Source of the DNA: Novosphingobium sp. EMRT-2
GTDB taxonomy: Bacteria; Pseudomonadota; Alphaproteobacteria; Sphingomonadales; Sphingomonadaceae
Length of the DNA stretch: 64,000 bases
Assembly: GCF_005145025.1 (NCBI RefSeq)
Contig: NZ_CP039695.1
Location: forward strand, 1,607,501-1,671,500
Direction: 5' to 3'
Part shown: positions 1-64,000 of the stretch, piece after piece
How the letters are laid out: the number at the start of each line of letters is the position of its first letter
How positions within the stretch are numbered: position 1 is the first letter of the stretch
Made by a program: the position numbers and the translations under genes
The notes under the pieces: model-generated
The model's input: the letters and a program-made list of their open reading frames with translations, nothing else
The model's database searches: none
What the model was told of the DNA's origin: nothing

Positions 1-353
1 GCATGGCCCAGCCCCATCGGCACCTGCTGCCGCACCGTGACCAGATTGCCCGGCGGAATGCGCGTGGGCTCCAGAACCGCGAGATTCTTGCCGCGATCGG
101 CCATCGTGCGTTCCAGCTCGAACGCGGTATCGAAATGCTCCACGATCGAGGTCTTGCCGCGCCCGGTCACAAAAATCATCTGCTCGATCCCGGCCTCGCG
201 CGCCTCGTCGACCGCGTACTGGATCAGCGGCCGGTCGATGATCGGCAGCATTTCCTTCGGGATAGCCTTGGTCGCCGGCAGGAACCGCGTGCCCAGCCCC
301 GCGACGGGAAACACCGCCTTGCGGATCGGCTTGCGTTCGGTCGAACCCTTCAT
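1..353 (-). CDS. galU: UTP--glucose-1-phosphate uridylyltransferase (5' part, runs off the window)
   Basis: Only the first 117 codons are present; the gene continues beyond base 1. The enzyme makes UDP-glucose from UTP and glucose 1-phosphate for cell-envelope polysaccharides. The N-terminus carries the nucleotidyltransferase signature [19 protein letters not shown] near residues 19-37, followed by the [10 protein letters not shown] segment typical of GalU. The ATG at 353 is chosen because the conserved fold begins about ten residues after it. About 400 bp separate it from the sucD stop, so it is a separate transcription unit. Family assignment is secure; the C-terminal half cannot be examined. 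Confidence 0.93.
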
Positions 354-672
354 GCTCACTCCTCGATAGCGTTACGGCCAGAGCATCACCCGGCGTTGCT
401 CCGACATTGCCATGCGCCCCGCACTCTTTTGTATGCCCGACGCTTGCTGCGCCAAGGCTTTGCGCCCGCCTGTTCCACCAGGGGGCACCAGACGCGGAAT
501 GGCTCCGCTACACCCTGCTCATGCGACACGGCCGTGACATAAGGCACAACGAATGTTGCATTGCAACAAAATGAAACAGCTTTTCGTAGCCCGCTGAAAG
601 CGCTGCGCTATTCCGCTGGCTGTCTATCGCAGAGGAAGCTTTGACATAGCGTTACCGGCCGCCGGAACGAAA
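354..672. other. Intergenic region upstream of galU
   Basis: This stretch of about 320 bp lies between the galU start and the terminator behind sucD. I see no credible coding sequence; the open frames across it are extensions of galU antisense. It should contain the galU promoter on the minus strand, but I cannot place -35/-10 boxes with confidence. Its one clear structure is the palindrome at 554-568, listed separately. Confidence 0.6.
554..568. promoter_or_regulatory. 15-bp palindrome TGTTGCATTGCAACA, operator-like
   Basis: This is a perfect inverted repeat around a central T, about 200 bp upstream of galU. The 14 bases TGCATTGCAACAAA (557-570) recur exactly at 41774-41787 upstream of usg. 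Its core TGC-N3-GCA resembles the dyad described for PhaR-type repressors of polyhydroxyalkanoate genes in other alphaproteobacteria. That link is inference, and no PHA gene lies nearby. Confidence 0.4.
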
Positions 673-694
673 AAGGGAGCCATAAGGCTCCCTT
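670..694 (-). terminator. Rho-independent terminator of the propionate/sucCD operon
   Basis: On the minus strand the transcript forms the stem AAGGGAGCC / GGCTCCCTT (positions 673-694, loop TTAT) followed directly by a run of T (plus-strand AAAAA at 670-674). It lies about 60 bp downstream of the sucD stop codon, where the ten-gene minus-strand array ends. Confidence 0.85.
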
Positions 695-754
695 TCCCGT
701 TTCCGTGCCGGTCCCGGCCCGTCCAGCTTGCGCCGGAACCGGGCACCGAGCGCC

Positions 755-1636
755 TTACTTGAGCGCTTCGGCCAGCGTTTCGCCCAGCAGGCTGGGCGAG
801 GGGGAAACGCGGATGCCCGCCGCTTCCATCGCCGCGATCTTGCTTTCCGCATCGCCCTTGCCGCCCGAAACGATCGCGCCAGCGTGGCCCATGCGGCGGC
901 CCGGAGGCGCCGAACGGCCGGCGATGAAGCCGGCCATCGGCTTCTTGCGGCCGCGCTTGGCCTCGTCGATCAGGAACTGCGCGGCCTGCTCCTCGGCGTC
1001 GCCGCCGATTTCGCCGATCATGATGATCGACTTGGTCTCTTCGTCCGCCAGGAACAGTTCCAGCACATCGATGAAGTTGGTGCCGTTGACCGGGTCACCA
1101 CCGATGCCGACGGCCGTGGTCTGGCCAAGGCCGATGTTCGAGGTCTGGAACACCGCTTCATAGGTCAGCGTGCCCGAACGCGAGACCACGCCGACCGAAC
1201 CCTTCTTGAAGATGGAGCCGGGCATGATGCCGATCTTGCATTCGTCCGGCGTCAGCACGCCAGGGCAGTTCGGGCCGATCAGGCGCGACTTGCTGCCCGA
1301 AAGCGCGCGCTTCACGCGCACCATGTCGAGCACCGGAATGCCTTCGGTGATGCAGACGATCAGTTCCATCTGCGCATCGATCGCCTCGAGAATGGCGTCG
1401 GCCGCGCCCGGAGGCGGCACGTAGATGCACGAAGCGGTGGCGCCGGTGGCGGCCTTCGCCTCGGCGACAGTGTCATACTGCGGCAGGCCGATGTGGGTTG
1501 TGCCGCCCTTGCCCGGCGTCACGCCCGCAACCATCTGCGTGCCATAGTCCAGCGCCGCCTGCGTGTGGAACGCACCGGTCTTGCCGGTCATCCCCTGGGT
1601 GATGACCTTGGTGTTCTTGTTGACGAGAATGCTCAT
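755..1636 (-). CDS. sucD: Succinate--CoA ligase (ADP-forming) subunit alpha
   Basis: SucD is the CoA-binding, phosphohistidine-carrying subunit of succinyl-CoA synthetase in the TCA cycle. The protein has 293 residues, the normal length. The N-terminal Rossmann CoA-binding domain starts with [13 protein letters not shown], the GPNCPG motif sits near residue 121, and the phosphorylated histidine is H251 in GRRMGHAGA. It begins 3 bp after sucC ends, so the two are translationally linked. As last gene of the propionate operon it handles the succinyl-CoA made by methylmalonyl-CoA mutase as well as TCA flux. Confidence 0.97.
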
Positions 1637-1639
1637 GGT

Positions 1640-2839
<1,200 letters not shown>

Positions 2840-2890
2840 GATCCCTCCTGGGGTGGAATGGAAACTGCGAATCGGTAGCCCTCTCGGGCC

Positions 2891-3823
2891 TTAGAGCTTG
2901 CTCGTCAACTCCGGGACGGCGGAAAAGAGGTCCGCCACCAGGCCGATATCGGCGACCTGGAAGATGGGGGCGTCCTCGTCCTTGTTGATGGCGATGATGG
3001 TCTTGGAATCCTTCATGCCGGCGAGGTGCTGGATGGCGCCGGAGATGCCGACGGCGATATAGACTTCGGGGGCGACGATCTTGCCCGTCTGGCCCACCTG
3101 GTAGTCGTTGGGCACATAGCCCGCGTCCACCGCCGCGCGGCTCGCGCCCACGCCCGCGCCCAGCTTGTCCGCCAGCGGCACGATCACCTGCTCGAACGTC
3201 GCCGCGTCCTTCAGCGCCCGCCCGCCCGAGACGATGATCTTGGCCGAGGTCAGTTCGGGACGCTCGCTCTTGGCGATCTCCGCGCCCACGAAGCTGCTCG
3301 TCCCCGCATCGGCCGCGCCGCCCACCGCCTCGATGGCCGCGCTGCCGCCGTCCGCCGCCGCCTTGGCAAAGGCCGTGCCGCGCACCGTGATCACCAGCTT
3401 GGCGTCGCCGCTCTCCACCGTGGCAATGGCGTTGCCCGCGTAGATCGGCCGCGTGAACGTCTTCGGCCCTTCCACCGAGAGAATGTCCGAGATCTGCATC
3501 ACGTCGAGCAGCGCCGCCACGCGCGGCGCCACGTTCTTGCCCGTCGTCGTCGCCGGCGCCACGAACGCGTCGTAGTCCGCCATCAGCCCCGCCACCAGCG
3601 GCGCCACGTTCTCCGCCAGCGCGTTGGCCAGGCTCGCGTCATCGGCCGTGACCACCTTGGCCACGCCCGCGATCCGCGCCGCCGCCTGGGCCACGCCGTC
3701 CACGCCCGCGCCCGCCACCAGCAGCGTCACCTCGCCCAGCTGCGCCGCCGCGCTCACCGCCGACAGCGTCGCATCCTTCACCGCCGAACCATCGTGTTCG
3801 ACCCATACCAGTGCCTTGGTCAT
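2891..3823 (-). CDS. etfA: Electron transfer flavoprotein subunit alpha (FixB family)
   Basis: EtfA, with EtfB, is the soluble FAD protein that accepts electrons from acyl-CoA dehydrogenases and passes them to ETF:ubiquinone oxidoreductase. The 310-residue protein has the N-terminal ETF domain ([12 protein letters not shown]) and the C-terminal FAD-binding domain with [27 protein letters not shown] split over residues about 240-266, which is diagnostic. It starts 1 bp after the etfB stop. No dehydrogenase gene is adjacent, so it probably serves the cell's whole beta-oxidation. Confidence 0.96.
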
Positions 3824-3824
3824 C

Positions 3825-4571
3825 TCAGGCTACTCCCAGTTCCTTGAGCTTGGCCACCAGCGCGTCCACGTCGGCCACCTTGATCCCCGCCTGCCGCACC
3901 GGCGGCTCCGATACCTTCAGCGTCTTCAGGCGCGGGCTCGTGTCCACGCCGTAGTCCCCCGGCGCCTTCGTCGCCAAGGGCTTGCTCTTCGCCTTCATGA
4001 TGTTGGGCAGCGAGGCATAGCGCGGCTCGTTCAGCCGCAGGTCCGTCGTCACCACCGCCGGCAGCGCCAGCCGCACCGTCTCCAGACCGCCGTCGATCTC
4101 GCGCTTCACCACCACGGCGTCGCCGTCCACCGTCACCTCGTTGGCGAACGTCCCCTGCGGACGGCCCAGCAGCGCCGCCACCATCTGCCCCACCTGGTTC
4201 GAATCATCGTCGATCGCCTGCTTGCCCGTGATGATCAGGCCCGGCTGCTCTTCATCGGCAATCCCCTTGACGATCTTCGCCACCGCCAGCGGTTCCACCT
4301 CGTCGTCCGACTGCACCAGGATCGCTCGGTCCGCGCCCATCGCCAAGGCCGTGCGCAGCGTCTCCTGCGCCTTCGCCGGTCCCACCGACACCGCCACGAT
4401 CTCCGACACCACGCCCTTCTCCTTCAGGCGGATCGCTTCCTCCACCGCGATCTCGTCGAACGGGTTCATGCTCATCTTCACGTTCGCCAAATCAACACCC
4501 GTGCCATCCCCCTTCACCCGGGGCTTCACGTTGTAATCAATCACCCGCTTCACGCAGACCAGGGCTTTCAT
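3825..4571 (-). CDS. etfB: Electron transfer flavoprotein subunit beta (FixA family)
   Basis: The 248-residue protein begins [19 protein letters not shown] and contains the [13 protein letters not shown]-binding signature region near residue 122, with the GLETV recognition-loop segment near 161. It pairs with EtfA one base downstream. It follows pccA by 48 bp on the same strand. Length and motifs match group I (housekeeping) ETF rather than nitrogen-fixation FixA, since no nif or fix genes are present. Confidence 0.96.
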
Positions 4572-4619
4572 TGCAGCGTTCCTCTCTTCGACGGGGCGGC
4601 AGGCGCGGCCCCGGATGAC

Positions 4620-6641
4620 TTATTCAAGTTCCAGAATGATGGCATCCACGGCCAGGCTGTCGCCCGCCTTGGCATTGACGGCCTTGACCTTGCCCGCCTT
4701 TTCCGCGCGCAGGATGTTTTCCATCTTCATGGCCTCGACCACCGCGAGCGGCTGCCCCGCCTCCACCGTATCGCCTTCGCCCACGTTCAGCGCCACGAGC
4801 AGGCCCGGCATCGGGCAGACGAGGTACTTGGACATATCCGGCGGCACCTTCTCGATCATGTGCCGCGCCAGATGCGCGATGTGCCCCGGCAGGACCTGGA
4901 CATCGTGGATCGCACCGCGCGTGGTCAGGCGCAGGCCCGAAGCCTTCGCCTCGACCTTGACGATCAGCGCCTCGCCATCGGCCTCGGCATGAATGAGGCG
5001 ATCGCCCGGCGTGTATTCGAGCGCGAGGTCGATCTCGGCCCCGTCGACCGTGATCGTGTTGCCGCCCACTTCGACCGCGTGGGTTTCGCCGGCGATCTTC
5101 ACCGCCCACGACGACGGCGGATCGAGTTCGTCGCCCAACTGCCCGTCGATCTGCCGCGAACGGTCGGCCCGCGCCGTGGCGAGGAAGCCCGCCAGCCCCG
5201 CCAGCGTGCGCTTCAGCGCATCCGACGTTGCCGCTCCGTGGAAGCCTTCGGGATATTCCTCGGCAATGAAGCCGGTGGTCAGCTCGCCCGACCGGAAGCG
5301 CGGGTGCTGCATGATCGCGCTGACGAAATCGATGTTGTGGCCGAGCCCCTCGATCTCGAAAGCATCGAGCGCGGCAATCTGCCGGTCCGCCGCCTCGTCG
5401 CGCGTCCGCCCCCAGGTGATCAGCTTGGCGATCATCGGGTCGTAGAACATCGAGACTTCGCCGCCTTCATAGACGCCGTCGTCCACGCGCACGCCATCGA
5501 CGCCGCGACGGCCATTGGCCTCGCCATCGTCGGTCCAGCCGGCCAGCGGCGGATTGTAGCGGACCAGGCGTCCGGTCGAGGGCAGGAAGCCGCGATAGGG
5601 GTCTTCGGCATAGACGCGGTTCTCGATGGCCCAGCCGTCGATCTTCACGTCGTCCTGCGTCATCGCCAGCTTCTCGCCATAGGCGACGCGGATCATCTGT
5701 TCGACCAGGTCGATGCCGGTGATGGCCTCGGTGACGGGATGCTCCACCTGCAGGCGGGTGTTCATTTCCAGGAAGTAGAAGCTCTCGCCCGTCTTGTCCG
5801 CGCCCGAGACGATCAGCTCGACGGTGCCGGCCGAATAGTAGCCCACCGCCCGCGCCAGCGCGACGCACTGCTCGCCCATCGCCTTGCGCATCTTGGGCGT
5901 GACGAACGGCGAAGGCGCTTCCTCCACCACCTTCTGGTGGCGGCGCTGGATCGAGCATTCGCGTTCGTTGAGGTAAAGGATGTTGCCGTGCTGGTCGCCC
6001 AGGATCTGAATCTCGATGTGGCGCGGGTCGAGAATGAATTTCTCGATGAACACGCGATCGTCACCGAACGAATTGAGGCCCTCGCGCTTCACGCTCTCGA
6101 AGCCTTCGCGCACGTCCTTCTCGCTGTAGGCCAGGCGCATGCCCTTGCCGCCACCGCCGGCCGAGGCCTTCATCATCACCGGATAGCCGATCTCGTTGGA
6201 GATGCGCACCGCGTGCTCGGTATCCTCGATCTCGCCCACGAAGCCGGGTACCACGTTGACGCCCGCCTGCTTGGCCAGCTTCTTGGATTCGATCTTGTCG
6301 CCCATCGCCGCGATCGCGCCGACCGGCGGCCCGATGAACGCGATGTTCTCCGCCGCCAGCGCCTCGGCGAACGACGTCCGCTCGGACAGGAAGCCATAGC
6401 CCGGATGCACCGCTTCCGCGCCGGTCTGCTTGCACGCCGCGATAATCTTGTCCGCGATCAGGTACGACTGCGCGGCCGGCGACGGACCGATATGCACCGC
6501 CTCGTCCGCCATCTGCACGAACGGCGCGCGCGCATCGGCATCCGAATAGACGGCCACCGTCCGGATACCCATCCGGCGGGCGGTCTTGATGACGCGGCAG
6601 GCGATTTCGCCACGGTTGGCGATGAGGATTTTCTTGAACAT
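4620..6641 (-). CDS. pccA: Propionyl-CoA carboxylase alpha subunit (biotin carboxylase + biotin carrier)
   Basis: PccA carboxylates its own biotin with ATP and bicarbonate; PccB then transfers the carboxyl to propionyl-CoA. The ATG at 6641 starts the canonical MFKKILIANRGEIACRVI; the open frame extends upstream only by chance through metY antisense. The 673 residues hold an N-terminal biotin carboxylase (ATP-grasp, glycine-rich GGGGKGMR near 165), a BT linker domain, and a C-terminal biotinyl domain with EAMKM, biotinylated lysine about K639. Its partner pccB is the first gene of the same operon, five genes upstream. Propionyl-CoA is the expected substrate from context; related enzymes also take acetyl-CoA or methylcrotonyl-CoA. 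Confidence 0.95.
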   Translation of the reverse strand: MFKKILIANRGEIACRVIKTARRMGIRTVAVYSDADARAPFVQMADEAVHIGPSPAAQSYLIADKIIAACKQTGAEAVHPGYGFLSERTSFAEALAAENIAFIGPPVGAIAAMGDKIESKKLAKQAGVNVVPGFVGEIEDTEHAVRISNEIGYPVMMKASAGGGGKGMRLAYSEKDVREGFESVKREGLNSFGDDRVFIEKFILDPRHIEIQILGDQHGNILYLNERECSIQRRHQKVVEEAPSPFVTPKMRKAMGEQCVALARAVGYYSAGTVELIVSGADKTGESFYFLEMNTRLQVEHPVTEAITGIDLVEQMIRVAYGEKLAMTQDDVKIDGWAIENRVYAEDPYRGFLPSTGRLVRYNPPLAGWTDDGEANGRRGVDGVRVDDGVYEGGEVSMFYDPMIAKLITWGRTRDEAADRQIAALDAFEIEGLGHNIDFVSAIMQHPRFRSGELTTGFIAEEYPEGFHGAATSDALKRTLAGLAGFLATARADRSRQIDGQLGDELDPPSSWAVKIAGETHAVEVGGNTITVDGAEIDLALEYTPGDRLIHAEADGEALIVKVEAKASGLRLTTRGAIHDVQVLPGHIAHLARHMIEKVPPDMSKYLVCPMPGLLVALNVGEGDTVEAGQPLAVVEAMKMENILRAEKAGKVKAVNAKAGDSLAVDAIILELE

Positions 6642-6673
6642 GCCTATCTTTCCGTCGCTGCAATTACCGTAAT

Positions 6674-7957
6674 TCAGACCTGCTCCAGCGCCTGCGCCAG
6701 ATCGGCCACGATGTCGTCGATGTGCTCGATGCCCACCGAGACGCGCACCGTGTCCGGCCCTGCCCCCGCGGCGACCAGTTCTTCCTCGCCCAACTGGCTG
6801 TGCGTGGTCGAGGCGGGGTGGATGATGAGCGAGCGGGTGTCGCCGATGTTGGCGAGGTGGCTGAACAGCTTGGCCGACTGGACGAGCTTCACCCCCGCCT
6901 CGTACCCGCCCTTCACGCCGAAGGTGAATACCGCGCCGCCCTTGCCGCCAAGGTACTGCTTCGCCAGTTGGTGATAGGGGTCTTCCGGCAGTCCCGCATA
7001 GCTCACCCACGCCACCTTCGGATGGTTCTGCAGCCACTGCGCCAGGTGCAGCGCATTGCTGCAATGGCGCTCCATGCGCAGGGCCAGCGTTTCCATGCCG
7101 GTCAGCGTGAGGAAGGCATTCATCGGCGCCATGGCAGGGCCAAGGTCGCGCAGGCCCAGCACGCGGCAGCCGATGATGAAGGCGATCGGGCCGACGGGCT
7201 TCAACGCCTCGGTCAGCACCGCGCCATGGTAGCTGGGGTTGGGCTGGGTGAGCGAGGGGAACTTGTCGCTGGCCGCCCAGTCGAACTTGCCCGAATCCAC
7301 GATCAGGCCGCCGATGGAATTGCCGTGGCCGTTGAGGAACTTGGTGCACGAATGGACGACGATGTCCGCGCCATGCTCGATCGGGCGGCACAGCGCGGGG
7401 CTGGCCATGGTGTTGTCCACGATCAGCGGCACGCCCGCCGCATGGGCGATGTCGGCAATCGCCGCGATGTCCTGCACCACGCCACCGGGGTTGGCGAGGC
7501 TTTCGATGAACACGCCGCGCGTCTTGTCGGTGATCGCCGCGGCGACGGCGGCAGGATCGTCGGCGTCGACGAACACCGCCTTCCAGCCGAACTTGGCGAA
7601 GCTGTGCGCGAACTGGTTGAGCGTGCCACCATAGAGCTTCTTGGCGGCCACGATCTCGCAGCCCGGCTCCATCAGGGTGTGGAACACGATGAACTGCGCG
7701 GCATGGCCCGATGCCACGCCCAGCGCGCCCACGCCCCCTTCCAGCGCCGCGATCTTCGCTTCGAGCGCAGCGTTGGTGGGGTTCATGATGCGGGTGTAGA
7801 TATTGCCGAATTCGGCGAGGGCGAAGAGGTTCGCCGCGTGTTCGGCACTGTCGAACACATAGCTCGCCGTCTGGTAGATCGGCGTGATCCGCGCCTTGGT
7901 CGTCGGATCAGGCGCGCACCCGGCGTGGACCGTCAGCGTCTCAAGCTTCTGCGTCAT
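6674..7957 (-). CDS. metY: O-acetylhomoserine aminocarboxypropyltransferase / sulfhydrylase (Cys/Met metabolism PLP enzyme)
   Basis: The 427-residue PLP enzyme has the MetY-type N-terminus (ETLTVHAGCAPDPTTKAR), the NIYTRIMNPTN motif near residue 51 and the Schiff-base lysine in SCTKFLNGHG near residue 208. MetY makes homocysteine from O-acetylhomoserine and sulfide. Its position inside a propionate operon is odd. A gamma-lyase activity would release 2-oxobutyrate, a propionyl-CoA precursor, and members of this fold include methionine gamma-lyases. Sequence motifs favour MetY, so the catabolic role is inference. It is 33 bp from scpA and 32 bp from pccA. Confidence 0.9.
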   Translation of the reverse strand: MTQKLETLTVHAGCAPDPTTKARITPIYQTASYVFDSAEHAANLFALAEFGNIYTRIMNPTNAALEAKIAALEGGVGALGVASGHAAQFIVFHTLMEPGCEIVAAKKLYGGTLNQFAHSFAKFGWKAVFVDADDPAAVAAAITDKTRGVFIESLANPGGVVQDIAAIADIAHAAGVPLIVDNTMASPALCRPIEHGADIVVHSCTKFLNGHGNSIGGLIVDSGKFDWAASDKFPSLTQPNPSYHGAVLTEALKPVGPIAFIIGCRVLGLRDLGPAMAPMNAFLTLTGMETLALRMERHCSNALHLAQWLQNHPKVAWVSYAGLPEDPYHQLAKQYLGGKGGAVFTFGVKGGYEAGVKLVQSAKLFSHLANIGDTRSLIIHPASTTHSQLGEEELVAAGAGPDTVRVSVGIEHIDDIVADLAQALEQV

Positions 7958-7990
7958 GGCATCCTCCTTCGTGTAGCGCGCGCGACCCTA

Positions 7991-10147
<2,157 letters not shown>

Positions 10148-10149
10148 GC

Positions 10150-10279
10150 CCTCTCCCCGGTCGGGGAGAGGATACGCAGGCTAGGCAGCTTGCTGCCTAG
10201 CCGAAGTTGGAGAGGGGCCTTGCGACGCTTTGGGTGCGCGCGCCCCCTCTCCCAACCCTCTCCCCTGAAGGGGAGAGGG
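10150..10279. repeat. Cluster of REP-like palindromes inside the operon
   Basis: The only long gap in the propionate operon (between mce and scpA) is filled with inverted repeats. Hairpin 1 is CCTCTCCCC/GGGGAGAGG at 10150-10171, hairpin 2 is CTAGGCAGC/GCTGCCTAG at 10181-10200, and hairpin 3 is CCCTCTCCCC/GGGGAGAGGG at 10256-10279. A further pair GGAGAGGGG / CCCCTCTCC (10209-10217, 10244-10252) lies between. The CCCTCTCCCC motif is typical of REP/BIME-like intergenic repeats in proteobacteria. They could protect or process the mRNA. No T-run makes any of them a clean terminator. Confidence 0.75.
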
Positions 10280-10287
10280 CTAGAAGC

Positions 10288-10725
10288 TCAGTGCCCGCCC
10301 TTGGGCGTCTCCATGATCTCGGTCAGCTGCCCGCCCATGTCCTTGGGGTGGACGAAGAAGATCAGCGTGCCGTGCGCGCCGATGCGGGGTTCGCCGAGCA
10401 CGCGCTTGCCCTGGGCTTCGAACCAGGCCTTCGCTGCGTGGATGTCGGGCACTTCGTAGCAAAGGTGGTGCTGGCCACCCAGGGGATTGGCGGCGAGCCA
10501 CTTGCCCACGGCGCTGTCCGGGCTGGTCGGCTCGATCAGCTCGATCTGCGTGCCGGCAGTACCGTTCTCACCCGGCGTGTTGACGAACGCCACGCGCACC
10601 TGCTGGCTTTCCAGCACGAACGGCTCGGTGATCTCGCTCGCGCCCATGACGTCGCGGTAGAAGGCGATGGAAGCGTTCATGTCAGGCGTGGCGACGCCGA
10701 CGTGGTTCAAGCGGCCCAGTTTCAT
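10288..10725 (-). CDS. mce: Methylmalonyl-CoA epimerase
   Basis: Mce interconverts (S)- and (R)-methylmalonyl-CoA, linking the carboxylase to the mutase. The 145-residue protein is a glyoxalase/VOC-fold single unit: KLGRLNHVGVATPDM at the N-terminus (metal histidine in NHVG), a central QHHLCYEV histidine, and an ELIEP glutamate. The ATG at 10725 lies 1 bp after the thiolase stop. An alternative ATG at 10740 would overlap the thiolase by 14 bp and adds five non-conserved residues. Pathway context with pccA, pccB and scpA makes the assignment strong. Confidence 0.93.
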   Translation of the reverse strand: MKLGRLNHVGVATPDMNASIAFYRDVMGASEITEPFVLESQQVRVAFVNTPGENGTAGTQIELIEPTSPDSAVGKWLAANPLGGQHHLCYEVPDIHAAKAWFEAQGKRVLGEPRIGAHGTLIFFVHPKDMGGQLTEIMETPKGGH

Positions 10726-10726
10726 C

Positions 10727-11905
10727 TCAGACCCTTTCAATGACCATGGCGATGCCCTGACCGCCGCCGATGCACATGGTGATCAGGCCGTACTTGCCGC
10801 CGGTGCGCTGCAACTCGTACATCGTCTTGACCGTCAGGATCGCGCCGGTCGCGCCGATCGGGTGGCCGAGCGAGATGCCCGAGCCGTTGACGTTGGTCTT
10901 GGCCGGATCGAAGCCGAGTTCCTTGGCGACGCCACAGGCTTGCGCGGCAAACGCCTCATTGCTCTCAATCACGTCGATCTGGTCGAGCGAGAGACCTGCC
11001 CGCTGCAGCGCCACCGGCACCGCCTTGACCGGGCCGAGGCCCATCACACTGGGTTCAACGCCCGCATGGCCCCAGCCGAGGATCTTCGCCATCGGCTTCA
11101 GGCCAAGTTCTGCCACCGCCTTGCCGCTGGCAAGCACGACGGCCGCCGCACCGTCATTGATGCCGCTCGCGTTGCCTGCGGTGACCGTGCCGTCCTTCTT
11201 GAACACAGGCTTGAGGCCAGCGAGCGATTCCGCCGTCGTCTCGCCGCGCACGTGCTCGTCGGTGTCGAACACGGTCACGCCCTTGCGGGTCTTGATCTCG
11301 ACCGGGACGATCTGGTCCTTGAAGTAACCCGCGGCGATGGCCGCAGCGGCGCGTTTGTGGCTTTCCGCAGCCAGCGCGTCCTGATCCTCGCGGCTGATCG
11401 CGCAGCGTTCCGCCACGTTTTCCGCCGTCACGCCCATGTGGATGCCTTCGAACGGATCGTGCAGCGCGCCGAGCATCGCGTCCATCAGCACCTGATCGCC
11501 CATCTTCTGGCCGTTGCGCGCGGTGAGAATCATGTGCGGCGCGTTCGACATGCTTTCCGCGCCGCCGCCGACGGCAATGTCCTGCTCGCCCAGGGCAATG
11601 CCCTGTGCTGCCGAAACGATCGCCTGCAGGCCCGAACCGCACAGGCGGTTGACGTTCATGGCCGGGGCCTCGATCGGCACGCCCGCGTTCACCGCAGCGA
11701 CGCGGCTGACGTAGGCATCCTTGGGCTGGGTGGGTACGACGGTGCCGATCACCACGTTCTGTACCTTGTCCGCAGTGATCCCGGCGCGGGCAATGGCTTC
11801 CTTGATCACGATCGCGCCCGTCTCTGCCGGACGCAGCGGGGCAAGGCTGCCGCCGAAGGAGCCGATCGCGGTACGCGCGCCCGAGACGATGTAGATGTCG
11901 GTCAT
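10727..11905 (-). CDS. Acetyl-CoA C-acetyltransferase (thiolase)
   Basis: The 392-residue thiolase has the three catalytic residues: acyl-accepting C89 in NRLCGSG, the histidine in GHPIGATGA near residue 348, and C378 in MCIGGGQG. Length and motifs match biosynthetic PhaA/AtoB-type acetyl-CoA acetyltransferases. The ATG at 11905 (MTDIYIVSGARTAIG) is used because the fold begins there; a 20-residue upstream extension overlaps pccB. In the operon it may cleave 3-ketovaleryl-CoA to propionyl-CoA and acetyl-CoA, or feed PHA synthesis. The sequence cannot decide between these. Confidence 0.93.
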   Translation of the reverse strand: MTDIYIVSGARTAIGSFGGSLAPLRPAETGAIVIKEAIARAGITADKVQNVVIGTVVPTQPKDAYVSRVAAVNAGVPIEAPAMNVNRLCGSGLQAIVSAAQGIALGEQDIAVGGGAESMSNAPHMILTARNGQKMGDQVLMDAMLGALHDPFEGIHMGVTAENVAERCAISREDQDALAAESHKRAAAAIAAGYFKDQIVPVEIKTRKGVTVFDTDEHVRGETTAESLAGLKPVFKKDGTVTAGNASGINDGAAAVVLASGKAVAELGLKPMAKILGWGHAGVEPSVMGLGPVKAVPVALQRAGLSLDQIDVIESNEAFAAQACGVAKELGFDPAKTNVNGSGISLGHPIGATGAILTVKTMYELQRTGGKYGLITMCIGGGQGIAMVIERV

Positions 11906-11934
11906 TGTCGGTCTTTCCAAAATCCGGGGGCAGA

Positions 11935-13461
11935 TCAAAGCGGAATGTTGTCGTGCTTCTTCCACGGGTTCTCGAGGCTCTTGTTGCGCAGCTTGCGCAG
12001 GCCGAGCGCCACGCGGCGGCGGGTGGAGTGCGGGTAGATCACCTCGTCGACGAAGCCCTTGCTCGCCGCCACGAACGGGTTGGCAAAGCGGTCTTCGTAT
12101 TCCCTGGTCTTCTCGGCCTGCTCCTCGGCGGAGAGGCCGCGGAAGATGATCTCGACCGCGCCCTTGGCGCCCATCACCGCGATTTCGGCGGTGGGCCAGG
12201 CGTAGTTGAGGTCACCGCGCAGGTGCTTGGAGGCCATGACGTCATAAGCGCCGCCATAGGCCTTGCGGGTGATGACGGTGATCTTGGGCACGGTCGCCTC
12301 GGCATAGGCGAAGAGCAGCTTGGCGCCATGCTTGATGATGCCGTTGTGCTCTTGGGCGGTGCCGGGGAGGAAGCCCGGAACGTCGACGAAGGTCACGATC
12401 GGAATGTTGAAGGCATCGCAGAAGCGCACGAAGCGGGCGGCCTTCTTCGACGAGTTGATATCGAGCACGCCCGCCAGCACCATCGGCTGGTTGGCGACGA
12501 TGCCGACGGTGCGGCCTTCCACACGGCCGAAGCCGACGATGATGTTGCCGGCATGCTTGGGCTGGACTTCGAAGAACTCGCCCTCGTCCACCGTCTTGCG
12601 GATGACTTCGTGCATGTCATAGGGCTGGGTTGCCGAGGCCGGGATGATCGTGTCGAGGCTCGGCTCGCTACGGTCGTAGGGGTCCGAGGTCGGCCGCTCG
12701 GGCACGTCCTGGCGGTTCGACAGCGGCAGGTAATCGAAGAAGTCGCGCGCAGCGAGCAGCGCCTCGATGTCGTTCTCGAGCGCGAGGTCGGCCACGGAGG
12801 TCTTGGTGGTGTGCGTGACCGCGCCGCCCAGTTCCTCCTGCGTGACGATCTCGTTGGTCACGGTCTTGACCACGTCAGGGCCGGTGACGAACATGTAGGA
12901 CGAGTCCTTCACCATGAAGATGAAGTCGGTCATCGCCGGGGAATAGACCGCGCCGCCCGCGCATGGGCCCATGATCAGCGAAAGCTGCGGCACGACGCCC
13001 GAGGCGAGCACGTTGCGCTGGAAGATCTCGGCATAGCCGCCGAGCGAAGCAACGCCTTCCTGAATGCGCGCGCCGCCGGAATCGTTGAGGCCGATGACAG
13101 GCGCGCCGACCTTCATCGCCATGTCCATGATCTTGCAGATCTTCATGGCGTGGCGTTCGGAAACCGCGCCGCCGAACACAGTGAAATCCTGGCTGAACAC
13201 GAACACGAGCCGGCCGTTGATCGTGCCCGATCCGGTGACCACGCCATCGCCGGGAATGACCGTATCGGGCATCCCGAAATCGACGCAGTTGTGCTCGACA
13301 TACATGTCGACTTCCTCGAAGCTGCCTTCGTCGAGCAGCACTTCGAGCCTTTCGCGCGCGGTCAGCTTGCCCTTGGCGTGCTGCGCGTCGATGCGCTTCT
13401 GCCCGCCGCCCATCCGCGCGGCTTCACGACGCTTTTCCATTTCGGCGATATTCGCAGACAT
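11935..13461 (-). CDS. pccB: Propionyl-CoA carboxylase beta subunit (carboxyltransferase)
   Basis: PccB transfers CO2 from biotin to propionyl-CoA to give (S)-methylmalonyl-CoA. The 508-residue protein has the two crotonase-like carboxyltransferase halves. Visible family motifs are the N-terminal [20 protein letters not shown] block near residue 30, GGARIQEGV near 123, the [13 protein letters not shown] oxyanion region near 165, and the C-terminal [10 protein letters not shown] motif. The ATG at 13461 is chosen over a much longer in-frame extension that runs antisense through pccR. It is the first gene of the ten-gene operon. The three TTGCAAA motifs 70-100 bp upstream are likely its control site. 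Confidence 0.96.
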
Positions 13462-13531
13462 ATCCTCGCCCCAAACCTGACCAGATAATCGGCCGCGATG
13501 GCGCAACAGGACCGCAGAGTCCAATGTTAAG

Positions 13532-13561
13532 TTGCAAACTTGCAAAGCACAGATTTGCAAA
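13532..13561. promoter_or_regulatory. Candidate PccR/ScfR operator: three TTGCAAA-type motifs
   Basis: The pccB-pccR divergent spacer holds TTGCAAA at 13532-13538, TTGCAAA at 13540-13546, and the full palindrome TTTGCAAA at 13554-13561 (ATTTGCAAAT with flanks). In Rhodobacter sphaeroides, TTTGCAAA-X4-TTTGCAAA upstream of pccB was shown to be needed for PccR-dependent propionate control. Here the last copy lies only 14 bp before the pccR start, so it could mediate autoregulation as well. Site assignment is inference from that precedent. Confidence 0.75.
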
Positions 13562-13575
13562 TTATCAACTAAAGT

Positions 13576-14997
13576 ATGAGCAAACGCCGCGTCTTTGCCG
13601 GAAACCAGTTGCGCGCGTTGCGAACGCGGCGAGGCCTGTTGCAGACCGAGATGGCGCGCGCGCTGGGCATCAGCGCTTCCTACCTCTGCCAGCTCGAAAA
13701 CGACGAACGCCATCTCACCCCCGCGCTGGCAGACCGGCTGCGCGCGCAATTTCCGGTGGACTGGGAAGACCTTGCGCCGGACCGGCAGGACCTGCTGGCC
13801 GATGCGCTGCGGCAGGCGGTGGCCGACCCGCTGCTGCCCGCCACGCTGCCGGGCGAACAGATCGAGCGCGTGGCCGAACAGTTCCCCGCGTTCGCCGAAC
13901 AGTTCGTGCGGATGCACGCCATCCACCGCCGCGACCGGCAGCGGCTGGAAATGCTGGACGAGGCGCTGGGGTCGGACAGCGTGGCGGCGGGGATCACCGG
14001 CGGCCGCCTGCCGTGGGAGGAAGTGCGCGACTGGTTCCACCTCGCCAACAACTACGTCGATCTGATCGACCGCCGCGCCGAAGTCCTGGCGCGGGAACTG
14101 GCCGCCGATCAGGCGTCGCCCTCGATCGACCGGATGGAAGCGTGGTTCGCGGCGCGCGGCGTGACCATCGACTACCGGCCGGGCGGCCCCTTGCGCCTGT
14201 TCGATCCGGTGCAGCGGCGCTTGGTGATTGATTCCAGCCAGCCGGTCGAAAGCAGCCGGTTCCAGATGGCCTACCAGTTGACCGCGATGGCGCTGGAACA
14301 GGACATCGCCGCCATCGTCGAGGACACGCTGCTCGCCAGCGACGCCGCACGCGAACTGCTGACCGTGGGGCTGGGCAACTATGCCGCGGGGGCGTTGCTG
14401 ATGCCCTACGAGCAGTTCCGCACCGCCGCACGCGCGCTGCGGCACGACGTCGACCGGCTGCGGCAGGTGTTCGGCACCAGCTTCGAACAGACCTGCCACC
14501 GCCTGTCCACGCTGCAACGCCCGCAGGCGCGCGGCATTCCGGTGTTCTTCTGCCGCGTGGACATGGCCGGCAACATCACCAAGCGCCATTCGGCCACCCG
14601 CCTCCAGTTCGGCCGGTTCGGCGGCGCCTGTCCGCTGTGGATCGTGCACGAGGCGGTGGCGATCCCCGACCGCATCCACGTGCAGGTGGCCGAGATGCCC
14701 GATGGCGTGCGCTATGTCTCGATCGCGAAGGGGCTGGTGAAACCATCGGCCAGCTTCTACCGCCCGCCGCGCCGCTATGCTGTGGCGCTGGGCTGCGAAG
14801 CCGCGCTCGCCAGCGAATTCGTCTATGCCGACGGCCTCAACCTCCAGCGCGACGAAGCCGTCGCCCGGATCGGCGCCTCCTGCCGCATCTGCCCGCGCGA
14901 CACCTGCGACCAGCGCGCCTTCCCCCCCAGCGACAAGGCGATCATGGTCGATCCCAGCCAGCGCGATCTGGTGCCCTACCGGATCGGGGAGGGATAA
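13576..14997 (+). CDS. pccR: Short-chain fatty acyl-CoA regulator (ScfR family, PccR-like)
   Basis: The 473-residue protein has an N-terminal XRE-type helix-turn-helix (residues about 7-60; [21 protein letters not shown] split motif), a central peptidase-like region, and a C-terminal DUF2083 domain ending in a cysteine cluster (CRICPRDTC near residue 438). This domain order defines the ScfR family, which includes PccR and RamB. It probably senses propionyl-CoA or a related thioester and controls the divergent pcc operon. There is no clear ribosome binding site before the ATG, and a TTTGCAAA motif lies just upstream, consistent with tight autoregulation. Confidence 0.92.
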
Positions 14998-15037
14998 CCG
15001 GCGGTTGCTGACGATCCGGGTCCGTCACCCGCAGCGA

Positions 15038-15958
15038 TCAAGGCCCCGTCAGCGGGATAATCCAGCGAATACGCTCGATGGCAACGGGCGACGCAGCCTT
15101 GCCATCTCCTGGCGCCGACAACGTGTAATACGCGCGAGAAGACATGACCTCGCACGACTTCTGATCCAATGACGAAACCTTGCTGCTGACAATCACGCGA
15201 CAGGCATCGACACGGCCCGAACTGTTCAGCGTGAGCGCCACGACCACGGTGCCGCCGACTTCCAAGTGCAAGGCTTCGCTAGGATAATCTTTCCAGCTCA
15301 CCCAACTGTCCGGTTCGATCGCTTGCGGGCGAATATCCGCGCGCTGCGCGATCACGACACCGGGATTTCCGCGATGCGCTTTCCCTTCGGCACCGGATGC
15401 CGGGAACGACCCAACAACGCCCGCAGGATCAATCTGCCACCCGCGCAGGAGATCGTCGTAGCACGGTTGCAGCGCAGCGAACGCCTTCCCAAAATCCTTG
15501 AGATTCAACGCGAACAATAAGTCCCCGGCAACGGAGAACGATGCCGCCTGATTATCGGGCGCCGTTGCCAGCAGCTTCGCATCGACATCGTATGCGCCGA
15601 TGAGACGTGCGGATTTGCCCGGCACCTTGATCGTCTCCGCTCCGAACTGTTGCGAGCGGCCTTCCGGGTCGAGCCGAAGATCGACCTGCACGCGCGCGGC
15701 GAGCTTGGGCACCCCGCCCCCGGCCAGCAGAATATCGAGGCTGTCCGGCCCCGCCGATTTCGCAATATCGAGCGTAACCTCCTGACTGGCGGTTCCGAAA
15801 TGGCGCTGCAGATGACATCCGTCGTCAGCATAATTCACGCGCCACGGCCCATCCGGTTCCAAGGCCGCAGCAGACGGCGGAGACGGAGGAACCTGGGCGG
15901 AAGCCGGCACGCTTCCCAGGAACGCGAGGACGCATACTTGCCTGAAAAATTCGCGCAC
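15038..15958 (-). CDS. Secreted protein with TonB C-terminal-like domain, function unknown
   Basis: The 306-residue protein starts with a signal peptide (VCVLAFLGSVPASA, cleavage near residue 21). The middle is not recognised. Residues about 218-300 resemble the TonB C-terminal domain: YPSEALHLEVGGTVVVALT, a GRVDACRVIVSS strand, and a YYTLSAP/RIRWIIPL end. It lacks the transmembrane anchor and proline-rich spacer of true TonB. Sphingomonads carry many such exported TonB-C proteins of unknown role. It lies 90 bp downstream of dctA on the same strand but need not be cotranscribed. Confidence 0.7.
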   Translation of the reverse strand: MREFFRQVCVLAFLGSVPASAQVPPSPPSAAALEPDGPWRVNYADDGCHLQRHFGTASQEVTLDIAKSAGPDSLDILLAGGGVPKLAARVQVDLRLDPEGRSQQFGAETIKVPGKSARLIGAYDVDAKLLATAPDNQAASFSVAGDLLFALNLKDFGKAFAALQPCYDDLLRGWQIDPAGVVGSFPASGAEGKAHRGNPGVVIAQRADIRPQAIEPDSWVSWKDYPSEALHLEVGGTVVVALTLNSSGRVDACRVIVSSKVSSLDQKSCEVMSSRAYYTLSAPGDGKAASPVAIERIRWIIPLTGP

Positions 15959-16048
15959 GGTCTATCTCCTCTTTCGGAATGCCACGCCAAAATGAAAGAT
16001 GCATAACAGCACGGGAAAATCGCAAGGCGCTTCCGACACCAAAGCCCG

Positions 16049-17356
16049 CTAGCCGCCACCCCCCAGCGCAGCCCGCAGCGCACCTTCGTCCAGCTTGCCC
16101 TCCCAGCGCGAGACGACCACCGTTGCCACGGCGTTGCCGATGAAGTTGGTCAGGCTGCGGCATTCGGACATGAAACGGTCGACGCCCAGGATCAACGCCA
16201 TGCCCGCCACCGGCACGGAAGGCACGATCGAAAGCGTCGCCGCCAGCGTGATGAAGCCCGCGCCGGTTACGCCCGCCGCGCCCTTGGACGAAAGCATGGC
16301 GACGCTAAGCAGCAGCACCTGCTGACCCAGTGTCAGTTCCACTTTGCAGGCCTGCGCGATGAACAGCGAGGCCAGCGTCATGTAGATGTTGGTGCCGTCC
16401 AGATTGAAGCTGTAGCCGGTGGGCACGACCAGGCCGACCACCGCCTTGGGGCAGCCGGCGCGCTCCATCTTGTCGATCAGCGCGGGCAGCGCGCTTTCCG
16501 ACGAGGACGTGCCCAGCACCAGCAGCAGTTCATCCTTGAGATAGGCAATCAGCCGCAGGATCGAAAAGCCCGCCAGCCGCGCAACGACGCCCAGCACCAC
16601 CAGCACGAACAGCGCCGAGGTGAGGTAGAACGTCAGCACGAGGTGGACGAGGTTCGCCAGGCTATCGATGCCATACTTGCCGATGGTGAAGGCCATCGCG
16701 CCGAACGCGCCGACGGGCGCCGCCTTCATCACGATCGCCACCAGCCGGAAGAACGCGACGGACACGTCTTCCAGCAGCGCGACCACCCGCTCGCCCCGCG
16801 CGCCCGTGGTGGCGAGCGCGATGCCGAACAGGATCGCCACGACCAGGACCTGCAGGATGTTGCCCTCGCTCAGCGACGACAGGAAGGTTTCCGGGATCAT
16901 CGCCATGAGGAAGCCGGTCACGCTCGCCTCGTGCGCCTTAGCGGCATAGGCGGCGACCTTTCCGGCATCGAGCGACGCCGGATCGATGTTCAGCCCCGCG
17001 CCCGGCCGCACGATGTTGCCCACGATCAGCCCCACGATCAGCGCCAGCGTGGAGAAGAACAGGAAATAGGCGAAGGCCTTGGCGGCGACCCGACCAACCG
17101 AAGCGAGATCGCGCATCCCGGCGATGCCCGTCACGATCGTCAGGAAGATCACCGGCGCGATCACCATCTTCACCAGCTTGATGAAGGCATCGCCCAGCGG
17201 CTTCAGCGCCTCGCCGGTGGCGGGCGCGAAATGGCCGATCAGCACGCCGGCGGCGATGGCGACCAGCACTTGCAGGTAGAGGTGGCCATACCAGCGGCGC
17301 GACGCGGCGGGCGCTTCGGCAACGGTTTCATCGGGCAGCATCATGGACGCGGACAA
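16049..17356 (-). CDS. dctA: C4-dicarboxylate:cation symporter (DctA / DAACS family)
   Basis: DctA imports succinate, fumarate and malate with protons or sodium. The 435-residue membrane protein shows the family hallmarks: [20 protein letters not shown] near the N-terminus, the serine-rich hairpin motif TSSSESALP near residue 287, the NLDGTNIY substrate/cation motif, and the C-terminal [16 protein letters not shown] motif. About eight membrane helices are visible. It supplies the same C4 acids the nearby propionate pathway produces, but it is a separate unit beyond pccR. A glutamate/aspartate specificity cannot be excluded. Confidence 0.93.
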
Positions 17357-17443
17357 TTGCGCAGTCCGCGCCGCTTGTCACCCGATGGCGCAGTCAAAGG
17401 CGTGCATACCGGACGTTAACCCGCGCCTGATACAGCGCAGGCC

Positions 17444-17629
17444 ATGATCGACAAGATCACCGTCCTGGTGCCGCACTTCCTGATGGCCTTGATGATCTGG
17501 CGCCTGCTGCACCGGCCCGATCTCGATCGCGATCCGCTGGTCGAAGGCAAAGGCGGATCGCCGGATGCGCAGGACCGCAAACCAGGCCGTTGGCGTCAAA
17601 CGGGCTCCACGCCTGACAGCAGGCCATAA
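17444..17629 (+). CDS. Possible small membrane-associated protein (61 residues), unproven
   Basis: A short frame encodes MIDKITVLVPHFLMALMIWR then a basic, polar tail. The first 25 residues form a plausible hydrophobic helix ending in WRLLHRPDLDRDP. The pattern of a short helix plus a charged PDLDRDP stretch looks coding, and the last 34 bp overlap the convergent TetR gene. No ribosome binding site is convincing. It may be noise in GC-rich DNA; a homology search for conserved copies next to dctA would decide. Confidence 0.3.
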   Translation: MIDKITVLVPHFLMALMIWRLLHRPDLDRDPLVEGKGGSPDAQDRKPGRWRQTGSTPDSRP

Positions 17630-18849
17630 CAAAAGCAGGCGGCATAGCATTCCACCGCCTGCGCAGGATCGTCGAAACCCGCCGCCCAGCTCCGCAATTC
17701 GTTGGCCGGATTGATTGTCGCCGCCAGCACTTCGGCGGCGACAAGCGGATCGACCGGCAGCAACGAGCCGTCCGCGATCCCGTCCGAGAGCATCCCCGCG
17801 AACCGCCGCGCGATACGTTGCGCGCTGTTCAGCACCGCATCGCGCCGTTCCTGCGGCAGGGCCTGCAACGCCGTCGTGCGCAACAGCGGCGTCGGATCGG
17901 AAAGCTGCAACGCCACCAGTTCGGCCACCGCGCTCGAAATCCTCCCCCAGCCGTTGCGCGGCAGCGTGGCGGCGGCGAACTGCACCGCCGCGATCCTTTC
18001 GTTGCCGTGCTCGAAGCAGGCGAGCACCAGATCGTCCTTGGCCTCGTTGTGGTGATAGAAACTGCCCTTGGTCACGTTCAGCCCGCTGGCGATGCGGTGG
18101 ACCGAAGCGCCCTTGTAGCCGCGCTGGTTGATCGTCAGCGTCGCCATGCGCAGGAATTCCCCGCGCGGGTTGCGCATTCCCTCCGGCGGCGTCCGCCATG
18201 GCGCATCACCGCCGCCGAGCGCTTCGGGCCGCCATGCCGCCCCGCGCGGCGCGATCCCATCCGCCAGAACGGACAGCAACCGCTGCTTGAGGCGCGGGAA
18301 GTCCTGCACGGAATAGAGCGGCGTCCACGCCGGCAACCAGAACATCACCTGAAGCAGGATGTGCGCCCGCGCGGTGCGCACCGCATGGTCGCGCTCCCCC
18401 GGCCCGGCCGGCAACAGATCACGCACCACGCGGAACAGCTCGATGTACCGCTCCTGCAACGGGCGGTGCAGCGCTTCGGGCAGCGTGCGCATTTCCGACA
18501 GGACGGCAATGCGCCCTTCCTCGCCCCGCCGGATCATCGCACGCAGATCGACGTGCCCGTCGATCCAGCAGGCCAGCCGCGCGCGCGGGGTGGGCGCCTG
18601 CGCCGCGATCCGCGCCAGCGCGATCAGGCGGTCGATCGTGGCCTCGAACACCGCGTGGACAAGGTTCTCCTTGCGCCCGAAGTAGTAGGCAACGCTGCTG
18701 GCATTGAGCCCGACGCGCGCCGCCACTTCGCTGAACGTAGTGCCCTTCACGCCCTTTTCGTTGATGAGGTCGGTCGCTGCGCGCACGATATCGCGGCGGC
18801 GGCGCTCGAACCGCCCCGCGTCGTTGTCGGGATGCGCCTGGCTTGCCAT
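17596..18849 (-). CDS. TetR/AcrR-family regulator with two TetR domains in one chain
   Basis: The 417-residue protein is about twice a normal TetR. The first HTH lies near residues 15-60 (FSEVAARVGLNASSVAYYFG). A second complete TetR unit begins near residue 215, with HTH VHRIASGLNVTKGSFYHH. Each is followed by a helical ligand/dimer region. The ATG at 18849 lies 5 bp after the ligase stop, so the two form an operon. It probably controls that ligase and the divergent acyl-CoA genes. The single-chain double repeat means one polypeptide could act as a pseudo-dimer. The frame extends far upstream only by chance, antisense within the ligase gene. Confidence 0.88.
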   Translation of the reverse strand: MASQAHPDNDAGRFERRRRDIVRAATDLINEKGVKGTTFSEVAARVGLNASSVAYYFGRKENLVHAVFEATIDRLIALARIAAQAPTPRARLACWIDGHVDLRAMIRRGEEGRIAVLSEMRTLPEALHRPLQERYIELFRVVRDLLPAGPGERDHAVRTARAHILLQVMFWLPAWTPLYSVQDFPRLKQRLLSVLADGIAPRGAAWRPEALGGGDAPWRTPPEGMRNPRGEFLRMATLTINQRGYKGASVHRIASGLNVTKGSFYHHNEAKDDLVLACFEHGNERIAAVQFAAATLPRNGWGRISSAVAELVALQLSDPTPLLRTTALQALPQERRDAVLNSAQRIARRFAGMLSDGIADGSLLPVDPLVAAEVLAATINPANELRSWAAGFDDPAQAVECYAACFCYGLLSGVEPV

Positions 18850-18854
18850 GCCGT

Positions 18855-20624
18855 TCAGGCGAAGTGCCGCCGCAGTTCGGACTTGAGGATCTTGCCGTTG
18901 GCGTTGCGCGGCAGCGTCTCGGCGCTGAACACCACGCGCACCGGCACCTTGAACGCCGCCAGCCGCGCCGCGACGAAGGCGCGCAGTTCCTGCTCGCTCG
19001 CCTGCATGCCCGGCGCGAGGTGGACCACCGCTGCCGGCTCCTCGCCCAGCGTGCGATGCGGCATGCCCACCAGCGCCGCGTCGGTCACGGCCGGGTGTTC
19101 GTAAAGCACGTTCTCCACCTCGATCGAATAGATGTTCTCGCCGCCCCGGATGATCACGTCCTTGGCGCGATCGGCGATCGTGCAGAAGCCTTCCTCGTCG
19201 ATCCGCGCAAGGTCGCCGGTACGCACCCAGCCGTCCACGAAGGTCTGCGCGGTCGCTTCCGGCCGGTTCCAATATCCCGCCACGATCATCGGCCCGCGCG
19301 CCCACAGTTCGCCGATCTCGCCCGCCGGCAACACGGTGACGCCATCGTCCGCGCGCACCTCGATATCGGCGACGGCGACCGCCGGACCGCAGCTCGACGG
19401 GCGGTTGAGATAATCCTCCGCGGCATGGTGCGTCAGAGTCGCCATCGTCTCGGTCATGCCCCAGCCGTTGCCGGGCAAGGCGCCGAAGGTTTGCCAGATC
19501 GCCTGCACCAGTTCGGGCGCGGACGGCGCGCCGCCATAGGCGATCGCTTCGAGCGAGGAGAGATCGTACTGCGCGCGGTCGGGATGCTCGATCAGTTGCC
19601 ACGCGATAAAGGGCACGCCGCCGGTGGCCGTGACCTTCTCACGCTCGATCAGCCGGAACGCCTCGACGGTGTCCCACTTGTGCATCAGCACCAGCTTGCT
19701 GCCACTGGCCAGCGACCCCATCAGCGTGGCGCTGCACGCGGTGACATGGAATAGCGGGATCACCATCAGGATGGTGCGCGGCTGCGGCGCGGGCGGCATC
19801 TCGCCCCGGCGCAACGCGGACTGCGCGCCGCTGAAGGCACTGGACAGGATGTTGGTGGTGAGATTGCGGTGCGTGCCCAGCGCGCCTTTCGGCCGCCCGG
19901 TGGTGCCGCTGGTGTAGAAGATCGTGGCAGGATCGTCCGGAGCGATTCCGGCGTCGGGCAAGGGACGGTCGGGAAGCGCCGCATAGCGGTCCGGACGGCC
20001 GATTACGTCCTCCAGCAAACGGGTGCCTTCCGGTGCCGTCGCGCCCTCGTCTGCGCGGCACACCAGCACATGCGCCAGGCCCGGCAGGTCCGCGCGATCG
20101 GGAACGATGCGCTGCCACCGATCCGCATCGGCGATCAAGACGTGTGCGCCACTGTCGGACAAAGCGAAGGCCAGCTCATCGCCCTTCCACCAGGCGTTGA
20201 GCGGCACCGCGATCGCGCCGAGAACCGTGGTAGCGAACAAGGCCACCGTCCATTCGGGCAGGTTGCGCATGGCAATCGCCACGCGGTCCCCCTTCCCCAC
20301 GCCCAGTTCCGCCAGATGGGCGGCCAGCGCGGCGACCGCGCGATGCCAGGCATCGAACGAAACCCGCTCCGCGCCATAGACAAGGAACGTGCTGTCCCCG
20401 TGCTGGCGGGCCAGGGCCGCCAGAGCGCCGAGATGCGGCAGGGCGTTCTTCCACACGCGCGTCGGCACGCCCCGGATGGTCACCGTTTCCATCTCGAACG
20501 GCATGCCCGGAGCGCAGAGCTTCGCCCGCACCTCCTCCAGCGACATCGCCGGCCAGCCGGCCGGGATGGCGGGCAAGGCCTGGTCGATGGACGCATGGTC
20601 GGTGGCATGGCGTTGCTCTGTCAT
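18855..20624 (-). CDS. Acyl-CoA synthetase (AMP-forming, class I adenylate-forming enzyme)
   Basis: The 589-residue enzyme activates a carboxylic acid to its CoA thioester. The ATP-binding P-loop motif FYTSGTTGRPKGALGTH lies near residue 230, the motif GWGMTET near 393, and the late RTGDLARIDEEGF and GGENIYSIEVEN motifs are intact, with the C-terminal catalytic lysine in PRNANGKILK. Substrate is unknown; the neighbours (thioesterase, hydroxyacyl-CoA dehydrogenase, thiolase) suggest a fatty or substituted carboxylic acid. It is cotranscribed with the double TetR regulator and divergent from the 20951 gene. Confidence 0.9.
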   Translation of the reverse strand: MTEQRHATDHASIDQALPAIPAGWPAMSLEEVRAKLCAPGMPFEMETVTIRGVPTRVWKNALPHLGALAALARQHGDSTFLVYGAERVSFDAWHRAVAALAAHLAELGVGKGDRVAIAMRNLPEWTVALFATTVLGAIAVPLNAWWKGDELAFALSDSGAHVLIADADRWQRIVPDRADLPGLAHVLVCRADEGATAPEGTRLLEDVIGRPDRYAALPDRPLPDAGIAPDDPATIFYTSGTTGRPKGALGTHRNLTTNILSSAFSGAQSALRRGEMPPAPQPRTILMVIPLFHVTACSATLMGSLASGSKLVLMHKWDTVEAFRLIEREKVTATGGVPFIAWQLIEHPDRAQYDLSSLEAIAYGGAPSAPELVQAIWQTFGALPGNGWGMTETMATLTHHAAEDYLNRPSSCGPAVAVADIEVRADDGVTVLPAGEIGELWARGPMIVAGYWNRPEATAQTFVDGWVRTGDLARIDEEGFCTIADRAKDVIIRGGENIYSIEVENVLYEHPAVTDAALVGMPHRTLGEEPAAVVHLAPGMQASEQELRAFVAARLAAFKVPVRVVFSAETLPRNANGKILKSELRRHFA

Positions 20625-20950
20625 GGTGATCCCGTCCCGATCGGGCCATCCTGCCCGGCATTGTCGTTCGCCGCGCAGACTATCTGCGCCACCCCCGTTC
20701 CGGCAACCCGCCCGCGCAAATTTTCATGAAGTGGGTATGGCCCACGCGAAGCACCGGATTCCGTAACGTAAAGCATGAAATTATCTGTTTTTTGCATGAA
20801 ATCGTCACCCAAATCACCGTGCAAATCCCCTTTTCTGAAAAGACGGTATGGACTAGCCACAGGACGGGATTCGGGCTTAACCTGCCCGTGGGAGAGATTG
20901 CGCCATCATGAAACCAAGCCTGGAAACCTCCGCCGCATGAGCCTGCTGCC
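20625..20950. promoter_or_regulatory. Divergent promoter region with CATGAA-type repeats
   Basis: This 326-bp spacer between divergent operons has lower GC content than its surroundings and no credible gene. It holds the direct repeat GCATGAAAT at 20773-20781 and 20794-20802, spaced 21 bp (two helical turns), plus a TTCATGAA palindrome at 20723-20730. It also holds the near-palindrome GTGGGTATGGCCCAC at about 20731. These are plausible operators for the linked TetR-type regulator. Promoter boxes cannot be placed with certainty. Confidence 0.5.
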
Positions 20951-21730
20951 ATGAGCATGGGGGCGCTGATCGCGCGGTTGCAGCCGGATGGCACCGACCG
21001 GCTGGTCCTGTCCGGCGCGGACGGCTGGATGCAGGGGCGCACGATGTACGGCGGCGCATCCACTCTGATCGCCTATGCGGCCGCGCGCAGGCTGCGGCCC
21101 GACCTTCCGCCGCTGCGCGGCGCGCAGATCGGCTTCGTCGCCCCCGTGGGCAGCGATGTGGAAGCGCGCGTCGGCGTCCTGCGCGAAGGCCGCAGCGTGG
21201 CGCAGGTGACGACCGACCTGTTCTGCGAAGGCGCGCCGGTCCTGCGCGCGCTGTGGCTGTTCGGGGCGGCGCGGCCGACCAACGGTGGCGTGCCCGCCCA
21301 GCGAACGGACGAAGCCATTCCCGTCGAAGAGGCCGCTCCCGTAATCGCGACCGACGATGCGCCCCAGTTTATCCACAATTTCGAAATGCGCCGCGCCGAG
21401 CCCCGTGGCGGCGTGCGGCCGAGCGTCCTCCGCCGCTGGGTGCGCCTGCGCGACCGCGCAGGCCTCGACCCGATCGCGGAACTGGTGGGGATCGGCGACG
21501 CCCTGCCGCCCGGCGCGGTCCGGGCCATGGAACGGCGTGGCCCGATCAGTTCGATCAACTGGTCGCTGACGCTGCTGGGCGACGCCCCGCAGACGCGCGA
21601 CGGCTGGTGGCTGCTGGAAACCGCGTCCAATCACATGGCCGACGGCTTCAGCAGCGAAACCCTGCGCATGTGGAACGCCGATGGCGTGGAAGTGATGCGC
21701 GGCCTGCAAAGCGTGGCCATTTTCGGCTGA
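20951..21730 (+). CDS. Acyl-CoA thioesterase family protein (double hotdog, TesB/4HBT_3-like)
   Basis: The 259-residue protein looks like a tandem hotdog thioesterase: WMQGRTMYGGASTLIAYAAA at residues about 17-36 is the typical first-domain start, and SSINWSLTLLGD then a WWLLETASNHMADGFSS segment begin the second. Such enzymes hydrolyse acyl-CoA to free acid and CoA. The stop overlaps the next start (TGATG), so the serine hydrolase is translationally coupled. First gene of the plus-strand acyl-CoA operon. Specificity unknown. Confidence 0.8.
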   Translation: MSMGALIARLQPDGTDRLVLSGADGWMQGRTMYGGASTLIAYAAARRLRPDLPPLRGAQIGFVAPVGSDVEARVGVLREGRSVAQVTTDLFCEGAPVLRALWLFGAARPTNGGVPAQRTDEAIPVEEAAPVIATDDAPQFIHNFEMRRAEPRGGVRPSVLRRWVRLRDRAGLDPIAELVGIGDALPPGAVRAMERRGPISSINWSLTLLGDAPQTRDGWWLLETASNHMADGFSSETLRMWNADGVEVMRGLQSVAIFG

Positions 21731-22980
21731 TGGAGAACCAGCAAGCGATGGACCTGATCCGCCCCGAAGACGCCGGTTTCGACGCCGCCCGCCTCGCGCG
21801 AATCCCGGCCTTTCTCGAAGAACGCTACCTTGCCCCCGGCAAGCTGGCAGGAACCGATGTTCTGGTGGCGCGCGACGGCCTGCCGTTCTTCCGCGCCACG
21901 CTGGGCAAGGCCCGCGCCGATGGAACGCCGCTGCGCGACAATGCCATCTTCCGCATCGCCTCGATGACCAAGCCGGTCACCTCGATCGCGCTGATGATGC
22001 TGGTCGAGGAAGGGCTGATCGCCCTCGACGATCCCGTCACGCGCTTCGTGCCGGAGTTCGCGAACCTGACGGTCTATGCGGGCGGCGGGGGCGAAGCGCC
22101 GTTCGTGCCGGGCAAGCCCGCAACGGGCATGCGGATCGTCGATCTGCTGACGCATATGTCGGGCCTCACTTACGGCATCCAGAACCGCACGAACGTCGAC
22201 GCGGCCTATCGCAAGGGCAAGCTGGACGGGCACGCCAGCCTGCCGGGCAACGACCATTTCGTGACCGAACTCGCCAAAATCCCGCTTGAATACGCGCCGG
22301 GTACCGGCTGGAACTATTCGGTATCCACCGATGTGCTGGGCGTGATCGTGGCGCGCATTTCGGGCCTGAGCCTGGGCGAATTCTTCCGCACGCGCATCTT
22401 CGAACCACTCGGCATGGTCGATACCGCTTTCCATTGCCCGCCCGAAAAGCAGGACAGGCTGACCGACGCCTGGAACTACGTGCCTGGCAAGCCGCCCGAA
22501 CTGCTCGACGAAGCGGAGAAGACCAACCTGACCCGCCAACCGCGCTTCGAAAGCGGCGGCGGCGGCCTGCTTTCCACAACCGCCGACTACCACCGCTTCT
22601 GCGCGATGCTGACCGGCGGCGGCGCGGCGAATGGTGCGCGCATCGTTTCGCCCAAGACGTTGCAGCTGATGGCCCGCAACTACCTGCCGGGCGGCGTCGA
22701 CCTCACGCAAGTCTCCACCTCGCTGTTCAGCGAAGCGAACAACGCCGGCACCGGGTTCGGACTCGGCTTCGGCGTGCTGCTCGATCCGGCCAAGGCGCTG
22801 GTGCCCGGCAGTGCCGGCGAATTCTTCTGGGGCGGTATCTTCTCGACCGCCTTCTTCATCGATCCCGTGGAGAAGCTGCACATGGTCTTCATGACGCAGC
22901 TTCTGCCCTCCTCCGCCTACCCGATCCGGCGACAGCTCAAGACCCTGATCTACGGCGCGATGGCGCAAAGCCGCGCCTGA
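21730..22980 (+). CDS. Serine hydrolase of the class C beta-lactamase / EstB family
   Basis: The 416-residue protein has the SxxK nucleophile motif SMTKPV near residue 78 and a YSV (Tyr-x-x) motif in [12 protein letters not shown] near residue 196, as in EstB-type esterases. [13 protein letters not shown] segment is also typical. No export signal is seen, so a cytoplasmic esterase or lactonase is more likely than a periplasmic beta-lactamase. It starts within the thioesterase stop codon. An alternative ATG lies at 21748. Likely it cleaves an ester or lactone intermediate in the acyl-CoA island. Confidence 0.88.
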
Positions 22981-23017
22981 ACCCGCAACCAGACCCCATA
23001 CTCAGGAGAGGTACATC

Positions 23018-24277
23018 ATGTCCGACCCCATTCCCGGCGCCAAGGAACACATCGACGCGGCCCGCATCGCCGCCGCGCGCGTTGACGACATTCCGGCCGA
23101 CACCGCGCTTCTTCCCGTCAACCGCGTCGGCGTGATCGGCGCCGGCACCATGGGCGGCGGCATCACCATGAACTTCCTGACCGCCGGCATTCCCGTGACG
23201 ATCGTGGAAATGACGCAGGAAGCGCTCGATCGCGGCGTCGCCACGATGCGGAAGAACTACGAGAACACGGTGAAGCGCGGCAAGATGGACGCGGCGCTGG
23301 CCGAAGCGGCGATGGGCCGCCTGACGCCGACGCTGGACTTCGGCGCGCTGGCCGAGGCCGACCTCATCATCGAGGCGGTCTATGAGAACATGGACGTCAA
23401 GAAGGAGGTCTTCGGCCGGATCGACGGCATCGCCAAGCCCGGCGCGATTCTGGCCAGCAACACCAGCTATCTCGACGTCAACGAAATCGCCGGCGCCACG
23501 TCGCGTCCCGAAGCGGTGCTGGGCATGCACTTCTTCTCGCCCGCCAACGTGATGAAGCTGCTCGAAGTGGTGCGTGGCGCGAAGACCGGCAAGCAGCAGC
23601 TCGCTACGGTCATGGCGCTGTCGGTCAAGATCGGCAAGGTGCCGGTGGTTTCGGGCGTGTGCCACGGCTTCATCGGCAACCGCATGCTCTCGCCGCGCCA
23701 GGCCCAGGCGCACGCGCTGATCATGGAAGGCGCGAACTACTGGGAAGTGGATGAGGCGCTGCTCGAATTCGGCTTCCCGATGGGTCCGTACCAGATGTCG
23801 GACCTCGCCGGTGTCGACATCGGCTGGCACCGCGATCCCAACCGCATCGAAACGCTGCGGGATTCGCTGTGCGCGGTCGGCCGCTGGGGCCAGAAGACCA
23901 AGAAGGGCTTCTACGATTACGACGACAACCGCCAGCGCACGCCGTCGGAAGAAGTGAAGAAGATCATCGCCGAATGGGCGGCGCGCGAAGGCAAGCCGCA
24001 GCGCACGATCGGCAAGGACGAGATCCGCGAACGCCTGCTCTATCCGATGGTCAGCGAAGGCGCGCTGATCCTGGAGGAAGGCATTTCGCAGCGCGCGTCC
24101 GACATCGATACGGTCTGGCTCAACGGCTATGGCTGGCCGGCCTGGACGGGCGGCCCGATGTTCTGGGCCGATCACATCGGGCTGGATACGGTCGCCGCCG
24201 GCCTGGAAAAGTATGGCCTGCCGGTCGCGCCGCTGCTGGCGCGCAAGGCCGCCGCTGGCGAAACGTTCAACGCCTGA
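23018..24277 (+). CDS. 3-hydroxyacyl-CoA dehydrogenase (NAD-dependent)
   Basis: The 419-residue enzyme oxidises a 3-hydroxyacyl-CoA to the 3-ketoacyl-CoA. It has the Rossmann motif [14 protein letters not shown] near residue 37, the catalytic-histidine region [20 protein letters not shown] split near 171, and two C-terminal 3HCDH domains. The arrangement matches the dehydrogenase half of FadB-type proteins, but the enoyl-CoA hydratase half is absent. The ribosome binding site AGGAGAGG precedes the ATG. It is followed by a ligase and thiolase, giving a beta-oxidation-like set. Confidence 0.93.
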
Positions 24278-24303
24278 TCCACAACGGCGGCGGGAGAGAA
24301 ACC

Positions 24304-25902
24304 TTGCGGATCGAAGACATCGCCGAAGCGGATTTCATCCCGCTCACCACCATCCTGCGCGCGCACGCCGCGCGCAGGGGGAAGGCCACCGCCATTGCTG
24401 ACGAACATGGCAGCGTAAGCTGGGCGGAGCTGGACGCGCTGCTCGACCGCGTCGCCGCCGCGCTCCAGCGGGAAGGCGCGGGCAAGGACGAACCCGTCGC
24501 CATTGCCGCGCTTAATTCGGTGCGCACGGGCCTGGCCTTCCTCGGCGCTATCCGGGCCGGCGCCGTGGCCGCGCCGCTGACCTCCACCGCCGCGCCCGAA
24601 ACGGTGCTGGCGATGCTGGCCGACAGCGGCAGCCGCGTGCTGCTGCTCGACGCCGAGATGGCGGACCGGCTGGCGGGGCTTCCCTTCCCCGCCGGCGTCC
24701 GGCGAATCGCGCTGGACGACAGCGCCGTGGGGGAACCGTTCTCGCAATGGATCGCGCCGGAAGGCGCACGGCCCGAAGAACGCCTGCCCGCGCCCGGCGA
24801 TCCGTTCAACATCATCTATTCGTCGGGCACCACCGGATCGCCCAAGGGCATCGTGCAAAGCCACAAGATGCGCCACGAATACGCGCGGCGCACGATCGTC
24901 GGCGGCTATGACGACGATACCTGCGTGATCTGCTCCACGCCGCTCTATTCCAACACCACGCTGGTGAGCTTCCTGCCCACGCTCACCGCGGGCGGCAAGG
25001 TCGTGCTGATGAAGAAGTTCGACGCGCGCGGCTTCCTGGAACTCTCCCAGCGCGAACGGGTTACCCACGCCATGCTGGTGCCGGTGCAGTACCGCCGCAT
25101 CATGGAAGTGCCCGATTTCGAGAGCTTCGATCTCTCGTCCTACCGGCTCAAGTCCTCGACCTCGGCGCCCTTCCCCGCCTGGCTCAAGGCCGATGTGCTG
25201 CGGCGCTGGCCGGGCGGTCTTACCGACGGCTACGGCATGACCGAAGGCGGCGCGACCGCGATCCTGGTGGCGCACCTCCACCCGGACAAGCTCCACACCG
25301 TCGGCCAGCCCAGCCCCGGCCATATCATCAAGATCATCGACGAGGCAGGCAACGAGCTGCCGCAAGGCGAAGTCGGCGAAATCGTCGGCCATTCGCCGAT
25401 CATGATGAACGGCTACCACGGTCAGGACGAGAAAACGCGCGAAGTCGAATGGTTCGACGGCGAAGGCCGCCGCTACATCCGCCATGGCGATATCGGCAAG
25501 TTCGACGAAGACGGTTTCCTGATCCTGATGGACCGCGCCAAGGACATGATCATCTCGGGCGGGTTCAACATCTTCCCGACCGATCTTGAAGCCGAACTCA
25601 CCCGCCAGCCCGCCGTGCGCGAAGCGGCGGTGGTCGGCGTGCCCAGCGAGAAGTGGGGCGAAACCCCGCTCGCGGTGGTCGTGCTGGCCGATACCGCCGC
25701 CGATCCGCAGGCGATCCTGGCCGAAGCCAACAGCCGCCTCGGCAAGACGCAGCGCATCGCCGCGATCGAAGTCGTCGACGAACTGCCGCGCAGCCCGATC
25801 GGCAAGGTGCTCAAGCGCGAACTGCGCGACCGCTTCGGCGGCAACCCGATTGCCCAAGCCACCTCAATGACCCGGACCATCAAGGAGACAGACCATGCGT
25901 GA
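24304..25902 (+). CDS. AMP-dependent acyl-CoA ligase (second ligase of the island)
   Basis: The gene starts with TTG at 24304, 6-7 bp after GGGAGAG, giving a 532-residue enzyme; the reading frame upstream lies out of phase inside the previous gene. The P-loop motif [18 protein letters not shown] is near residue 173 and the late motifs [15 protein letters not shown] and [13 protein letters not shown] are intact, with the catalytic lysine in SPIGKVLK. It resembles 4-coumarate/long-chain-type ligases, substrate unknown. It overlaps the following thiolase by 8 bp. Confidence 0.9.
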
Positions 25903-27070
25903 TGCCGTTATCGTCGCCGCCGCGCGCACCCCGATCGGGCGCGCCTACAAGGGCGCTTTCAATGCCACCCCCGGCGCCACGCTGGGCGCGCTTTCGCTGC
26001 AGGCCGCCGTTGCGCGCGCCGGGATCGAGCCGGGCGAAGTCGACGACGTGGTGTGGGGCGCGGCGCTGCAGCAGGGCGCGCAGGCCGGCAACATCGCCCG
26101 CCAGGTCGCGCTGCGGGCCGGCCTGCCGGTCACCACATCGGGCATGAGCATGGACCGCCAGTGCTCGTCGGGCCTGATGACCATCGCCACCGCTTCCAAG
26201 CAGGTCATCATCGACCGCATGGATGTCGTCGCCGCCGGCGGACAGGAATCGATCAGCCTTGTCCAGACCAAGGACATGCGCGTCATGCCCGACCGTTCGC
26301 TGGTGGAAATGCACAAGGCAATCTACATGCCGATGCTGCAGACGGCGGAAATCGTCGGCCAGCGCTATGGCATCGGCCGCGAAGCCTGCGACGAATACGC
26401 GCTCCAGTCGCAACAGCGCACCGCCGCCGCGCAGGCCGCGGGCAAGTTCGATGACGAGATCGTCGCCGCCGATGCCTCGATGGCCGTGGCCAACAAGGAA
26501 ACCGGCGAAGTCACCTACCAGGACGTCCATCTCGCCAAGGACGAAGGCAACCGGCCCTCGACCACGCTGGAAAACCTGGCCGCGCTGAAGCCCGTGATCG
26601 AAGGCGGCATCGTCACCGCCGGCAACGCCAGCCAGCTTTCCGACGGTTCCGCCGCGGTGGTGATCATGGAAGCCGCCGTGGCCGCGCAAAAGGGCCTGAC
26701 GCCGCTCGGCCGCTATGTCGGCATGGCCGTGGCCGGCACCGAGCCGGACGAGATGGGCATCGGCCCGGTCTTCGCCATTCCCAAGCTGCTTCAGCGTTTC
26801 GGCCTCAAGATGGACGACATCGGCCTGTGGGAACTGAACGAGGCCTTCGCGGTGCAGGTGCTGTACTGCCGCGACAAGCTGGGCATCCCCAACGATCTGC
26901 TGAACGTCAACGGCGGCTCGATCTCGATCGGCCACCCCTATGGCATGACCGGGGCGCGCTGCACCATGCACGCCCTGATCGAAGGCAAGCGCCGGGGCGC
27001 GAAGTACGTCGTGGTAACGATGTGCGTCGGCGGCGGCATGGGCGCGGCCGGCCTGTTCGAAGTGCTGTGA
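25895..27070 (+). CDS. Acetyl-CoA acyltransferase (thiolase)
   Basis: The 391-residue thiolase has the nucleophile C90 in DRQCSSG, the histidine in [10 protein letters not shown] near residue 347 and C377 in MCVGGGMG. The DRQCSSG variant and Y after GHP differ from the PhaA-type thiolase at 10727-11905, suggesting a different ketoacyl-CoA substrate. AAGGAG lies 8 bp upstream of the ATG, which overlaps the ligase end. Last gene of the plus-strand operon. Confidence 0.93.
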
Positions 27071-27175
27071 ACCACGCGGAGGGGGCGCGGCGGCGCTCCC
27101 TCCGATCGGCGCGCATATGGTGCGTTGGCGCCCCGTCCGGATGGGGCGCTGCGTGCAAAACCGTCGATGCTGGAA

Positions 27176-27251
27176 TGGTGAGCCCTGCTGGATTCGAACC
27201 AGCGACCTACTGATTAAAAGTCAGTTGCTCTACCGACTGAGCTAAGGGCCC
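27176..27251 (-). tRNA. tRNA-Lys (anticodon TTT)
   Basis: Read on the minus strand, the 76 nt fold into a cloverleaf: acceptor GGGCCCT pairs with AGGGCTC (one G-T pair), D-arm GCTC..GAGC, anticodon stem CTGAC/GTCAG (with loop CTTTTAA, anticodon TTT), T-arm with GGTTCGAATCC. The 3' CCA is encoded. It lies between the thiolase and folK. Confidence 0.97.
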
Positions 27252-27263
27252 GACCAAGGCCGA

Positions 27264-27785
27264 TCACCTAGGGCGCGGGGTGCGGCGGGTCAAGCGGGCG
27301 TTGTGGTGTTTTATGCGCAGGCCGGTTTCAGGATCGCGCCAGCCGGGGGCGATGGCGGCGGCCGGGGTGAGGACGAACGTCCGCTTGCGGTATTCCGGAT
27401 GGGGGATGCGTAGCGCGGGCGCGGTGCGTGGTGCCTGGCGCCAGACGCCGCCGCTCCACAGGATCACGTCGAGGTCCAGCGTGCGCGCCCGCCAGCGCTG
27501 GCCGCGCCGCACGCGGCCGAAATCGTGCTCGATCCGCTGGAGCAGCAGGAGCAGCGCGGGAGGCATCAGATCGCCCGCCACGATCGCTACCGCGTTGGCA
27601 TAGCGCCGGCGCGAAGGCCCGAGTGGGGCGCTCACGATCGTACGCGAGACCGCCTCCACCGCCAGCCCCTGCGCCGCGAGCGCGCGCACCGCCGCGCGCA
27701 GGACGGCGGCCGGGGCACCATGCCGCGCGTGGCGCACGTTGGACCCCAGCGCGATCAGGTAGCGCTGCGCCGGCGCGGGCGTCAC
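27264..27785 (-). CDS. folK: 2-amino-4-hydroxy-6-hydroxymethyldihydropteridine diphosphokinase
   Basis: FolK transfers pyrophosphate from ATP to the pterin in folate synthesis. With a GTG start at 27785 the protein has 173 residues; this GTG overlaps the aguB stop (GTGA), a common coupling in this genome. Visible motifs are YLIALGSNVRHARHG at the N-terminus, the RRYANAVAIV strand, and RARTLDLDVILW, which carries the conserved RTLDLD. The sequence upstream of the GTG is arginine-rich antisense of aguB. Other folate genes are not in the window. Confidence 0.93.
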   Translation of the reverse strand: MTPAPAQRYLIALGSNVRHARHGAPAAVLRAAVRALAAQGLAVEAVSRTIVSAPLGPSRRRYANAVAIVAGDLMPPALLLLLQRIEHDFGRVRRGQRWRARTLDLDVILWSGGVWRQAPRTAPALRIPHPEYRKRTFVLTPAAAIAPGWRDPETGLRIKHHNARLTRRTPRPR

Positions 27786-28633
27786 ACGTCCTGCGCCAGC
27801 CGCGCGTAAAGTTGCGGGCGGCGATCGCGGAAGAAGCCCATTCCGGCGCGATGCTTCGCGGCTTCGGCCAGGTCGATTTCCGCCACGAGCACGCCGGTTT
27901 CCTCCGCCCCGTATTCGGCGAGGAAATCGCCCCACTGATCGCTGATGAAGCTGTGCCCGTAGAAGCGCTGTTCGTTCTCTTCGCTGCCGATACGGTTGGC
28001 GGCGATCACCGGCATGCAGTTCGACGCGGCATGGCCCAACATCGCCCGGCGCCAGATGCGGCTGGTATCGAAGCTGGCATCATAGGGTTCGGAGCCGATC
28101 GCGGTGGGGTAGAACAGCAGTTCCGCCCCCATCAGCGCCATCGCGCGCGCGCATTCGGGATACCACTGGTCCCAGCACACGCCCACGCCGATGCGGGTGC
28201 CGAACACATCCCACACCTTGAAGCCGGTATTGCCGGGGCGGAAATAGAACTTCTCCTCGTACCCCGGGCCATCGGGGATATGGCTCTTGCGGTAGATGCC
28301 CATGATCTCGCCGTCGGGGCCGATCATGGCGAGGGTGTTGTAGTAGTGATGGCCGTCGCGCTCGAAGAACGAGGTGGGGATGGCGATGCCCAGCGCTTGC
28401 GCCAGCTTGCGCATCTCGCGCACCGAGGGATCCTGGTCGAGCGGATAGGCCAGCGCGAAGCGGGCCTCGTCCTCGGTCGTGCAGAAATAGGGGCCAGCGA
28501 ACAGTTCCGGCGGCAGCACGACTTGCGCGCCGCGCGCGGCGGCCTGTTCCACCAGCGCGGCGACAGCAGCGATGTTCTGCGCTTCGCCGGCATTGAGGGC
28601 GAGTTGCAGGGCGGCGACGGTGATCTTGCTCAT
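27782..28633 (-). CDS. aguB: N-carbamoylputrescine amidase (nitrilase superfamily)
   Basis: AguB hydrolyses N-carbamoylputrescine to putrescine, CO2 and ammonia. The 283-residue protein has the nitrilase triad: glutamate in PPELFAGPYF near residue 43, lysine in YRKSHIPDGPGY near 118, cysteine in VGVCWDQWYPECAR near 155. The CWDQWYPE sequence and the KSHIPDGPGYEEKFYF region (16 residues) match AguB more than other nitrilases. The ATG at 28633 (MSKITVAALQ) is the start of the fold. An agmatine deiminase partner is not adjacent. Confidence 0.93.
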   Translation of the reverse strand: MSKITVAALQLALNAGEAQNIAAVAALVEQAAARGAQVVLPPELFAGPYFCTTEDEARFALAYPLDQDPSVREMRKLAQALGIAIPTSFFERDGHHYYNTLAMIGPDGEIMGIYRKSHIPDGPGYEEKFYFRPGNTGFKVWDVFGTRIGVGVCWDQWYPECARAMALMGAELLFYPTAIGSEPYDASFDTSRIWRRAMLGHAASNCMPVIAANRIGSEENEQRFYGHSFISDQWGDFLAEYGAEETGVLVAEIDLAEAAKHRAGMGFFRDRRPQLYARLAQDV

Positions 28634-28716
28634 GGCCGGGGACTTATTGCCCCCGGCCCGGCAATTCAACGGCAAGACCGTGACAAAGCACCGCCAGGGT
28701 CAGGACTTTGGGGCGA

Positions 28717-29574
28717 TCAGGGGCGCTTGCGGAACAGCAGCGTCATGCGATCGCTTTCCCCCACGCCAGCAAAGCGCATCCGATCGGCATCCCCCTGCGA
28801 GAAGGTGGGCGGAAGCGACCAGACGCCGGCGGGGTGATTCGCGGGGTCCTTGGGGTTGGCGTTGATCTCGCTCTGGCCGACGAGTTCGAAACCGTGCGCT
28901 TCGACCATGGCGATCACGTCCTTCTCCCGCAGATAGCCCTTGCTGCCATCGGTGTAGGAGGCGGGAGCATCGGGCCGGGCGCGATGCTGGACAATGCCAA
29001 GCAGGCCATCGGCCTTGAGCAGGCGGCGCATCGCCAGCAGATCGGGGTAGAGCCAGCCTCCGCGCCACATGTTGTGCACTTCGCGGAAGATCAGCACGCG
29101 ATCGACCTTGCCGTCGAGATCGGCGGGCAGGCTGTCGGTGTTGAAGGCGAGGATGCGTTCGGCGGGAACGCCGGTCCACTGCGCGGCCTTCGCGGGGAAA
29201 GTTGCGCCAAGGTTGCCGAAGGCCTGCTTCGTGCGTTCGGGCGCATTGGCGACACCGGGATTGAGCCCGATGTACTGGCCCTGCGGCCCAAGGTAAGGCA
29301 CGAGGACGCGCGTGTACCATCCGCCGGACGGCAGATAGTCCACCACCGTCATGCCCGGCTGCACGCGGAAAAAGCCCAGCGTTTCGGCGGGGTGGCGCCA
29401 GATGTCGCGGGCACGGTCGCCATCGCGGCGCGGATCGGCCAGCACCGCCGCCATGGCCGGCGATGTTGCGGCGGGGGCCGGCGTTTCGGCCTGGACGGAG
29501 GTCTGGGGAACCAGGCCGGCGACCGCCATGGTCAGGCTGGCGGCAAGGGCTGTCAGGACAGTGCGCACGCGCAA
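28717..29574 (-). CDS. Exported SAM-methyltransferase-like protein (COG4798 type)
   Basis: The 285-residue protein begins with a signal peptide (MRVRTVLTALAASLTMAVAG, likely cleavage after SVQA near residue 29). The rest is a methyltransferase-like fold: GMTVVDYLPSGGWYTRVLVP replaces the usual glycine-rich SAM motif, then a VLIFREVHNMWRGG block and a late IVQHRARPDAP stretch. Similar predicted methyltransferases with signal peptides are widespread in proteobacteria. Whether it works outside the cytoplasm, or methylates at all, is unknown. Confidence 0.82.
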   Translation of the reverse strand: MRVRTVLTALAASLTMAVAGLVPQTSVQAETPAPAATSPAMAAVLADPRRDGDRARDIWRHPAETLGFFRVQPGMTVVDYLPSGGWYTRVLVPYLGPQGQYIGLNPGVANAPERTKQAFGNLGATFPAKAAQWTGVPAERILAFNTDSLPADLDGKVDRVLIFREVHNMWRGGWLYPDLLAMRRLLKADGLLGIVQHRARPDAPASYTDGSKGYLREKDVIAMVEAHGFELVGQSEINANPKDPANHPAGVWSLPPTFSQGDADRMRFAGVGESDRMTLLFRKRP

Positions 29575-29680
29575 ATTCCTCTCTCGGTTGGGATCGCGCG
29601 TAAGGTAGCCAAGTGGGAAGCGATGACAAGCGCCGGTCGCATTCCTATCTAGCCTTCAACCAAACAGGAAAGGACAAGCG

Positions 29681-30208
29681 ATGGCCCAGGCCATTTTCGC
29701 AGGCGGGTGCTTCTGGTGCACCGAAGCGGTATTTCGGGACGTGATCGGCGTCAGCAACGTGGAAAGCGGCTATATCGGCGGCGCGACGCCGAACCCGACC
29801 TACAAGCAGGTCTGTTCGGGCAACACCGGCCACGCCGAAGCCATCCGGGTGACGTTCGATCCCGATGCGATTTCCTACGGGCAATTGCTCGACATCTTCT
29901 TCGCCACGCACGATCCGACGCAGCTCAACCGGCAGGGCAACGACATCGGCACGCAGTACCGTTCCGCCGTGTTCCCGCTGGACGAGGAGCAGCAAGCCGA
30001 GACCGAGGCGGGAATAGCCCGCGCGCAGGCCGATCGCGCGGAGCCGGTCGTCACCACCATCGAAGGGCCGGCGGAATGGTATCCGGCGGAGGACTACCAC
30101 CAGGAATACTGGGAAGGCGAAGGGCAGCGCAATCCCTATTGCCTGGCCGTGATCCCGCCCAAGCTGATGAAGCTGCGCAAGAGCTTCGCCAACAAGGTCA
30201 AGGCGTAA
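29681..30208 (+). CDS. msrA: Peptide-methionine (S)-S-oxide reductase
   Basis: MsrA repairs oxidised methionine in proteins. The 175-residue chain begins [18 protein letters not shown], with catalytic C10 in the GCFWC motif and a second cysteine at C13. The [20 protein letters not shown] block (residues about 30-49), GTQYRS and the YHQEYW motif are standard. A ribosome binding site AGGAAAGG lies upstream. No msrB is fused or adjacent. The 3' end is 3 bp from the convergent methyltransferase stop. Confidence 0.97.
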
Positions 30209-30211
30209 GCA

Positions 30212-31474
30212 TCAGACCTTGCGCCAGCGGGCGGCGAAGAAGCCATCGATGCCGCCCGCATCGGCCAACATCCCCGGATCGCTGCGCGACCATCCTTCCG
30301 GCGTCGGCGCGACGCCGGCGGGAAGCTCCTCGGTCGCGATGGGATCGGGCGCCAGCGCGGTGAAAGCGCGGGCCTGCGCCTCGCCTTCTTCCGGCTCCAG
30401 CGAACAGACGGCATAGACCAGCACGCCACCGGGGCGCAGCCATTCTGCGGCGCGCTCCATCATGCTGTGCTGAAGCGCGGCCAGTTCCTCGATTACCGGC
30501 AAGCGGTGCAGCACATCGGGATGCCGGCGGCAGGTACCGGTGGCGGTACAAGGCGCGTCGAGCAGGATCGCGTCAAACGGTTCCTCCGGCTGCCAGGCGA
30601 GCGCGTCGGCCGCAACGACCTGTGCCTCCAGGCCGGTGCGCTTCAGGTTTTCACGCAGACGATCGAGCCGCCGGGCCGATTTGTCGAGCGCGGTAACCTG
30701 CCAGCCGGCAGCCGCCAGTTGCATGGTCTTGCCGCCCGGCGCGGCGCAGAGATCGAGCGCGCGCCGCCCTGCCCCCGGCCCCAGCAGCCTTGCCGGCGCG
30801 GTGGCGGCAAGGTCCTGCACCCACCACGCGCCTTCGCCGAACCCCGGTAGCGCTTCCACCGCGCCCGCGCGCGGCAGGCGCACATGGCCGGCCATCAGGG
30901 AAACGCCGCCCAGCCGCTCGGCCCATTCGGCCGTGGCATCGGGATCGCGCAGGGTCAGATCGATCGGAGGCGGATCGGCGAGACCGGCGGCGATGGTCCC
31001 CACGCGGTCCGGCCATGCGGCCTGCCACCGTGCCTCCGCTTGCACGGGCAGGGTCGGCGCCGCGGGCAGCTTCGCCGACCCCCGGATCACCGCCGAGAAC
31101 ACGCCGTGCGCCAACCGGCGCGGCCCACCCGCAAGCAGCGGCAGACCGGTCGCCACCACGGCATGGGGCGGAAGATCGAGCCGCAGGGCCTGCGCCAGCA
31201 TCAGCCGCAGCACGGTGCGCGCCTTGGCATCGTCCGGCAGGCGCTGGCGCGTGGCCCCGTCGATCAGGAGATCGAGGTCCTGCATCCAGCGCAGCGTTTC
31301 CTGCGTGATCGCCAGAACGAGCGCGCGATCGTCCCCGCGCTCTATGCCGCGCAGGATCGGGGGCGCGATCTGGTCCAGCGGATCGCCCCGGCGCAGCACG
31401 GCATCGAGCAGGCGCAGGGCGGCGCGGCGAACCGGCAAGCCGGGCGTATCATCGGGAACGGGGGGACGCGACAT
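30212..31474 (-). CDS. RsmB/NOP-family RNA (cytosine-5-)-methyltransferase
   Basis: The 420-residue protein has an N-terminal NusB-like helical domain (residues about 15-140) and a C-terminal Rossmann methyltransferase. The SAM motif LDLCAAPGGKTMQLA is near residue 242, and the two cysteines are in DAPCTATGTCRRHPDV and VYAVCSLEPEE, the pair expected for m5C methyltransferases. NusB domain plus catalytic domain matches RsmB (16S rRNA C967). The ATG at 31474 is used; the frame upstream runs antisense through the next gene. Confidence 0.93.
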   Translation of the reverse strand: MSRPPVPDDTPGLPVRRAALRLLDAVLRRGDPLDQIAPPILRGIERGDDRALVLAITQETLRWMQDLDLLIDGATRQRLPDDAKARTVLRLMLAQALRLDLPPHAVVATGLPLLAGGPRRLAHGVFSAVIRGSAKLPAAPTLPVQAEARWQAAWPDRVGTIAAGLADPPPIDLTLRDPDATAEWAERLGGVSLMAGHVRLPRAGAVEALPGFGEGAWWVQDLAATAPARLLGPGAGRRALDLCAAPGGKTMQLAAAGWQVTALDKSARRLDRLRENLKRTGLEAQVVAADALAWQPEEPFDAILLDAPCTATGTCRRHPDVLHRLPVIEELAALQHSMMERAAEWLRPGGVLVYAVCSLEPEEGEAQARAFTALAPDPIATEELPAGVAPTPEGWSRSDPGMLADAGGIDGFFAARWRKV

Positions 31475-31544
31475 CGCGCGCCTATCGCGCGTCCGGCGGC
31501 GCTTGGCAATTGAACTCGGCGCCAGGAAGGTCCATCTGGAGCGC

Positions 31545-31721
31545 ATGGACAAGCCCACGCCCCGCGCCACCCAGCGACCGGCCGGTTTCACGCCGCCCGA
31601 CTACTGGACCAATCCGCCCGTGCCGGAACCGAAGGCAGCCGTTCCGACGGAAGACCCCGACGGGCTCGATCCCACGCGCTTCGGCGACTGGGAAAAGAAC
31701 GGCATCGCGATCGACTTCTGA
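31545..31721 (+). CDS. SDHAF4-like succinate dehydrogenase assembly factor (DUF1674), 58 residues
   Basis: A small gene starting at ATG 31545 encodes a 58-residue protein ending in DPTRFGDWEKNGIAIDF. The motif DPTR-[FY]-GDWE-x-NG-x-x-x-DF is the signature of DUF1674/SDHAF4, which in eukaryotes helps flavinylated SdhA join SdhB. A TGGAG ribosome binding site lies 5-6 bp upstream. It is divergent from the RsmB-like gene by 70 bp. The N-terminal half is proline-rich and unconserved, which is usual. Confidence 0.9.
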   Translation: MDKPTPRATQRPAGFTPPDYWTNPPVPEPKAAVPTEDPDGLDPTRFGDWEKNGIAIDF

Positions 31722-31747
31722 TCGCCGACGACTGACTGCTGGCGTAA

Positions 31748-32179
31748 TCAGCCTTCGATGATCCGCGTCTGCGGATGATGCCGATCGAGATGCTTGCGGA
31801 CGATCCGCAGGTTGCGCGTGTTCGAGCGGAACAGGAAATCGAAGGCATCGCCGGCAACCGGCACCGCGCCCAGCAATGCGTCGAACGCGACATTCGCACC
31901 CATCCGCAGCAGCTTCCATTTGGGCAGGCCGAGATTGCGCGCTTCCCACACAATCCACGCCCCCATCGCCGCCGTGACGAAATCCCCCACCACCGGTATC
32001 AGCCCGGCGAGCGCATCGAGTCCCACCGGCCGGTTGATGCCAGGAATGACGAAGCTGCGTTCGAGCAGGTGCTCCATCAGTTCGATGAGCTGCCGCACCG
32101 ACGCCGGATCGCGCCCGGTGCCGGGAAGTTCGATGCCCATCCGCACGGGACGGGCGCGGGATCGGGATGCCTGTGCCAT
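31748..32179 (-). CDS. DUF4112 membrane protein
   Basis: The 143-residue protein, with start at 32179 (MAQASRSRARPVRMG), contains the DUF4112 core: FVIPGINRPVGLDALAGLIP, GDFVTAAMGAWIVWEARNLG, and AFDALLGAVPVAGDAFDFLF. Two or three hydrophobic segments suggest membrane association. Function of the family is unknown. The ATG lies 5 bp after the end of the substrate-binding protein gene, so they are cotranscribed. Confidence 0.85.
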   Translation of the reverse strand: MAQASRSRARPVRMGIELPGTGRDPASVRQLIELMEHLLERSFVIPGINRPVGLDALAGLIPVVGDFVTAAMGAWIVWEARNLGLPKWKLLRMGANVAFDALLGAVPVAGDAFDFLFRSNTRNLRIVRKHLDRHHPQTRIIEG

Positions 32180-32184
32180 CCCCC

Positions 32185-33654
32185 CTATTTGGGAAGCATG
32201 GCCAGCGGCGGCAAGGGATGCCATCCCCAGGGGTTGGGCGCGAAGCCCGTCACGCGGCTGCGCACCAGCGACCAGCGCAGGGGGCGGGCGATGGGGATGT
32301 AGCCGTTGACGGCGGTTATTTCCGCTTCGGCCTCCGCCAGCAACGCGGCGCGCTGCTGGGGATCCTTCGCCACGCGTGCGTCATCCAGCCGGGCATCGCC
32401 CGCAGCGCTGCACACTGGCCGGCGCGCGGCGCAGGCCAGCTGGTTCAGGAACCACGTAGCGCGGCCATAGCGGGCAACGGAATCAATCAGGCGCAGGTCG
32501 GCCGGTGCCGCCTCTCCCACCCGCTGTACCTCGACGCCGATACCGCCGAAGTCGGCGCGCAACCGGTCGAAGACGATCTGCGAGCCCGGACCACGGCCGA
32601 TGGCGATGCGCAGCACCGGCGGCGGGTTGCCCGCTGCCTTCCAGCGCGCCACGCGCTCCGCCGCCGCCGCCCGGCGCTGGTCGATTCCCATCCCGGCCCA
32701 GCGTTCGCCGATCGTGCCGAGATCGCCGGGCGTTTCCGGGGCCACGATCCGCGTTGTCCCCGACCAGCCGCTGACATTGAACGCGCCCAGCAGCGCATCG
32801 CGATCGATCGCCATGGCCAGCGCCTCGCGATTGGCCGCCTCGCCCAGATAACCTTGCGCGTTTTCGACCATCAGCCCGAACAGGCCGCTGACGGGATCGA
32901 TCTGCACGTTGCCGCGCATCAGCCCGCCGACACCGGCGAGAGGCAGGGAATCGATCCGACCGCCCAGCAGCACGTCGATATAGCCATCGTTGAAACGCGC
33001 CACGGCCTTTTCGGGCGTTTCCACTTCGACGATCACGGAACGGGCGCGGCGGGCGAAATCCTCCTGCGCCGGCAATCCGCGCTTCGCGGGCGGAATAAGC
33101 GAGAGGACCGCGCCTTGCCGGGTGCGCTGCATCGCCATGGGGCCGCCGCCCTGTCGCGCATGGGGAAGGCCGAGTTCGGGCTGCGCCAGCAAGGTCAGCA
33201 GATCGGGCAGCGGGCTTTGCAGATCAATCTCGATCACGCGATCGGTCATCACCCGGATCTCGTCGATCGAGGCGAGATCGAGGCCCAGCGGCGATCCGCG
33301 CAGGGCGGCCAGCGCGCGCCGCAGCGAAGCGGCGACATCCTCGGCATCGATCCTTGCGCCATCGGGCCAGGTGCCATCGCGCAGGCGGAAGATATAGCTC
33401 TGGCCATCGTCGGTCACGATCCAGCGATCGGCCAGTCCCGGCACGACCCGCCCTTCCGCGTCGAATCCCACCAGCCCTTCGACCGTGGCGGCGCGCAGTG
33501 TCTGTCCGGCAGGGGAAAGCCGCACGCCCTGCGCCTTGAACGCGTCCGAATCGCCTACCAGGCCAAGCTGGAGCGCGCCGTCGCCGCGCCAGCCACACCC
33601 CGATGCCGCAGCGGCAAGGGCAAGGGCCAGGGCGAGGCGTGAAAGACGAGACAT
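32185..33654 (-). CDS. ABC-type peptide/nickel substrate-binding lipoprotein (SBP family 5)
   Basis: The 489-residue protein has a lipoprotein signal with lipobox ASGC (cysteine near residue 20). The SBP_bac_5 pattern follows: LRAATVEGLVGFDAEGRVVP, LADRWIVTDDGQSYIFRLRDG split near 73-93, then WPDGARIDAEDVAASLRRAL. Such proteins deliver oligopeptides or similar ligands to an ABC importer. No permease or ATPase gene lies nearby, so it is an orphan in this window. The following DUF4112 gene is 5 bp away. Confidence 0.85.
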   Translation of the reverse strand: MSRLSRLALALALAAAASGCGWRGDGALQLGLVGDSDAFKAQGVRLSPAGQTLRAATVEGLVGFDAEGRVVPGLADRWIVTDDGQSYIFRLRDGTWPDGARIDAEDVAASLRRALAALRGSPLGLDLASIDEIRVMTDRVIEIDLQSPLPDLLTLLAQPELGLPHARQGGGPMAMQRTRQGAVLSLIPPAKRGLPAQEDFARRARSVIVEVETPEKAVARFNDGYIDVLLGGRIDSLPLAGVGGLMRGNVQIDPVSGLFGLMVENAQGYLGEAANREALAMAIDRDALLGAFNVSGWSGTTRIVAPETPGDLGTIGERWAGMGIDQRRAAAAERVARWKAAGNPPPVLRIAIGRGPGSQIVFDRLRADFGGIGVEVQRVGEAAPADLRLIDSVARYGRATWFLNQLACAARRPVCSAAGDARLDDARVAKDPQQRAALLAEAEAEITAVNGYIPIARPLRWSLVRSRVTGFAPNPWGWHPLPPLAMLPK

Positions 33655-33757
33655 TTCAGCACCGGCCTAGCAGATGGCGATCAGGTGGTCAGCGGTGAAA
33701 GCCGAGAAATGTGCGCATGGCAGAGAGAGGCCAAACGGCAAGGGACGCGGATAGCGT

Positions 33758-34126
33758 TCAGATCTTGCGCATCCGGCCACGCTCGTGCGTCGGCAGCGGC
33801 GGCCGCACGAAGCGGGGAGTCAGTTCGTCCGATGTCGGACCGGAGGCGGTGGCGCGCACCACCTTGGGATCGATGTCCTCGACGAAGGCAATGCCGAAAC
33901 GGTTTTCCTGAATCCAGGCGACGACGCCCTCGATCCAGCCCAGATTGCGCAGGTTCACTTCCAGCCGCATCCCGACAACGACGCGGACGTTGCCTTCGGC
34001 CATCATCCCGCCGGCCGAAAGGTTGCGCACCTTGACCTTATGTTCGCCATCCACGCCATCAAGACGCAGATCCGCCATGAGGAACAGGCTGTCACGCCCG
34101 ATCTGACGATGCTCAAGCTCTGTCAC
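33758..34126 (-). CDS. PilZ domain protein (probable c-di-GMP receptor)
   Basis: The conserved part is RQIGRDSLFLMADLRLDG, then VKVRNLSAGGMMAEG and VAWIQENRFGIAF. The RxxxR-like segment and [DN]xSxxG motif (NLSAGG) are PilZ features for c-di-GMP binding. I chose the GTG at 34126 (122 residues), just before the conserved TELEHRQIGRDS. In-frame GTG 34141 and ATG 34291 are alternatives, but the far upstream part looks non-coding and AT-rich. Which process it controls is unknown. Confidence 0.8.
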   Translation of the reverse strand: MTELEHRQIGRDSLFLMADLRLDGVDGEHKVKVRNLSAGGMMAEGNVRVVVGMRLEVNLRNLGWIEGVVAWIQENRFGIAFVEDIDPKVVRATASGPTSDELTPRFVRPPLPTHERGRMRKI

Positions 34127-34321
34127 GGCGAAACCGATCACCCCTGCAAACCGCCGAAATGCTCCGCAATGGATACCGAGCCGGCACCTTGGACAAATCG
34201 CATGATTCTCTCTCCACGTCCTATACGGATGTGGCAAAGAAATCGTTAAAAACGCCCCGATTAACCAAGCAAACGTGCCATTTCCGGACAATTCGCAGGG
34301 TCCGGGGCGGAAAGGTTTGAC

Positions 34322-34780
34322 TCACATATCGCGCGAGATTTTTTCCCGGCGTTCATGCGCTTCCTGCGCCTCGACCGTCATCGTCGCGATCGGACGGGCG
34401 ATCAGGCGCCCCAGGCCGATCGGCTCGCCGGTCACCTCGCAGAAGCCGTATTCCCCTTCGTCGATCCGGCGCATCGCGGAATCGATCTTGGCGATCAGCT
34501 TGCGCTGGCGATCGCGCGTGCGCAGTTCGATGCCCCAGTCGGTCTCGCTCGAGGCGCGATCGTTGAGATCGGGTTCGCGCAACGGCCCGTCCTGCAACGC
34601 CGAAAGCGTGCCGGCCGACGCGGACAGGATCGACTTCTTCCATTCAAGCAACAGGCGGCGGAAATAATCGAGCTGCGCCTCGCCCATATAGGGTTCGTCA
34701 TCACTGGGAACGTAATCACCCGGCATGGCCCGGCGAGCCTTGGCCAGAACGTCAATCTCGTCACTCAAAACGCCAGCCAT
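34322..34780 (-). CDS. dksA: RNA polymerase-binding transcription factor DksA (atypical zinc finger)
   Basis: DksA acts with ppGpp on RNA polymerase. The 152-residue protein starts at ATG 34780 with GGAGG upstream. The coiled-coil tip residues D71, D74 and A76 (DLNDRAS) are retained, matching the functional DxxDxA of E. coli DksA. The zinc-finger region GFCEVTGEPIGLGRLIARP keeps only one cysteine (C114); three ligands are replaced, so no classical Zn site forms. Such low-cysteine DksA is known in alphaproteobacteria. Confidence 0.93.
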   Translation of the reverse strand: MAGVLSDEIDVLAKARRAMPGDYVPSDDEPYMGEAQLDYFRRLLLEWKKSILSASAGTLSALQDGPLREPDLNDRASSETDWGIELRTRDRQRKLIAKIDSAMRRIDEGEYGFCEVTGEPIGLGRLIARPIATMTVEAQEAHERREKISRDM

Positions 34781-35086
34781 CCGGCCCTCCAGATAAACGC
34801 CTTCCGACCCGACCGGCAATCGCCGCGACGCATCGCGCGTTCCCGGTTTGTGGCGCCCTATAGGAGCCGCCCCGAACCGGCACAAGCCATTCCATGCGGG
34901 GGATGGAACAAGGAAGTTGAAGCCCGGCAGAACGCCAAGACTTCAAAAATCGCCGTTTTGGCGAGGTTTTCCGGAAACGCTTCCCCCCGCTGTTAACCAT
35001 TTGTTGACCAAACTCGGTGACTGTCTGACACGCCGGGACCCGTGAAAGGCCCGGATAGCTTGGTTTTCAACCGGGGGTATTGGTAA
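34781..35086. promoter_or_regulatory. Divergent spacer between dksA and the Sel1-like gene, with CtrA-like site
   Basis: This 306-bp region holds no credible gene. At 34993-35007 is TTAA-CCATTTG-TTGA, a 7-of-8 match to the CtrA box TTAA-N7-TTAA and beginning with the common extended half TTAACC. It lies about 80 bp before the Sel1-like gene start. A GGGxxxCC-rich hairpin (about 35034-35051) follows. Promoter boxes are not certain. Confidence 0.45.
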
Positions 35087-35440
35087 ATGGGACAAGCCTG
35101 GATCAAACTGGTCGCCGATGACGCGGCCATGACGTACGCCGAGAATGCCGACCTGCACGAAGGCGCCGACCTTCTGGTGGCAACCTGCCTGGCCGCCGCC
35201 GCGCAGGGCGACACCAATGCGCTGTTCGACCTTGGGGTGGCCTTTTCGACGGGCAGCCACGGGGTGGAATGCGATCTGATCGAAGCGCACAAGTGGTTCA
35301 ACCTTGCCGCCGTGGGTGGCCATGACGATGCCGCGCAGTGCCGCGCCGACATCGCCGAGGAAATGACCGCGCGCGAGATCGCCGAAGCGCAGCGTCGTGC
35401 GCGCGAATGGATCCGCGCCTCCAGCCGCCGCGCCGCCTGA
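35087..35440 (+). CDS. Sel1-like repeat protein
   Basis: The 117-residue protein contains one to two Sel1/TPR-like repeats: GDTNALFDLGVAFSTG then IEAHKWFNLAAVGGHDDAAQ, with a C-terminal charged helix rich in arginine and glutamate. There is no signal peptide. The family acts in protein-protein scaffolding; specific role unknown. It stands alone on the plus strand, 43 bp from the convergent GNAT gene. Confidence 0.85.
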   Translation: MGQAWIKLVADDAAMTYAENADLHEGADLLVATCLAAAAQGDTNALFDLGVAFSTGSHGVECDLIEAHKWFNLAAVGGHDDAAQCRADIAEEMTAREIAEAQRRAREWIRASSRRAA

Positions 35441-35482
35441 CCTAACTTTCAACGGGTCTATCGGCCGGCACGCGCCGGACGG

Positions 35483-36613
35483 CTATCCTTTTCTGAACGG
35501 CGTATGTTCGCCCAGCGTGAGCTGGTCCTGCGCCACGCCTTGCCGTTCCCGTTCGAGAAAATCGGCGACGGCGGCCCGAAATCCCGGGTCCACGATGTAG
35601 TGGGCCGACCATGTGCGCACCGGCTCGTAGCCGCGCGCCAGCTTGTGCTGGCCCTGCGCCCCCGCCTCCACCCTGCCGAGGCCCAGCGCGATCGCCGCGT
35701 CGATCGCCTGATAATAGCACAGCTCGAAGTGCAGGAACGGCCTGTCGACGATCGCGCCCCAGTACCGGCCGTAGAGCGCGTCCGCGCCAATGAAATTGAG
35801 CGCGCCGGCCACGGCCTGCCCGTCCAGGAAGGCCAGCACCAGCAGCACCCGATCGGCCATGCGATCGCCCATCAGATCGAACGCCTGCCGGGTCAGATAA
35901 GGCCGCCCCCACTTGCGCGCGCCGGTATCCTGATAGAACTGCCAGAAGGCGTCCCAGTGTTCGGGCCGCAACGCGTCGCCGGTCAGTGCCCGGATCTCCA
36001 CGCCCTGCTGCGCCGCCGCCCGTTCCTTGCGGATGTCCTTGCGCTTGCGCGACGACAGCGCGGCCAGGAAATCGTCGAACGAGGCATAGCCCCGGTTCTC
36101 CCAATGGAACTGGATGTCGGAGCGCAACAGCCAGCCCGCCTCCTCGAACAGCGGCAACTGGGCCGGTTCGATGAACGTGGCGTGGGCGGACGACAGCTCG
36201 TTGCTTTCGCACAGGCGCTTCGCCACGCGCAGCAGCGACGACGCAAGATCGGGCCGGTCCCCCAGCAGCAGGCGCGGCCCGGTGGCGGGGGTGAACGGCA
36301 CGCTGATCTGGAGCTTGGGATAGTAGTTCCCGCCCGCCCGCTGCCAGGCATCGGCCCAGCTGTGATCGAACACGTACTCGCCCTGGCTGTGCGCCTTGAG
36401 ATAGGCGGGCATCGCCGCCACCGCCCGGCCGCCCTCGTCCTCGATCACCACCGGCAGCGGCGACCAGCCACTGCGCCCGCCGACGCTGCCCGATTCCTCC
36501 AGCAGCGAAAGGAACGTGTGCCCGGTAAACGGATTGCCGCCGCCCGCCAGCCGGTCCCAGTCTTCGGCCGCGATCGCGCCGACAGAGTGATGGATGCGCG
36601 CGGTGACGCTCAC
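35483..36613 (-). CDS. FemAB-like / GNAT-type N-acyltransferase (peptidogalycan biosynthesis family)
   Basis: The 376-residue protein matches the FemAB_like (PF04339) family: NPFTGHTFLSLLEESGSVG near residue 27, EYVFDHSWADAWQRAG near 79, the YYPKLQISVPFTP block, and a late LGRVEAGAQGQHKLARGY segment. Family members are predicted aminoacyl or acyl transferases; substrate unknown. The start is GTG at 36613, overlapping the preceding stop as GTGA, so it is the last gene of the DUF3572-HAD-RidA-GDPD-GNAT operon. Confidence 0.88.
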   Translation of the reverse strand: MSVTARIHHSVGAIAAEDWDRLAGGGNPFTGHTFLSLLEESGSVGGRSGWSPLPVVIEDEGGRAVAAMPAYLKAHSQGEYVFDHSWADAWQRAGGNYYPKLQISVPFTPATGPRLLLGDRPDLASSLLRVAKRLCESNELSSAHATFIEPAQLPLFEEAGWLLRSDIQFHWENRGYASFDDFLAALSSRKRKDIRKERAAAQQGVEIRALTGDALRPEHWDAFWQFYQDTGARKWGRPYLTRQAFDLMGDRMADRVLLVLAFLDGQAVAGALNFIGADALYGRYWGAIVDRPFLHFELCYYQAIDAAIALGLGRVEAGAQGQHKLARGYEPVRTWSAHYIVDPGFRAAVADFLERERQGVAQDQLTLGEHTPFRKG

Positions 36614-37386
36614 GACAGGCCCGCGCCCTCCGCAATCGGGGCGTCGGCATGGGCAGACGCCTTTTCCGCGAGTTCCGGCGAGCGCACCGTCCAGGTGAGC
36701 ACCGGCAGGCCCCGGCGGCGCTGCAACGCGGCGAAGCGGCTGGGCAGATCGCGCACGTCATAGGCCAGGAATTGCGGCTTGCCATGCCACAGCGCCAGAT
36801 GCCGGCGCGCGCGCGCGAACAGGGTGCGGCGCCCTTCCTCGGTCACGACAAGGCCATGGACGATGTGCGGGGAATAGCGGCGGAACCACGCCGGCACGCG
36901 CGGATCGAAGCTCATCACCGCGACATCGCCGCGATAGCCTTCCAGCACCCGGCGGACCGCCAGACACAACGGCGCCACGCGCAGATCGCGGCGCGACTTG
37001 ATCTCGATCAGCAGCGGCGCGCGCCCGGCGACCAGATCGAGCATCTGGCGCAAGGTGGGAATCCGCTCCCCTTCGGCGCCGCTCAGCGCGATCGCGCCAA
37101 GCTGGGTGGAACTGTGGTCGATGATCGCGCCGCTGGCGTCGGTGAGGCGATCGAGATCCCAGTCATGGAACACCATCGCCTGGCCATCGCTGGTGCGCTG
37201 CACATCGCATTCGATCCCCAGCCCGCGCTCGATGGCGAGCGCGAAGGCGGCGAGCGAGTTTTCCGGCACGCCCGCGCGGTGCAACCCGCGATGGGCATAG
37301 ACGCGCCCGCGCAGCCAGCCGACCCGTTCCGCCGGCGGAACGGGGACGAGCCAGCGGTCAAGCAGGGCGAACAGCAAATACAGCAT
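36610..37386 (-). CDS. Glycerophosphodiester phosphodiesterase
   Basis: GDPD hydrolyses glycerophosphodiesters to glycerol 3-phosphate and an alcohol. With ATG 37386 the 258-residue protein has a short hydrophobic N-terminus (LYLLFALLDRWL), then AHRGLHRAGVPENSLAAF with catalytic histidine and glutamate, ECDVQRTSDG for metal binding, and FHDWDLDRLT with the second histidine. It overlaps the 3' end of the RidA gene by 29 bp in another frame. It has no cleaved signal, so it may be cytoplasmic or membrane-anchored. Confidence 0.9.
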   Translation of the reverse strand: MLYLLFALLDRWLVPVPPAERVGWLRGRVYAHRGLHRAGVPENSLAAFALAIERGLGIECDVQRTSDGQAMVFHDWDLDRLTDASGAIIDHSSTQLGAIALSGAEGERIPTLRQMLDLVAGRAPLLIEIKSRRDLRVAPLCLAVRRVLEGYRGDVAVMSFDPRVPAWFRRYSPHIVHGLVVTEEGRRTLFARARRHLALWHGKPQFLAYDVRDLPSRFAALQRRRGLPVLTWTVRSPELAEKASAHADAPIAEGAGLS

Positions 37387-37825
37387 CGACTTCCACGGCC
37401 GCGCCCAGCGGCAGAACGGGAACGCCAACCGCGCTGCGCGCGTGGCGGCCGATGTCTCCGAACACGGCGACCATCAGTTCGGACGCGCCGTTGGCGACCT
37501 TCGGCTGGTCGGTGAACGTCCCGGCGGAGTTGATGAACGCGCCCAGCCTGACGACGCGCTCCACGCGATCGAGCGAACCCAGCGCCGCCTTGACCTGCGC
37601 CAGCAGCATCAGGCCGCAAGCCTGCGCCGCGGCCACGCCCTGTTCCAGCGACACGTCCTCGCCCAGCCGCCCGGTGACCAGCTTGCCATCGACGAACGGC
37701 AACTGGCCCGACACGTGCAGCAAGCCCCCGACCTCGACCGTCGGCACATAGGCCGCGACCGGCGCGGCGGCCTGCGGAAGCGCGAAGCCCAGGTCGGCGA
37801 TCTTCGCGGCAACGGTATCAGTCAT
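37358..37825 (-). CDS. RidA/YjgF family protein (probable enamine/imine deaminase)
   Basis: RidA proteins destroy reactive enamines produced by PLP enzymes. The 155-residue protein is the longer subgroup (YjgF-like with extended N-terminus): VEVGGLLHVSGQLPFVDG, then RLGAFINSAGTFTDQPKVANG and VGVPVLPLGAAVEVDAVF. The catalytic arginine normally found near residue 105 of classical RidA is not evident in the GVPVLPL region, so deaminase activity is less certain. Start at ATG 37825 overlaps the HAD stop by 8 bp; ATG 37837 is an alternative. Confidence 0.87.
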   Translation of the reverse strand: MTDTVAAKIADLGFALPQAAAPVAAYVPTVEVGGLLHVSGQLPFVDGKLVTGRLGEDVSLEQGVAAAQACGLMLLAQVKAALGSLDRVERVVRLGAFINSAGTFTDQPKVANGASELMVAVFGDIGRHARSAVGVPVLPLGAAVEVDAVFAVRPA

Positions 37826-38447
37826 CATTCGCTCCATGAATTTGCGCCATCAGCCAGGGCAGCGCGGCGGACCATTCGTCGATCCGGGCATGGGCATGCC
37901 CCTGCTGATGCGCACAGTCGATATGGGGGGCCAGCATAGGCTCTCCGCACAAGTGCAGCCGCGCGACATGCGGCGCGAGTTCCGCGACCGACCCGTGGTG
38001 TTGTGGCAGATCGTCGATGAATACCGCGCGTTCCGGTCGGTATTCGTCGAGAATCGCCTTGAGCGCCGGCCCCTTGGGTCCGGTATTGGTGAAAACCCGC
38101 GCATGGATGCCCACATCACGCAACTGCCGCGCGCGATCCTCGCGCCGGTGATCGCCCAGGTTGGTGAGGATCACGACGTCGGCGTGTTCGGCCAGCGCGT
38201 TGACCCCCTCCACCGCGCCTGCGATCGGCTGCTGGCGGTACATTTCGGTATCGAAGAACAGGTTGAGCAGGCGCCAGATCTCGGCCGGTTCCACATACCC
38301 GCCATCGGCATAGCGCATGGCCTTGCCGAAATCGTTGCTCTGCATGGCGAAGTCGATGCCGTGCCGTTCGGCCAGCCATTCCTTGTAGGGAGCGACCATG
38401 TGCAGCAGCACTTCATCGCAATCGCTGATGATCAGCGGGCGGCTCAT
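37818..38447 (-). CDS. HAD-superfamily hydrolase
   Basis: The 209-residue protein has HAD motif I as ISDCDEVLL (nucleophile aspartate near residue 8), motif II as VILTNLGD near 95, the lysine in TGPKGPALK, and motif III as AVFIDDLPQH. A helical cap is inserted between motifs I and II, class C1. Substrate is unknown; it is probably a small phosphorylated metabolite. The ATG overlaps the DUF3572 stop as ATGA. Confidence 0.87.
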   Translation of the reverse strand: MSRPLIISDCDEVLLHMVAPYKEWLAERHGIDFAMQSNDFGKAMRYADGGYVEPAEIWRLLNLFFDTEMYRQQPIAGAVEGVNALAEHADVVILTNLGDHRREDRARQLRDVGIHARVFTNTGPKGPALKAILDEYRPERAVFIDDLPQHHGSVAELAPHVARLHLCGEPMLAPHIDCAHQQGHAHARIDEWSAALPWLMAQIHGANDD

Positions 38448-38674
38448 CTCAATTTCTCCCGGATCGCGGCAAGGGCCTCGGGTGCAATGTCGAGTGCTTC
38501 CGCCGCCGCGACAAGGTCCGATTCATGGTTGGCGAGAAAATCCATCACCGCGCCCAGCACGCTGGAGTCACCCAGCCCGGCGCGCAGGGATTCGGGCGTC
38601 AGCCCCGTCAGCGCCAGAAACCGGTCGGCCCGGCCGCCATCCGCCAGCACCCAGCCGAGCGCCTGCAAGGCCAC
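38444..38674 (-). CDS. DUF3572 protein
   Basis: The 76-residue protein matches DUF3572: ALQALGWVLADGGRADRFLALTG (23 residues from position 2) followed by a GDSSVLGAVMDFL helix. No function is known. The start drawn is GTG 38674; homologues usually have a few residues before the ALQAL motif and a rare ATT further upstream is possible. It is the first gene of the minus-strand operon and is divergent from divK, a pairing common in sphingomonads and relatives. Confidence 0.8.
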   Translation of the reverse strand: MALQALGWVLADGGRADRFLALTGLTPESLRAGLGDSSVLGAVMDFLANHESDLVAAAEALDIAPEALAAIREKLR

Positions 38675-38785
38675 CGTCTGCGCATCTGAAACCGGGGCGG
38701 GTTCACGAATGATTGTCAGGGCCTTTCCGGGTCAATAGAGGGTCAACGGCGCAGCCGGCTTCCGGCGCTCGCACCCGAGGGCTCA

Positions 38786-39148
38786 GTGGCAAAAAGAATT
38801 CTGGTTGTCGAGGACAACGACCTCAATCGCAAGCTGTTCTGCGACCTGCTGAAGGCCAACGGCTTCACGGTCGAACCCGTAGCCGACGGGCGCGAGGCGA
38901 TCGAGCGGACCCGCCTGTTCGTCCCCAACCTCGTCATCATGGACATCCAGCTGCCCAACGTTTCGGGCCTGGAACTGATCGAGGCGCTGAAAGGCGACCC
39001 CGAACTGCGCACGATCCCGGTGCTGGCCGTGACCGCCTATGCCGGAAAGGGTGACGAGGAACGCATCCGCGAAGCCGGTGCCGAAGGCTATCTGGCCAAG
39101 CCAGTATCGATCGGCCCGTTCATGGCGGCGGTGAACAAGCTGGTGTGA
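38786..39148 (+). CDS. divK: Single-domain response regulator DivK
   Basis: DivK is the cell-cycle response regulator that controls the DivJ/PleC-DivL-CckA pathway to CtrA. The 120-residue protein is a bare receiver: RILVVEDNDLNRKLFCDLL near the start, phosphoacceptor D53 in NLVIMDIQLP, TAYAG and the lysine in LAKPVS. The start is GTG at 38786. The NDLNRKLF and MDIQLPNVSGLEL segments match DivK more than CheY. Confidence 0.95.
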   Translation: MAKRILVVEDNDLNRKLFCDLLKANGFTVEPVADGREAIERTRLFVPNLVIMDIQLPNVSGLELIEALKGDPELRTIPVLAVTAYAGKGDEERIREAGAEGYLAKPVSIGPFMAAVNKLV

Positions 39149-39153
39149 GCCTA

Positions 39154-39167
39154 CCCTCCTAGGAGGG
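39154..39167. terminator. Palindrome CCCTCCTAGGAGGG between convergent divK and the PycTM-like gene
   Basis: A perfect 14-bp palindrome sits in the 10-bp gap and overlaps the stop codon of the minus-strand gene. A wider pair CTAC..GTAG surrounds it. It could serve as a weak bidirectional terminator, although there is no T-run and no real loop, so intrinsic termination is doubtful. Confidence 0.35.
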
Positions 39168-39779
39168 CATGTAGGCGCGCAGGTGCTCGATCGCGAAGGT
39201 CACGACGGTCAGGCACAGGCCGACCATGAACACACGATAGGCATAGCCGAGGAAGCGGTACTTCTTGCGCTGGAGCACCTGGCCGTTCTGGTAGATATCG
39301 CGCAGCATCGTGCGGAACACGGTTTCATCGGCGTGCAGTTCATCAAGCACGCTGTCGATCCACTCGTCTTCCGGAACCTGCGTGAAATAGCCGAAGAACA
39401 GTTTGTTGGGCAATGATGGACCAGCCTTGCCCCTGCCCTGCCCGCCGATCGAGGGCAGCACGGCGAACACCGCGCACATCGCGGAAATGAACGCGGACAG
39501 CGCCAGCACGCCCAGCGACCATGGCATCGTTCCGCTTTTCGCCTGCCCGACCGCGATGGTGAACACAAGGAAGGTGGCCCCCATCAGCAGCGAAGCCTTG
39601 GCATCCGCCATCTGGCTGAGCGTAAGGTTCATCTGCTGCGAGGTGCGCACGAGGTGAATGGCGTGGTTGGAGAAGCCCGAAGGCGACAGCGGCGAAGGCG
39701 TGGCGCGAGCCAGCCGCGCTGTGCCGCTATCGCCTGCTCCCTCGGACGCACCCGCTGATGGTGGCGACGGCTGGTTCAA
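39159..39779 (-). CDS. Membrane protein related to Pycsar effector PycTM (DUF5706-like)
   Basis: The 206-residue protein has three hydrophobic segments: about residues 64-80 (GATFLVFTIAVGQ), 86-108 (SLGVLALSAFISAMCAVFAVLPS) and 175-200 (YAYRVFMVGLCLTVVTFAIEHL). The helix preceding TM1, TLSQMADAKASLLMGATF, matches the DxKAs/LL pattern of the Pycsar-effector family. In phage defence, PycTM kills infected cells by membrane disruption. No nucleotide cyclase is adjacent, and sphingomonad homologues may be housekeeping, so a defence role is not supported by context. Confidence 0.65.
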   Translation of the reverse strand: MNQPSPPSAGASEGAGDSGTARLARATPSPLSPSGFSNHAIHLVRTSQQMNLTLSQMADAKASLLMGATFLVFTIAVGQAKSGTMPWSLGVLALSAFISAMCAVFAVLPSIGGQGRGKAGPSLPNKLFFGYFTQVPEDEWIDSVLDELHADETVFRTMLRDIYQNGQVLQRKKYRFLGYAYRVFMVGLCLTVVTFAIEHLRAYMPS

Positions 39780-39909
39780 CGCATTTCCCCCCGGTACGGC
39801 ATCGCGGCTGGGGATGACACAGGTCGGTCCGGCTTGACAAGCGGACCGCGTGGCCGCTTTTCAGCCGCAATCGTCTGGCAGGGGGCTTGCCCCACAGTGG
39901 AGAATACCG

Positions 39910-40149
39910 ATGGACCGCGCCGCAACCGCCAACCGGATCGCCGAGCTGATCGAGCCGTTCAACAAGAAGGGCATCGCGATCGCCGAGGGGACGACCTTTG
40001 CCGGCGACCTTGAATGGGACAGCCTGACGGTGATGGACTTCGTGGCGGCCATCGAGGACGAATTCGACATCATCATCAGCATGAACCAGCAGGCCGAGAT
40101 CGAAACCTACGGCCAGCTGATCGATGCCGTGACCAAACTGCAAGGCTGA
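39910..40149 (+). CDS. Acyl carrier protein linked to serine palmitoyltransferase
   Basis: The 79-residue protein has the phosphopantetheine site EWDSLTVMDF with S38. It starts at ATG 39910 after a GGAGA site. Only 8 bp separate it from spt, a coupling known in sphingolipid-producing bacteria, where a dedicated ACP supplies the acyl chain. It differs from housekeeping AcpP (DSL context EWDSL, not GADSL). Confidence 0.9.
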   Translation: MDRAATANRIAELIEPFNKKGIAIAEGTTFAGDLEWDSLTVMDFVAAIEDEFDIIISMNQQAEIETYGQLIDAVTKLQG

Positions 40150-40157
40150 CGCGCCAA

Positions 40158-41357
40158 ATGACCGATCTGTTCAGCAAGTTCGACCCGCTGATCGAACAGC
40201 GCCGCGCCCTTCTCGCCGGCGGGGTGGAAGACCCGTTCAACCTGGTGATGGAACGCGTGCTTTCGCCCACCGTCGCGGTGTGCAACGGGCGCGAGACGAT
40301 CCTGCTCGGCACCTACAACTACATGGGCATGACGTTCGATCCCGACGTGATCCTGGCGGGCAAGCAGGCGCTGGACGATTTCGGTTCGGGCACCACCGGC
40401 AGCCGCGTGCTGAACGGCACGTATGCCGGGCACCGCGCCGTGGAGGACGCGCTCAAGGAATTCTACGGGATGGAGCACGCCATGGTGTTCTCCACCGGAT
40501 ACCAGGCGAACCTGGGGATCATCAGCACCATCGCCGGCAAGGGCGACTACATCGTGCTCGACATCGACAGCCACGCCTCCATCTGGGACGGCTGCAAGAT
40601 GGGCGACGCCGAAGTGGTGCCGTTCAAGCACAACGACATCGTGGCCATGGAAAAGCGCCTGAAGCGCATCCCCGAAGGCGCGGGCAAGCTGGTGGTGCTG
40701 GAAGGCGTCTATTCGATGCTGGGCGACATCGCCCCGCTGAAGGAGATGATCGCCGTCGCCAAGGAAAACGGCGCGATGGTGCTGGTGGACGAGGCGCATT
40801 CGATGGGCTTCATCGGCCCCAATGGGCGCGGCGTGGCCGAAGAGCAGGGCGTGCTGGACGACGTGGACTTCGTGATCGGCACGTTCTCCAAGTCGGTCGG
40901 CACCGTCGGCGGCTTCTGCGTTTCCAACCACCCCAAGTTCGAGATCCTGCGGCTGGTCTGCCGCCCCTATGTCTTCACCGCCAGCCTGCCGCCGAGCGTG
41001 GTCCACACCGCGGCGACATCGATCCGCAAGCTGATGCACGCGGGCAACAAGCGCGCGCACCTGTGGGAAAATTCGCGCACGCTGCACAAGGGCCTGCGCG
41101 ACCGGGGCTTCCAGCTTGGCACCGAGGAGCCGCAAAGCGCAATCATCTCGGTCATCATGCCCGACCTGGAACGCGGCGCGGGCATGTGGGAAGCGCTGCT
41201 CCACGAAGGGCTGTACGTGAACCTGGCGCGGCCGCCGGCAACGCCCGCCGGGATGACGCTGCTGCGCTGTTCGCTGTGCGCGGAGCACACCGCGGAACAG
41301 GTGCAGACGATCATCGGCATGTTCGAACGCGCGGGCAGGAAAGCCGGAATCATCTGA
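40158..41357 (+). CDS. spt: Serine palmitoyltransferase
   Basis: SPT condenses serine with palmitoyl-CoA (or acyl-ACP) to 3-ketodihydrosphingosine, the first step of sphingolipid synthesis. The 399-residue protein is an alpha-oxoamine synthase: NYNYMG-like TYNYMGMTFDPDVI near residue 52, GTTGSRVLNGTYAGH near 78, the DEAHSMGFIGPNGRG block near 211, and PLP lysine K245 in TFSKSVGTVGGF. Length and the TFSKSVGTVGGF motif fit bacterial soluble SPT of sphingomonads. It starts 8 bp after acp. Confidence 0.94.
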   Translation: MTDLFSKFDPLIEQRRALLAGGVEDPFNLVMERVLSPTVAVCNGRETILLGTYNYMGMTFDPDVILAGKQALDDFGSGTTGSRVLNGTYAGHRAVEDALKEFYGMEHAMVFSTGYQANLGIISTIAGKGDYIVLDIDSHASIWDGCKMGDAEVVPFKHNDIVAMEKRLKRIPEGAGKLVVLEGVYSMLGDIAPLKEMIAVAKENGAMVLVDEAHSMGFIGPNGRGVAEEQGVLDDVDFVIGTFSKSVGTVGGFCVSNHPKFEILRLVCRPYVFTASLPPSVVHTAATSIRKLMHAGNKRAHLWENSRTLHKGLRDRGFQLGTEEPQSAIISVIMPDLERGAGMWEALLHEGLYVNLARPPATPAGMTLLRCSLCAEHTAEQVQTIIGMFERAGRKAGII

Positions 41358-41364
41358 CCGTGAT

Positions 41365-41392
41365 GGCTGGCCGGAGGATATTCCGGCCAGCC
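41365..41392. terminator. Stem-loop between convergent spt and usg
   Basis: GGCTGGCCGGA and TCCGGCCAGCC form an 11-bp perfect stem with a six-base loop, 8 bp after the spt stop. There is no following T-run on either strand, so it is a probable 3'-end-stabilising or Rho-assisted terminator. Confidence 0.6.
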
Positions 41393-41408
41393 GGTTGGTG
41401 CCATTCCG

Positions 41409-41678
41409 TCAGTGCAGCCGGATCTCGCCGTCCACCGCCCGCCATTCGCTGGGGCGGATCAGATGGTTGTGCGCCACGCGGACCGAATGGATCACCGCCT
41501 CGATATCGCGCCGCCAGAAGTCGAGGAACCGTTTCAGTTCCGGGAACCGGGGTGCGACGTCGTAGCGCTGCAGGACGAATTCCTGCAGCAGGCTGGGATG
41601 ATCGGGCATGTAGTAATGGATCTGCCAGGTGGCCAGCCCGTAACCGGCCAACTGAAGCCGAAAGTCGCTGTCTTCCAT
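41409..41678 (-). CDS. usg: Usg family protein
   Basis: The 89-residue protein is a full Usg family member: QLAGYGLATWQIHYYMPDHP near residue 9, LLQEFVLQRYDVAPRFPELK near 30, then FLDFWRRDIEAVIHSVRVAH. Usg was first noted near trp genes and proposed as a phosphoribosylanthranilate isomerase partner, but its role is unproven. No trp genes lie here. Its upstream region contains the repeated element at 41771-41787. Confidence 0.92.
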   Translation of the reverse strand: MEDSDFRLQLAGYGLATWQIHYYMPDHPSLLQEFVLQRYDVAPRFPELKRFLDFWRRDIEAVIHSVRVAHNHLIRPSEWRAVDGEIRLH

Positions 41679-41736
41679 AGTCCTCCTTCCCCCTCGCTGG
41701 TGAAGAAATACCGGGAAGCAGCATGCTCCTTCATGG

Positions 41737-41787
41737 TTAACGGACCGTCAACGGGGTCCGTGGCACTTTTTTGTGCATTGCAACAAA
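41737..41787. promoter_or_regulatory. usg upstream region: CtrA-like half site, hairpin and TGCATTGCAACAAA element
   Basis: TTAA-CGGACCG-TCAA at 41737-41751 matches 7 of 8 CtrA-box bases. CGGACC/GGTCCG at 41741-41760 forms an inverted repeat followed by TTTTTT. TGCATTGCAACAAA at 41774-41787 is identical to 557-570 upstream of galU. The functional relation of these to usg is inference. Confidence 0.4.
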
Positions 41788-41803
41788 CAGGAACGCGTGC
41801 GGT

Positions 41804-42460
41804 TCAGGCGCTGGCGGTGACCGACTGCATCGTGGCGCCGCTGCATTCGTCGGCGCCCTTCTGCCCGTGCCCGCCCAGCATCGCGGCGGCGACGAAGCCG
41901 GCCAGGATCAGCGCGATGAACCCGATCACGGCAAAGCCGAGATAGCGATCGATCCACGCCTTGATCGGCGCGCCGAACAGGCGGAACAGCACGCCCACGA
42001 TCATGAAGCCGATGCTGCGCGAGATCAGGCTGGCGAGCAGGAACTTGCCGATCGGCATACCGATGAAGCCGGCGGTGATGGTGATCAGCTTGAACGGGAT
42101 TGGCGTGGCGCCCTTGGCGATGATCGCGAGGAAGCCCGCCTCGCCCCGCAGCTTGCATGCGGCATAGGGGAAGCTCTGCGTCAGGTGCAGCGCGGACAGC
42201 AGCTGTTCGCCCACGCTGGCGAACAGGAAATGGCCGATCGCATAGCCCAGCATCCCGCCGATGACCGAGGCAATCACAGTGATCGCGGCGAAGCGGACCG
42301 CCTTCTTCGGTTCGGCCAGGCACATCAGCCCCAGCAGCGGATGCGGCGGGATCGGGAAGAAGCTGGCCTCGACGAACGCGAACAGGGCAAGCCACCATTC
42401 GGCACGCGGATGCGAGGCCTTGGCCATGGTCCAGTCATAGAGGCGGCGAAGCATGGGCAA
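41804..42460 (-). CDS. YqaA-family membrane protein (VTT/DedA-like)
   Basis: The 218-residue protein has the YqaA pattern: EASFFPIPPHPLLGLM near residue 32 (the FxPxPP motif), GMLGYAIGHFLF near 71, a GATPIPFKLITITAGFIGMP motif near 122, and a further membrane helix. DedA/VTT proteins act in lipid flipping or membrane homeostasis. Start is ATG 42460 or 42454. It is divergent from the GTA cluster. Confidence 0.9.
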   Translation of the reverse strand: MPMLRRLYDWTMAKASHPRAEWWLALFAFVEASFFPIPPHPLLGLMCLAEPKKAVRFAAITVIASVIGGMLGYAIGHFLFASVGEQLLSALHLTQSFPYAACKLRGEAGFLAIIAKGATPIPFKLITITAGFIGMPIGKFLLASLISRSIGFMIVGVLFRLFGAPIKAWIDRYLGFAVIGFIALILAGFVAAAMLGGHGQKGADECSGATMQSVTASA

Positions 42461-42552
42461 GGCATCCGTTAACGCGGCTGAGTATCGCGCGGGTGCTTAG
42501 GGCAGCGGGCGGCAAAGTGCCATAGGCGGAATATCCGGCCCGCAGTTCGGCC

Positions 42553-42589
42553 TTGACAACGTGACGCTAAATGAGTACATAACAGGAAC
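42553..42589 (+). promoter_or_regulatory. Probable sigma-70 promoter of the GTA cluster with LexA-like box
   Basis: TTGACA (42553-42558) and TACATA (42576-42581) are separated by exactly 17 bp. Overlapping the -10 box, GTAC-ATAACAG-GAAC (42575-42589) matches 7 of 8 bases of the alphaproteobacterial LexA box in its GAAC-N7-GAAC orientation. Transcription would begin near 42588, about 70 nt before the first GTA gene. Direct LexA control is inference; one base in the first half-site deviates. Confidence 0.6.
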
Positions 42590-42659
42590 ATCGTGAAAGA
42601 CCGAGTCGCCCGCCCCCCGTGGTGACCGGCGCGAAACCTTCCCCAGATACGGATATTTC

Positions 42660-43199
42660 ATGTCAGCCAGATCAACGGGCGCGTCCCCGACGCGTGCCGC
42701 AAAACCGCGTGCGGGCGAAACGTCCACGCGACGGGGACCCGCGCCGCCGCGCTGGGTCAAACCGTTCCTGGCCGCATTGGCCGATACATCCAACGTCGCC
42801 GCCGCCGCGCGCAAGGCCAAGATCGACACCTCGGCCGCCTACCAGCGCCGCCGCAACGATGCCGAGTTCAACCGCCAGTGGCAGATCGCGCTGTGCGAGG
42901 GGTACGACAACCTGGAAATGGAACTGCTGCACCGGCTGCGCACCGGCGAAGTGAAGCCGCCCCCCGGCGCGAAACGGGCGGCGCGATCGTTCGACAACGC
43001 CACCGCGTTCCGTCTGCTGGCCGCCCACCGCGAAAGCGCGGCGCGCCAGCGCGCCGTCCGCGATCAGGTGAGCGCCGCCGACATCCGCGCCTCGATCGAC
43101 CGCAAAGTCGAGGAACTGCGCCAGCGCGTGATGGCGGCGAAGGCCGCGCGCGGGGCGGTGACAGCGGGGACAACGAAGGAAACCGGCAATGCCGGCTGA
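42660..43199 (+). CDS. GTA g1-position protein, probable small terminase
   Basis: The 179-residue protein has a basic N-terminus, then a helix-turn-helix-like part (FLAALADTSNVAAAARKAKI split, then DTSAAYQRRRNDAEF) as in small terminase subunits, and a charged C-terminal coiled coil. It is followed by the large terminase with an 11-bp overlap. In GTAs, packaging is headful and non-specific, so this protein would have lost site recognition. Confidence 0.75.
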   Translation: MSARSTGASPTRAAKPRAGETSTRRGPAPPRWVKPFLAALADTSNVAAAARKAKIDTSAAYQRRRNDAEFNRQWQIALCEGYDNLEMELLHRLRTGEVKPPPGAKRAARSFDNATAFRLLAAHRESAARQRAVRDQVSAADIRASIDRKVEELRQRVMAAKAARGAVTAGTTKETGNAG

Positions 43200-44517
43200 C
43201 CGGCTGGATTTCCTGCGCGACGACCAGGACGGCCTCGGCGCGGACATCGGCGAGGCCTTCGATCAAAGCGAAAGGGACGAATGGCACTGGAACTGGCCGC
43301 TGTGGGCGCGCACCGCGCAACTGCCGCCCGAGGGCGACTGGCGCGTCTGGCTGGTGATGGCCGGGCGCGGCTTCGGCAAGACCCGCGCCGGCGCGGAATG
43401 GGTGCGGACCATCGCCGAGGCCGATCACGAGGCCCGCATCGCGCTGGTGGGCGCTTCGTTGCACGAGGCGCGGGCGGTGATGGTCGAGGGCGAAAGCGGG
43501 GTGATGGCGGTGTGTCCGCCGCACCGCCGCCCGCGCTTCGAGCCATCGCTGCGGCGCGTGATCTGGCCCAACGGCGCGCAGGCGATGCTCTATTCGGCGG
43601 GCGAGCCGGAATCGCTGCGCGGACCGCAGCACAGCCACGCCTGGTGCGACGAAATCGCCAAATGGGATGACGGCCAAGCGCAGGCCCGGCGCAGCTGGGA
43701 CAACCTGCTGCTGGGCCTGCGGCTGGGCACCGCTCCGCGCATCGTAGCGACCACCACGCCGCGCGCGGTGCCGCTGGTGCGCCGCCTGCTGGAGCAGGCC
43801 GCCAGCGATGCCGACGTGACGGTGACGCGCGGCGGCACGCGGGAGAACATCGCGCATCTGCCCACGCGGTTCATCGCCGACGTCGAGCGCGAATTCGGCG
43901 GCACGCTGCTGGGCCGGCAGGAACTGGACGGCGAACTGATCGAGGACCTGCCCGGCGCGCTGTGGACGCGCGCGTTGCTGGAACGGTGCCGCGATGGCGC
44001 AGTGCCGCCGATGACCCGCGTGGTCGTGGGCGTCGATCCCCCGGCCAGCGCGCGGGGTGATGCCTGCGGGATCGTGGTCTGCGGACTGGGCGAAGACCGG
44101 ATCGCGCGCGTGCTGGCCGATGCCTCGATCGAGCAAGCCAGCCCCGAACGCTGGGCCGGCGCGGTGCGCGATGCCGCGCGGGCATGGGCGGCGGACCGGG
44201 TGGTGGCCGAAGCCAACCAGGGCGGCGAAATGGTGGGCGCGGTGCTGTGCGCGGCCAATGCCACCCTGCCGCTGCGGCTGGTCCATGCCAGCCGGGGCAA
44301 GGTGGCGCGCGCCGAGCCAGTCGCCGCGCTCTACGAATCCGGGCGCGTGCGCCATGCCGGTATGTTCGCCCGGCTGGAGGACGAACTGTGCGGGCTGATG
44401 CCGGGCGGTTCCTACCAGGGGCCCGGACGATCGCCCGACCGGGCGGACGCCTGCGTCTGGGCGCTGACCGAACTGATGCTGGGCCGCGCGGGCGAACCGC
44501 GCGTGTGGTTCGACTGA
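43189..44517 (+). CDS. GTA terminase large subunit (g2)
   Basis: The 442-residue DNA packaging motor has a Walker A motif AGRGFGKTRAG (K64), Walker B with CDEI (D154, E155), and an RNase-H-type nuclease aspartate D283 in VVVGVDPPAS, followed by an EANQGGE motif near residue 353. It packages host DNA into capsids. Both ATPase and nuclease sites look intact, supporting a working cluster. Adjacent portal begins 23 bp later. Confidence 0.95.
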   Translation: MPADRLDFLRDDQDGLGADIGEAFDQSERDEWHWNWPLWARTAQLPPEGDWRVWLVMAGRGFGKTRAGAEWVRTIAEADHEARIALVGASLHEARAVMVEGESGVMAVCPPHRRPRFEPSLRRVIWPNGAQAMLYSAGEPESLRGPQHSHAWCDEIAKWDDGQAQARRSWDNLLLGLRLGTAPRIVATTTPRAVPLVRRLLEQAASDADVTVTRGGTRENIAHLPTRFIADVEREFGGTLLGRQELDGELIEDLPGALWTRALLERCRDGAVPPMTRVVVGVDPPASARGDACGIVVCGLGEDRIARVLADASIEQASPERWAGAVRDAARAWAADRVVAEANQGGEMVGAVLCAANATLPLRLVHASRGKVARAEPVAALYESGRVRHAGMFARLEDELCGLMPGGSYQGPGRSPDRADACVWALTELMLGRAGEPRVWFD

Positions 44518-44540
44518 CATTTCCGACAGAAAGGCCGTTC

Positions 44541-45707
44541 ATGTCCTTTTTTCAATCGCTTGCCGCCGCCTTCAAGGGCGAGCCGGTGACGCCGCGCGCG
44601 CCCTTGGGGCGCAGCTTCGTCTCGCCCTGGGTGGAAGCCTTCGAAGCACGCGGCACCGCCGGCACGCGAATGCCGATCCATTATCCGGCCGCGATCCGCG
44701 AAGCCTATCTGCGCAACCCCGTGGCGCAGCGCGCGGTGCGGCTGGTGGCCGAAGGGGTGGGCAGCGCTCCGGTGCGCGCCTCCCACCCCGCACTCGCCGC
44801 GCTGATCGCGGCGACGAGCGCGGGGCAGGCGCTGCTGGAAACGCTGGCCAGCCAGTTGCTGCTGCACGGCAACGGCTATGTGCAGGTGCTGCGCGACGCC
44901 GAAGGCAATCCCGCCGAACTGTTTGCGCTGCGCCCGGAGCGGGTGACGATCGTGCCCGACGCGGCGGGGTGGCCGGCGGCGTTCCTCTACAAGGTGGGTG
45001 AACGATCGCTGACGATCGACGCGGTGGACGACCTGGGCCTGCCCAACCTGATCCATATCCGCAGCTACCATCCCGGCGACGATCATTACGGAGCGGGCTG
45101 CCTCGAAGCGGCGGACGAGGCAGTGGCGCTGCACAACGCGGCGGCGCGGTGGAACCGGGCGCTGCTGGAAAACGCGGCGCGGCCATCGGGTGCACTGGTC
45201 TATGATCCGGGCGAGCCGGGCGCGGCACTTTCCGCCGACCAGTTCGAGCGTATCCGCGCAGAATTGGCGAACGCCTTTTCCGGGCAGGCCAATGCCGGGC
45301 GGCCGATGCTGCTGGAAGGCGGCCTGAAATGGCAGGCGATAGCGCTGACTCCGGCGGACATGGACTTCGCCACGCTGAAAGCCGCCGCCGCGCGCGACAT
45401 TGCGCTGGCGTTCGGCGTGCCGCCGATGCTGATCGGCCTGCCGGGCGACAGCACCTATGCCAATTATCGCGAGGCCAACCGCGCGCTGTGGCGGCTGACG
45501 CTGCTGCCGCTGGCCGCCAAGATCCTCGACGCGCTGGGCGAAGGGCTGGCGCCGTGGTTCGCGGACGCCAGCCTGGCGGTCGACGTGGACGGGATTCCGG
45601 CGCTGTCCGAGGATCGCGAACGGTTGTGGTCGCAGGTGAGCGCTGCCGATTTCCTGTCCGCCGACGAAAAGCGCGCGATGCTGGGTATCGCCCCGGTGCA
45701 GCCGTGA
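44541..45707 (+). CDS. GTA portal protein (g3, HK97 family)
   Basis: The 388-residue protein starts at ATG 44541 after AGAAAGG. It begins MSFFQSLAAAFKGE and has the HK97-type portal segments HGNGYVQVLRDAEGNP near residue 112, HIRSYHPGDDHYGAG near 172, and FGVPPMLIGLPGDSTYANYR (residues about 293-312). The portal forms the dodecameric channel for DNA entry and tail joining. Confidence 0.95.
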   Translation: MSFFQSLAAAFKGEPVTPRAPLGRSFVSPWVEAFEARGTAGTRMPIHYPAAIREAYLRNPVAQRAVRLVAEGVGSAPVRASHPALAALIAATSAGQALLETLASQLLLHGNGYVQVLRDAEGNPAELFALRPERVTIVPDAAGWPAAFLYKVGERSLTIDAVDDLGLPNLIHIRSYHPGDDHYGAGCLEAADEAVALHNAAARWNRALLENAARPSGALVYDPGEPGAALSADQFERIRAELANAFSGQANAGRPMLLEGGLKWQAIALTPADMDFATLKAAAARDIALAFGVPPMLIGLPGDSTYANYREANRALWRLTLLPLAAKILDALGEGLAPWFADASLAVDVDGIPALSEDRERLWSQVSAADFLSADEKRAMLGIAPVQP

Positions 45708-46012
45708 TGCGCGAGGAGATGCTGGCGCGGCTGATCGCGCAGGCGGAAGCCGAAGGATCGGATCTGGTGACGCTGCGCGCCGTGGTGGAAGAAGCCTGCG
45801 ACCTGGGCGCGGCGCGCGTGCTGGAGCGGATGGGCCTGGCCGACGAGACCGCGCACGCCGACCTGATCGAGCTGCGGCAACTGCTGCAAGCCTGGCGCGA
45901 CGCCAAGACAAGCGCATGGCAGGCCGTGGTGGACTGGGCCGTCCGCGCCGTGCTGGCACTGCTGCTGGTGGGGATCGTGGTGCGGCTTGGCCTGTGGGAC
46001 ATGATCCGGTGA
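45707..46012 (+). CDS. GTA g3.5-position small membrane protein (DUF6127-like)
   Basis: The 101-residue protein overlaps the portal stop by one base (TGATG). It has an acidic helical N-terminus (LRAVVEEACDLGAARVLERM) and a single C-terminal transmembrane helix (AVRAVLALLLVGIVVRLG). The position matches RcGTA g3.5, whose role is unknown. GTG 45704 is also in frame. Confidence 0.8.
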   Translation: MREEMLARLIAQAEAEGSDLVTLRAVVEEACDLGAARVLERMGLADETAHADLIELRQLLQAWRDAKTSAWQAVVDWAVRAVLALLLVGIVVRLGLWDMIR

Positions 46013-46428
46013 GTGCCCCGCAAGCGCCGCTGCGCTTTGCCGGCTATGCCGCGATCTTCGACAAGCGCGACAGCGGCGGTGACGTGATCCGGCAAGGCGC
46101 CTTCGCCCGCAGCCTGACGCAACGCGCAGAGCGGGGCGAGCGGCTGCCGCTTTATTGGCAGCACCGCCCCGACCGCCGGATCGGCTGGATCGACGCCGCC
46201 ATCGAGGACCATCGCGGCCTGCGCGTGACCGGCACGATCGACGCGTCGGCCGGGTTGCCAGCACGGGCGCTGGTCACCCGCGCCGTGAACGGCCTGTCGT
46301 TCGGCTACCGCGTGACGGCGGGCCATGCCACGCCGGACGGGCGCGAACTGCACGCGGTGGACATTCTGGAAGTCAGCCTCGTCTCCCGCCCGATGCAGCC
46401 ATCGGCGCGCGTGCATCTGGCCGGCTGA
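46009..46428 (+). CDS. GTA prohead protease (g4, HK97 family)
   Basis: Start is GTG 46009 overlapping the previous stop (GTGA), giving 139 residues. The catalytic histidine H52 is in LYWQHRPDRRIG and the serine S97 in NGLSFGYRV; the aspartate-bearing FDKRDSGGDVIRQGAF near residue 17 is standard. The protease cleaves the scaffold part of the capsid protein during head maturation. Confidence 0.93.
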   Translation: MSAPQAPLRFAGYAAIFDKRDSGGDVIRQGAFARSLTQRAERGERLPLYWQHRPDRRIGWIDAAIEDHRGLRVTGTIDASAGLPARALVTRAVNGLSFGYRVTAGHATPDGRELHAVDILEVSLVSRPMQPSARVHLAG

Positions 46429-46462
46429 GCCGCCCCCCTTTTCTTCCTGCCCTGTTTCTTCG

Positions 46463-46482
46463 GGCCGCCTTTTCGGGCGGCC
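46463..46482 (+). repeat. Hairpin between protease and capsid genes
   Basis: GGCCGCC and GGCGGCC form a 7-bp perfect stem with loop TTTTCG. It lies 30 bp before the capsid start codon, and no T-run follows. It may be a processing site or 5'-end protector that raises capsid mRNA levels. It is not a clear terminator. Confidence 0.6.
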
Positions 46483-46512
46483 TCATTCCCCGCCGAAAGG
46501 ACGTTCGACCCC

Positions 46513-47667
46513 ATGGACATCGAAGCACCCGCCCCCATCGAAACCAAGAACGACGCCTTCGACGCCTCGTTCGACATCGTTGCCCGTCAGGACGCGCAGG
46601 ACGAGGCGCTGGCCGCGGTCCGTACCGACATCGAGGAGGTGAAAGGCCGGCTCGACAAGGTCGGCCGCGCCGCGATCCGCCCGCTGCTGGCCGGCGGATC
46701 GCCCACCGGCACGGAGATGAAGGGCTTCGTCGACGGCTATCTGCGCCATGGCCGCGAGAGCGAACTCAAATCGCTGTCGCAGGGCGTGGCGGCCGATGGC
46801 GGCTATGCCGTACCGCGCGAGATCGACGAGGTGCTGGCGAAGCGGCTGGCCGAAATCAGCCCGATTCGGTCGATCGCCTCGGTCGTCCGCACCGGCACCA
46901 GCGGGTTCCGCCGGCTGATCTCGATCGGCGGCACGGCATCGGGCTGGGTTTCCGAAACCGCCGCGCGGCCCGAGACCGCCAGCCCCAAACTGGCCGAGAT
47001 CGCGCCGCCGTGGGGCGAACTCTACGCCAACCCGTCCGCCACGCAGGCCATGCTCGATGACGCCGCGTTCGACGTGGCGGAGTGGCTGGCTGGCGAGATC
47101 GCCACCGAGTTCGCGCGGGCCGAGGGCGCGGCCTTCATCAACGGCAGCGGCACCAACCAGCCCAAGGGCTTCCTGACCGGCGCGACGAGCACCGCGGGCG
47201 ATGCCGCGCGGACCTTCGGCACGCTCCAGCACATCGGATCGGGCGCGGCGGCAGGGTTCGACACCAGCCCCGAAGCCAAGCTGATCGACATGGTCTTCGC
47301 GCTCAAGGCCCCGCTGCGGCAGGGTTCGGTCTGGGTGATGAATTCGACCACGATGGCCACGGTGCGCAAGTTCAAGAGCGCCGACGGCGCGTTCCTGTGG
47401 CAGCCGGGGATCGCCGAGGGCCAGCCCAACCGCCTGCTGGGCTACCCGGTGATCGAGGCGGAGGACATGCCCGACGTGGCCGCCGGCGCGCTGCCGATCG
47501 CCTTCGGCAACTTCCAGGCGGGCTACCTGATCGCCGAGCGCAACCAGACCACGATCCTGCGCGATCCCTACAGCAACAAGCCCTACGTCCAGTTCTACGC
47601 CACCAAGCGCGTGGGCGGGCAGCTGCTCGACAGCGACGCGATCAAGCTGCTGAAGATCACCACCTGA
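46513..47667 (+). CDS. GTA major capsid protein (g5, HK97 fold)
   Basis: The 384-residue protein has an N-terminal helical scaffold (residues about 1-60, coiled coil ending in RLDKVGRAA), then the HK97 capsid fold: SQGVAADGGYAVPREIDEVL near 91, an EGAAFINGSGTNQPKGFL block near 206, RLLGYPVIEAEDMPD near 307. The protease g4 would remove the N-terminal scaffold. Two hairpins bracket this gene. Confidence 0.96.
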   Translation: MDIEAPAPIETKNDAFDASFDIVARQDAQDEALAAVRTDIEEVKGRLDKVGRAAIRPLLAGGSPTGTEMKGFVDGYLRHGRESELKSLSQGVAADGGYAVPREIDEVLAKRLAEISPIRSIASVVRTGTSGFRRLISIGGTASGWVSETAARPETASPKLAEIAPPWGELYANPSATQAMLDDAAFDVAEWLAGEIATEFARAEGAAFINGSGTNQPKGFLTGATSTAGDAARTFGTLQHIGSGAAAGFDTSPEAKLIDMVFALKAPLRQGSVWVMNSTTMATVRKFKSADGAFLWQPGIAEGQPNRLLGYPVIEAEDMPDVAAGALPIAFGNFQAGYLIAERNQTTILRDPYSNKPYVQFYATKRVGGQLLDSDAIKLLKITT

Positions 47668-47726
47668 TCGCGGACACCCGCATGGCTTCCGGCGCGATTC
47701 CCCTCCCCTGGCGCGCCGGCACTGGC

Positions 47727-47762
47727 GCCCGCGATCGGTCTCCCCCCCTTCCGATCGCGGGC
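47727..47762 (+). terminator. Strong hairpin after the capsid gene
   Basis: GCCCGCGATCGG and CCGATCGCGGGC make a perfect 12-bp stem with a 12-nt loop, 60 bp behind the capsid stop. It is followed by GTCCCTTCCG, with no good T-run. It probably attenuates readthrough or protects the 3' end of a capsid-enriched transcript. Confidence 0.65.
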
Positions 47763-47803
47763 GTCCCTTCCGCCCTTCCCGACGAACAATCCCGGAGATT
47801 GCC

Positions 47804-48364
47804 ATGATGCGGGCCATCGTCACGCCGCCCGTGCTTTCGCCGGCGGCGCTTTCCGACCTGAAGGCGTGGCTGGGCATTTCCACCAGCACCGACGACGCGG
47901 AGCTGACCGCTCTCCTGATGACCGCGCTGGAACTTTGCGAAGGCTTCACCGGCACGATGCCGCTGACGGCAACCTGCGAGGACACGGTGCCCGCCTGCGG
48001 CGCATGGCAGGTGCTCTCCGCCCGCCCCGTGCAGGCGATCACCGGCGTGTGGATGCTGGCGGTGGACGGAACCCGCACCGCGCTGGAGGCCGGGGCTTAT
48101 GCCATCGATATCAGCGCGGACGGCACCGGTAAGGTGCGCCTGCGCGCGCCCGGCGATCCGGCGCGGGCGGTGGTGCGCTATACCGCCGGGCTGGCCGGCG
48201 AGTGGACCGCGCTGCCCGACGCGCTGCGCCATGGCGTGATCCGCCTTGCCGCGTATCACCACCGCGAACGCGATGACACGGGCGGCGGGAAAACCGCGCC
48301 GGTGGCACCACCGGCGGCCGTCGCCGCACTGTGGCGTCCCTGGCGGCGGATGCGTCTGTCGTGA
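47804..48364 (+). CDS. GTA head-tail connector protein (g6, gp6-like)
   Basis: The 186-residue protein shows the gp6-like adaptor pattern: LSPAALSDLKAWLGIS near residue 11, DDAELTALLMTALELCEGFTG, then ALRHGVIRLAAYHHRERD. It joins portal to tail. ATGATG offers two starts. The stop overlaps the next gene's GTG. Confidence 0.85.
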   Translation: MMRAIVTPPVLSPAALSDLKAWLGISTSTDDAELTALLMTALELCEGFTGTMPLTATCEDTVPACGAWQVLSARPVQAITGVWMLAVDGTRTALEAGAYAIDISADGTGKVRLRAPGDPARAVVRYTAGLAGEWTALPDALRHGVIRLAAYHHRERDDTGGGKTAPVAPPAAVAALWRPWRRMRLS

Positions 48365-48519
48365 TCGCAGCACAGGCCGACTTCGCCGGCCTTCTCGCGC
48401 GGCTGACGCGCAAGGCCGAAGCGATCGCGCAGGCCCGCGCGGCGCAGCGCGCCGAGGGGACATCGCCCCGGCGCTGGCGCTCCGCCCACCTGCTGTGGCC
48501 GCTGTTCGGACAGGAGTAA
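48361..48519 (+). CDS. Small protein at the GTA g7 position (52 residues)
   Basis: A GTG at 48361 overlaps the g6 stop (GTGA). The product is basic and helical: an ADFAGLLARLTRKAEAIAQA helix, then SPRRWRSAHLLWPLFGQE. In RcGTA this slot holds a head-closure protein of about 110 residues. I do not recognise that family here, so it is either a reduced g7 or a different protein. Confidence 0.6.
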   Translation: MIAAQADFAGLLARLTRKAEAIAQARAAQRAEGTSPRRWRSAHLLWPLFGQE

Positions 48520-48522
48520 GCC

Positions 48523-48918
48523 ATGGAAACCCCCTTTCGCGCGGTGCTGCTGGCCTGGCTGGCGGCGGACCCGGCGCTGGCGAGCGCGCTCAACGCCATC
48601 GTCGAGGAGGCGCCGCTGCGCGCGGCGCTGCCCTGGCTGGCGCTGACCGCCAGCGCCAGCACCGACTGGAGCACCAAGGACGCCACCGGGCGCGAAGTGC
48701 GCGTGGCGCTGGAGCTCAACTATCGCGGGGACGATCCGCTGTCGGACAGCGGGCTGATCGCCGCAATCGAGCGGCGGGTGGAGAGCCTGCCGGCCGACCA
48801 GTCCGCCGCCGGCTTCCGCATCGCAAGCCTGCTGTTCCTGCGCGCCCGCGCCGAGCAGCGCGGCGAGGCCTTGCGCGCCCTGCGCCTAGAATACCGGGCG
48901 CGCCTGCTGGCCGCCTGA
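48523..48918 (+). CDS. GTA g8, DUF3168 tail-terminator-like protein
   Basis: The 131-residue protein matches DUF3168: FRAVLLAWLAADPALASALN at the start, then DWSTKDATGREVRVALELNY near residue 47. This family caps the tail tube in phages. A CAGGAG site lies before ATG 48523. Confidence 0.88.
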   Translation: METPFRAVLLAWLAADPALASALNAIVEEAPLRAALPWLALTASASTDWSTKDATGREVRVALELNYRGDDPLSDSGLIAAIERRVESLPADQSAAGFRIASLLFLRARAEQRGEALRALRLEYRARLLAA

Positions 48919-48944
48919 CCCCCTCATTCCCAAGGAGACCCGAC

Positions 48945-49352
48945 ATGGCAGCCCAGAAGGGAAGCGCCTTCCTGTTGAAGATCAGCGATGGCGCGCCGAC
49001 GCCGACCTACAACACCGTGGCCGGCCTGCGCACCACGCAGATGTCGATCAACGGCGAAACGGTGGTCATCACCAACAAGGATTCGGGCGGCTGGCGTGAA
49101 CTGCTGTCCGGCGCGGGCACACGTTCGGTCACGGTCAGCGCGGCCGGCATCTTCCTGGGCAGCACGGCCGAAGCACAGGTCCGCGCCAACGCCCTGTCCG
49201 GCACGATCGCCGACTACGAGCTGTCGTTCGAGGGCGGCGAGAAGATGCACGGCCGCTTCCTGGTACAGCGGCTCGACTATTCGGGCGATTTCAACGGCGA
49301 GCGCAACTACACGATGACGCTGGAAAGCTCCGGCGCGGTCGCCCCGGCGTGA
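48945..49352 (+). CDS. GTA major tail protein (g9)
   Basis: The 135-residue tail tube subunit matches the phage major tail protein 2 family: MAAQKGSAFLLKISDGAPTP start, VAGLRTTQMSINGETVVITN near residue 25, then LSGAGTRSVTVSAAGIF. AAGGAGA lies upstream of ATG 48945. The stop overlaps g10. Confidence 0.92.
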   Translation: MAAQKGSAFLLKISDGAPTPTYNTVAGLRTTQMSINGETVVITNKDSGGWRELLSGAGTRSVTVSAAGIFLGSTAEAQVRANALSGTIADYELSFEGGEKMHGRFLVQRLDYSGDFNGERNYTMTLESSGAVAPA

Positions 49353-49663
49353 GCGACCAGGCCAACCCCCATCGCGGCGAAACCACGCTGGTGCTGGACG
49401 GGGTGTCACACGCGCTGCGCCCCAGCTTCGCCGCTCTGACCGGGGCCGAGGAGGAACTGGGGCCGCTGTTCGCGCTGGTCGAGCGGGCGGGCGCGGGGGA
49501 ACTGCGCCTTGCCGAAATGGTCGCCCTGTTCTGGCACTGCCTGAAGCGGCGCGAAGGCCTTGCCCGCGATGCCTTCGCCGAAGCCGTCTGCGCCGAAGGC
49601 CTTGCCGCCTGCACCGCGCCGCTGCGCGCGCTGCTAGTGCAGATCCTGCGCGGCAGGGCATGA
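49349..49663 (+). CDS. GTA g10 (GTA-gp10 tail chaperone-like protein)
   Basis: GTG start overlaps the g9 stop (GTGA). The 104-residue protein matches GTA-gp10: NPHRGETTLVLDGVSHALRP, FAALTGAEEELGPLFALVER near residue 28. Predicted tail tube assembly chaperone. The stop overlaps g10.1. Confidence 0.88.
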   Translation: MSDQANPHRGETTLVLDGVSHALRPSFAALTGAEEELGPLFALVERAGAGELRLAEMVALFWHCLKRREGLARDAFAEAVCAEGLAACTAPLRALLVQILRGRA

Positions 49664-49872
49664 GCGCCGATCCCGCCGAAGCGCGCTTCGGACCCGGCGC
49701 GGCGCGCCTTTCGGGCCATGCCGCGCTGCTGCTGGGGTGGTCGCCCGACACGTTCTGGACCGCCACGCCGGAGGAACTCGCCACCGTGCTGGCCGCCTTC
49801 GCACCGGTCGAGGCTGGCGGCATCGACCGCGCCGGACTCAACGCCATGATGGAGCGCGATTGCGATGGATGA
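49660..49872 (+). CDS. GTA g10.1, phage tail assembly chaperone
   Basis: ATG overlaps the g10 stop (ATGA). The 70-residue protein has LLLGWSPDTFWTATPEELAT, typical of Phage_TAC_6 (DUF2376) chaperones. It ends 8 bp inside g11. Confidence 0.87.
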   Translation: MSADPAEARFGPGAARLSGHAALLLGWSPDTFWTATPEELATVLAAFAPVEAGGIDRAGLNAMMERDCDG

Positions 49873-50443
49873 TCTGGATTCGCTGGTAATCGACGTGCGC
49901 GCCAATACCGCCGGCTTCACCGCCGACATCGGCCAGATGCGCAACAACTTCGATTCGGTGCTGGTCGATGGCTTTTCGCGCGCCGGGGATACGCTGGAAC
50001 GCGGCTTGCTGGGCGCGATCCGGCGCGGCAGCCTGGGCTTCGAGGACTTGCGCCGCACCGCGCTGAACGTGGTGGGCGATATCGCCGCGCAAGCTGTCCG
50101 CAACGGGCTGGGATCGATCGCCGGTGGCGGCGGAACCGATGCCGGCGGCGGCATCCCGGGCCTTGGCAGCCTGATCGGATCGCTGTTCGGCCTGCCAGGC
50201 CGCGCGACCGGCGGGCCGGTGGCGCCCGGACGCGGCTATGTGGTGGGCGAACGCGGGCCGGAACTGTTCGTGCCGACGTCCGCCGGGCGCGTCGAAAGCG
50301 GCGGCGGCGGCGGCGGGGGCGGGCGCAACGTCAACGTCTCGATCCGCGTGGTCTCCCCGGCGGGGAGCAGCCATCCCGAAAGCCTGCGCCGGTCCAGCCG
50401 CCAGGTGGCGCAGGCGGTCCGCCGCGCGCTGACCGACTATTGA
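49865..50443 (+). CDS. GTA tail tape measure protein (g11), short
   Basis: At 192 residues it is very short for a tape measure but near the RcGTA g11 length. The N-terminus DSLVIDVRANTAGFTADIGQ matches lambda-type tape measure C domains. A glycine-rich middle and PGRGYVVGERGPELFVP near residue 122 are typical of tape-measure ends. The length predicts a short tail. Confidence 0.85.
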   Translation: MDDLDSLVIDVRANTAGFTADIGQMRNNFDSVLVDGFSRAGDTLERGLLGAIRRGSLGFEDLRRTALNVVGDIAAQAVRNGLGSIAGGGGTDAGGGIPGLGSLIGSLFGLPGRATGGPVAPGRGYVVGERGPELFVPTSAGRVESGGGGGGGGRNVNVSIRVVSPAGSSHPESLRRSSRQVAQAVRRALTDY

Positions 50444-50469
50444 CCTCGCCCGCCACGGGAGCACGAGAC

Positions 50470-52836
50470 ATGAGCTTCTGGCTCGCCAAGCGCCGCACGG
50501 TGCAGCAGACGGACACCATCCAGCGGTTCGATCCGCGTTTCTGGACGGTCGATTTCCCGCGCCCGGCGATGGCCGCCGTGACCACGATCGCGCCTGACGG
50601 GCTGCGCGTGGACGCGGTGTTTCTCAAGGCCGATGACATGGTCGGCCTGATCTGGGAAAGCGAGGACCGGTGCGACCATCCGCTGCTGTCCTACGAAACC
50701 AGCCGCGACTACAGCCGGCTGACGCTGGCGTTCCGCTGGCGCTCTTCCGGCGTGATGCCGCTCGACGCGCTCGACGGCCCGACGCTGACGATCGAGGGGC
50801 GCGATGCCGCCGGAGCCCTGCACACCTGGTACGTGCGGCTGTGGAACTACGCCACGGGAACGCCGACCGACGCGCGGATCACCTTGCGCTTTTCCGATCT
50901 CGCCGGCGGATTCACGCTGCCCAGCGAAGCCGACGCGGTCCATCCGGCGGACATCGACCGCCTGTTCGTGTCGCTGGTGGCGCCGGGCTATGACGCGGGC
51001 AGCGAGACCCCGTTCGCCGCCGCCGCGAACGGCTGGGTGGAAATAACCGACATCCGCTGCCAGGGGCACAGGCCCATGCTGACGGTGGGCGACGTGATGA
51101 TCCCGCCGCACGGGTTGTCGATCGCGACCGGATACGACGATGCCTATAACCAGACCCCGGCGCGCGTGCTGCGCGCGGTGCGGGGCCTCGGCTATCGGGG
51201 CAGCATCAACCACTACCTGGGGATGAGCCATTTCCTCGCGCTGGTGGCCGACGGCGCGGGCGGGTTCGTGGTCGACCCCGATCTGCCGGCGTTGAACGCC
51301 GCCGCCGACGCCTGGCACCGGGATTTTCTGGCGCGGGCGAAAGCGGCCGGCCATGCCGTGATCCTCTCGCAATCCTACGAGGTGCTGGCGCAGCATTGCC
51401 CGGCAGACTGGCAGCAGCACGCCGACGACGGCACACCCGCGCGGACCGGATGGTCTCCCCCTTCGGCCCTGCTTTCCCCGGCCAGCGCCCCGGCGATGGC
51501 GTGGCTGCGCAAGGTGGCGGTGACGCTGGCCGGCCTGATGCGCGATGCCGGGCAACCGGTGCTGTATCAGGTGGGCGAGCCTTGGTGGTGGATCACGCCC
51601 GATCGCCGCATCTGCCTGTACGACGATGCGGCGCGCGCGGCTTTCGGCGGCGATCCGGTGGTCATTCCCGATCTGGCGGCGGCGCTTTCGCCCGCGCAGA
51701 CAGCGTTGCTCGACGCGGCCGGCGCGCTGCTGGCGCAATCGACGGCGGACCTGGCGGAAGCGGTGCGCGAGGCGGCCGGAAGCGCGGGCGCGACGATCCA
51801 TCTTCTCACGTTCCTGCCCACGGTGCTCGATCCCGCCATGCCGGAAGCGCGGCGCGCGAACCTGCCCATCGGCTGGGCATCGCCCGCGTTCGACGTGCTT
51901 CAGATCGAGGATTACGACTGGGTCACCGCCGGCGCGGAAGGGTTGCGGGCGCAGGGCCGCGCCACCGTGGAAGCGCGGCTGGGCTATGCGCGCGCAGCAC
52001 AGCATTACCTCGCAGGCTTCGTGCCCGATGCCGGCGGCGCGGAAAGCCAGTGGCCGCGCATCGATGCCGGCGCAAGCGAGACGCAGGCGCTGGGCGTGGC
52101 GCAATGCTTCGTCTGGGCCTTGCCACAAGTAAGCCGAGACGGCTTCACGCGGCTGCCCGATCCCGCCGCGCCGCTTCCCGAACCACACTCAGGCGAGGAA
52201 CCGACGATGCAGGCTTTCGACGACGTGCTGTTCCCACTGGCGCTGGGCCGCGACGCTACGGTGACGCCGGAATTCGCGACCAGCGTGACGATCACCGCAT
52301 CGGGCTTCGAGCGCCGCAACAGCCTGTGGTCCGATGCGCGGCTGCGCTTCGATGTCGGCCCCGGCGTCCGGTCCGAGGCGGAGCTGGGCACGCTGATCGG
52401 TTTCTTCCGCGCCCGGCGCGGGCAGGCGCGCGGCTTCCGATTGCGCGATCCGTCGGACCACAGCTCGTGCGGCATGACCGGTACGCCGACGCCGCTGGAC
52501 CAGTGGATCGGCACGGGCGACGGCCTGACCGCGCGCTTCGCGCTGGCGAAGCATTATGGCGAAGGCAGCGAGGCGCAGCGGCGGCGCGTGACCCGACCCC
52601 GCGCGGACAGCGTGACCGTAAGCATCGATGGCGTCACGGCAGGCGGGTGGTCGCTGGAGGACAAGGGCGTGATCCTGTTTGCCGAAGCGCCGGCCGCAGG
52701 CGCGGCGATCCGCGCGGGCTTCCTGTTCGATGTGCCCGTGCGCTTCGCGGAGGACCGGCTCGACATCTCCGGCGCAGCCTTTGCCGCCGGCGAAGCGCCG
52801 AGCGTACCGCTGATCGAACTGCGCGAGGACGCCTGA
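50470..52836 (+). CDS. GTA gp12 (DUF2460) fused to a large TIM-barrel-like N-terminal module
   Basis: The 788-residue protein consists of an unusual N-terminal module of 579 residues and a C-terminal DUF2460/gp12 unit of 209 residues (starts MQAFDDVLFPLALGRDATVT). Residues about 1-200 look like a beta-rich domain. Residues about 210-565 look like a TIM barrel with QVGEPWWWI (E370) and VLQIEDYDWV (E480, D481), placed like glycosidase acid residues. RcGTA gp12 is only the C-terminal part. ATG 50470 follows GGGAG. A GAGGAA-ATG inside (52195-52209) could start gp12 alone. Confidence 0.85.
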   Translation: MSFWLAKRRTVQQTDTIQRFDPRFWTVDFPRPAMAAVTTIAPDGLRVDAVFLKADDMVGLIWESEDRCDHPLLSYETSRDYSRLTLAFRWRSSGVMPLDALDGPTLTIEGRDAAGALHTWYVRLWNYATGTPTDARITLRFSDLAGGFTLPSEADAVHPADIDRLFVSLVAPGYDAGSETPFAAAANGWVEITDIRCQGHRPMLTVGDVMIPPHGLSIATGYDDAYNQTPARVLRAVRGLGYRGSINHYLGMSHFLALVADGAGGFVVDPDLPALNAAADAWHRDFLARAKAAGHAVILSQSYEVLAQHCPADWQQHADDGTPARTGWSPPSALLSPASAPAMAWLRKVAVTLAGLMRDAGQPVLYQVGEPWWWITPDRRICLYDDAARAAFGGDPVVIPDLAAALSPAQTALLDAAGALLAQSTADLAEAVREAAGSAGATIHLLTFLPTVLDPAMPEARRANLPIGWASPAFDVLQIEDYDWVTAGAEGLRAQGRATVEARLGYARAAQHYLAGFVPDAGGAESQWPRIDAGASETQALGVAQCFVWALPQVSRDGFTRLPDPAAPLPEPHSGEEPTMQAFDDVLFPLALGRDATVTPEFATSVTITASGFERRNSLWSDARLRFDVGPGVRSEAELGTLIGFFRARRGQARGFRLRDPSDHSSCGMTGTPTPLDQWIGTGDGLTARFALAKHYGEGSEAQRRRVTRPRADSVTVSIDGVTAGGWSLEDKGVILFAEAPAAGAAIRAGFLFDVPVRFAEDRLDISGAAFAAGEAPSVPLIELREDA
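52195..52209 (+). promoter_or_regulatory. Internal ribosome binding site and in-frame ATG for separate gp12
   Basis: GAGGAA at 52195-52200 lies 6 bp before an in-frame ATG at 52207. Translation from here would give exactly the 209-residue DUF2460 protein, the usual length of free gp12. Whether this site is used, or is a relic of a gene fusion, is unknown. Confidence 0.5.
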
Positions 52837-52837
52837 C

Positions 52838-53662
52838 ATGGCCGGGAGCACCCGCACCTGGTTCACCGGCCCACTGGAAACGGTGGCTACCTGGTGGCGC
52901 ATCGAACGCGCCGACGGCGTGACGCTGGGCTTCACCAGCCACGACCGCGATTTGGCGTTCGACGGCCTCACGTATCGCACCGCGCCCGGCATGGTGCCGT
53001 CCGCCATCCGCCGGACGGCGACATTCGAGGCGGACAGCGCGGAAATCACCGGCGCGCTGAGCCACGACGCCATCAGCGAGACCGATCTCGCCGCCGGGCG
53101 CTTCGACGGCGCGCGCATCGCCATGGGGCTGGTGGACTGGGAAACGCTGGAAACGACAACGCTGCACAGCGGAGCGATCGGCACGGTCGGACGGGAGAGC
53201 ACCGGCTTTTCCGCCGAACTGCTTTCGCTGAAGGACCAGCTAAGCCGCGATGTGGTGCCCCGAACCGCACCGACCTGTCGTGCCGCGTTCTGCGGGGAAG
53301 GCTGCACGCTTTCCGGCACGCGGTTCGAGCACGACGCCACGCTGATGGATATAACGGAAGCCGGGGACGCGATTCGCATCGCCTGTGCCGTTCCCGCAAA
53401 TGCCCTGCTGTTCGGCCGCGTGCGCTGGATCGACGGACCGAGCGCGGGCCTGACGCGGCACGTCATCGGAGTCGATGGCGACTGGATCGCGCTGGACCAA
53501 CCGGTCTTCGCCACCATTTCCGACGGCGGACGCCTGCTGGTGCGCGAAGGGTGCGATCACACGCTGCAGACCTGCGCGGACCGCTTCGGCAACGCGGTGA
53601 ACTTCCAGGGCGAGCCGTTCCTGCCGGGCAACGATCTGCTGACCCGCTATCCCCCGGCATGA
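52838..53662 (+). CDS. GTA gp13 (DUF2163), tail hub with cysteine cluster
   Basis: The 274-residue protein has SRDVVPRTAPTCRAAFCGEG (C147, C152, then C156) and a late REGCDHTLQTCADRFGN (C239, C246), followed by FQGEPFLPGNDL. These cysteines match the Fe-S ligand pattern in lambda gpL-type hubs and RcGTA gp13. It begins 1 bp after g12 ends and overlaps g14 by ATGA. Confidence 0.92.
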   Translation: MAGSTRTWFTGPLETVATWWRIERADGVTLGFTSHDRDLAFDGLTYRTAPGMVPSAIRRTATFEADSAEITGALSHDAISETDLAAGRFDGARIAMGLVDWETLETTTLHSGAIGTVGRESTGFSAELLSLKDQLSRDVVPRTAPTCRAAFCGEGCTLSGTRFEHDATLMDITEAGDAIRIACAVPANALLFGRVRWIDGPSAGLTRHVIGVDGDWIALDQPVFATISDGGRLLVREGCDHTLQTCADRFGNAVNFQGEPFLPGNDLLTRYPPA

Positions 53663-54054
53663 ACGCCGATCTGGCCGCCGCCGCGCTGAACCTGATCGGC
53701 ACGCCGTTCCGGCTGCACGGCCGCGATCCGGCGACGGGGCTGGATTGCGTGGGGCTGGTCGCCGAGGCCATGCGCCGCGCCGGATTTCATCCGGTTCCGC
53801 CCGGCGGATACGGCCTGCGCGCCTTGTCCGTCGACGCGCTGGTTCCCCATGCGGGGGCCAGCGGCCTCGTGCCCGTGCCGCGCGACGGCGACGTAGTGCT
53901 GGCGCGCGTCAGCCCGGTGCAGGCGCACCTGCTGATCGCCGCGCCGGACGGCTTCGTCCACGCCCACGCCGGCCTTCGCCGCGTGACCTTCCTGCCCGGC
54001 CCCCTTCCCTGGCCGGTGCCGCTCGCATGGCGCATCCCGTCCGAAAGGCCCTGA
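53659..54054 (+). CDS. GTA gp14, NlpC/P60 cell-wall peptidase
   Basis: The 131-residue peptidase has catalytic C30 in GLDCVGLVAE and histidine H90 in VQAHLLIAA. In RcGTA gp14 locally digests peptidoglycan so DNA can enter the recipient. Start ATG 53659 overlaps g13. Confidence 0.92.
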   Translation: MNADLAAAALNLIGTPFRLHGRDPATGLDCVGLVAEAMRRAGFHPVPPGGYGLRALSVDALVPHAGASGLVPVPRDGDVVLARVSPVQAHLLIAAPDGFVHAHAGLRRVTFLPGPLPWPVPLAWRIPSERP

Positions 54055-54060
54055 ACGATC

Positions 54061-56268
54061 ATGGCAACGCTACTTCTGACCGCTGCCGGCACCGCGATCG
54101 GCGGGCCGCTGGGCGGCGCAATCGGTGCCCTCGCCGGACGCCAGATCGACGCGGCGATCATTGGCACCCGCCAGATCGAAGGCCCGCGCCTGAAGGACCT
54201 TGCCGTCCAGACATCGAGCTATGGCTCCGCGCTGCCGCTGCACTTCGGCACGATGCGCGCCGCCGGGAGCGTGATCTGGGCGACCGACCTGCAGGAACAT
54301 GCGACGCGCGAGGGCAGCAAGGGACGCCCCACGGCAACGCGCTATAGCTATACCGCGTCGTTCGCGGTGGCGCTCGCCAGCCGCCCGGTCAGCGGGATCG
54401 GCCGCGTGTGGGCGGACGGCAACCTGCTGCGCGGGGCGGCGGGCGACCTCAAGGTGGGCGGGGCCATGCGCGTCCACACCGGATACGGCGACCAGCCGGT
54501 CGATCCGCTGATCGCGCAGGCCGAAGGGATCGACCGCTGCCCTGCGTTTCGCAACACCGCCTACGTGGTGTTCGAGGATCTGGAACTCGCCGATTTTGGC
54601 AACCGCATTCCATCGCTCACGTTCGAGGTCATCGCCGACAGCGAGGGCTGCACCATGGCGCGGATCATCACCGCGCTACTGCCCGAGACTCTCAGCGCGG
54701 CCATCGACACGGCATTGTCCGGCTTCAGCGTGGATCAGGGAACGTGCGGCGATATCCTTGCCACCCTGTCCGATGCGATTCCCCTCGCCTGCGTGGTGCA
54801 TGACGGCGTGCTGGACATCCGGCTGGCAGAAACGGTCGGCGATACCCCCGCCCCCCTCCTGCCCCAACCGGCGGCGACAGGCGACGGCAACCCGGACGAC
54901 ACGAAGGGCGACGGATGGACTCATCGGCGCGAACCTCTGCCGACGGTGCGCCAGTGCGGCGTGCGCTATTACGACCCCGCGCGCGACTACCAGCCGGGGC
55001 TGCAACGCGGCATCGGACGCAGCGAGGCGGGCACGCTGGCGGTGATCGAACTCCCTGCGGCGATCGACGCCGCGCAGGCCCGCTGGCTGGCGGAAGCGGC
55101 CAGCCAGCGGGCGAGCCGCCCGCGCGACACCATGCGCTATCGCGTGACCGAGATCGGCCCCGCGACCGCCCCCGGCGCGATCGTCCGCGTGCCGGTTGCA
55201 ACCGGCCTGTGGCGGATCGAACAATGGGAATGGCAGCAGGACGGGGTGATGCTCGATCTGGTCGCGCTGCGCATGGGCGCGGGAACGGGCGGCGGCGCAA
55301 CGACCGCCGATCCCGGCCGCTGCCTGGGCGCGATCGACCTGCCTGCCCCGCCTACCCGGCTGGTGGCGTTCGAACTGCCCTGGGACGGCATCGGCGATGG
55401 GAACACGCCCGCGCTGTTCGCCGGGGTGTCTGGTGCGAGCGCCGGCTGGCGCGGCGCGGCGTTGTTCGCAACCACGGTGGCCGGGGACGCCATGCGCCCA
55501 CTGGGCGGCAGCGGCCAGCAGCGCGCCATCGTCGGAAAGTGCGAGTCGGCTTTGTCAGCGGCCTCGCCGCTGCTGGTGGACAGAAGCTCGACCGTGGATG
55601 TCCGCCTGGCCGCCGCCGATCTTGTCCTGGCCGATGCAACGCTGGCAAGTCTGCTCGACGGCGCCAACCGCGCGCTGATCGGCGCCGAAGTCATCCAGTT
55701 CATGCGCGCGGAGCCGCTTGGCGACGGGCTGTGGCGCCTGTCGGGCCTGCTGCGCGGACGCGGCGGCAGCGAAGGAGCGATTGGCCAGCACGCGGCCGGA
55801 GAGGACTTCGTCCTGCTCGACGACCGCATCACCACGCTTGACCCAAGGATCGTCGGCGAGGCGGCCAGCGCACGCATCGCAGCGATCGGACCGGGCGACG
55901 CGGCGGCCGTCAGCACGCCAATCGCGGGCGCCGGAACGACCTGCCGCCCGCTTGCGCCGGTTCACGGCGCGGTGCGGCAAAGCGAAACGGGCGGCATCTC
56001 CCTGACATGGGTGAGGCGCGCGAGAGGCGCGTGGGTCTGGGCCGACGGGGTCGACGTACCGCTGAACGAGGACGTGGAACGTTGGACGATAGGTTATGGC
56101 GACGCCGTAACGCCGGCTGTGGGATGGGAAACGGACGTTGCCCGGCTCGATCTCTCGCCCGCGCAGACCGAGTCACTGCTCAGCCTGGACGCGCCGCCCC
56201 AGTTTCACATCCGCCAGAGCGGACGCGCCGCGCTCTCCCGGCCGCTCACCATTTTCCTGCCGGACTGA
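54061..56268 (+). CDS. GTA gp15-type tail-tip / host-contact protein, short form
   Basis: The 735-residue protein begins with a hydrophobic glycine-rich segment (TAAGTAIGGPLGGAIGALAG), then SYGSALPLHFGTMRAAGSVI and IPSLTFEVIAD, a pattern of putative phage tail protein (Phage-tail_3). RcGTA gp15 is about 1300 residues and contains a TIM-barrel (GTA_TIM) region that I do not find here. The missing module may be related to the one fused to g12. It is 6 bp after g14. Confidence 0.88.
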   Translation: MATLLLTAAGTAIGGPLGGAIGALAGRQIDAAIIGTRQIEGPRLKDLAVQTSSYGSALPLHFGTMRAAGSVIWATDLQEHATREGSKGRPTATRYSYTASFAVALASRPVSGIGRVWADGNLLRGAAGDLKVGGAMRVHTGYGDQPVDPLIAQAEGIDRCPAFRNTAYVVFEDLELADFGNRIPSLTFEVIADSEGCTMARIITALLPETLSAAIDTALSGFSVDQGTCGDILATLSDAIPLACVVHDGVLDIRLAETVGDTPAPLLPQPAATGDGNPDDTKGDGWTHRREPLPTVRQCGVRYYDPARDYQPGLQRGIGRSEAGTLAVIELPAAIDAAQARWLAEAASQRASRPRDTMRYRVTEIGPATAPGAIVRVPVATGLWRIEQWEWQQDGVMLDLVALRMGAGTGGGATTADPGRCLGAIDLPAPPTRLVAFELPWDGIGDGNTPALFAGVSGASAGWRGAALFATTVAGDAMRPLGGSGQQRAIVGKCESALSAASPLLVDRSSTVDVRLAAADLVLADATLASLLDGANRALIGAEVIQFMRAEPLGDGLWRLSGLLRGRGGSEGAIGQHAAGEDFVLLDDRITTLDPRIVGEAASARIAAIGPGDAAAVSTPIAGAGTTCRPLAPVHGAVRQSETGGISLTWVRRARGAWVWADGVDVPLNEDVERWTIGYGDAVTPAVGWETDVARLDLSPAQTESLLSLDAPPQFHIRQSGRAALSRPLTIFLPD

Positions 56269-56299
56269 ACGCCAGTTCCTCCCCGATCGGAGCACGACC

Positions 56300-56752
56300 A
56301 TGACCGACCCGACAAGTTTCGCCTCCACAACGGCTCGATTCAACCTGCCGCTGCTCCATGCGGGGCAGTCACAGAAGGAAGTGACGGTCAACGAAAGCCT
56401 GCTCCTGCTCGACTCGCTGGCGCACACGGCGGTGGAGGGGGAAACCGCCACGCCGCCGGAAACGCCGGAAAACGGGCAAGCCTGGCTGGTAGCGGCGGAC
56501 GGCACGGACGCTTTCAGCGGGCATGACCAGGCCCTTGCCGTGTGGGGTGAAGGGGGATGGCGCTTTCTTCCCCCGCGCGAAGGCATGCGAGTGTTCGATC
56601 GCGAACGGCAATGCTTCCGCCTGTTTGCGGAAGAGTGGCGCGGTATCGAGGCGCCGGTGCTGCCCACGGGCGGCAGCACGATCGACGTGGAAGCGCGCGC
56701 ATTTCTCGCCGATCTGGTTCAAAGTTTGCGGAATTGCGGTTTGCTCCCCTGA
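56300..56752 (+). CDS. DUF2793 protein at the end of the GTA cluster
   Basis: The 150-residue protein has ARFNLPLLHAGQSQKEVTVN near residue 12 and PENGQAWLVAADGTDAFSGH near 56, which define DUF2793, often found behind GTA tail genes in alphaproteobacteria. A role in fibre or receptor binding is possible but unproven. Confidence 0.87.
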   Translation: MTDPTSFASTTARFNLPLLHAGQSQKEVTVNESLLLLDSLAHTAVEGETATPPETPENGQAWLVAADGTDAFSGHDQALAVWGEGGWRFLPPREGMRVFDRERQCFRLFAEEWRGIEAPVLPTGGSTIDVEARAFLADLVQSLRNCGLLP

Positions 56753-56769
56753 AATTACGGGAACAAACG

Positions 56770-56801
56770 CCCTCATGAAGCATTTCGGCGGAACATGAGG
56801 G
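56770..56801 (+). terminator. Possible terminator hairpin after the GTA cluster
   Basis: CCCTCAT and ATGAGGG form a 7-bp stem with an 18-nt loop and are followed by TATTTCT. It lies 18 bp after the last GTA gene. The large loop and imperfect T-tract make it only a candidate. Confidence 0.4.
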
Positions 56802-56949
56802 TATTTCTGCCGCGGTTTACGAAGAGGCGCAGCGCAACAGCGTTGTATTTTCGCAACACCTGGCAAGCGTGCCCGCTTGCATGAGCACTTGAGAACCGGT
56901 AGACAACCGCCACGACGTGGCAAGATTATTGCAAAAAGGGGAATCAATA

Positions 56950-58044
56950 ATGCGGAAACTGGTCCTAGGCCTGGCCATGGCGTCGAGCGCCCTGGCCACG
57001 CCAGCTCTCGCCCGGGATAAGTCCTGGTACGTCGAGGGTGACGCGGGTGCCATGATTGTGGAAGACATCTACAATTTCACCGGCAAGAACAACGACGGCA
57101 CGCTGGACACCAAGGCCGGCTACGACTTCGGCGGCATCGTCGGCTACGATTTCGGCCCCTTCCGCCTGGAAGCAGAAGCCAGCTATCGTCGCGCCGAAGA
57201 AAAGGCCTATCGCAGCTCGACCCAGAACTACACCGACTCCCAGCTCGGTGGTGGCGCCAGCGCGCTGAGCTTCATGGCCAACGGCCTGCTCGACTTCGGT
57301 CCCGATGACGGCCTGCAGGGCTTCGTTGGCGGCGGCGTCGGCGTCGGCCGCGTCAAGAACGCAGTGATCACGCCCGTCACTGGCCCGACCTCGGTCAACG
57401 TCGTGGATTCGGACACCGGCTTCGCCTGGCAGGCTCTCGCGGGCATCCGCGCGCCGATCAGCAAGCACGTCGACCTCGGTCTGAAGTATCGCTTCTACAA
57501 CCAGGACCACAACGATCTGGTGAACAACGCTGGCACGAACGTGCGCACGCGCTTCCGTTCGCACTCGCTGATGGCGACGCTGGCCTACAACTTCGGTGGC
57601 GCCGAACCGGTCGCTCCGCCGCCGCCCCCGCCGCCGCCGCCCCCGCCGCCGCCCCCTCCGCCGCCGCCCCCGCCGCCTCCGCCGGTGGCCGTGTGCAACA
57701 AGGGTCCGTACATCGTGTTCTTCGACTGGGATAAGTCGGACATCACGCCGGAAGCAGCGACCATCCTCGACAACGCGATCACCGCGTATGGCAACTGCAA
57801 CAGCGTGCCGATCATGCTGGCCGGTTACACCGACCGTTCGGGCACGCCGAAGTACAACCTCGGCCTCTCGGCCCGTCGTAACACCTCGGTCCGTGCGTAC
57901 CTCACCTCGCACGGTATCCCGGATGGTTCGATCACCAGTCAGGCCTTCGGTGAGGCCAACCCGCGCGTTCCGACCGCGGACGGCGTCCGCGAACTCCAGA
58001 ACCGTCGCGTGGAAATCACCTACGGTCCGGGTTCGGGCATGTAA
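56950..58044 (+). CDS. OmpA-family outer membrane protein with 23-proline linker
   Basis: The 364-residue protein has a signal peptide (cleavage after ALA near residue 22), an eight-strand OmpA-like beta-barrel (about 25-217), a run of 23 prolines (residues 223-245), and a C-terminal OmpA domain that binds peptidoglycan (FFDWDKSDITPEA near 258, ending NRRVEITYG). It fixes the outer membrane to the wall. AAGGGGAA lies before ATG 56950. Proline run needs EF-P. Confidence 0.94.
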   Translation: MRKLVLGLAMASSALATPALARDKSWYVEGDAGAMIVEDIYNFTGKNNDGTLDTKAGYDFGGIVGYDFGPFRLEAEASYRRAEEKAYRSSTQNYTDSQLGGGASALSFMANGLLDFGPDDGLQGFVGGGVGVGRVKNAVITPVTGPTSVNVVDSDTGFAWQALAGIRAPISKHVDLGLKYRFYNQDHNDLVNNAGTNVRTRFRSHSLMATLAYNFGGAEPVAPPPPPPPPPPPPPPPPPPPPPPPVAVCNKGPYIVFFDWDKSDITPEAATILDNAITAYGNCNSVPIMLAGYTDRSGTPKYNLGLSARRNTSVRAYLTSHGIPDGSITSQAFGEANPRVPTADGVRELQNRRVEITYGPGSGM

Positions 58045-58071
58045 TTTCAGGCTTTTTGCCGAAATCGAACG

Positions 58072-58100
58072 AGGGGTCGGAGCAATCCGGCCCCTTTTTC
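58072..58100 (+). terminator. Rho-independent terminator after the OmpA-like gene
   Basis: AGGGGTCGG and CCGGCCCCT pair over 9 bp (one G-U) with loop AGCAAT and are followed by TTTTTC. It lies 28 bp behind the stop codon. Confidence 0.88.
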
Positions 58101-58139
58101 GTTATGGCTGACTAGGCACCATGCCAAGGAGGCCCAGAT

Positions 58140-58691
58140 ATGACTCGCTTGCCCCGCTCGCTCACGCCGCTGTCGCTGACCGCCGTTTCCCTGATGACGC
58201 TGACCGCCTGCGCCGCGACGGGACAGGCGGCGACATCCTCAACCGTTCTTGCGACCGCGCCGCTGGCAACCGCGGATGGTCATCCCGCAGGGAGGGCGGA
58301 ACTGGTGACCAGTGGCGATCAGATCCTGCTGCATCTGACCGCATCGGGCCTGCCGGCCGGCGCACATGGCGCCCACCTGCACACCACGGGGCGCTGCGAG
58401 GCGCCGGGCTTTACCACCGCCGGGGGTCATCTCAATCCGGCCGGACACCAGCACGGCACCGAAAACCCCGCCGGCCCCCATCTCGGCGACCTTCCCAACC
58501 TGATCGTGAAGAATGACGGCACCGGCGAACTGACCGTGCCGGTCAGCGTGGCGCGCGCCGATTTCGATGCTCGCGTGTTCGACACGGACGGCACCGCCAT
58601 CGTCATCCACGCGGGGCCGGACGACTACAAGACCGACCCCAGCGGCAACAGTGGCGGCCGCATCGCCTGCGGCGTGTTCGCACGCCCGTAA
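58140..58691 (+). CDS. sodC: Cu-Zn superoxide dismutase, lipoprotein type
   Basis: SodC detoxifies superoxide in the periplasm. The 183-residue protein has a lipobox LTAC (cysteine about residue 24), copper ligands in GAHLHTTG, a structural cysteine in GRCEAPG, zinc-loop histidines in GGHLNPAGHQHG and HLGDLPN, and a second cysteine in RIACGVF. The ribosome binding site AAGGAGG is strong. Next gene is convergent, 10 bp away. Confidence 0.95.
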   Translation: MTRLPRSLTPLSLTAVSLMTLTACAATGQAATSSTVLATAPLATADGHPAGRAELVTSGDQILLHLTASGLPAGAHGAHLHTTGRCEAPGFTTAGGHLNPAGHQHGTENPAGPHLGDLPNLIVKNDGTGELTVPVSVARADFDARVFDTDGTAIVIHAGPDDYKTDPSGNSGGRIACGVFARP

Positions 58692-58701
58692 AGGCCCTAC
58701 A

Positions 58702-59700
58702 TCAGAGGCCGTGGTACTGCTTGTACCACGCGACGAAGTTCGGCACGCCGACGTCAATGCTGGTGGTGGGCTGGTAACCCAGGTCGTTCGCGATGGCGTC
58801 GATGTCGGCAAAGCTCTGGCGAACGTCGCCCGGCTGCATCGGCAGCAGTTCGACCTGCGCCTTGCGGCCGCATTCCGCCTCCAGAATCTCGACCACCTTC
58901 ATCAGGTGTTCGGAGCGATGGTTGCCGATGTTGTAGAGCCGGTGCGGCTTGAGGCTGCCACCGGCCTTGGGCGCGCCATCATCGGGCGGCGGATTGTCGA
59001 GGCACGCCATGACGCCAGCGATGATATCGTCGATATAGGTGAAATCGCGGTACATATCGCCGTGGTTGAACACCGGAATCGGTTCGCCGGCGAGAATCTT
59101 GCGCGTGAAGATCCACATCATCATGTCAGGCCGCCCCCACGGGCCATAGACCGTGAAGAAGCGCAGCCCGGTGAGCGGCAGGCGATAGAGATGCGCGTAC
59201 GTCTCGCTCATCAGTTCGTCCGCCTTCTTGGTGGCGGCGTAGAGCGACAGCGGATGATCGACGCGATCGTCGACCGAGAACGGCAGCTTTTCATTGCCAC
59301 CATAGACCGAGCTGGAGCTGGCATAGACCATGTGCTCGACCTGGCGATGGCGCCCGACCTCCAGCATGTTGAGGTGCCCAACGAGGTTCGCCTGAACATA
59401 GGCGTGCGGGTTTTCGATCGAATAGCGCACCCCGGCTTGCGCGCCGAGATGGACGATCCGTTCGAACTCCAGCCCATCAAGCGCGATGGTCACCGCCGCC
59501 ATGTCCGCGAAATCGACCTTCAGGAACGTGAAGCGGTTGCCGCCCAGCTCCTCGAGCCGCGCCAGACGCGCTTCCTTGAGCCGCACGTCGTAGTAATCGT
59601 TCACGCAATCGATCCCGATGACCGTATCGCCGCGAGCGAGCAGTTTCTGCGTCAGCGAAAAGCCGATGAAGCCGGCAACGCCGGTAACCAGTACGCGCAT
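58702..59700 (-). CDS. NAD-dependent UDP-sugar 4-epimerase (UDP-glucuronate epimerase-like)
   Basis: The 332-residue SDR enzyme has VLVTGVAGFIGFSLTQKLL at the start, IDCVNDYYDVRLKEARLARL near residue 30, SSSSVYGGNEKLPFS near 130, and catalytic YAATK near 154. The NDYYDVRLK segment is typical of CapI/UDP-glucuronate epimerases. The TviB-like dehydrogenase lies upstream on the same strand, so UDP-GlcNAcA/GalNAcA may be the real pair. Confidence 0.9.
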   Translation of the reverse strand: MRVLVTGVAGFIGFSLTQKLLARGDTVIGIDCVNDYYDVRLKEARLARLEELGGNRFTFLKVDFADMAAVTIALDGLEFERIVHLGAQAGVRYSIENPHAYVQANLVGHLNMLEVGRHRQVEHMVYASSSSVYGGNEKLPFSVDDRVDHPLSLYAATKKADELMSETYAHLYRLPLTGLRFFTVYGPWGRPDMMMWIFTRKILAGEPIPVFNHGDMYRDFTYIDDIIAGVMACLDNPPPDDGAPKAGGSLKPHRLYNIGNHRSEHLMKVVEILEAECGRKAQVELLPMQPGDVRQSFADIDAIANDLGYQPTTSIDVGVPNFVAWYKQYHGL

Positions 59701-59801
59701 CGTGTTCTCCAGGCCCCGAACCGGGGCCGATTCATATGTCAGTCAAAGCGCGGCGGCCACAACGCCCGCGAACGGGCGAAGTTCTGCCCCGTCGCGCACG
59801 A

Positions 59802-61127
59802 TCAGAGCTGCCAGTCCGCCTTGCCGTTGAGAACGCCCTTCAGGTCGGCCAGCGTGCCGCCCGGCGCGACGAGAGCCGCGATCGCCTCTTCGCCCAGCGC
59901 CAGATAGGTCTGGTGCGGCACGGCGAGCAGAACGAGATCGTAGGTCCGCTCCAGCGCGTCGGCAGACAGGTCCAGTCCGTATTCGTGCCGGGCTTCGCCA
60001 GCATCGGCCATCGGATCGTGCACCGTGACCGCATGCCCCATCCCCGCCAGCGCGTGAATGACGTCGGCGACCTTGGAATTGCGCAGATCGGGCACGTTTT
60101 CCTTGAAGGTCAGCCCCAGCACCAGCACGCTGCCCGCGGCCCCGCCGCGCTTCGCGTGCAGTTCGTCCGCCACCCATCGCGCCATCGTATCGTTGACGCC
60201 GCGCCCGGCGAGGATGACCTGCGGATCGTGCCCCAGCGCCTCGGCCCGGTGCGAAAGGTAGTACGGGTCCACGCCAATACAGTGGCCACCGACCAACCCC
60301 GGCGTGAACGGCAGGAAATTCCACTTGGTGCGCGCCGCTTCGAGCACGTCCCACACGGAAATATCCATTTTCGAGAAGATTTGCGCGATCTCGTTCATGA
60401 ACGCGATGTTGATGTCGCGCTGGGCATTCTCGATCACCTTGGCCGCTTCGGCCGCCTTGATCGAGGCGGCGCGGAACACGCCGCCGCTGGTGATCGCGCC
60501 ATAGAGATCGGCTACCCGGTCGAGCACCTCGGGCGTCTGCCCCGACACCACCTTGGTGATCCGGTCGATGGTATGTTCACGGTCGCCCGGATTGATCCGT
60601 TCGGGGCTGTAGCCGAGGAAGAAATCCCGGCCACACACCAGCCCCGACGCCTCTTCCAGCAGAGGCCCACAAATCTCTTCCGTCACCCCCGGATAGACCG
60701 TGCTTTCGAACACCACCACCGGCGTGCGCCCTTCCCGCACGGCAGCCGGAAGCATGGCGCCGACGGTGCGCGAGGCGGCTTCGACAAGGCGCAGATCCGG
60801 GCGATTCGCGTCATCGATCGGCGTCGGCACCGTCACGATGTAGAAATCGCTGGGCGGGCAGACCTGCGCATCGCTGGTGACCCCGAGACCCGAGAGCGAA
60901 AGCTGCCCGGCCTCGATCTCGCCCGTGCGGTCGTGCCCTTCGGAAAGTTCGGCGATGCGGCGGCGATCGATGTCGAGACCGGTGACGAAGAACTGCCGCG
61001 CCAGCGCCACCGCCAGTGGCAGCCCGACATAGCCGAGGCCAACCACGGTCACCCTTGTCGCCGCGGTGACGGAACCAGTGGCCCCGGGCTGTGGCTTGGC
61101 GGCAATCGGGGGGTACATGGCAGTCAC
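59802..61127 (-). CDS. tviB: UDP-N-acetyl-hexosamine 6-dehydrogenase (TviB/WbpO-like)
   Basis: The enzyme oxidises UDP-GlcNAc (or UDP-GalNAc) to the uronate. The 441-residue chain has VTVVGLGYVGLPLAVALA near residue 25, catalytic cysteine in LVGGHCIGVDPYYL near 268, and GLTFKENVPDLRNSKV near 330. GTG 61127 is chosen because AAAGG lies 7 bp before it; ATG 61118 lacks such a site. Product feeds capsule or O-antigen. Confidence 0.88.
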   Translation of the reverse strand: MTAMYPPIAAKPQPGATGSVTAATRVTVVGLGYVGLPLAVALARQFFVTGLDIDRRRIAELSEGHDRTGEIEAGQLSLSGLGVTSDAQVCPPSDFYIVTVPTPIDDANRPDLRLVEAASRTVGAMLPAAVREGRTPVVVFESTVYPGVTEEICGPLLEEASGLVCGRDFFLGYSPERINPGDREHTIDRITKVVSGQTPEVLDRVADLYGAITSGGVFRAASIKAAEAAKVIENAQRDINIAFMNEIAQIFSKMDISVWDVLEAARTKWNFLPFTPGLVGGHCIGVDPYYLSHRAEALGHDPQVILAGRGVNDTMARWVADELHAKRGGAAGSVLVLGLTFKENVPDLRNSKVADVIHALAGMGHAVTVHDPMADAGEARHEYGLDLSADALERTYDLVLLAVPHQTYLALGEEAIAALVAPGGTLADLKGVLNGKADWQL

Positions 61128-61313
61128 AGGCAGGCCTTTCCTTCGCGCGGCGCGCACGCCGCTGTGTGCCCGCTTTAGGCCAAGGCTCTTATTTCGTCGT
61201 TAATGGCCCGGCGCGAATTGCCGGCGGATCGGCGCCAATTCCTGCCGCAAGACGGTTGCCGCATCGCCGGCCCCATAACACGGGTTTAACGACTGGGTGA
61301 TAGGAGCGTGCCG

Positions 61314-62444
61314 ATGACCAAGACCGTCCTCGTCGTATTCGGCACCCGCCCCGAAGCCATCAAGGTGTTCCCCGTGATCCACGCCCTGCGCGCGGACCCG
61401 CGCTTTCGCGTGGTGACGTGCGTTTCGGCGCAGCACCGGGGCATGCTGGACCAGGTGCTGGACATCGCGGGGATCGTGCCCGACCACGATCTGGACCTGA
61501 TGCGCCCGGACCAGACGCTCGACGGGCTGACCGCCGCGCTGCTGACCGGGCTGGGCCGGGTGATGGACGCCGAACAGCCGGACTGGGTGGTGGTCCAGGG
61601 CGATACCGCCACGGCCATGGCCGGCGCGCTAGCCGCCTATTACCGCAAACTGCCGGTGGCGCACATCGAGGCCGGACTGCGCAGCCACAACATCTATCAC
61701 CCCTGGCCGGAAGAGGTGAACCGCAAGATCATCGGCGCGATCGCGGCGCTCCATTTCGCCCCTACCGAGACTTCCGCCGCGGCGCTCCATGCCGAAAACG
61801 TCCCCGCCGACACGGTCCATGTGACCGGCAACACCGTGATCGACGCGCTGCAATGGATCACCGCGCGCATCGCCGCCGAACCGGCGCTGGCGGCAGGCCT
61901 CGGCGAACTGGAAGCGCGCTTTGCGGGCAAGCGGATCATTGGCGTGACCAGCCACCGGCGCGAGAACTTCGGTGGCGGACTGGAAAACATCGCCGAAGCG
62001 ATCCGCCGCATCGCCGCGCGCGAGGACGTGGCCCTGATCTTCCCCGTCCATCCCAACCCCAACGTGCGCAAGGTGATGGACGCGGCGCTGGCCGGCCTTG
62101 CCAACGTGGCGATGATCGAACCGCTCGACTACCCGCATTTCGCGCGGCTGCTGGCGATCAGCGAGATCATGCTGACCGACAGCGGCGGCGTGCAGGAGGA
62201 AGCGCCCGCGCTGGGCAAGCCTGTGCTGGTCATGCGCGAGACCACCGAGCGACCCGAAGGCGTGGCCGCCGGCACGGCAAAGCTCGTTGGAACCGATGCG
62301 GACCGTATCGTTTCCGAAATCTTCACCCTGCTCGACGATAAGGCTGCCTATTCGGCCATGGCGCGCGCCCACAACCCGTTCGGGGATGGGCAGACATCGC
62401 GCCGCATCGTGGAGCTTTTGGGACATGTCGAACCAGCCCGGTAA
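61314..62444 (+). CDS. wecB: UDP-N-acetylglucosamine 2-epimerase (non-hydrolysing)
   Basis: WecB makes UDP-ManNAc. The 376-residue protein has VVFGTRPEAIKVFPVIHAL at the start, VVVQGDTATAMAGALAAYY near residue 91, AHIEAGLRSHNIYHPWPEE near 115, TSHRRENFG near 210 and LTDSGGVQEEAPALG near 284. AGGAG lies 7 bp before ATG 61314; GTG 61308 is too close to it. It overlaps wecC by 20 bp. Confidence 0.95.
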   Translation: MTKTVLVVFGTRPEAIKVFPVIHALRADPRFRVVTCVSAQHRGMLDQVLDIAGIVPDHDLDLMRPDQTLDGLTAALLTGLGRVMDAEQPDWVVVQGDTATAMAGALAAYYRKLPVAHIEAGLRSHNIYHPWPEEVNRKIIGAIAALHFAPTETSAAALHAENVPADTVHVTGNTVIDALQWITARIAAEPALAAGLGELEARFAGKRIIGVTSHRRENFGGGLENIAEAIRRIAAREDVALIFPVHPNPNVRKVMDAALAGLANVAMIEPLDYPHFARLLAISEIMLTDSGGVQEEAPALGKPVLVMRETTERPEGVAAGTAKLVGTDADRIVSEIFTLLDDKAAYSAMARAHNPFGDGQTSRRIVELLGHVEPAR

Positions 62445-63756
62445 CCTCAAAACCGGTGAAGTGAAGCCCGACGTCTGCGTTGTCGGACTGGGATATATCG
62501 GCCTGCCCACCGCCGCGATCATCGCGCGCGCGGGGTGCCGGGTGCTGGGCCTCGACGTGTCCGAACGCGTGGTCGAAACGATCAACCGCGGCGAAATCCA
62601 TATCGAGGAAGTCGATCTCGACGGGCTGGTGCATGGCGTGGTCCAGCGCGGCCTGTTGCGCGCCTCCACGCGGATCGAGCCGGCCGACGTCTTCGTGATC
62701 GCGGTGCCCACGCCCTTCGAGAAGGACGAGCACCACACGCCCGACATTTCCTATGTGCTGGCGGCGGCGACAGAAGTGGCCGCCGTGCTGAAGGCGGGCG
62801 ATGCCGTCATCCTCGAATCCACCTCTCCGGTGGGCACGACCGAGAAGATGCGCGACCTGATGGCCGGCCTGCGTCCGGACCTGAAGTTTCCGGGCCTGAC
62901 GCGTGAAACCCCCGACGTTTCGATCTCCTACTGCCCCGAACGCGTGCTGCCGGGCCGCATTCTGGAAGAACTGACCAACAACGATCGCTCGATCGGCGGC
63001 ATCACCCCGCGCTGCGCGCGCAAGGCGCTGGCCTTCTACAAGCGCTTCGTCCGCGGCACCTGCGTGACCACGGACGCGCGTTCGGCCGAGATGACCAAGC
63101 TGGTCGAGAACGCCTATCGCGACGTCAACATCGCCTTCGCCAACGAACTGTCGGTGGTGGCGGACACGATGGGGCTGGACGTGTGGGAAGTGATCCGGCT
63201 GGCCAATCGCCATCCGCGCGTCAACATCCTCCAGCCCGGCCCCGGCGTGGGCGGGCACTGCATTGCGGTGGACCCGTGGTTCATCGTCCACGGCGCGCCC
63301 GAACAGACGCCGCTGATCCGCACCGCGCGCGAAGTGAACGATGGCAAGATGCACCACGTGATCGCCAAGGCCACGGCGCTGCTGGAAGCGCATCCGGGCG
63401 AGAAGGTCGCCTGCCTGGGCCTGGCGTTCAAGGCCAACATCGACGATTTCCGCGAAAGCCCGGCGCGCTATGTCGCGGCGACGCTGGCACGCCGCTTCGG
63501 CGATCGCATCAGCGTGGTCGAACCCTATGCCTCCGCCCTGCCGATCGAGTTCACCGACACCGGCGCGGCGCTGATCGACCTCGACACCGCGCTGGAGGAT
63601 TGCGGCGTGCTGATCGTGCTGGTCGATCATGACGTGTTCCGCGTGGTGCCGCTGGCCGAACGCAGCGGCAAGGCGGTGTATGATACGCGCGGCATCTGGC
63701 CCGATCAGCCGGTAGCGGAAGCGCCGGCAGCCGGATCGCTGCGGCTCGCCAGCTAG
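62425..63756 (+). CDS. wecC: UDP-N-acetyl-D-mannosamine dehydrogenase
   Basis: WecC converts UDP-ManNAc to UDP-ManNAcA. The 443-residue protein has VCVVGLGYIGLPTAAIIA near residue 17, IAVPTPFEKDEHHTPDISY near 93, STSPVGTTEKMRDLM near 133, catalytic cysteine in GVGGHCIAVDPWF near 274, and GLAFKANIDDFRESPA near 334. Overlap with wecB supports a ManNAcA module. Confidence 0.94.
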   Translation: MSNQPGNLKTGEVKPDVCVVGLGYIGLPTAAIIARAGCRVLGLDVSERVVETINRGEIHIEEVDLDGLVHGVVQRGLLRASTRIEPADVFVIAVPTPFEKDEHHTPDISYVLAAATEVAAVLKAGDAVILESTSPVGTTEKMRDLMAGLRPDLKFPGLTRETPDVSISYCPERVLPGRILEELTNNDRSIGGITPRCARKALAFYKRFVRGTCVTTDARSAEMTKLVENAYRDVNIAFANELSVVADTMGLDVWEVIRLANRHPRVNILQPGPGVGGHCIAVDPWFIVHGAPEQTPLIRTAREVNDGKMHHVIAKATALLEAHPGEKVACLGLAFKANIDDFRESPARYVAATLARRFGDRISVVEPYASALPIEFTDTGAALIDLDTALEDCGVLIVLVDHDVFRVVPLAERSGKAVYDTRGIWPDQPVAEAPAAGSLRLAS

Positions 63757-63781
63757 AACCGCCCTACAGTTCCCCGAGAGG

Positions 63782-63817
63782 AAAGGCCGGAAGCAGGGTC
63801 ACCTGCTTCCGGCCTTT
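63782..63817. terminator. Bidirectional terminator between wecC and the TonB-dependent receptor gene
   Basis: AAAGGCCGGAAGCAGG pairs perfectly with CCTGCTTCCGGCCTTT (16 bp) around loop GTCA. It lies 26 bp behind the wecC stop and 76 bp beyond the end of the convergent gene, and can serve both strands. Confidence 0.88.
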
Positions 63818-63892
63818 GCGTATTGACCCCGTTGGCGCCCCTTCCGCCGAGGGAGGAGAGGAGGGGGAAAGGGGCGCCGGGGATCGCGTGCG

Positions 63893-64000
63893 TCAGAAGC
63901 GCACGCCGAGCGTGAGATTCCAGGTGCGCGGATCGCCGTAGTACACGGTCTGGATGTTGCCGACCGAGCTGAACTCCTGCCCGTCGGTCTTGTAGAGCGC
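63893..64000 (-). CDS. TonB-dependent receptor (C-terminal 35 residues, runs off the window)
   Basis: The final residues include VYYGDPRTWNLTLGVRF and then the stop codon (plus-strand TCA at 63893). A C-terminal aromatic residue after a PRTWxLTLGVRF strand is the hallmark of outer-membrane TonB-dependent receptors in sphingomonads. Substrate cannot be told from this fragment. Confidence 0.88.
   Translation of the reverse strand, partial: ALYKTDGQEFSSVGNIQTVYYGDPRTWNLTLGVRF

Follow-up and report, generated by a model that had tools for sequence, protein, structure and literature searches.

The tail-tip gene gp12 of the cluster analysed here encodes a phage-type module, composed of a non-contractile tail sheath N-terminal domain and a TIM barrel, fused in front of the distal tail protein (Dit), and a Shine-Dalgarno sequence (SD) with an in-frame start codon is conserved within the fusion, where the Dit part begins. 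The conservation of this internal start is the least expected finding. To judge from the sequence, both a module-Dit protein and a bare Dit are probably made from gp12. We consider it likely that a module-Dit fusion with a retained internal start, two products and an exchangeable barrel together explain the region as a whole.

Results

Gene layout of the cluster

By its gene content, the region is the tail tip of a Sphingomonadales gene transfer agent (GTA; Table 1). It lies in the window, that is the whole stretch of 64,000 nucleotides that was analysed, in a genome of 4.77 Mb, and among named organisms its gp12 module is closest to modules of Novosphingobium (93% and 91% identity). Genes for a portal, protease, capsid and major tail protein, along with gp2, tie the cluster to those of the RcGTA type, the head genes being named by position and look rather than by profile search. 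On gene evidence, a head-tail cluster homologous to those of RcGTA-type gene transfer agents is present. When 20 GTA_TIM-type genome loci (L362-L381) were compared with the window, the capsid was matched in 18 (28-50% identity), the portal in 17 (40-51%) and the terminase in 13 (45-55%), with L368 and L379 matching none of the three, while the gp12 Dit, gp13 and gp15 are present in all 20. These head-gene matches indicate that the window's element is of the RcGTA type.

Directly 3' of gp15 lies a DUF2793 gene (56138-56752), and a relative also follows gp15 in three loci that carry the module on gp13 (L075, L078, L081). A frame adjoining the cluster (56917-58044) has an OmpA-like look by eye and a long proline run.

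Table 1. Features of the tail-tip region, in window coordinates.
Feature	Position	Strand	Remark
gp2, large terminase	43189..44517	+	named by position and look, no profile search
Capsid gene	46513-47667		named by position and look, no profile search
gp11, tape measure, 192 aa	49865..50443	+	weak RcGTA_tape match, 22.5 bits against a cut-off of 220
SD-like GGGAG	50457..50461	+	ahead of the first start (50470)
gp12, fusion gene, 788 aa	50470..52836	+	NCTSP module and Dit (distal tail protein)
NCTSP_N domain (PF23844)	50518..51090	+	non-contractile tail sheath N-terminal; Pfam E 7.4e-97
TIM-barrel_NCTSP domain (PF23845)	51103..52146	+	Pfam E 3e-162
E304 codon	51379..51381	+	invariant acid just past strand beta-3
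E370 codon (GEPWWW)	51577..51579	+	invariant acid, C-end of strand beta-4
E480 codon (QIEDYD)	51907..51909	+	invariant acid, C-end of strand beta-6
Variable linker with internal ribosome-binding site	52147..52206	+	low pLDDT at 570-578
Internal SD, GAGGA	52195..52199	+	7 bases ahead of the internal ATG
Internal in-frame ATG, codon 580	52207..52836	+	opens the predicted free Dit of 209 aa
DUF2460 / TIGR02217 Dit domain	52219..52824	+	RcGTA 6tba_6B, E 6.8e-40
gp13, hub, 274 aa	52838..53662	+	without the module
gp14, NlpC/P60-like peptidase, 130 aa	53662..54054	+	weak match, under curated cut-offs
gp15, short megatron, 735 aa	54061..56268	+	without the peripheral TIM domain

A phage-type module precedes Dit in gp12

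The open frame of gp12 extends from 50440 to 52836, the ATG at 50470 yielding 788 residues. Along it, the Pfam families NCTSP_N, TIM-barrel_NCTSP and DUF2460 follow one another, each matched over its full profile (model positions 1-191 of 191 at 322.6 bits for NCTSP_N and 1-348 of 348 at 539.9 bits for the barrel, both against a cut-off of 27). As two curated families are matched with E values of 7e-97 and 3e-162, the module is not a chance frame. The Dit part exceeds the cut-offs of both TIGR02217 (197.4 against 136.65 bits) and DUF2460 (253.9 against 30.4), and both profiles begin a few residues from M580, which opens it. A preliminary description of this DNA had proposed an extra N-terminal module of 579 residues that would fold as a TIM barrel. 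Both proposals are borne out: residues 1-579 precede M580 and are followed by Dit, and the barrel is supported by the full-length PF23845 match and by fold prediction. In the predicted model, the NCTSP_N region consists mostly of strands. The nearest solved structure to the barrel model is N4 gp64, with glycosidases as the next fold neighbours. A PADLOC search of gp12 returned no match.

G010, G031, G064, G039 and the locus L069 (in G110) have broken or shortened modules, suggesting that some genomes can do without the module. At L096, L092, L091 and G064:C52, the module is stopped, frame-changed or gapped in frame and the Dit part is whole; L092 and L091 still have the internal SD together with GTG. 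PHROG 2913, annotated as "glycoside hydrolase", matches the Dit part (52180-52827) and not the barrel. In a paper on R4C, the Dit of that element is called associated with glycoside hydrolases (PMC10276861), a remark that may have its origin in such module-Dit fusions.

Distribution of the two barrels and length of gp15

The NCTSP barrel is encoded in 56 of 118 genomes of the order, all of which are among the 59 with DUF2460, and GTA_TIM was found in none of these 118 genomes. Named strains with the gene include Novosphingobium subterraneum DSM 12447 (L189) and Altericroceibacterium indicum DSM 18604 (L224). Across 241 genomes of the class, NCTSP occurs in 4 and GTA_TIM in 28, with no overlap. 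Counted from stop to stop, the gp15 frame measures 1206-1931 aa in all 22 GTA_TIM-type loci (20 genomes, 2 phages), 726-949 aa in all 27 fused-gp12 loci and 754-888 aa in nine of ten gp13-type loci, the tenth ending at a contig end. In this survey of lengths, which had been proposed as a check, gp15 is short in every fused-gp12 locus and long in every GTA_TIM-type locus.

Outside fused genes, DUF2460 occurs in three genomes of the order, in four copies (G057, G033 and twice in G020). The 19-kb stretches around these copies gave no terminase, portal, capsid or major-tail match, and that of G033 gave one gp6 match; lacking head-gene matches nearby, the unfused copies look like prophages. In three of these four prophage-like loci (L384, L385 and L386) both frames are longer, at about 540-590 aa for gp13 and about 1170-1180 aa for gp15. 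The extra gp13 and gp15 parts of L384 and L385, the two of the three that were scanned, match no Pfam family and sit where other lineages carry barrels.

IMG/VR contigs labelled as viral (L102-L181) encode the module at 56-75% identity to that of the window, and in a scan of IMG/VR a relative is encoded by at least 585 of 600 pattern matches. Many of these module contigs may therefore be GTA clusters. Both gp12 and gp15 also have matches in a faecal record of 5.4 kb named "Bacteriophage sp." (MT840053).

The module on gp13 and the order of barrel gains

In two genomes of the order (G013, G024), a second locus joins the module to gp13 and has Dit as a gene of its own, and a genome of another order (G248) carries a locus of the same build. 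A scan of viral contigs for this type yielded nine loci, all with the module-gp13 fusion, although L353 repeats the G013 locus and L358 and L359 look alike. Eight of them have a separate Dit, the sequence of L357 starting only within the module. In seven, a long frame (587-891 aa), taken as the tape measure, lies just before Dit, the sequence being missing in the other two. In a barrel tree of 43 rows, from which L360 was left out on account of its long branch, one branch (96/94) sets the gp12-fused barrels apart and another (97/87) the gp13-fused barrels. That the gp12- and gp13-type lineages go back to one shared capture of the module is not rejected (p-AU 0.121).

We give close to an even chance to two independent gains, rather than a swap, in which the ancestral gp15 was short, GTA_TIM entered gp15 in one lineage and the phage module was placed onto gp12 in the other. 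Phage-like loci with the same tail tip, which combine a short gp15 with the module on gp13, are consistent with this order of events. So is the gp15 tree, where a branch (96) sets the fused lineage apart and gp13-type rows stand among GTA_TIM-type rows, but the tree is unrooted and a loss from gp15 explains it equally well.

Conserved acids of the barrel

E304, E370 and E480 are invariant even across very distant phages; the positions given for E370, E480 and D481 in the preliminary description are correct. As in glycoside hydrolases, a conserved acid pair is found at the C-ends of barrel strands, E370 on beta-4 and E480 on beta-6. The catalytic acids of GH42/GH14-like enzymes are on strands 4 and 7. 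The gp12 barrel resembles these enzymes, but its acids are on strands 4 and 6. Given this difference, enzymatic activity of the barrel is putative, as is a sugar target. That the barrel is a non-catalytic collar with a structural or lectin-like role, as the sheath subunit may be in N4, is a serious possibility, if somewhat short of even. In N4, gp64 has been described as one of the subunits of the sheath (PMC12633501), and the predicted placing of the acids at strands 4 and 6 would also suit a collar, whereas their invariance in very distant phages and the position of glycosidases as next in fold likeness argue for an enzyme.

An internal start is conserved at the Dit boundary

The internal start was searched for in 201 loci, 197 of which gave a Dit match. 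Twelve without a long open frame before Dit were dropped (7 GTA_TIM-type, 3 gp13-type and the 2 broken fusions L096 and L148), leaving 185, of which 80 come from named genomes, 76 from viral contigs, 28 from genomes of the order and one from the window, a few broken or shortened modules (L069, L091, L092) included. Dit residue 1 is encoded by ATG in 144 loci, GTG in 36, TTG in 3, AAG in one (L237) and CCT in one (L073, where ATG is the next codon). An SD core is present between -20 and -5 of the Dit start in 180 of the 185, the other five being without SD by the definition used, compared with 791 of 8254 other in-frame ATG, GTG and TTG codons and, for ATG by itself, 164 of 2406. These statistics treat kin loci as independent, which is answered in part by clustering at 60% identity (20 loci, with the start in 19 and the SD in 18) and by counts on a FastTree tree of 184 loci, which show at least 24 changes of Dit residue 1, including the two non-start rows, and at least 19 shifts of the SD to another reading frame.

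Valine at Dit residue 1 is encoded by GTG in 36 of 36 cases, GTG making up 49% of the valine codons in these genes. Within the SD window, glycine is GGA in 45 of 72 cases (background 9.6%) and glutamate is GAG in 165 of 212 (background 53%); just upstream of the window, glycine is GGA in 53 of 198, also above background, a point against a bias confined to the SD. The start-codon choice, the frame switches of the SD and the codon bias indicate that the nucleotide signal is kept more than the linker peptide. L237, the one clear loss of the start, keeps its SD, showing that the start is not indispensable. In the ten gp13-type fusions, we found no start codon preceded by an SD where gp13 begins; three of them (L354, L355, L360) have a start and SD 9 to 18 codons upstream, inside the barrel end.

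The gp12 gene thus has the conserved in-frame internal SD and start expected of a single gene for two polypeptides. It is unlikely that only the fusion protein is made and that the internal signals are relics or reflect a protein constraint on the linker. The linker does often read E/D-E-D-x-M, and synonymous resampling of the seven preceding codons alone restores an SD in 57%, but this would leave unexplained the exclusive use of GTG for valine and TTG for leucine, the SD frame switches, the rare GGA used for glycine, the persistence of the signal in clustered loci and the want of an SD-bearing start codon at the gp13 start. In the open-licence PMC literature, as far as its text was accessible, we found no report of a module-Dit fusion or of internal translation of a phage distal tail protein.

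gp15 lacks the GTA_TIM domain

As the preliminary description had noted, gp15 is short. The check it had suggested, a profile search for a GTA_TIM domain still in gp15, found none: at E ≤ 1, gp15 contains only Phage-tail_3 and Rcc01698_C, and GTA_TIM (PF13547) has no Pfam profile match in gp12 or gp15 at E ≤ 1, nor anywhere in the genome at E ≤ 0.001. In a PDB comparison, residues 1-198 of gp15 align to 1-209 of the RcGTA megatron and 318-678 to 885-1247, most of the megatron stretch between residues 209 and 885 having no counterpart. The peripheral domain of the megatron is given as 230-744 (Bardy 2020, PMC7296036), so the missing stretch includes it. The megatron profile NF048004 scores 365.7 bits on gp15 in two stretches, below its equivalog cut-off of 800.

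Of the two readings offered earlier, relocation or replacement of the barrel, a move of the gp15 barrel to gp12 is very improbable, being rejected by profile comparison (hhalign 1.7%) and by fold comparison, the latter with a GTA_TIM model of middling confidence (pLDDT 79.3), whereas replacement, in the sense of alternative, unrelated barrels, is supported. N4 gp64 is absent among the fold matches listed for the GTA_TIM model, which alone excludes nothing. The closest fold to the GTA_TIM peripheral domain (L272:3371-4972) is that of GH113 beta-mannanases (18-23% identity), a lead to the function of this domain.

Discussion

Proposed model

We propose that a phage-type glycosidase-like module, a beta-rich domain and TIM barrel of the N4 gp64/gp65 family, was fused before Dit, and that the ribosome-binding site and start codon of gp12 itself were retained within the fusion. 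One gene would then yield two proteins in a ratio set by the two start sites: a module-Dit, whose barrel would sit around the tail end and bind or cut sugars, and a bare Dit. The RcGTA ring consists of six Dit subunits whose N-termini touch the hub and megatron; alternate subunits differ, meeting the three-fold baseplate (PMC7296036). Given this ring of six, a mixed ring is the simplest reading. An armed subunit could not have a free N-terminus and a bare one could; the bare subunits would hold the baseplate and the others carry the barrel. As the baseplate touches the free N-terminus of Dit through its hub and megatron, a 3+3 ring, for example, would fit the C6 tail to the C3 baseplate. That the ring is mixed in a set ratio and that unrelated glycosidase-like barrels were also swapped among gp12, gp13 and gp15 is conceivable, although we would put it slightly below an even bet.

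The gp12 barrel would meet the surface or capsule polysaccharide of the recipient, a role that presumably falls to the unrelated GTA_TIM of gp15 in RcGTA. A preprint describes TspA, a tailspike that degrades biofilm, at the RcGTA tail and did not find it outside the Rhodobacterales (PMC13420450); by analogy, the built-in gp12 barrel may fill its place. The window offers a natural case of a TIM barrel that is different in both family and place, suggesting that the sugar-facing part of GTA tails can be exchanged between unrelated enzyme folds, which bears on the range of cells that a GTA can enter. The two starts would constitute a sequence-encoded means of mixing subunits in one tail ring.

Comparison with known systems

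N4 is a short-tailed phage. Its non-contractile gp64:gp65 sheath (PDB 9lc0, 9yf4) has two Pfam families in common with the gp12 module, but the N4 module is split over two chains and has no Dit fusion. At the N4 locus (L352:8758-14192), gp65 covers NCTSP_N positions 2-75 and positions 4-46 of the TIM profile, and gp64 covers 60-347; from these matches, the barrel is probably completed across both chains. The N4 sheath is six-fold around the tail (PMC12633501). The module-gp13 loci (L353-L361, L075, L078, L081) share the module and the tail-tip genes with the window, and their gp15 is short where complete; unlike in the window, the module is on the hub gene and the Dit gene is separate. Phi92, a contractile phage, has both Pfam domains in gp142, within a baseplate/tail-fibre cluster, but gp142, with 719 aa, has no Dit fusion.

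For Sphingomonadales GTAs, another replaced protein (g7) and low copy numbers of g12-g15 have been reported (Kogay 2022, PMC9765227), the fusion being unmentioned in the accessible part of that paper. RcGTA and the window have the cluster, Dit, hub and megatron core in common. The RcGTA gp12 (Rcc01695) is a bare Dit of 210 aa, whereas that of the window is fused, and the RcGTA barrel belongs to another family and is located on gp15, a trimer, whereas that of the window is on gp12. In two-polypeptide endolysins, of which CTP1L is reportedly one, an in-frame internal start gives a long and a short form, as proposed for gp12. Hetero-oligomers are known among them, one with a 1:5 stoichiometry (PMC9430671), although these proteins are lysis enzymes and not part of a tail structure like gp12.
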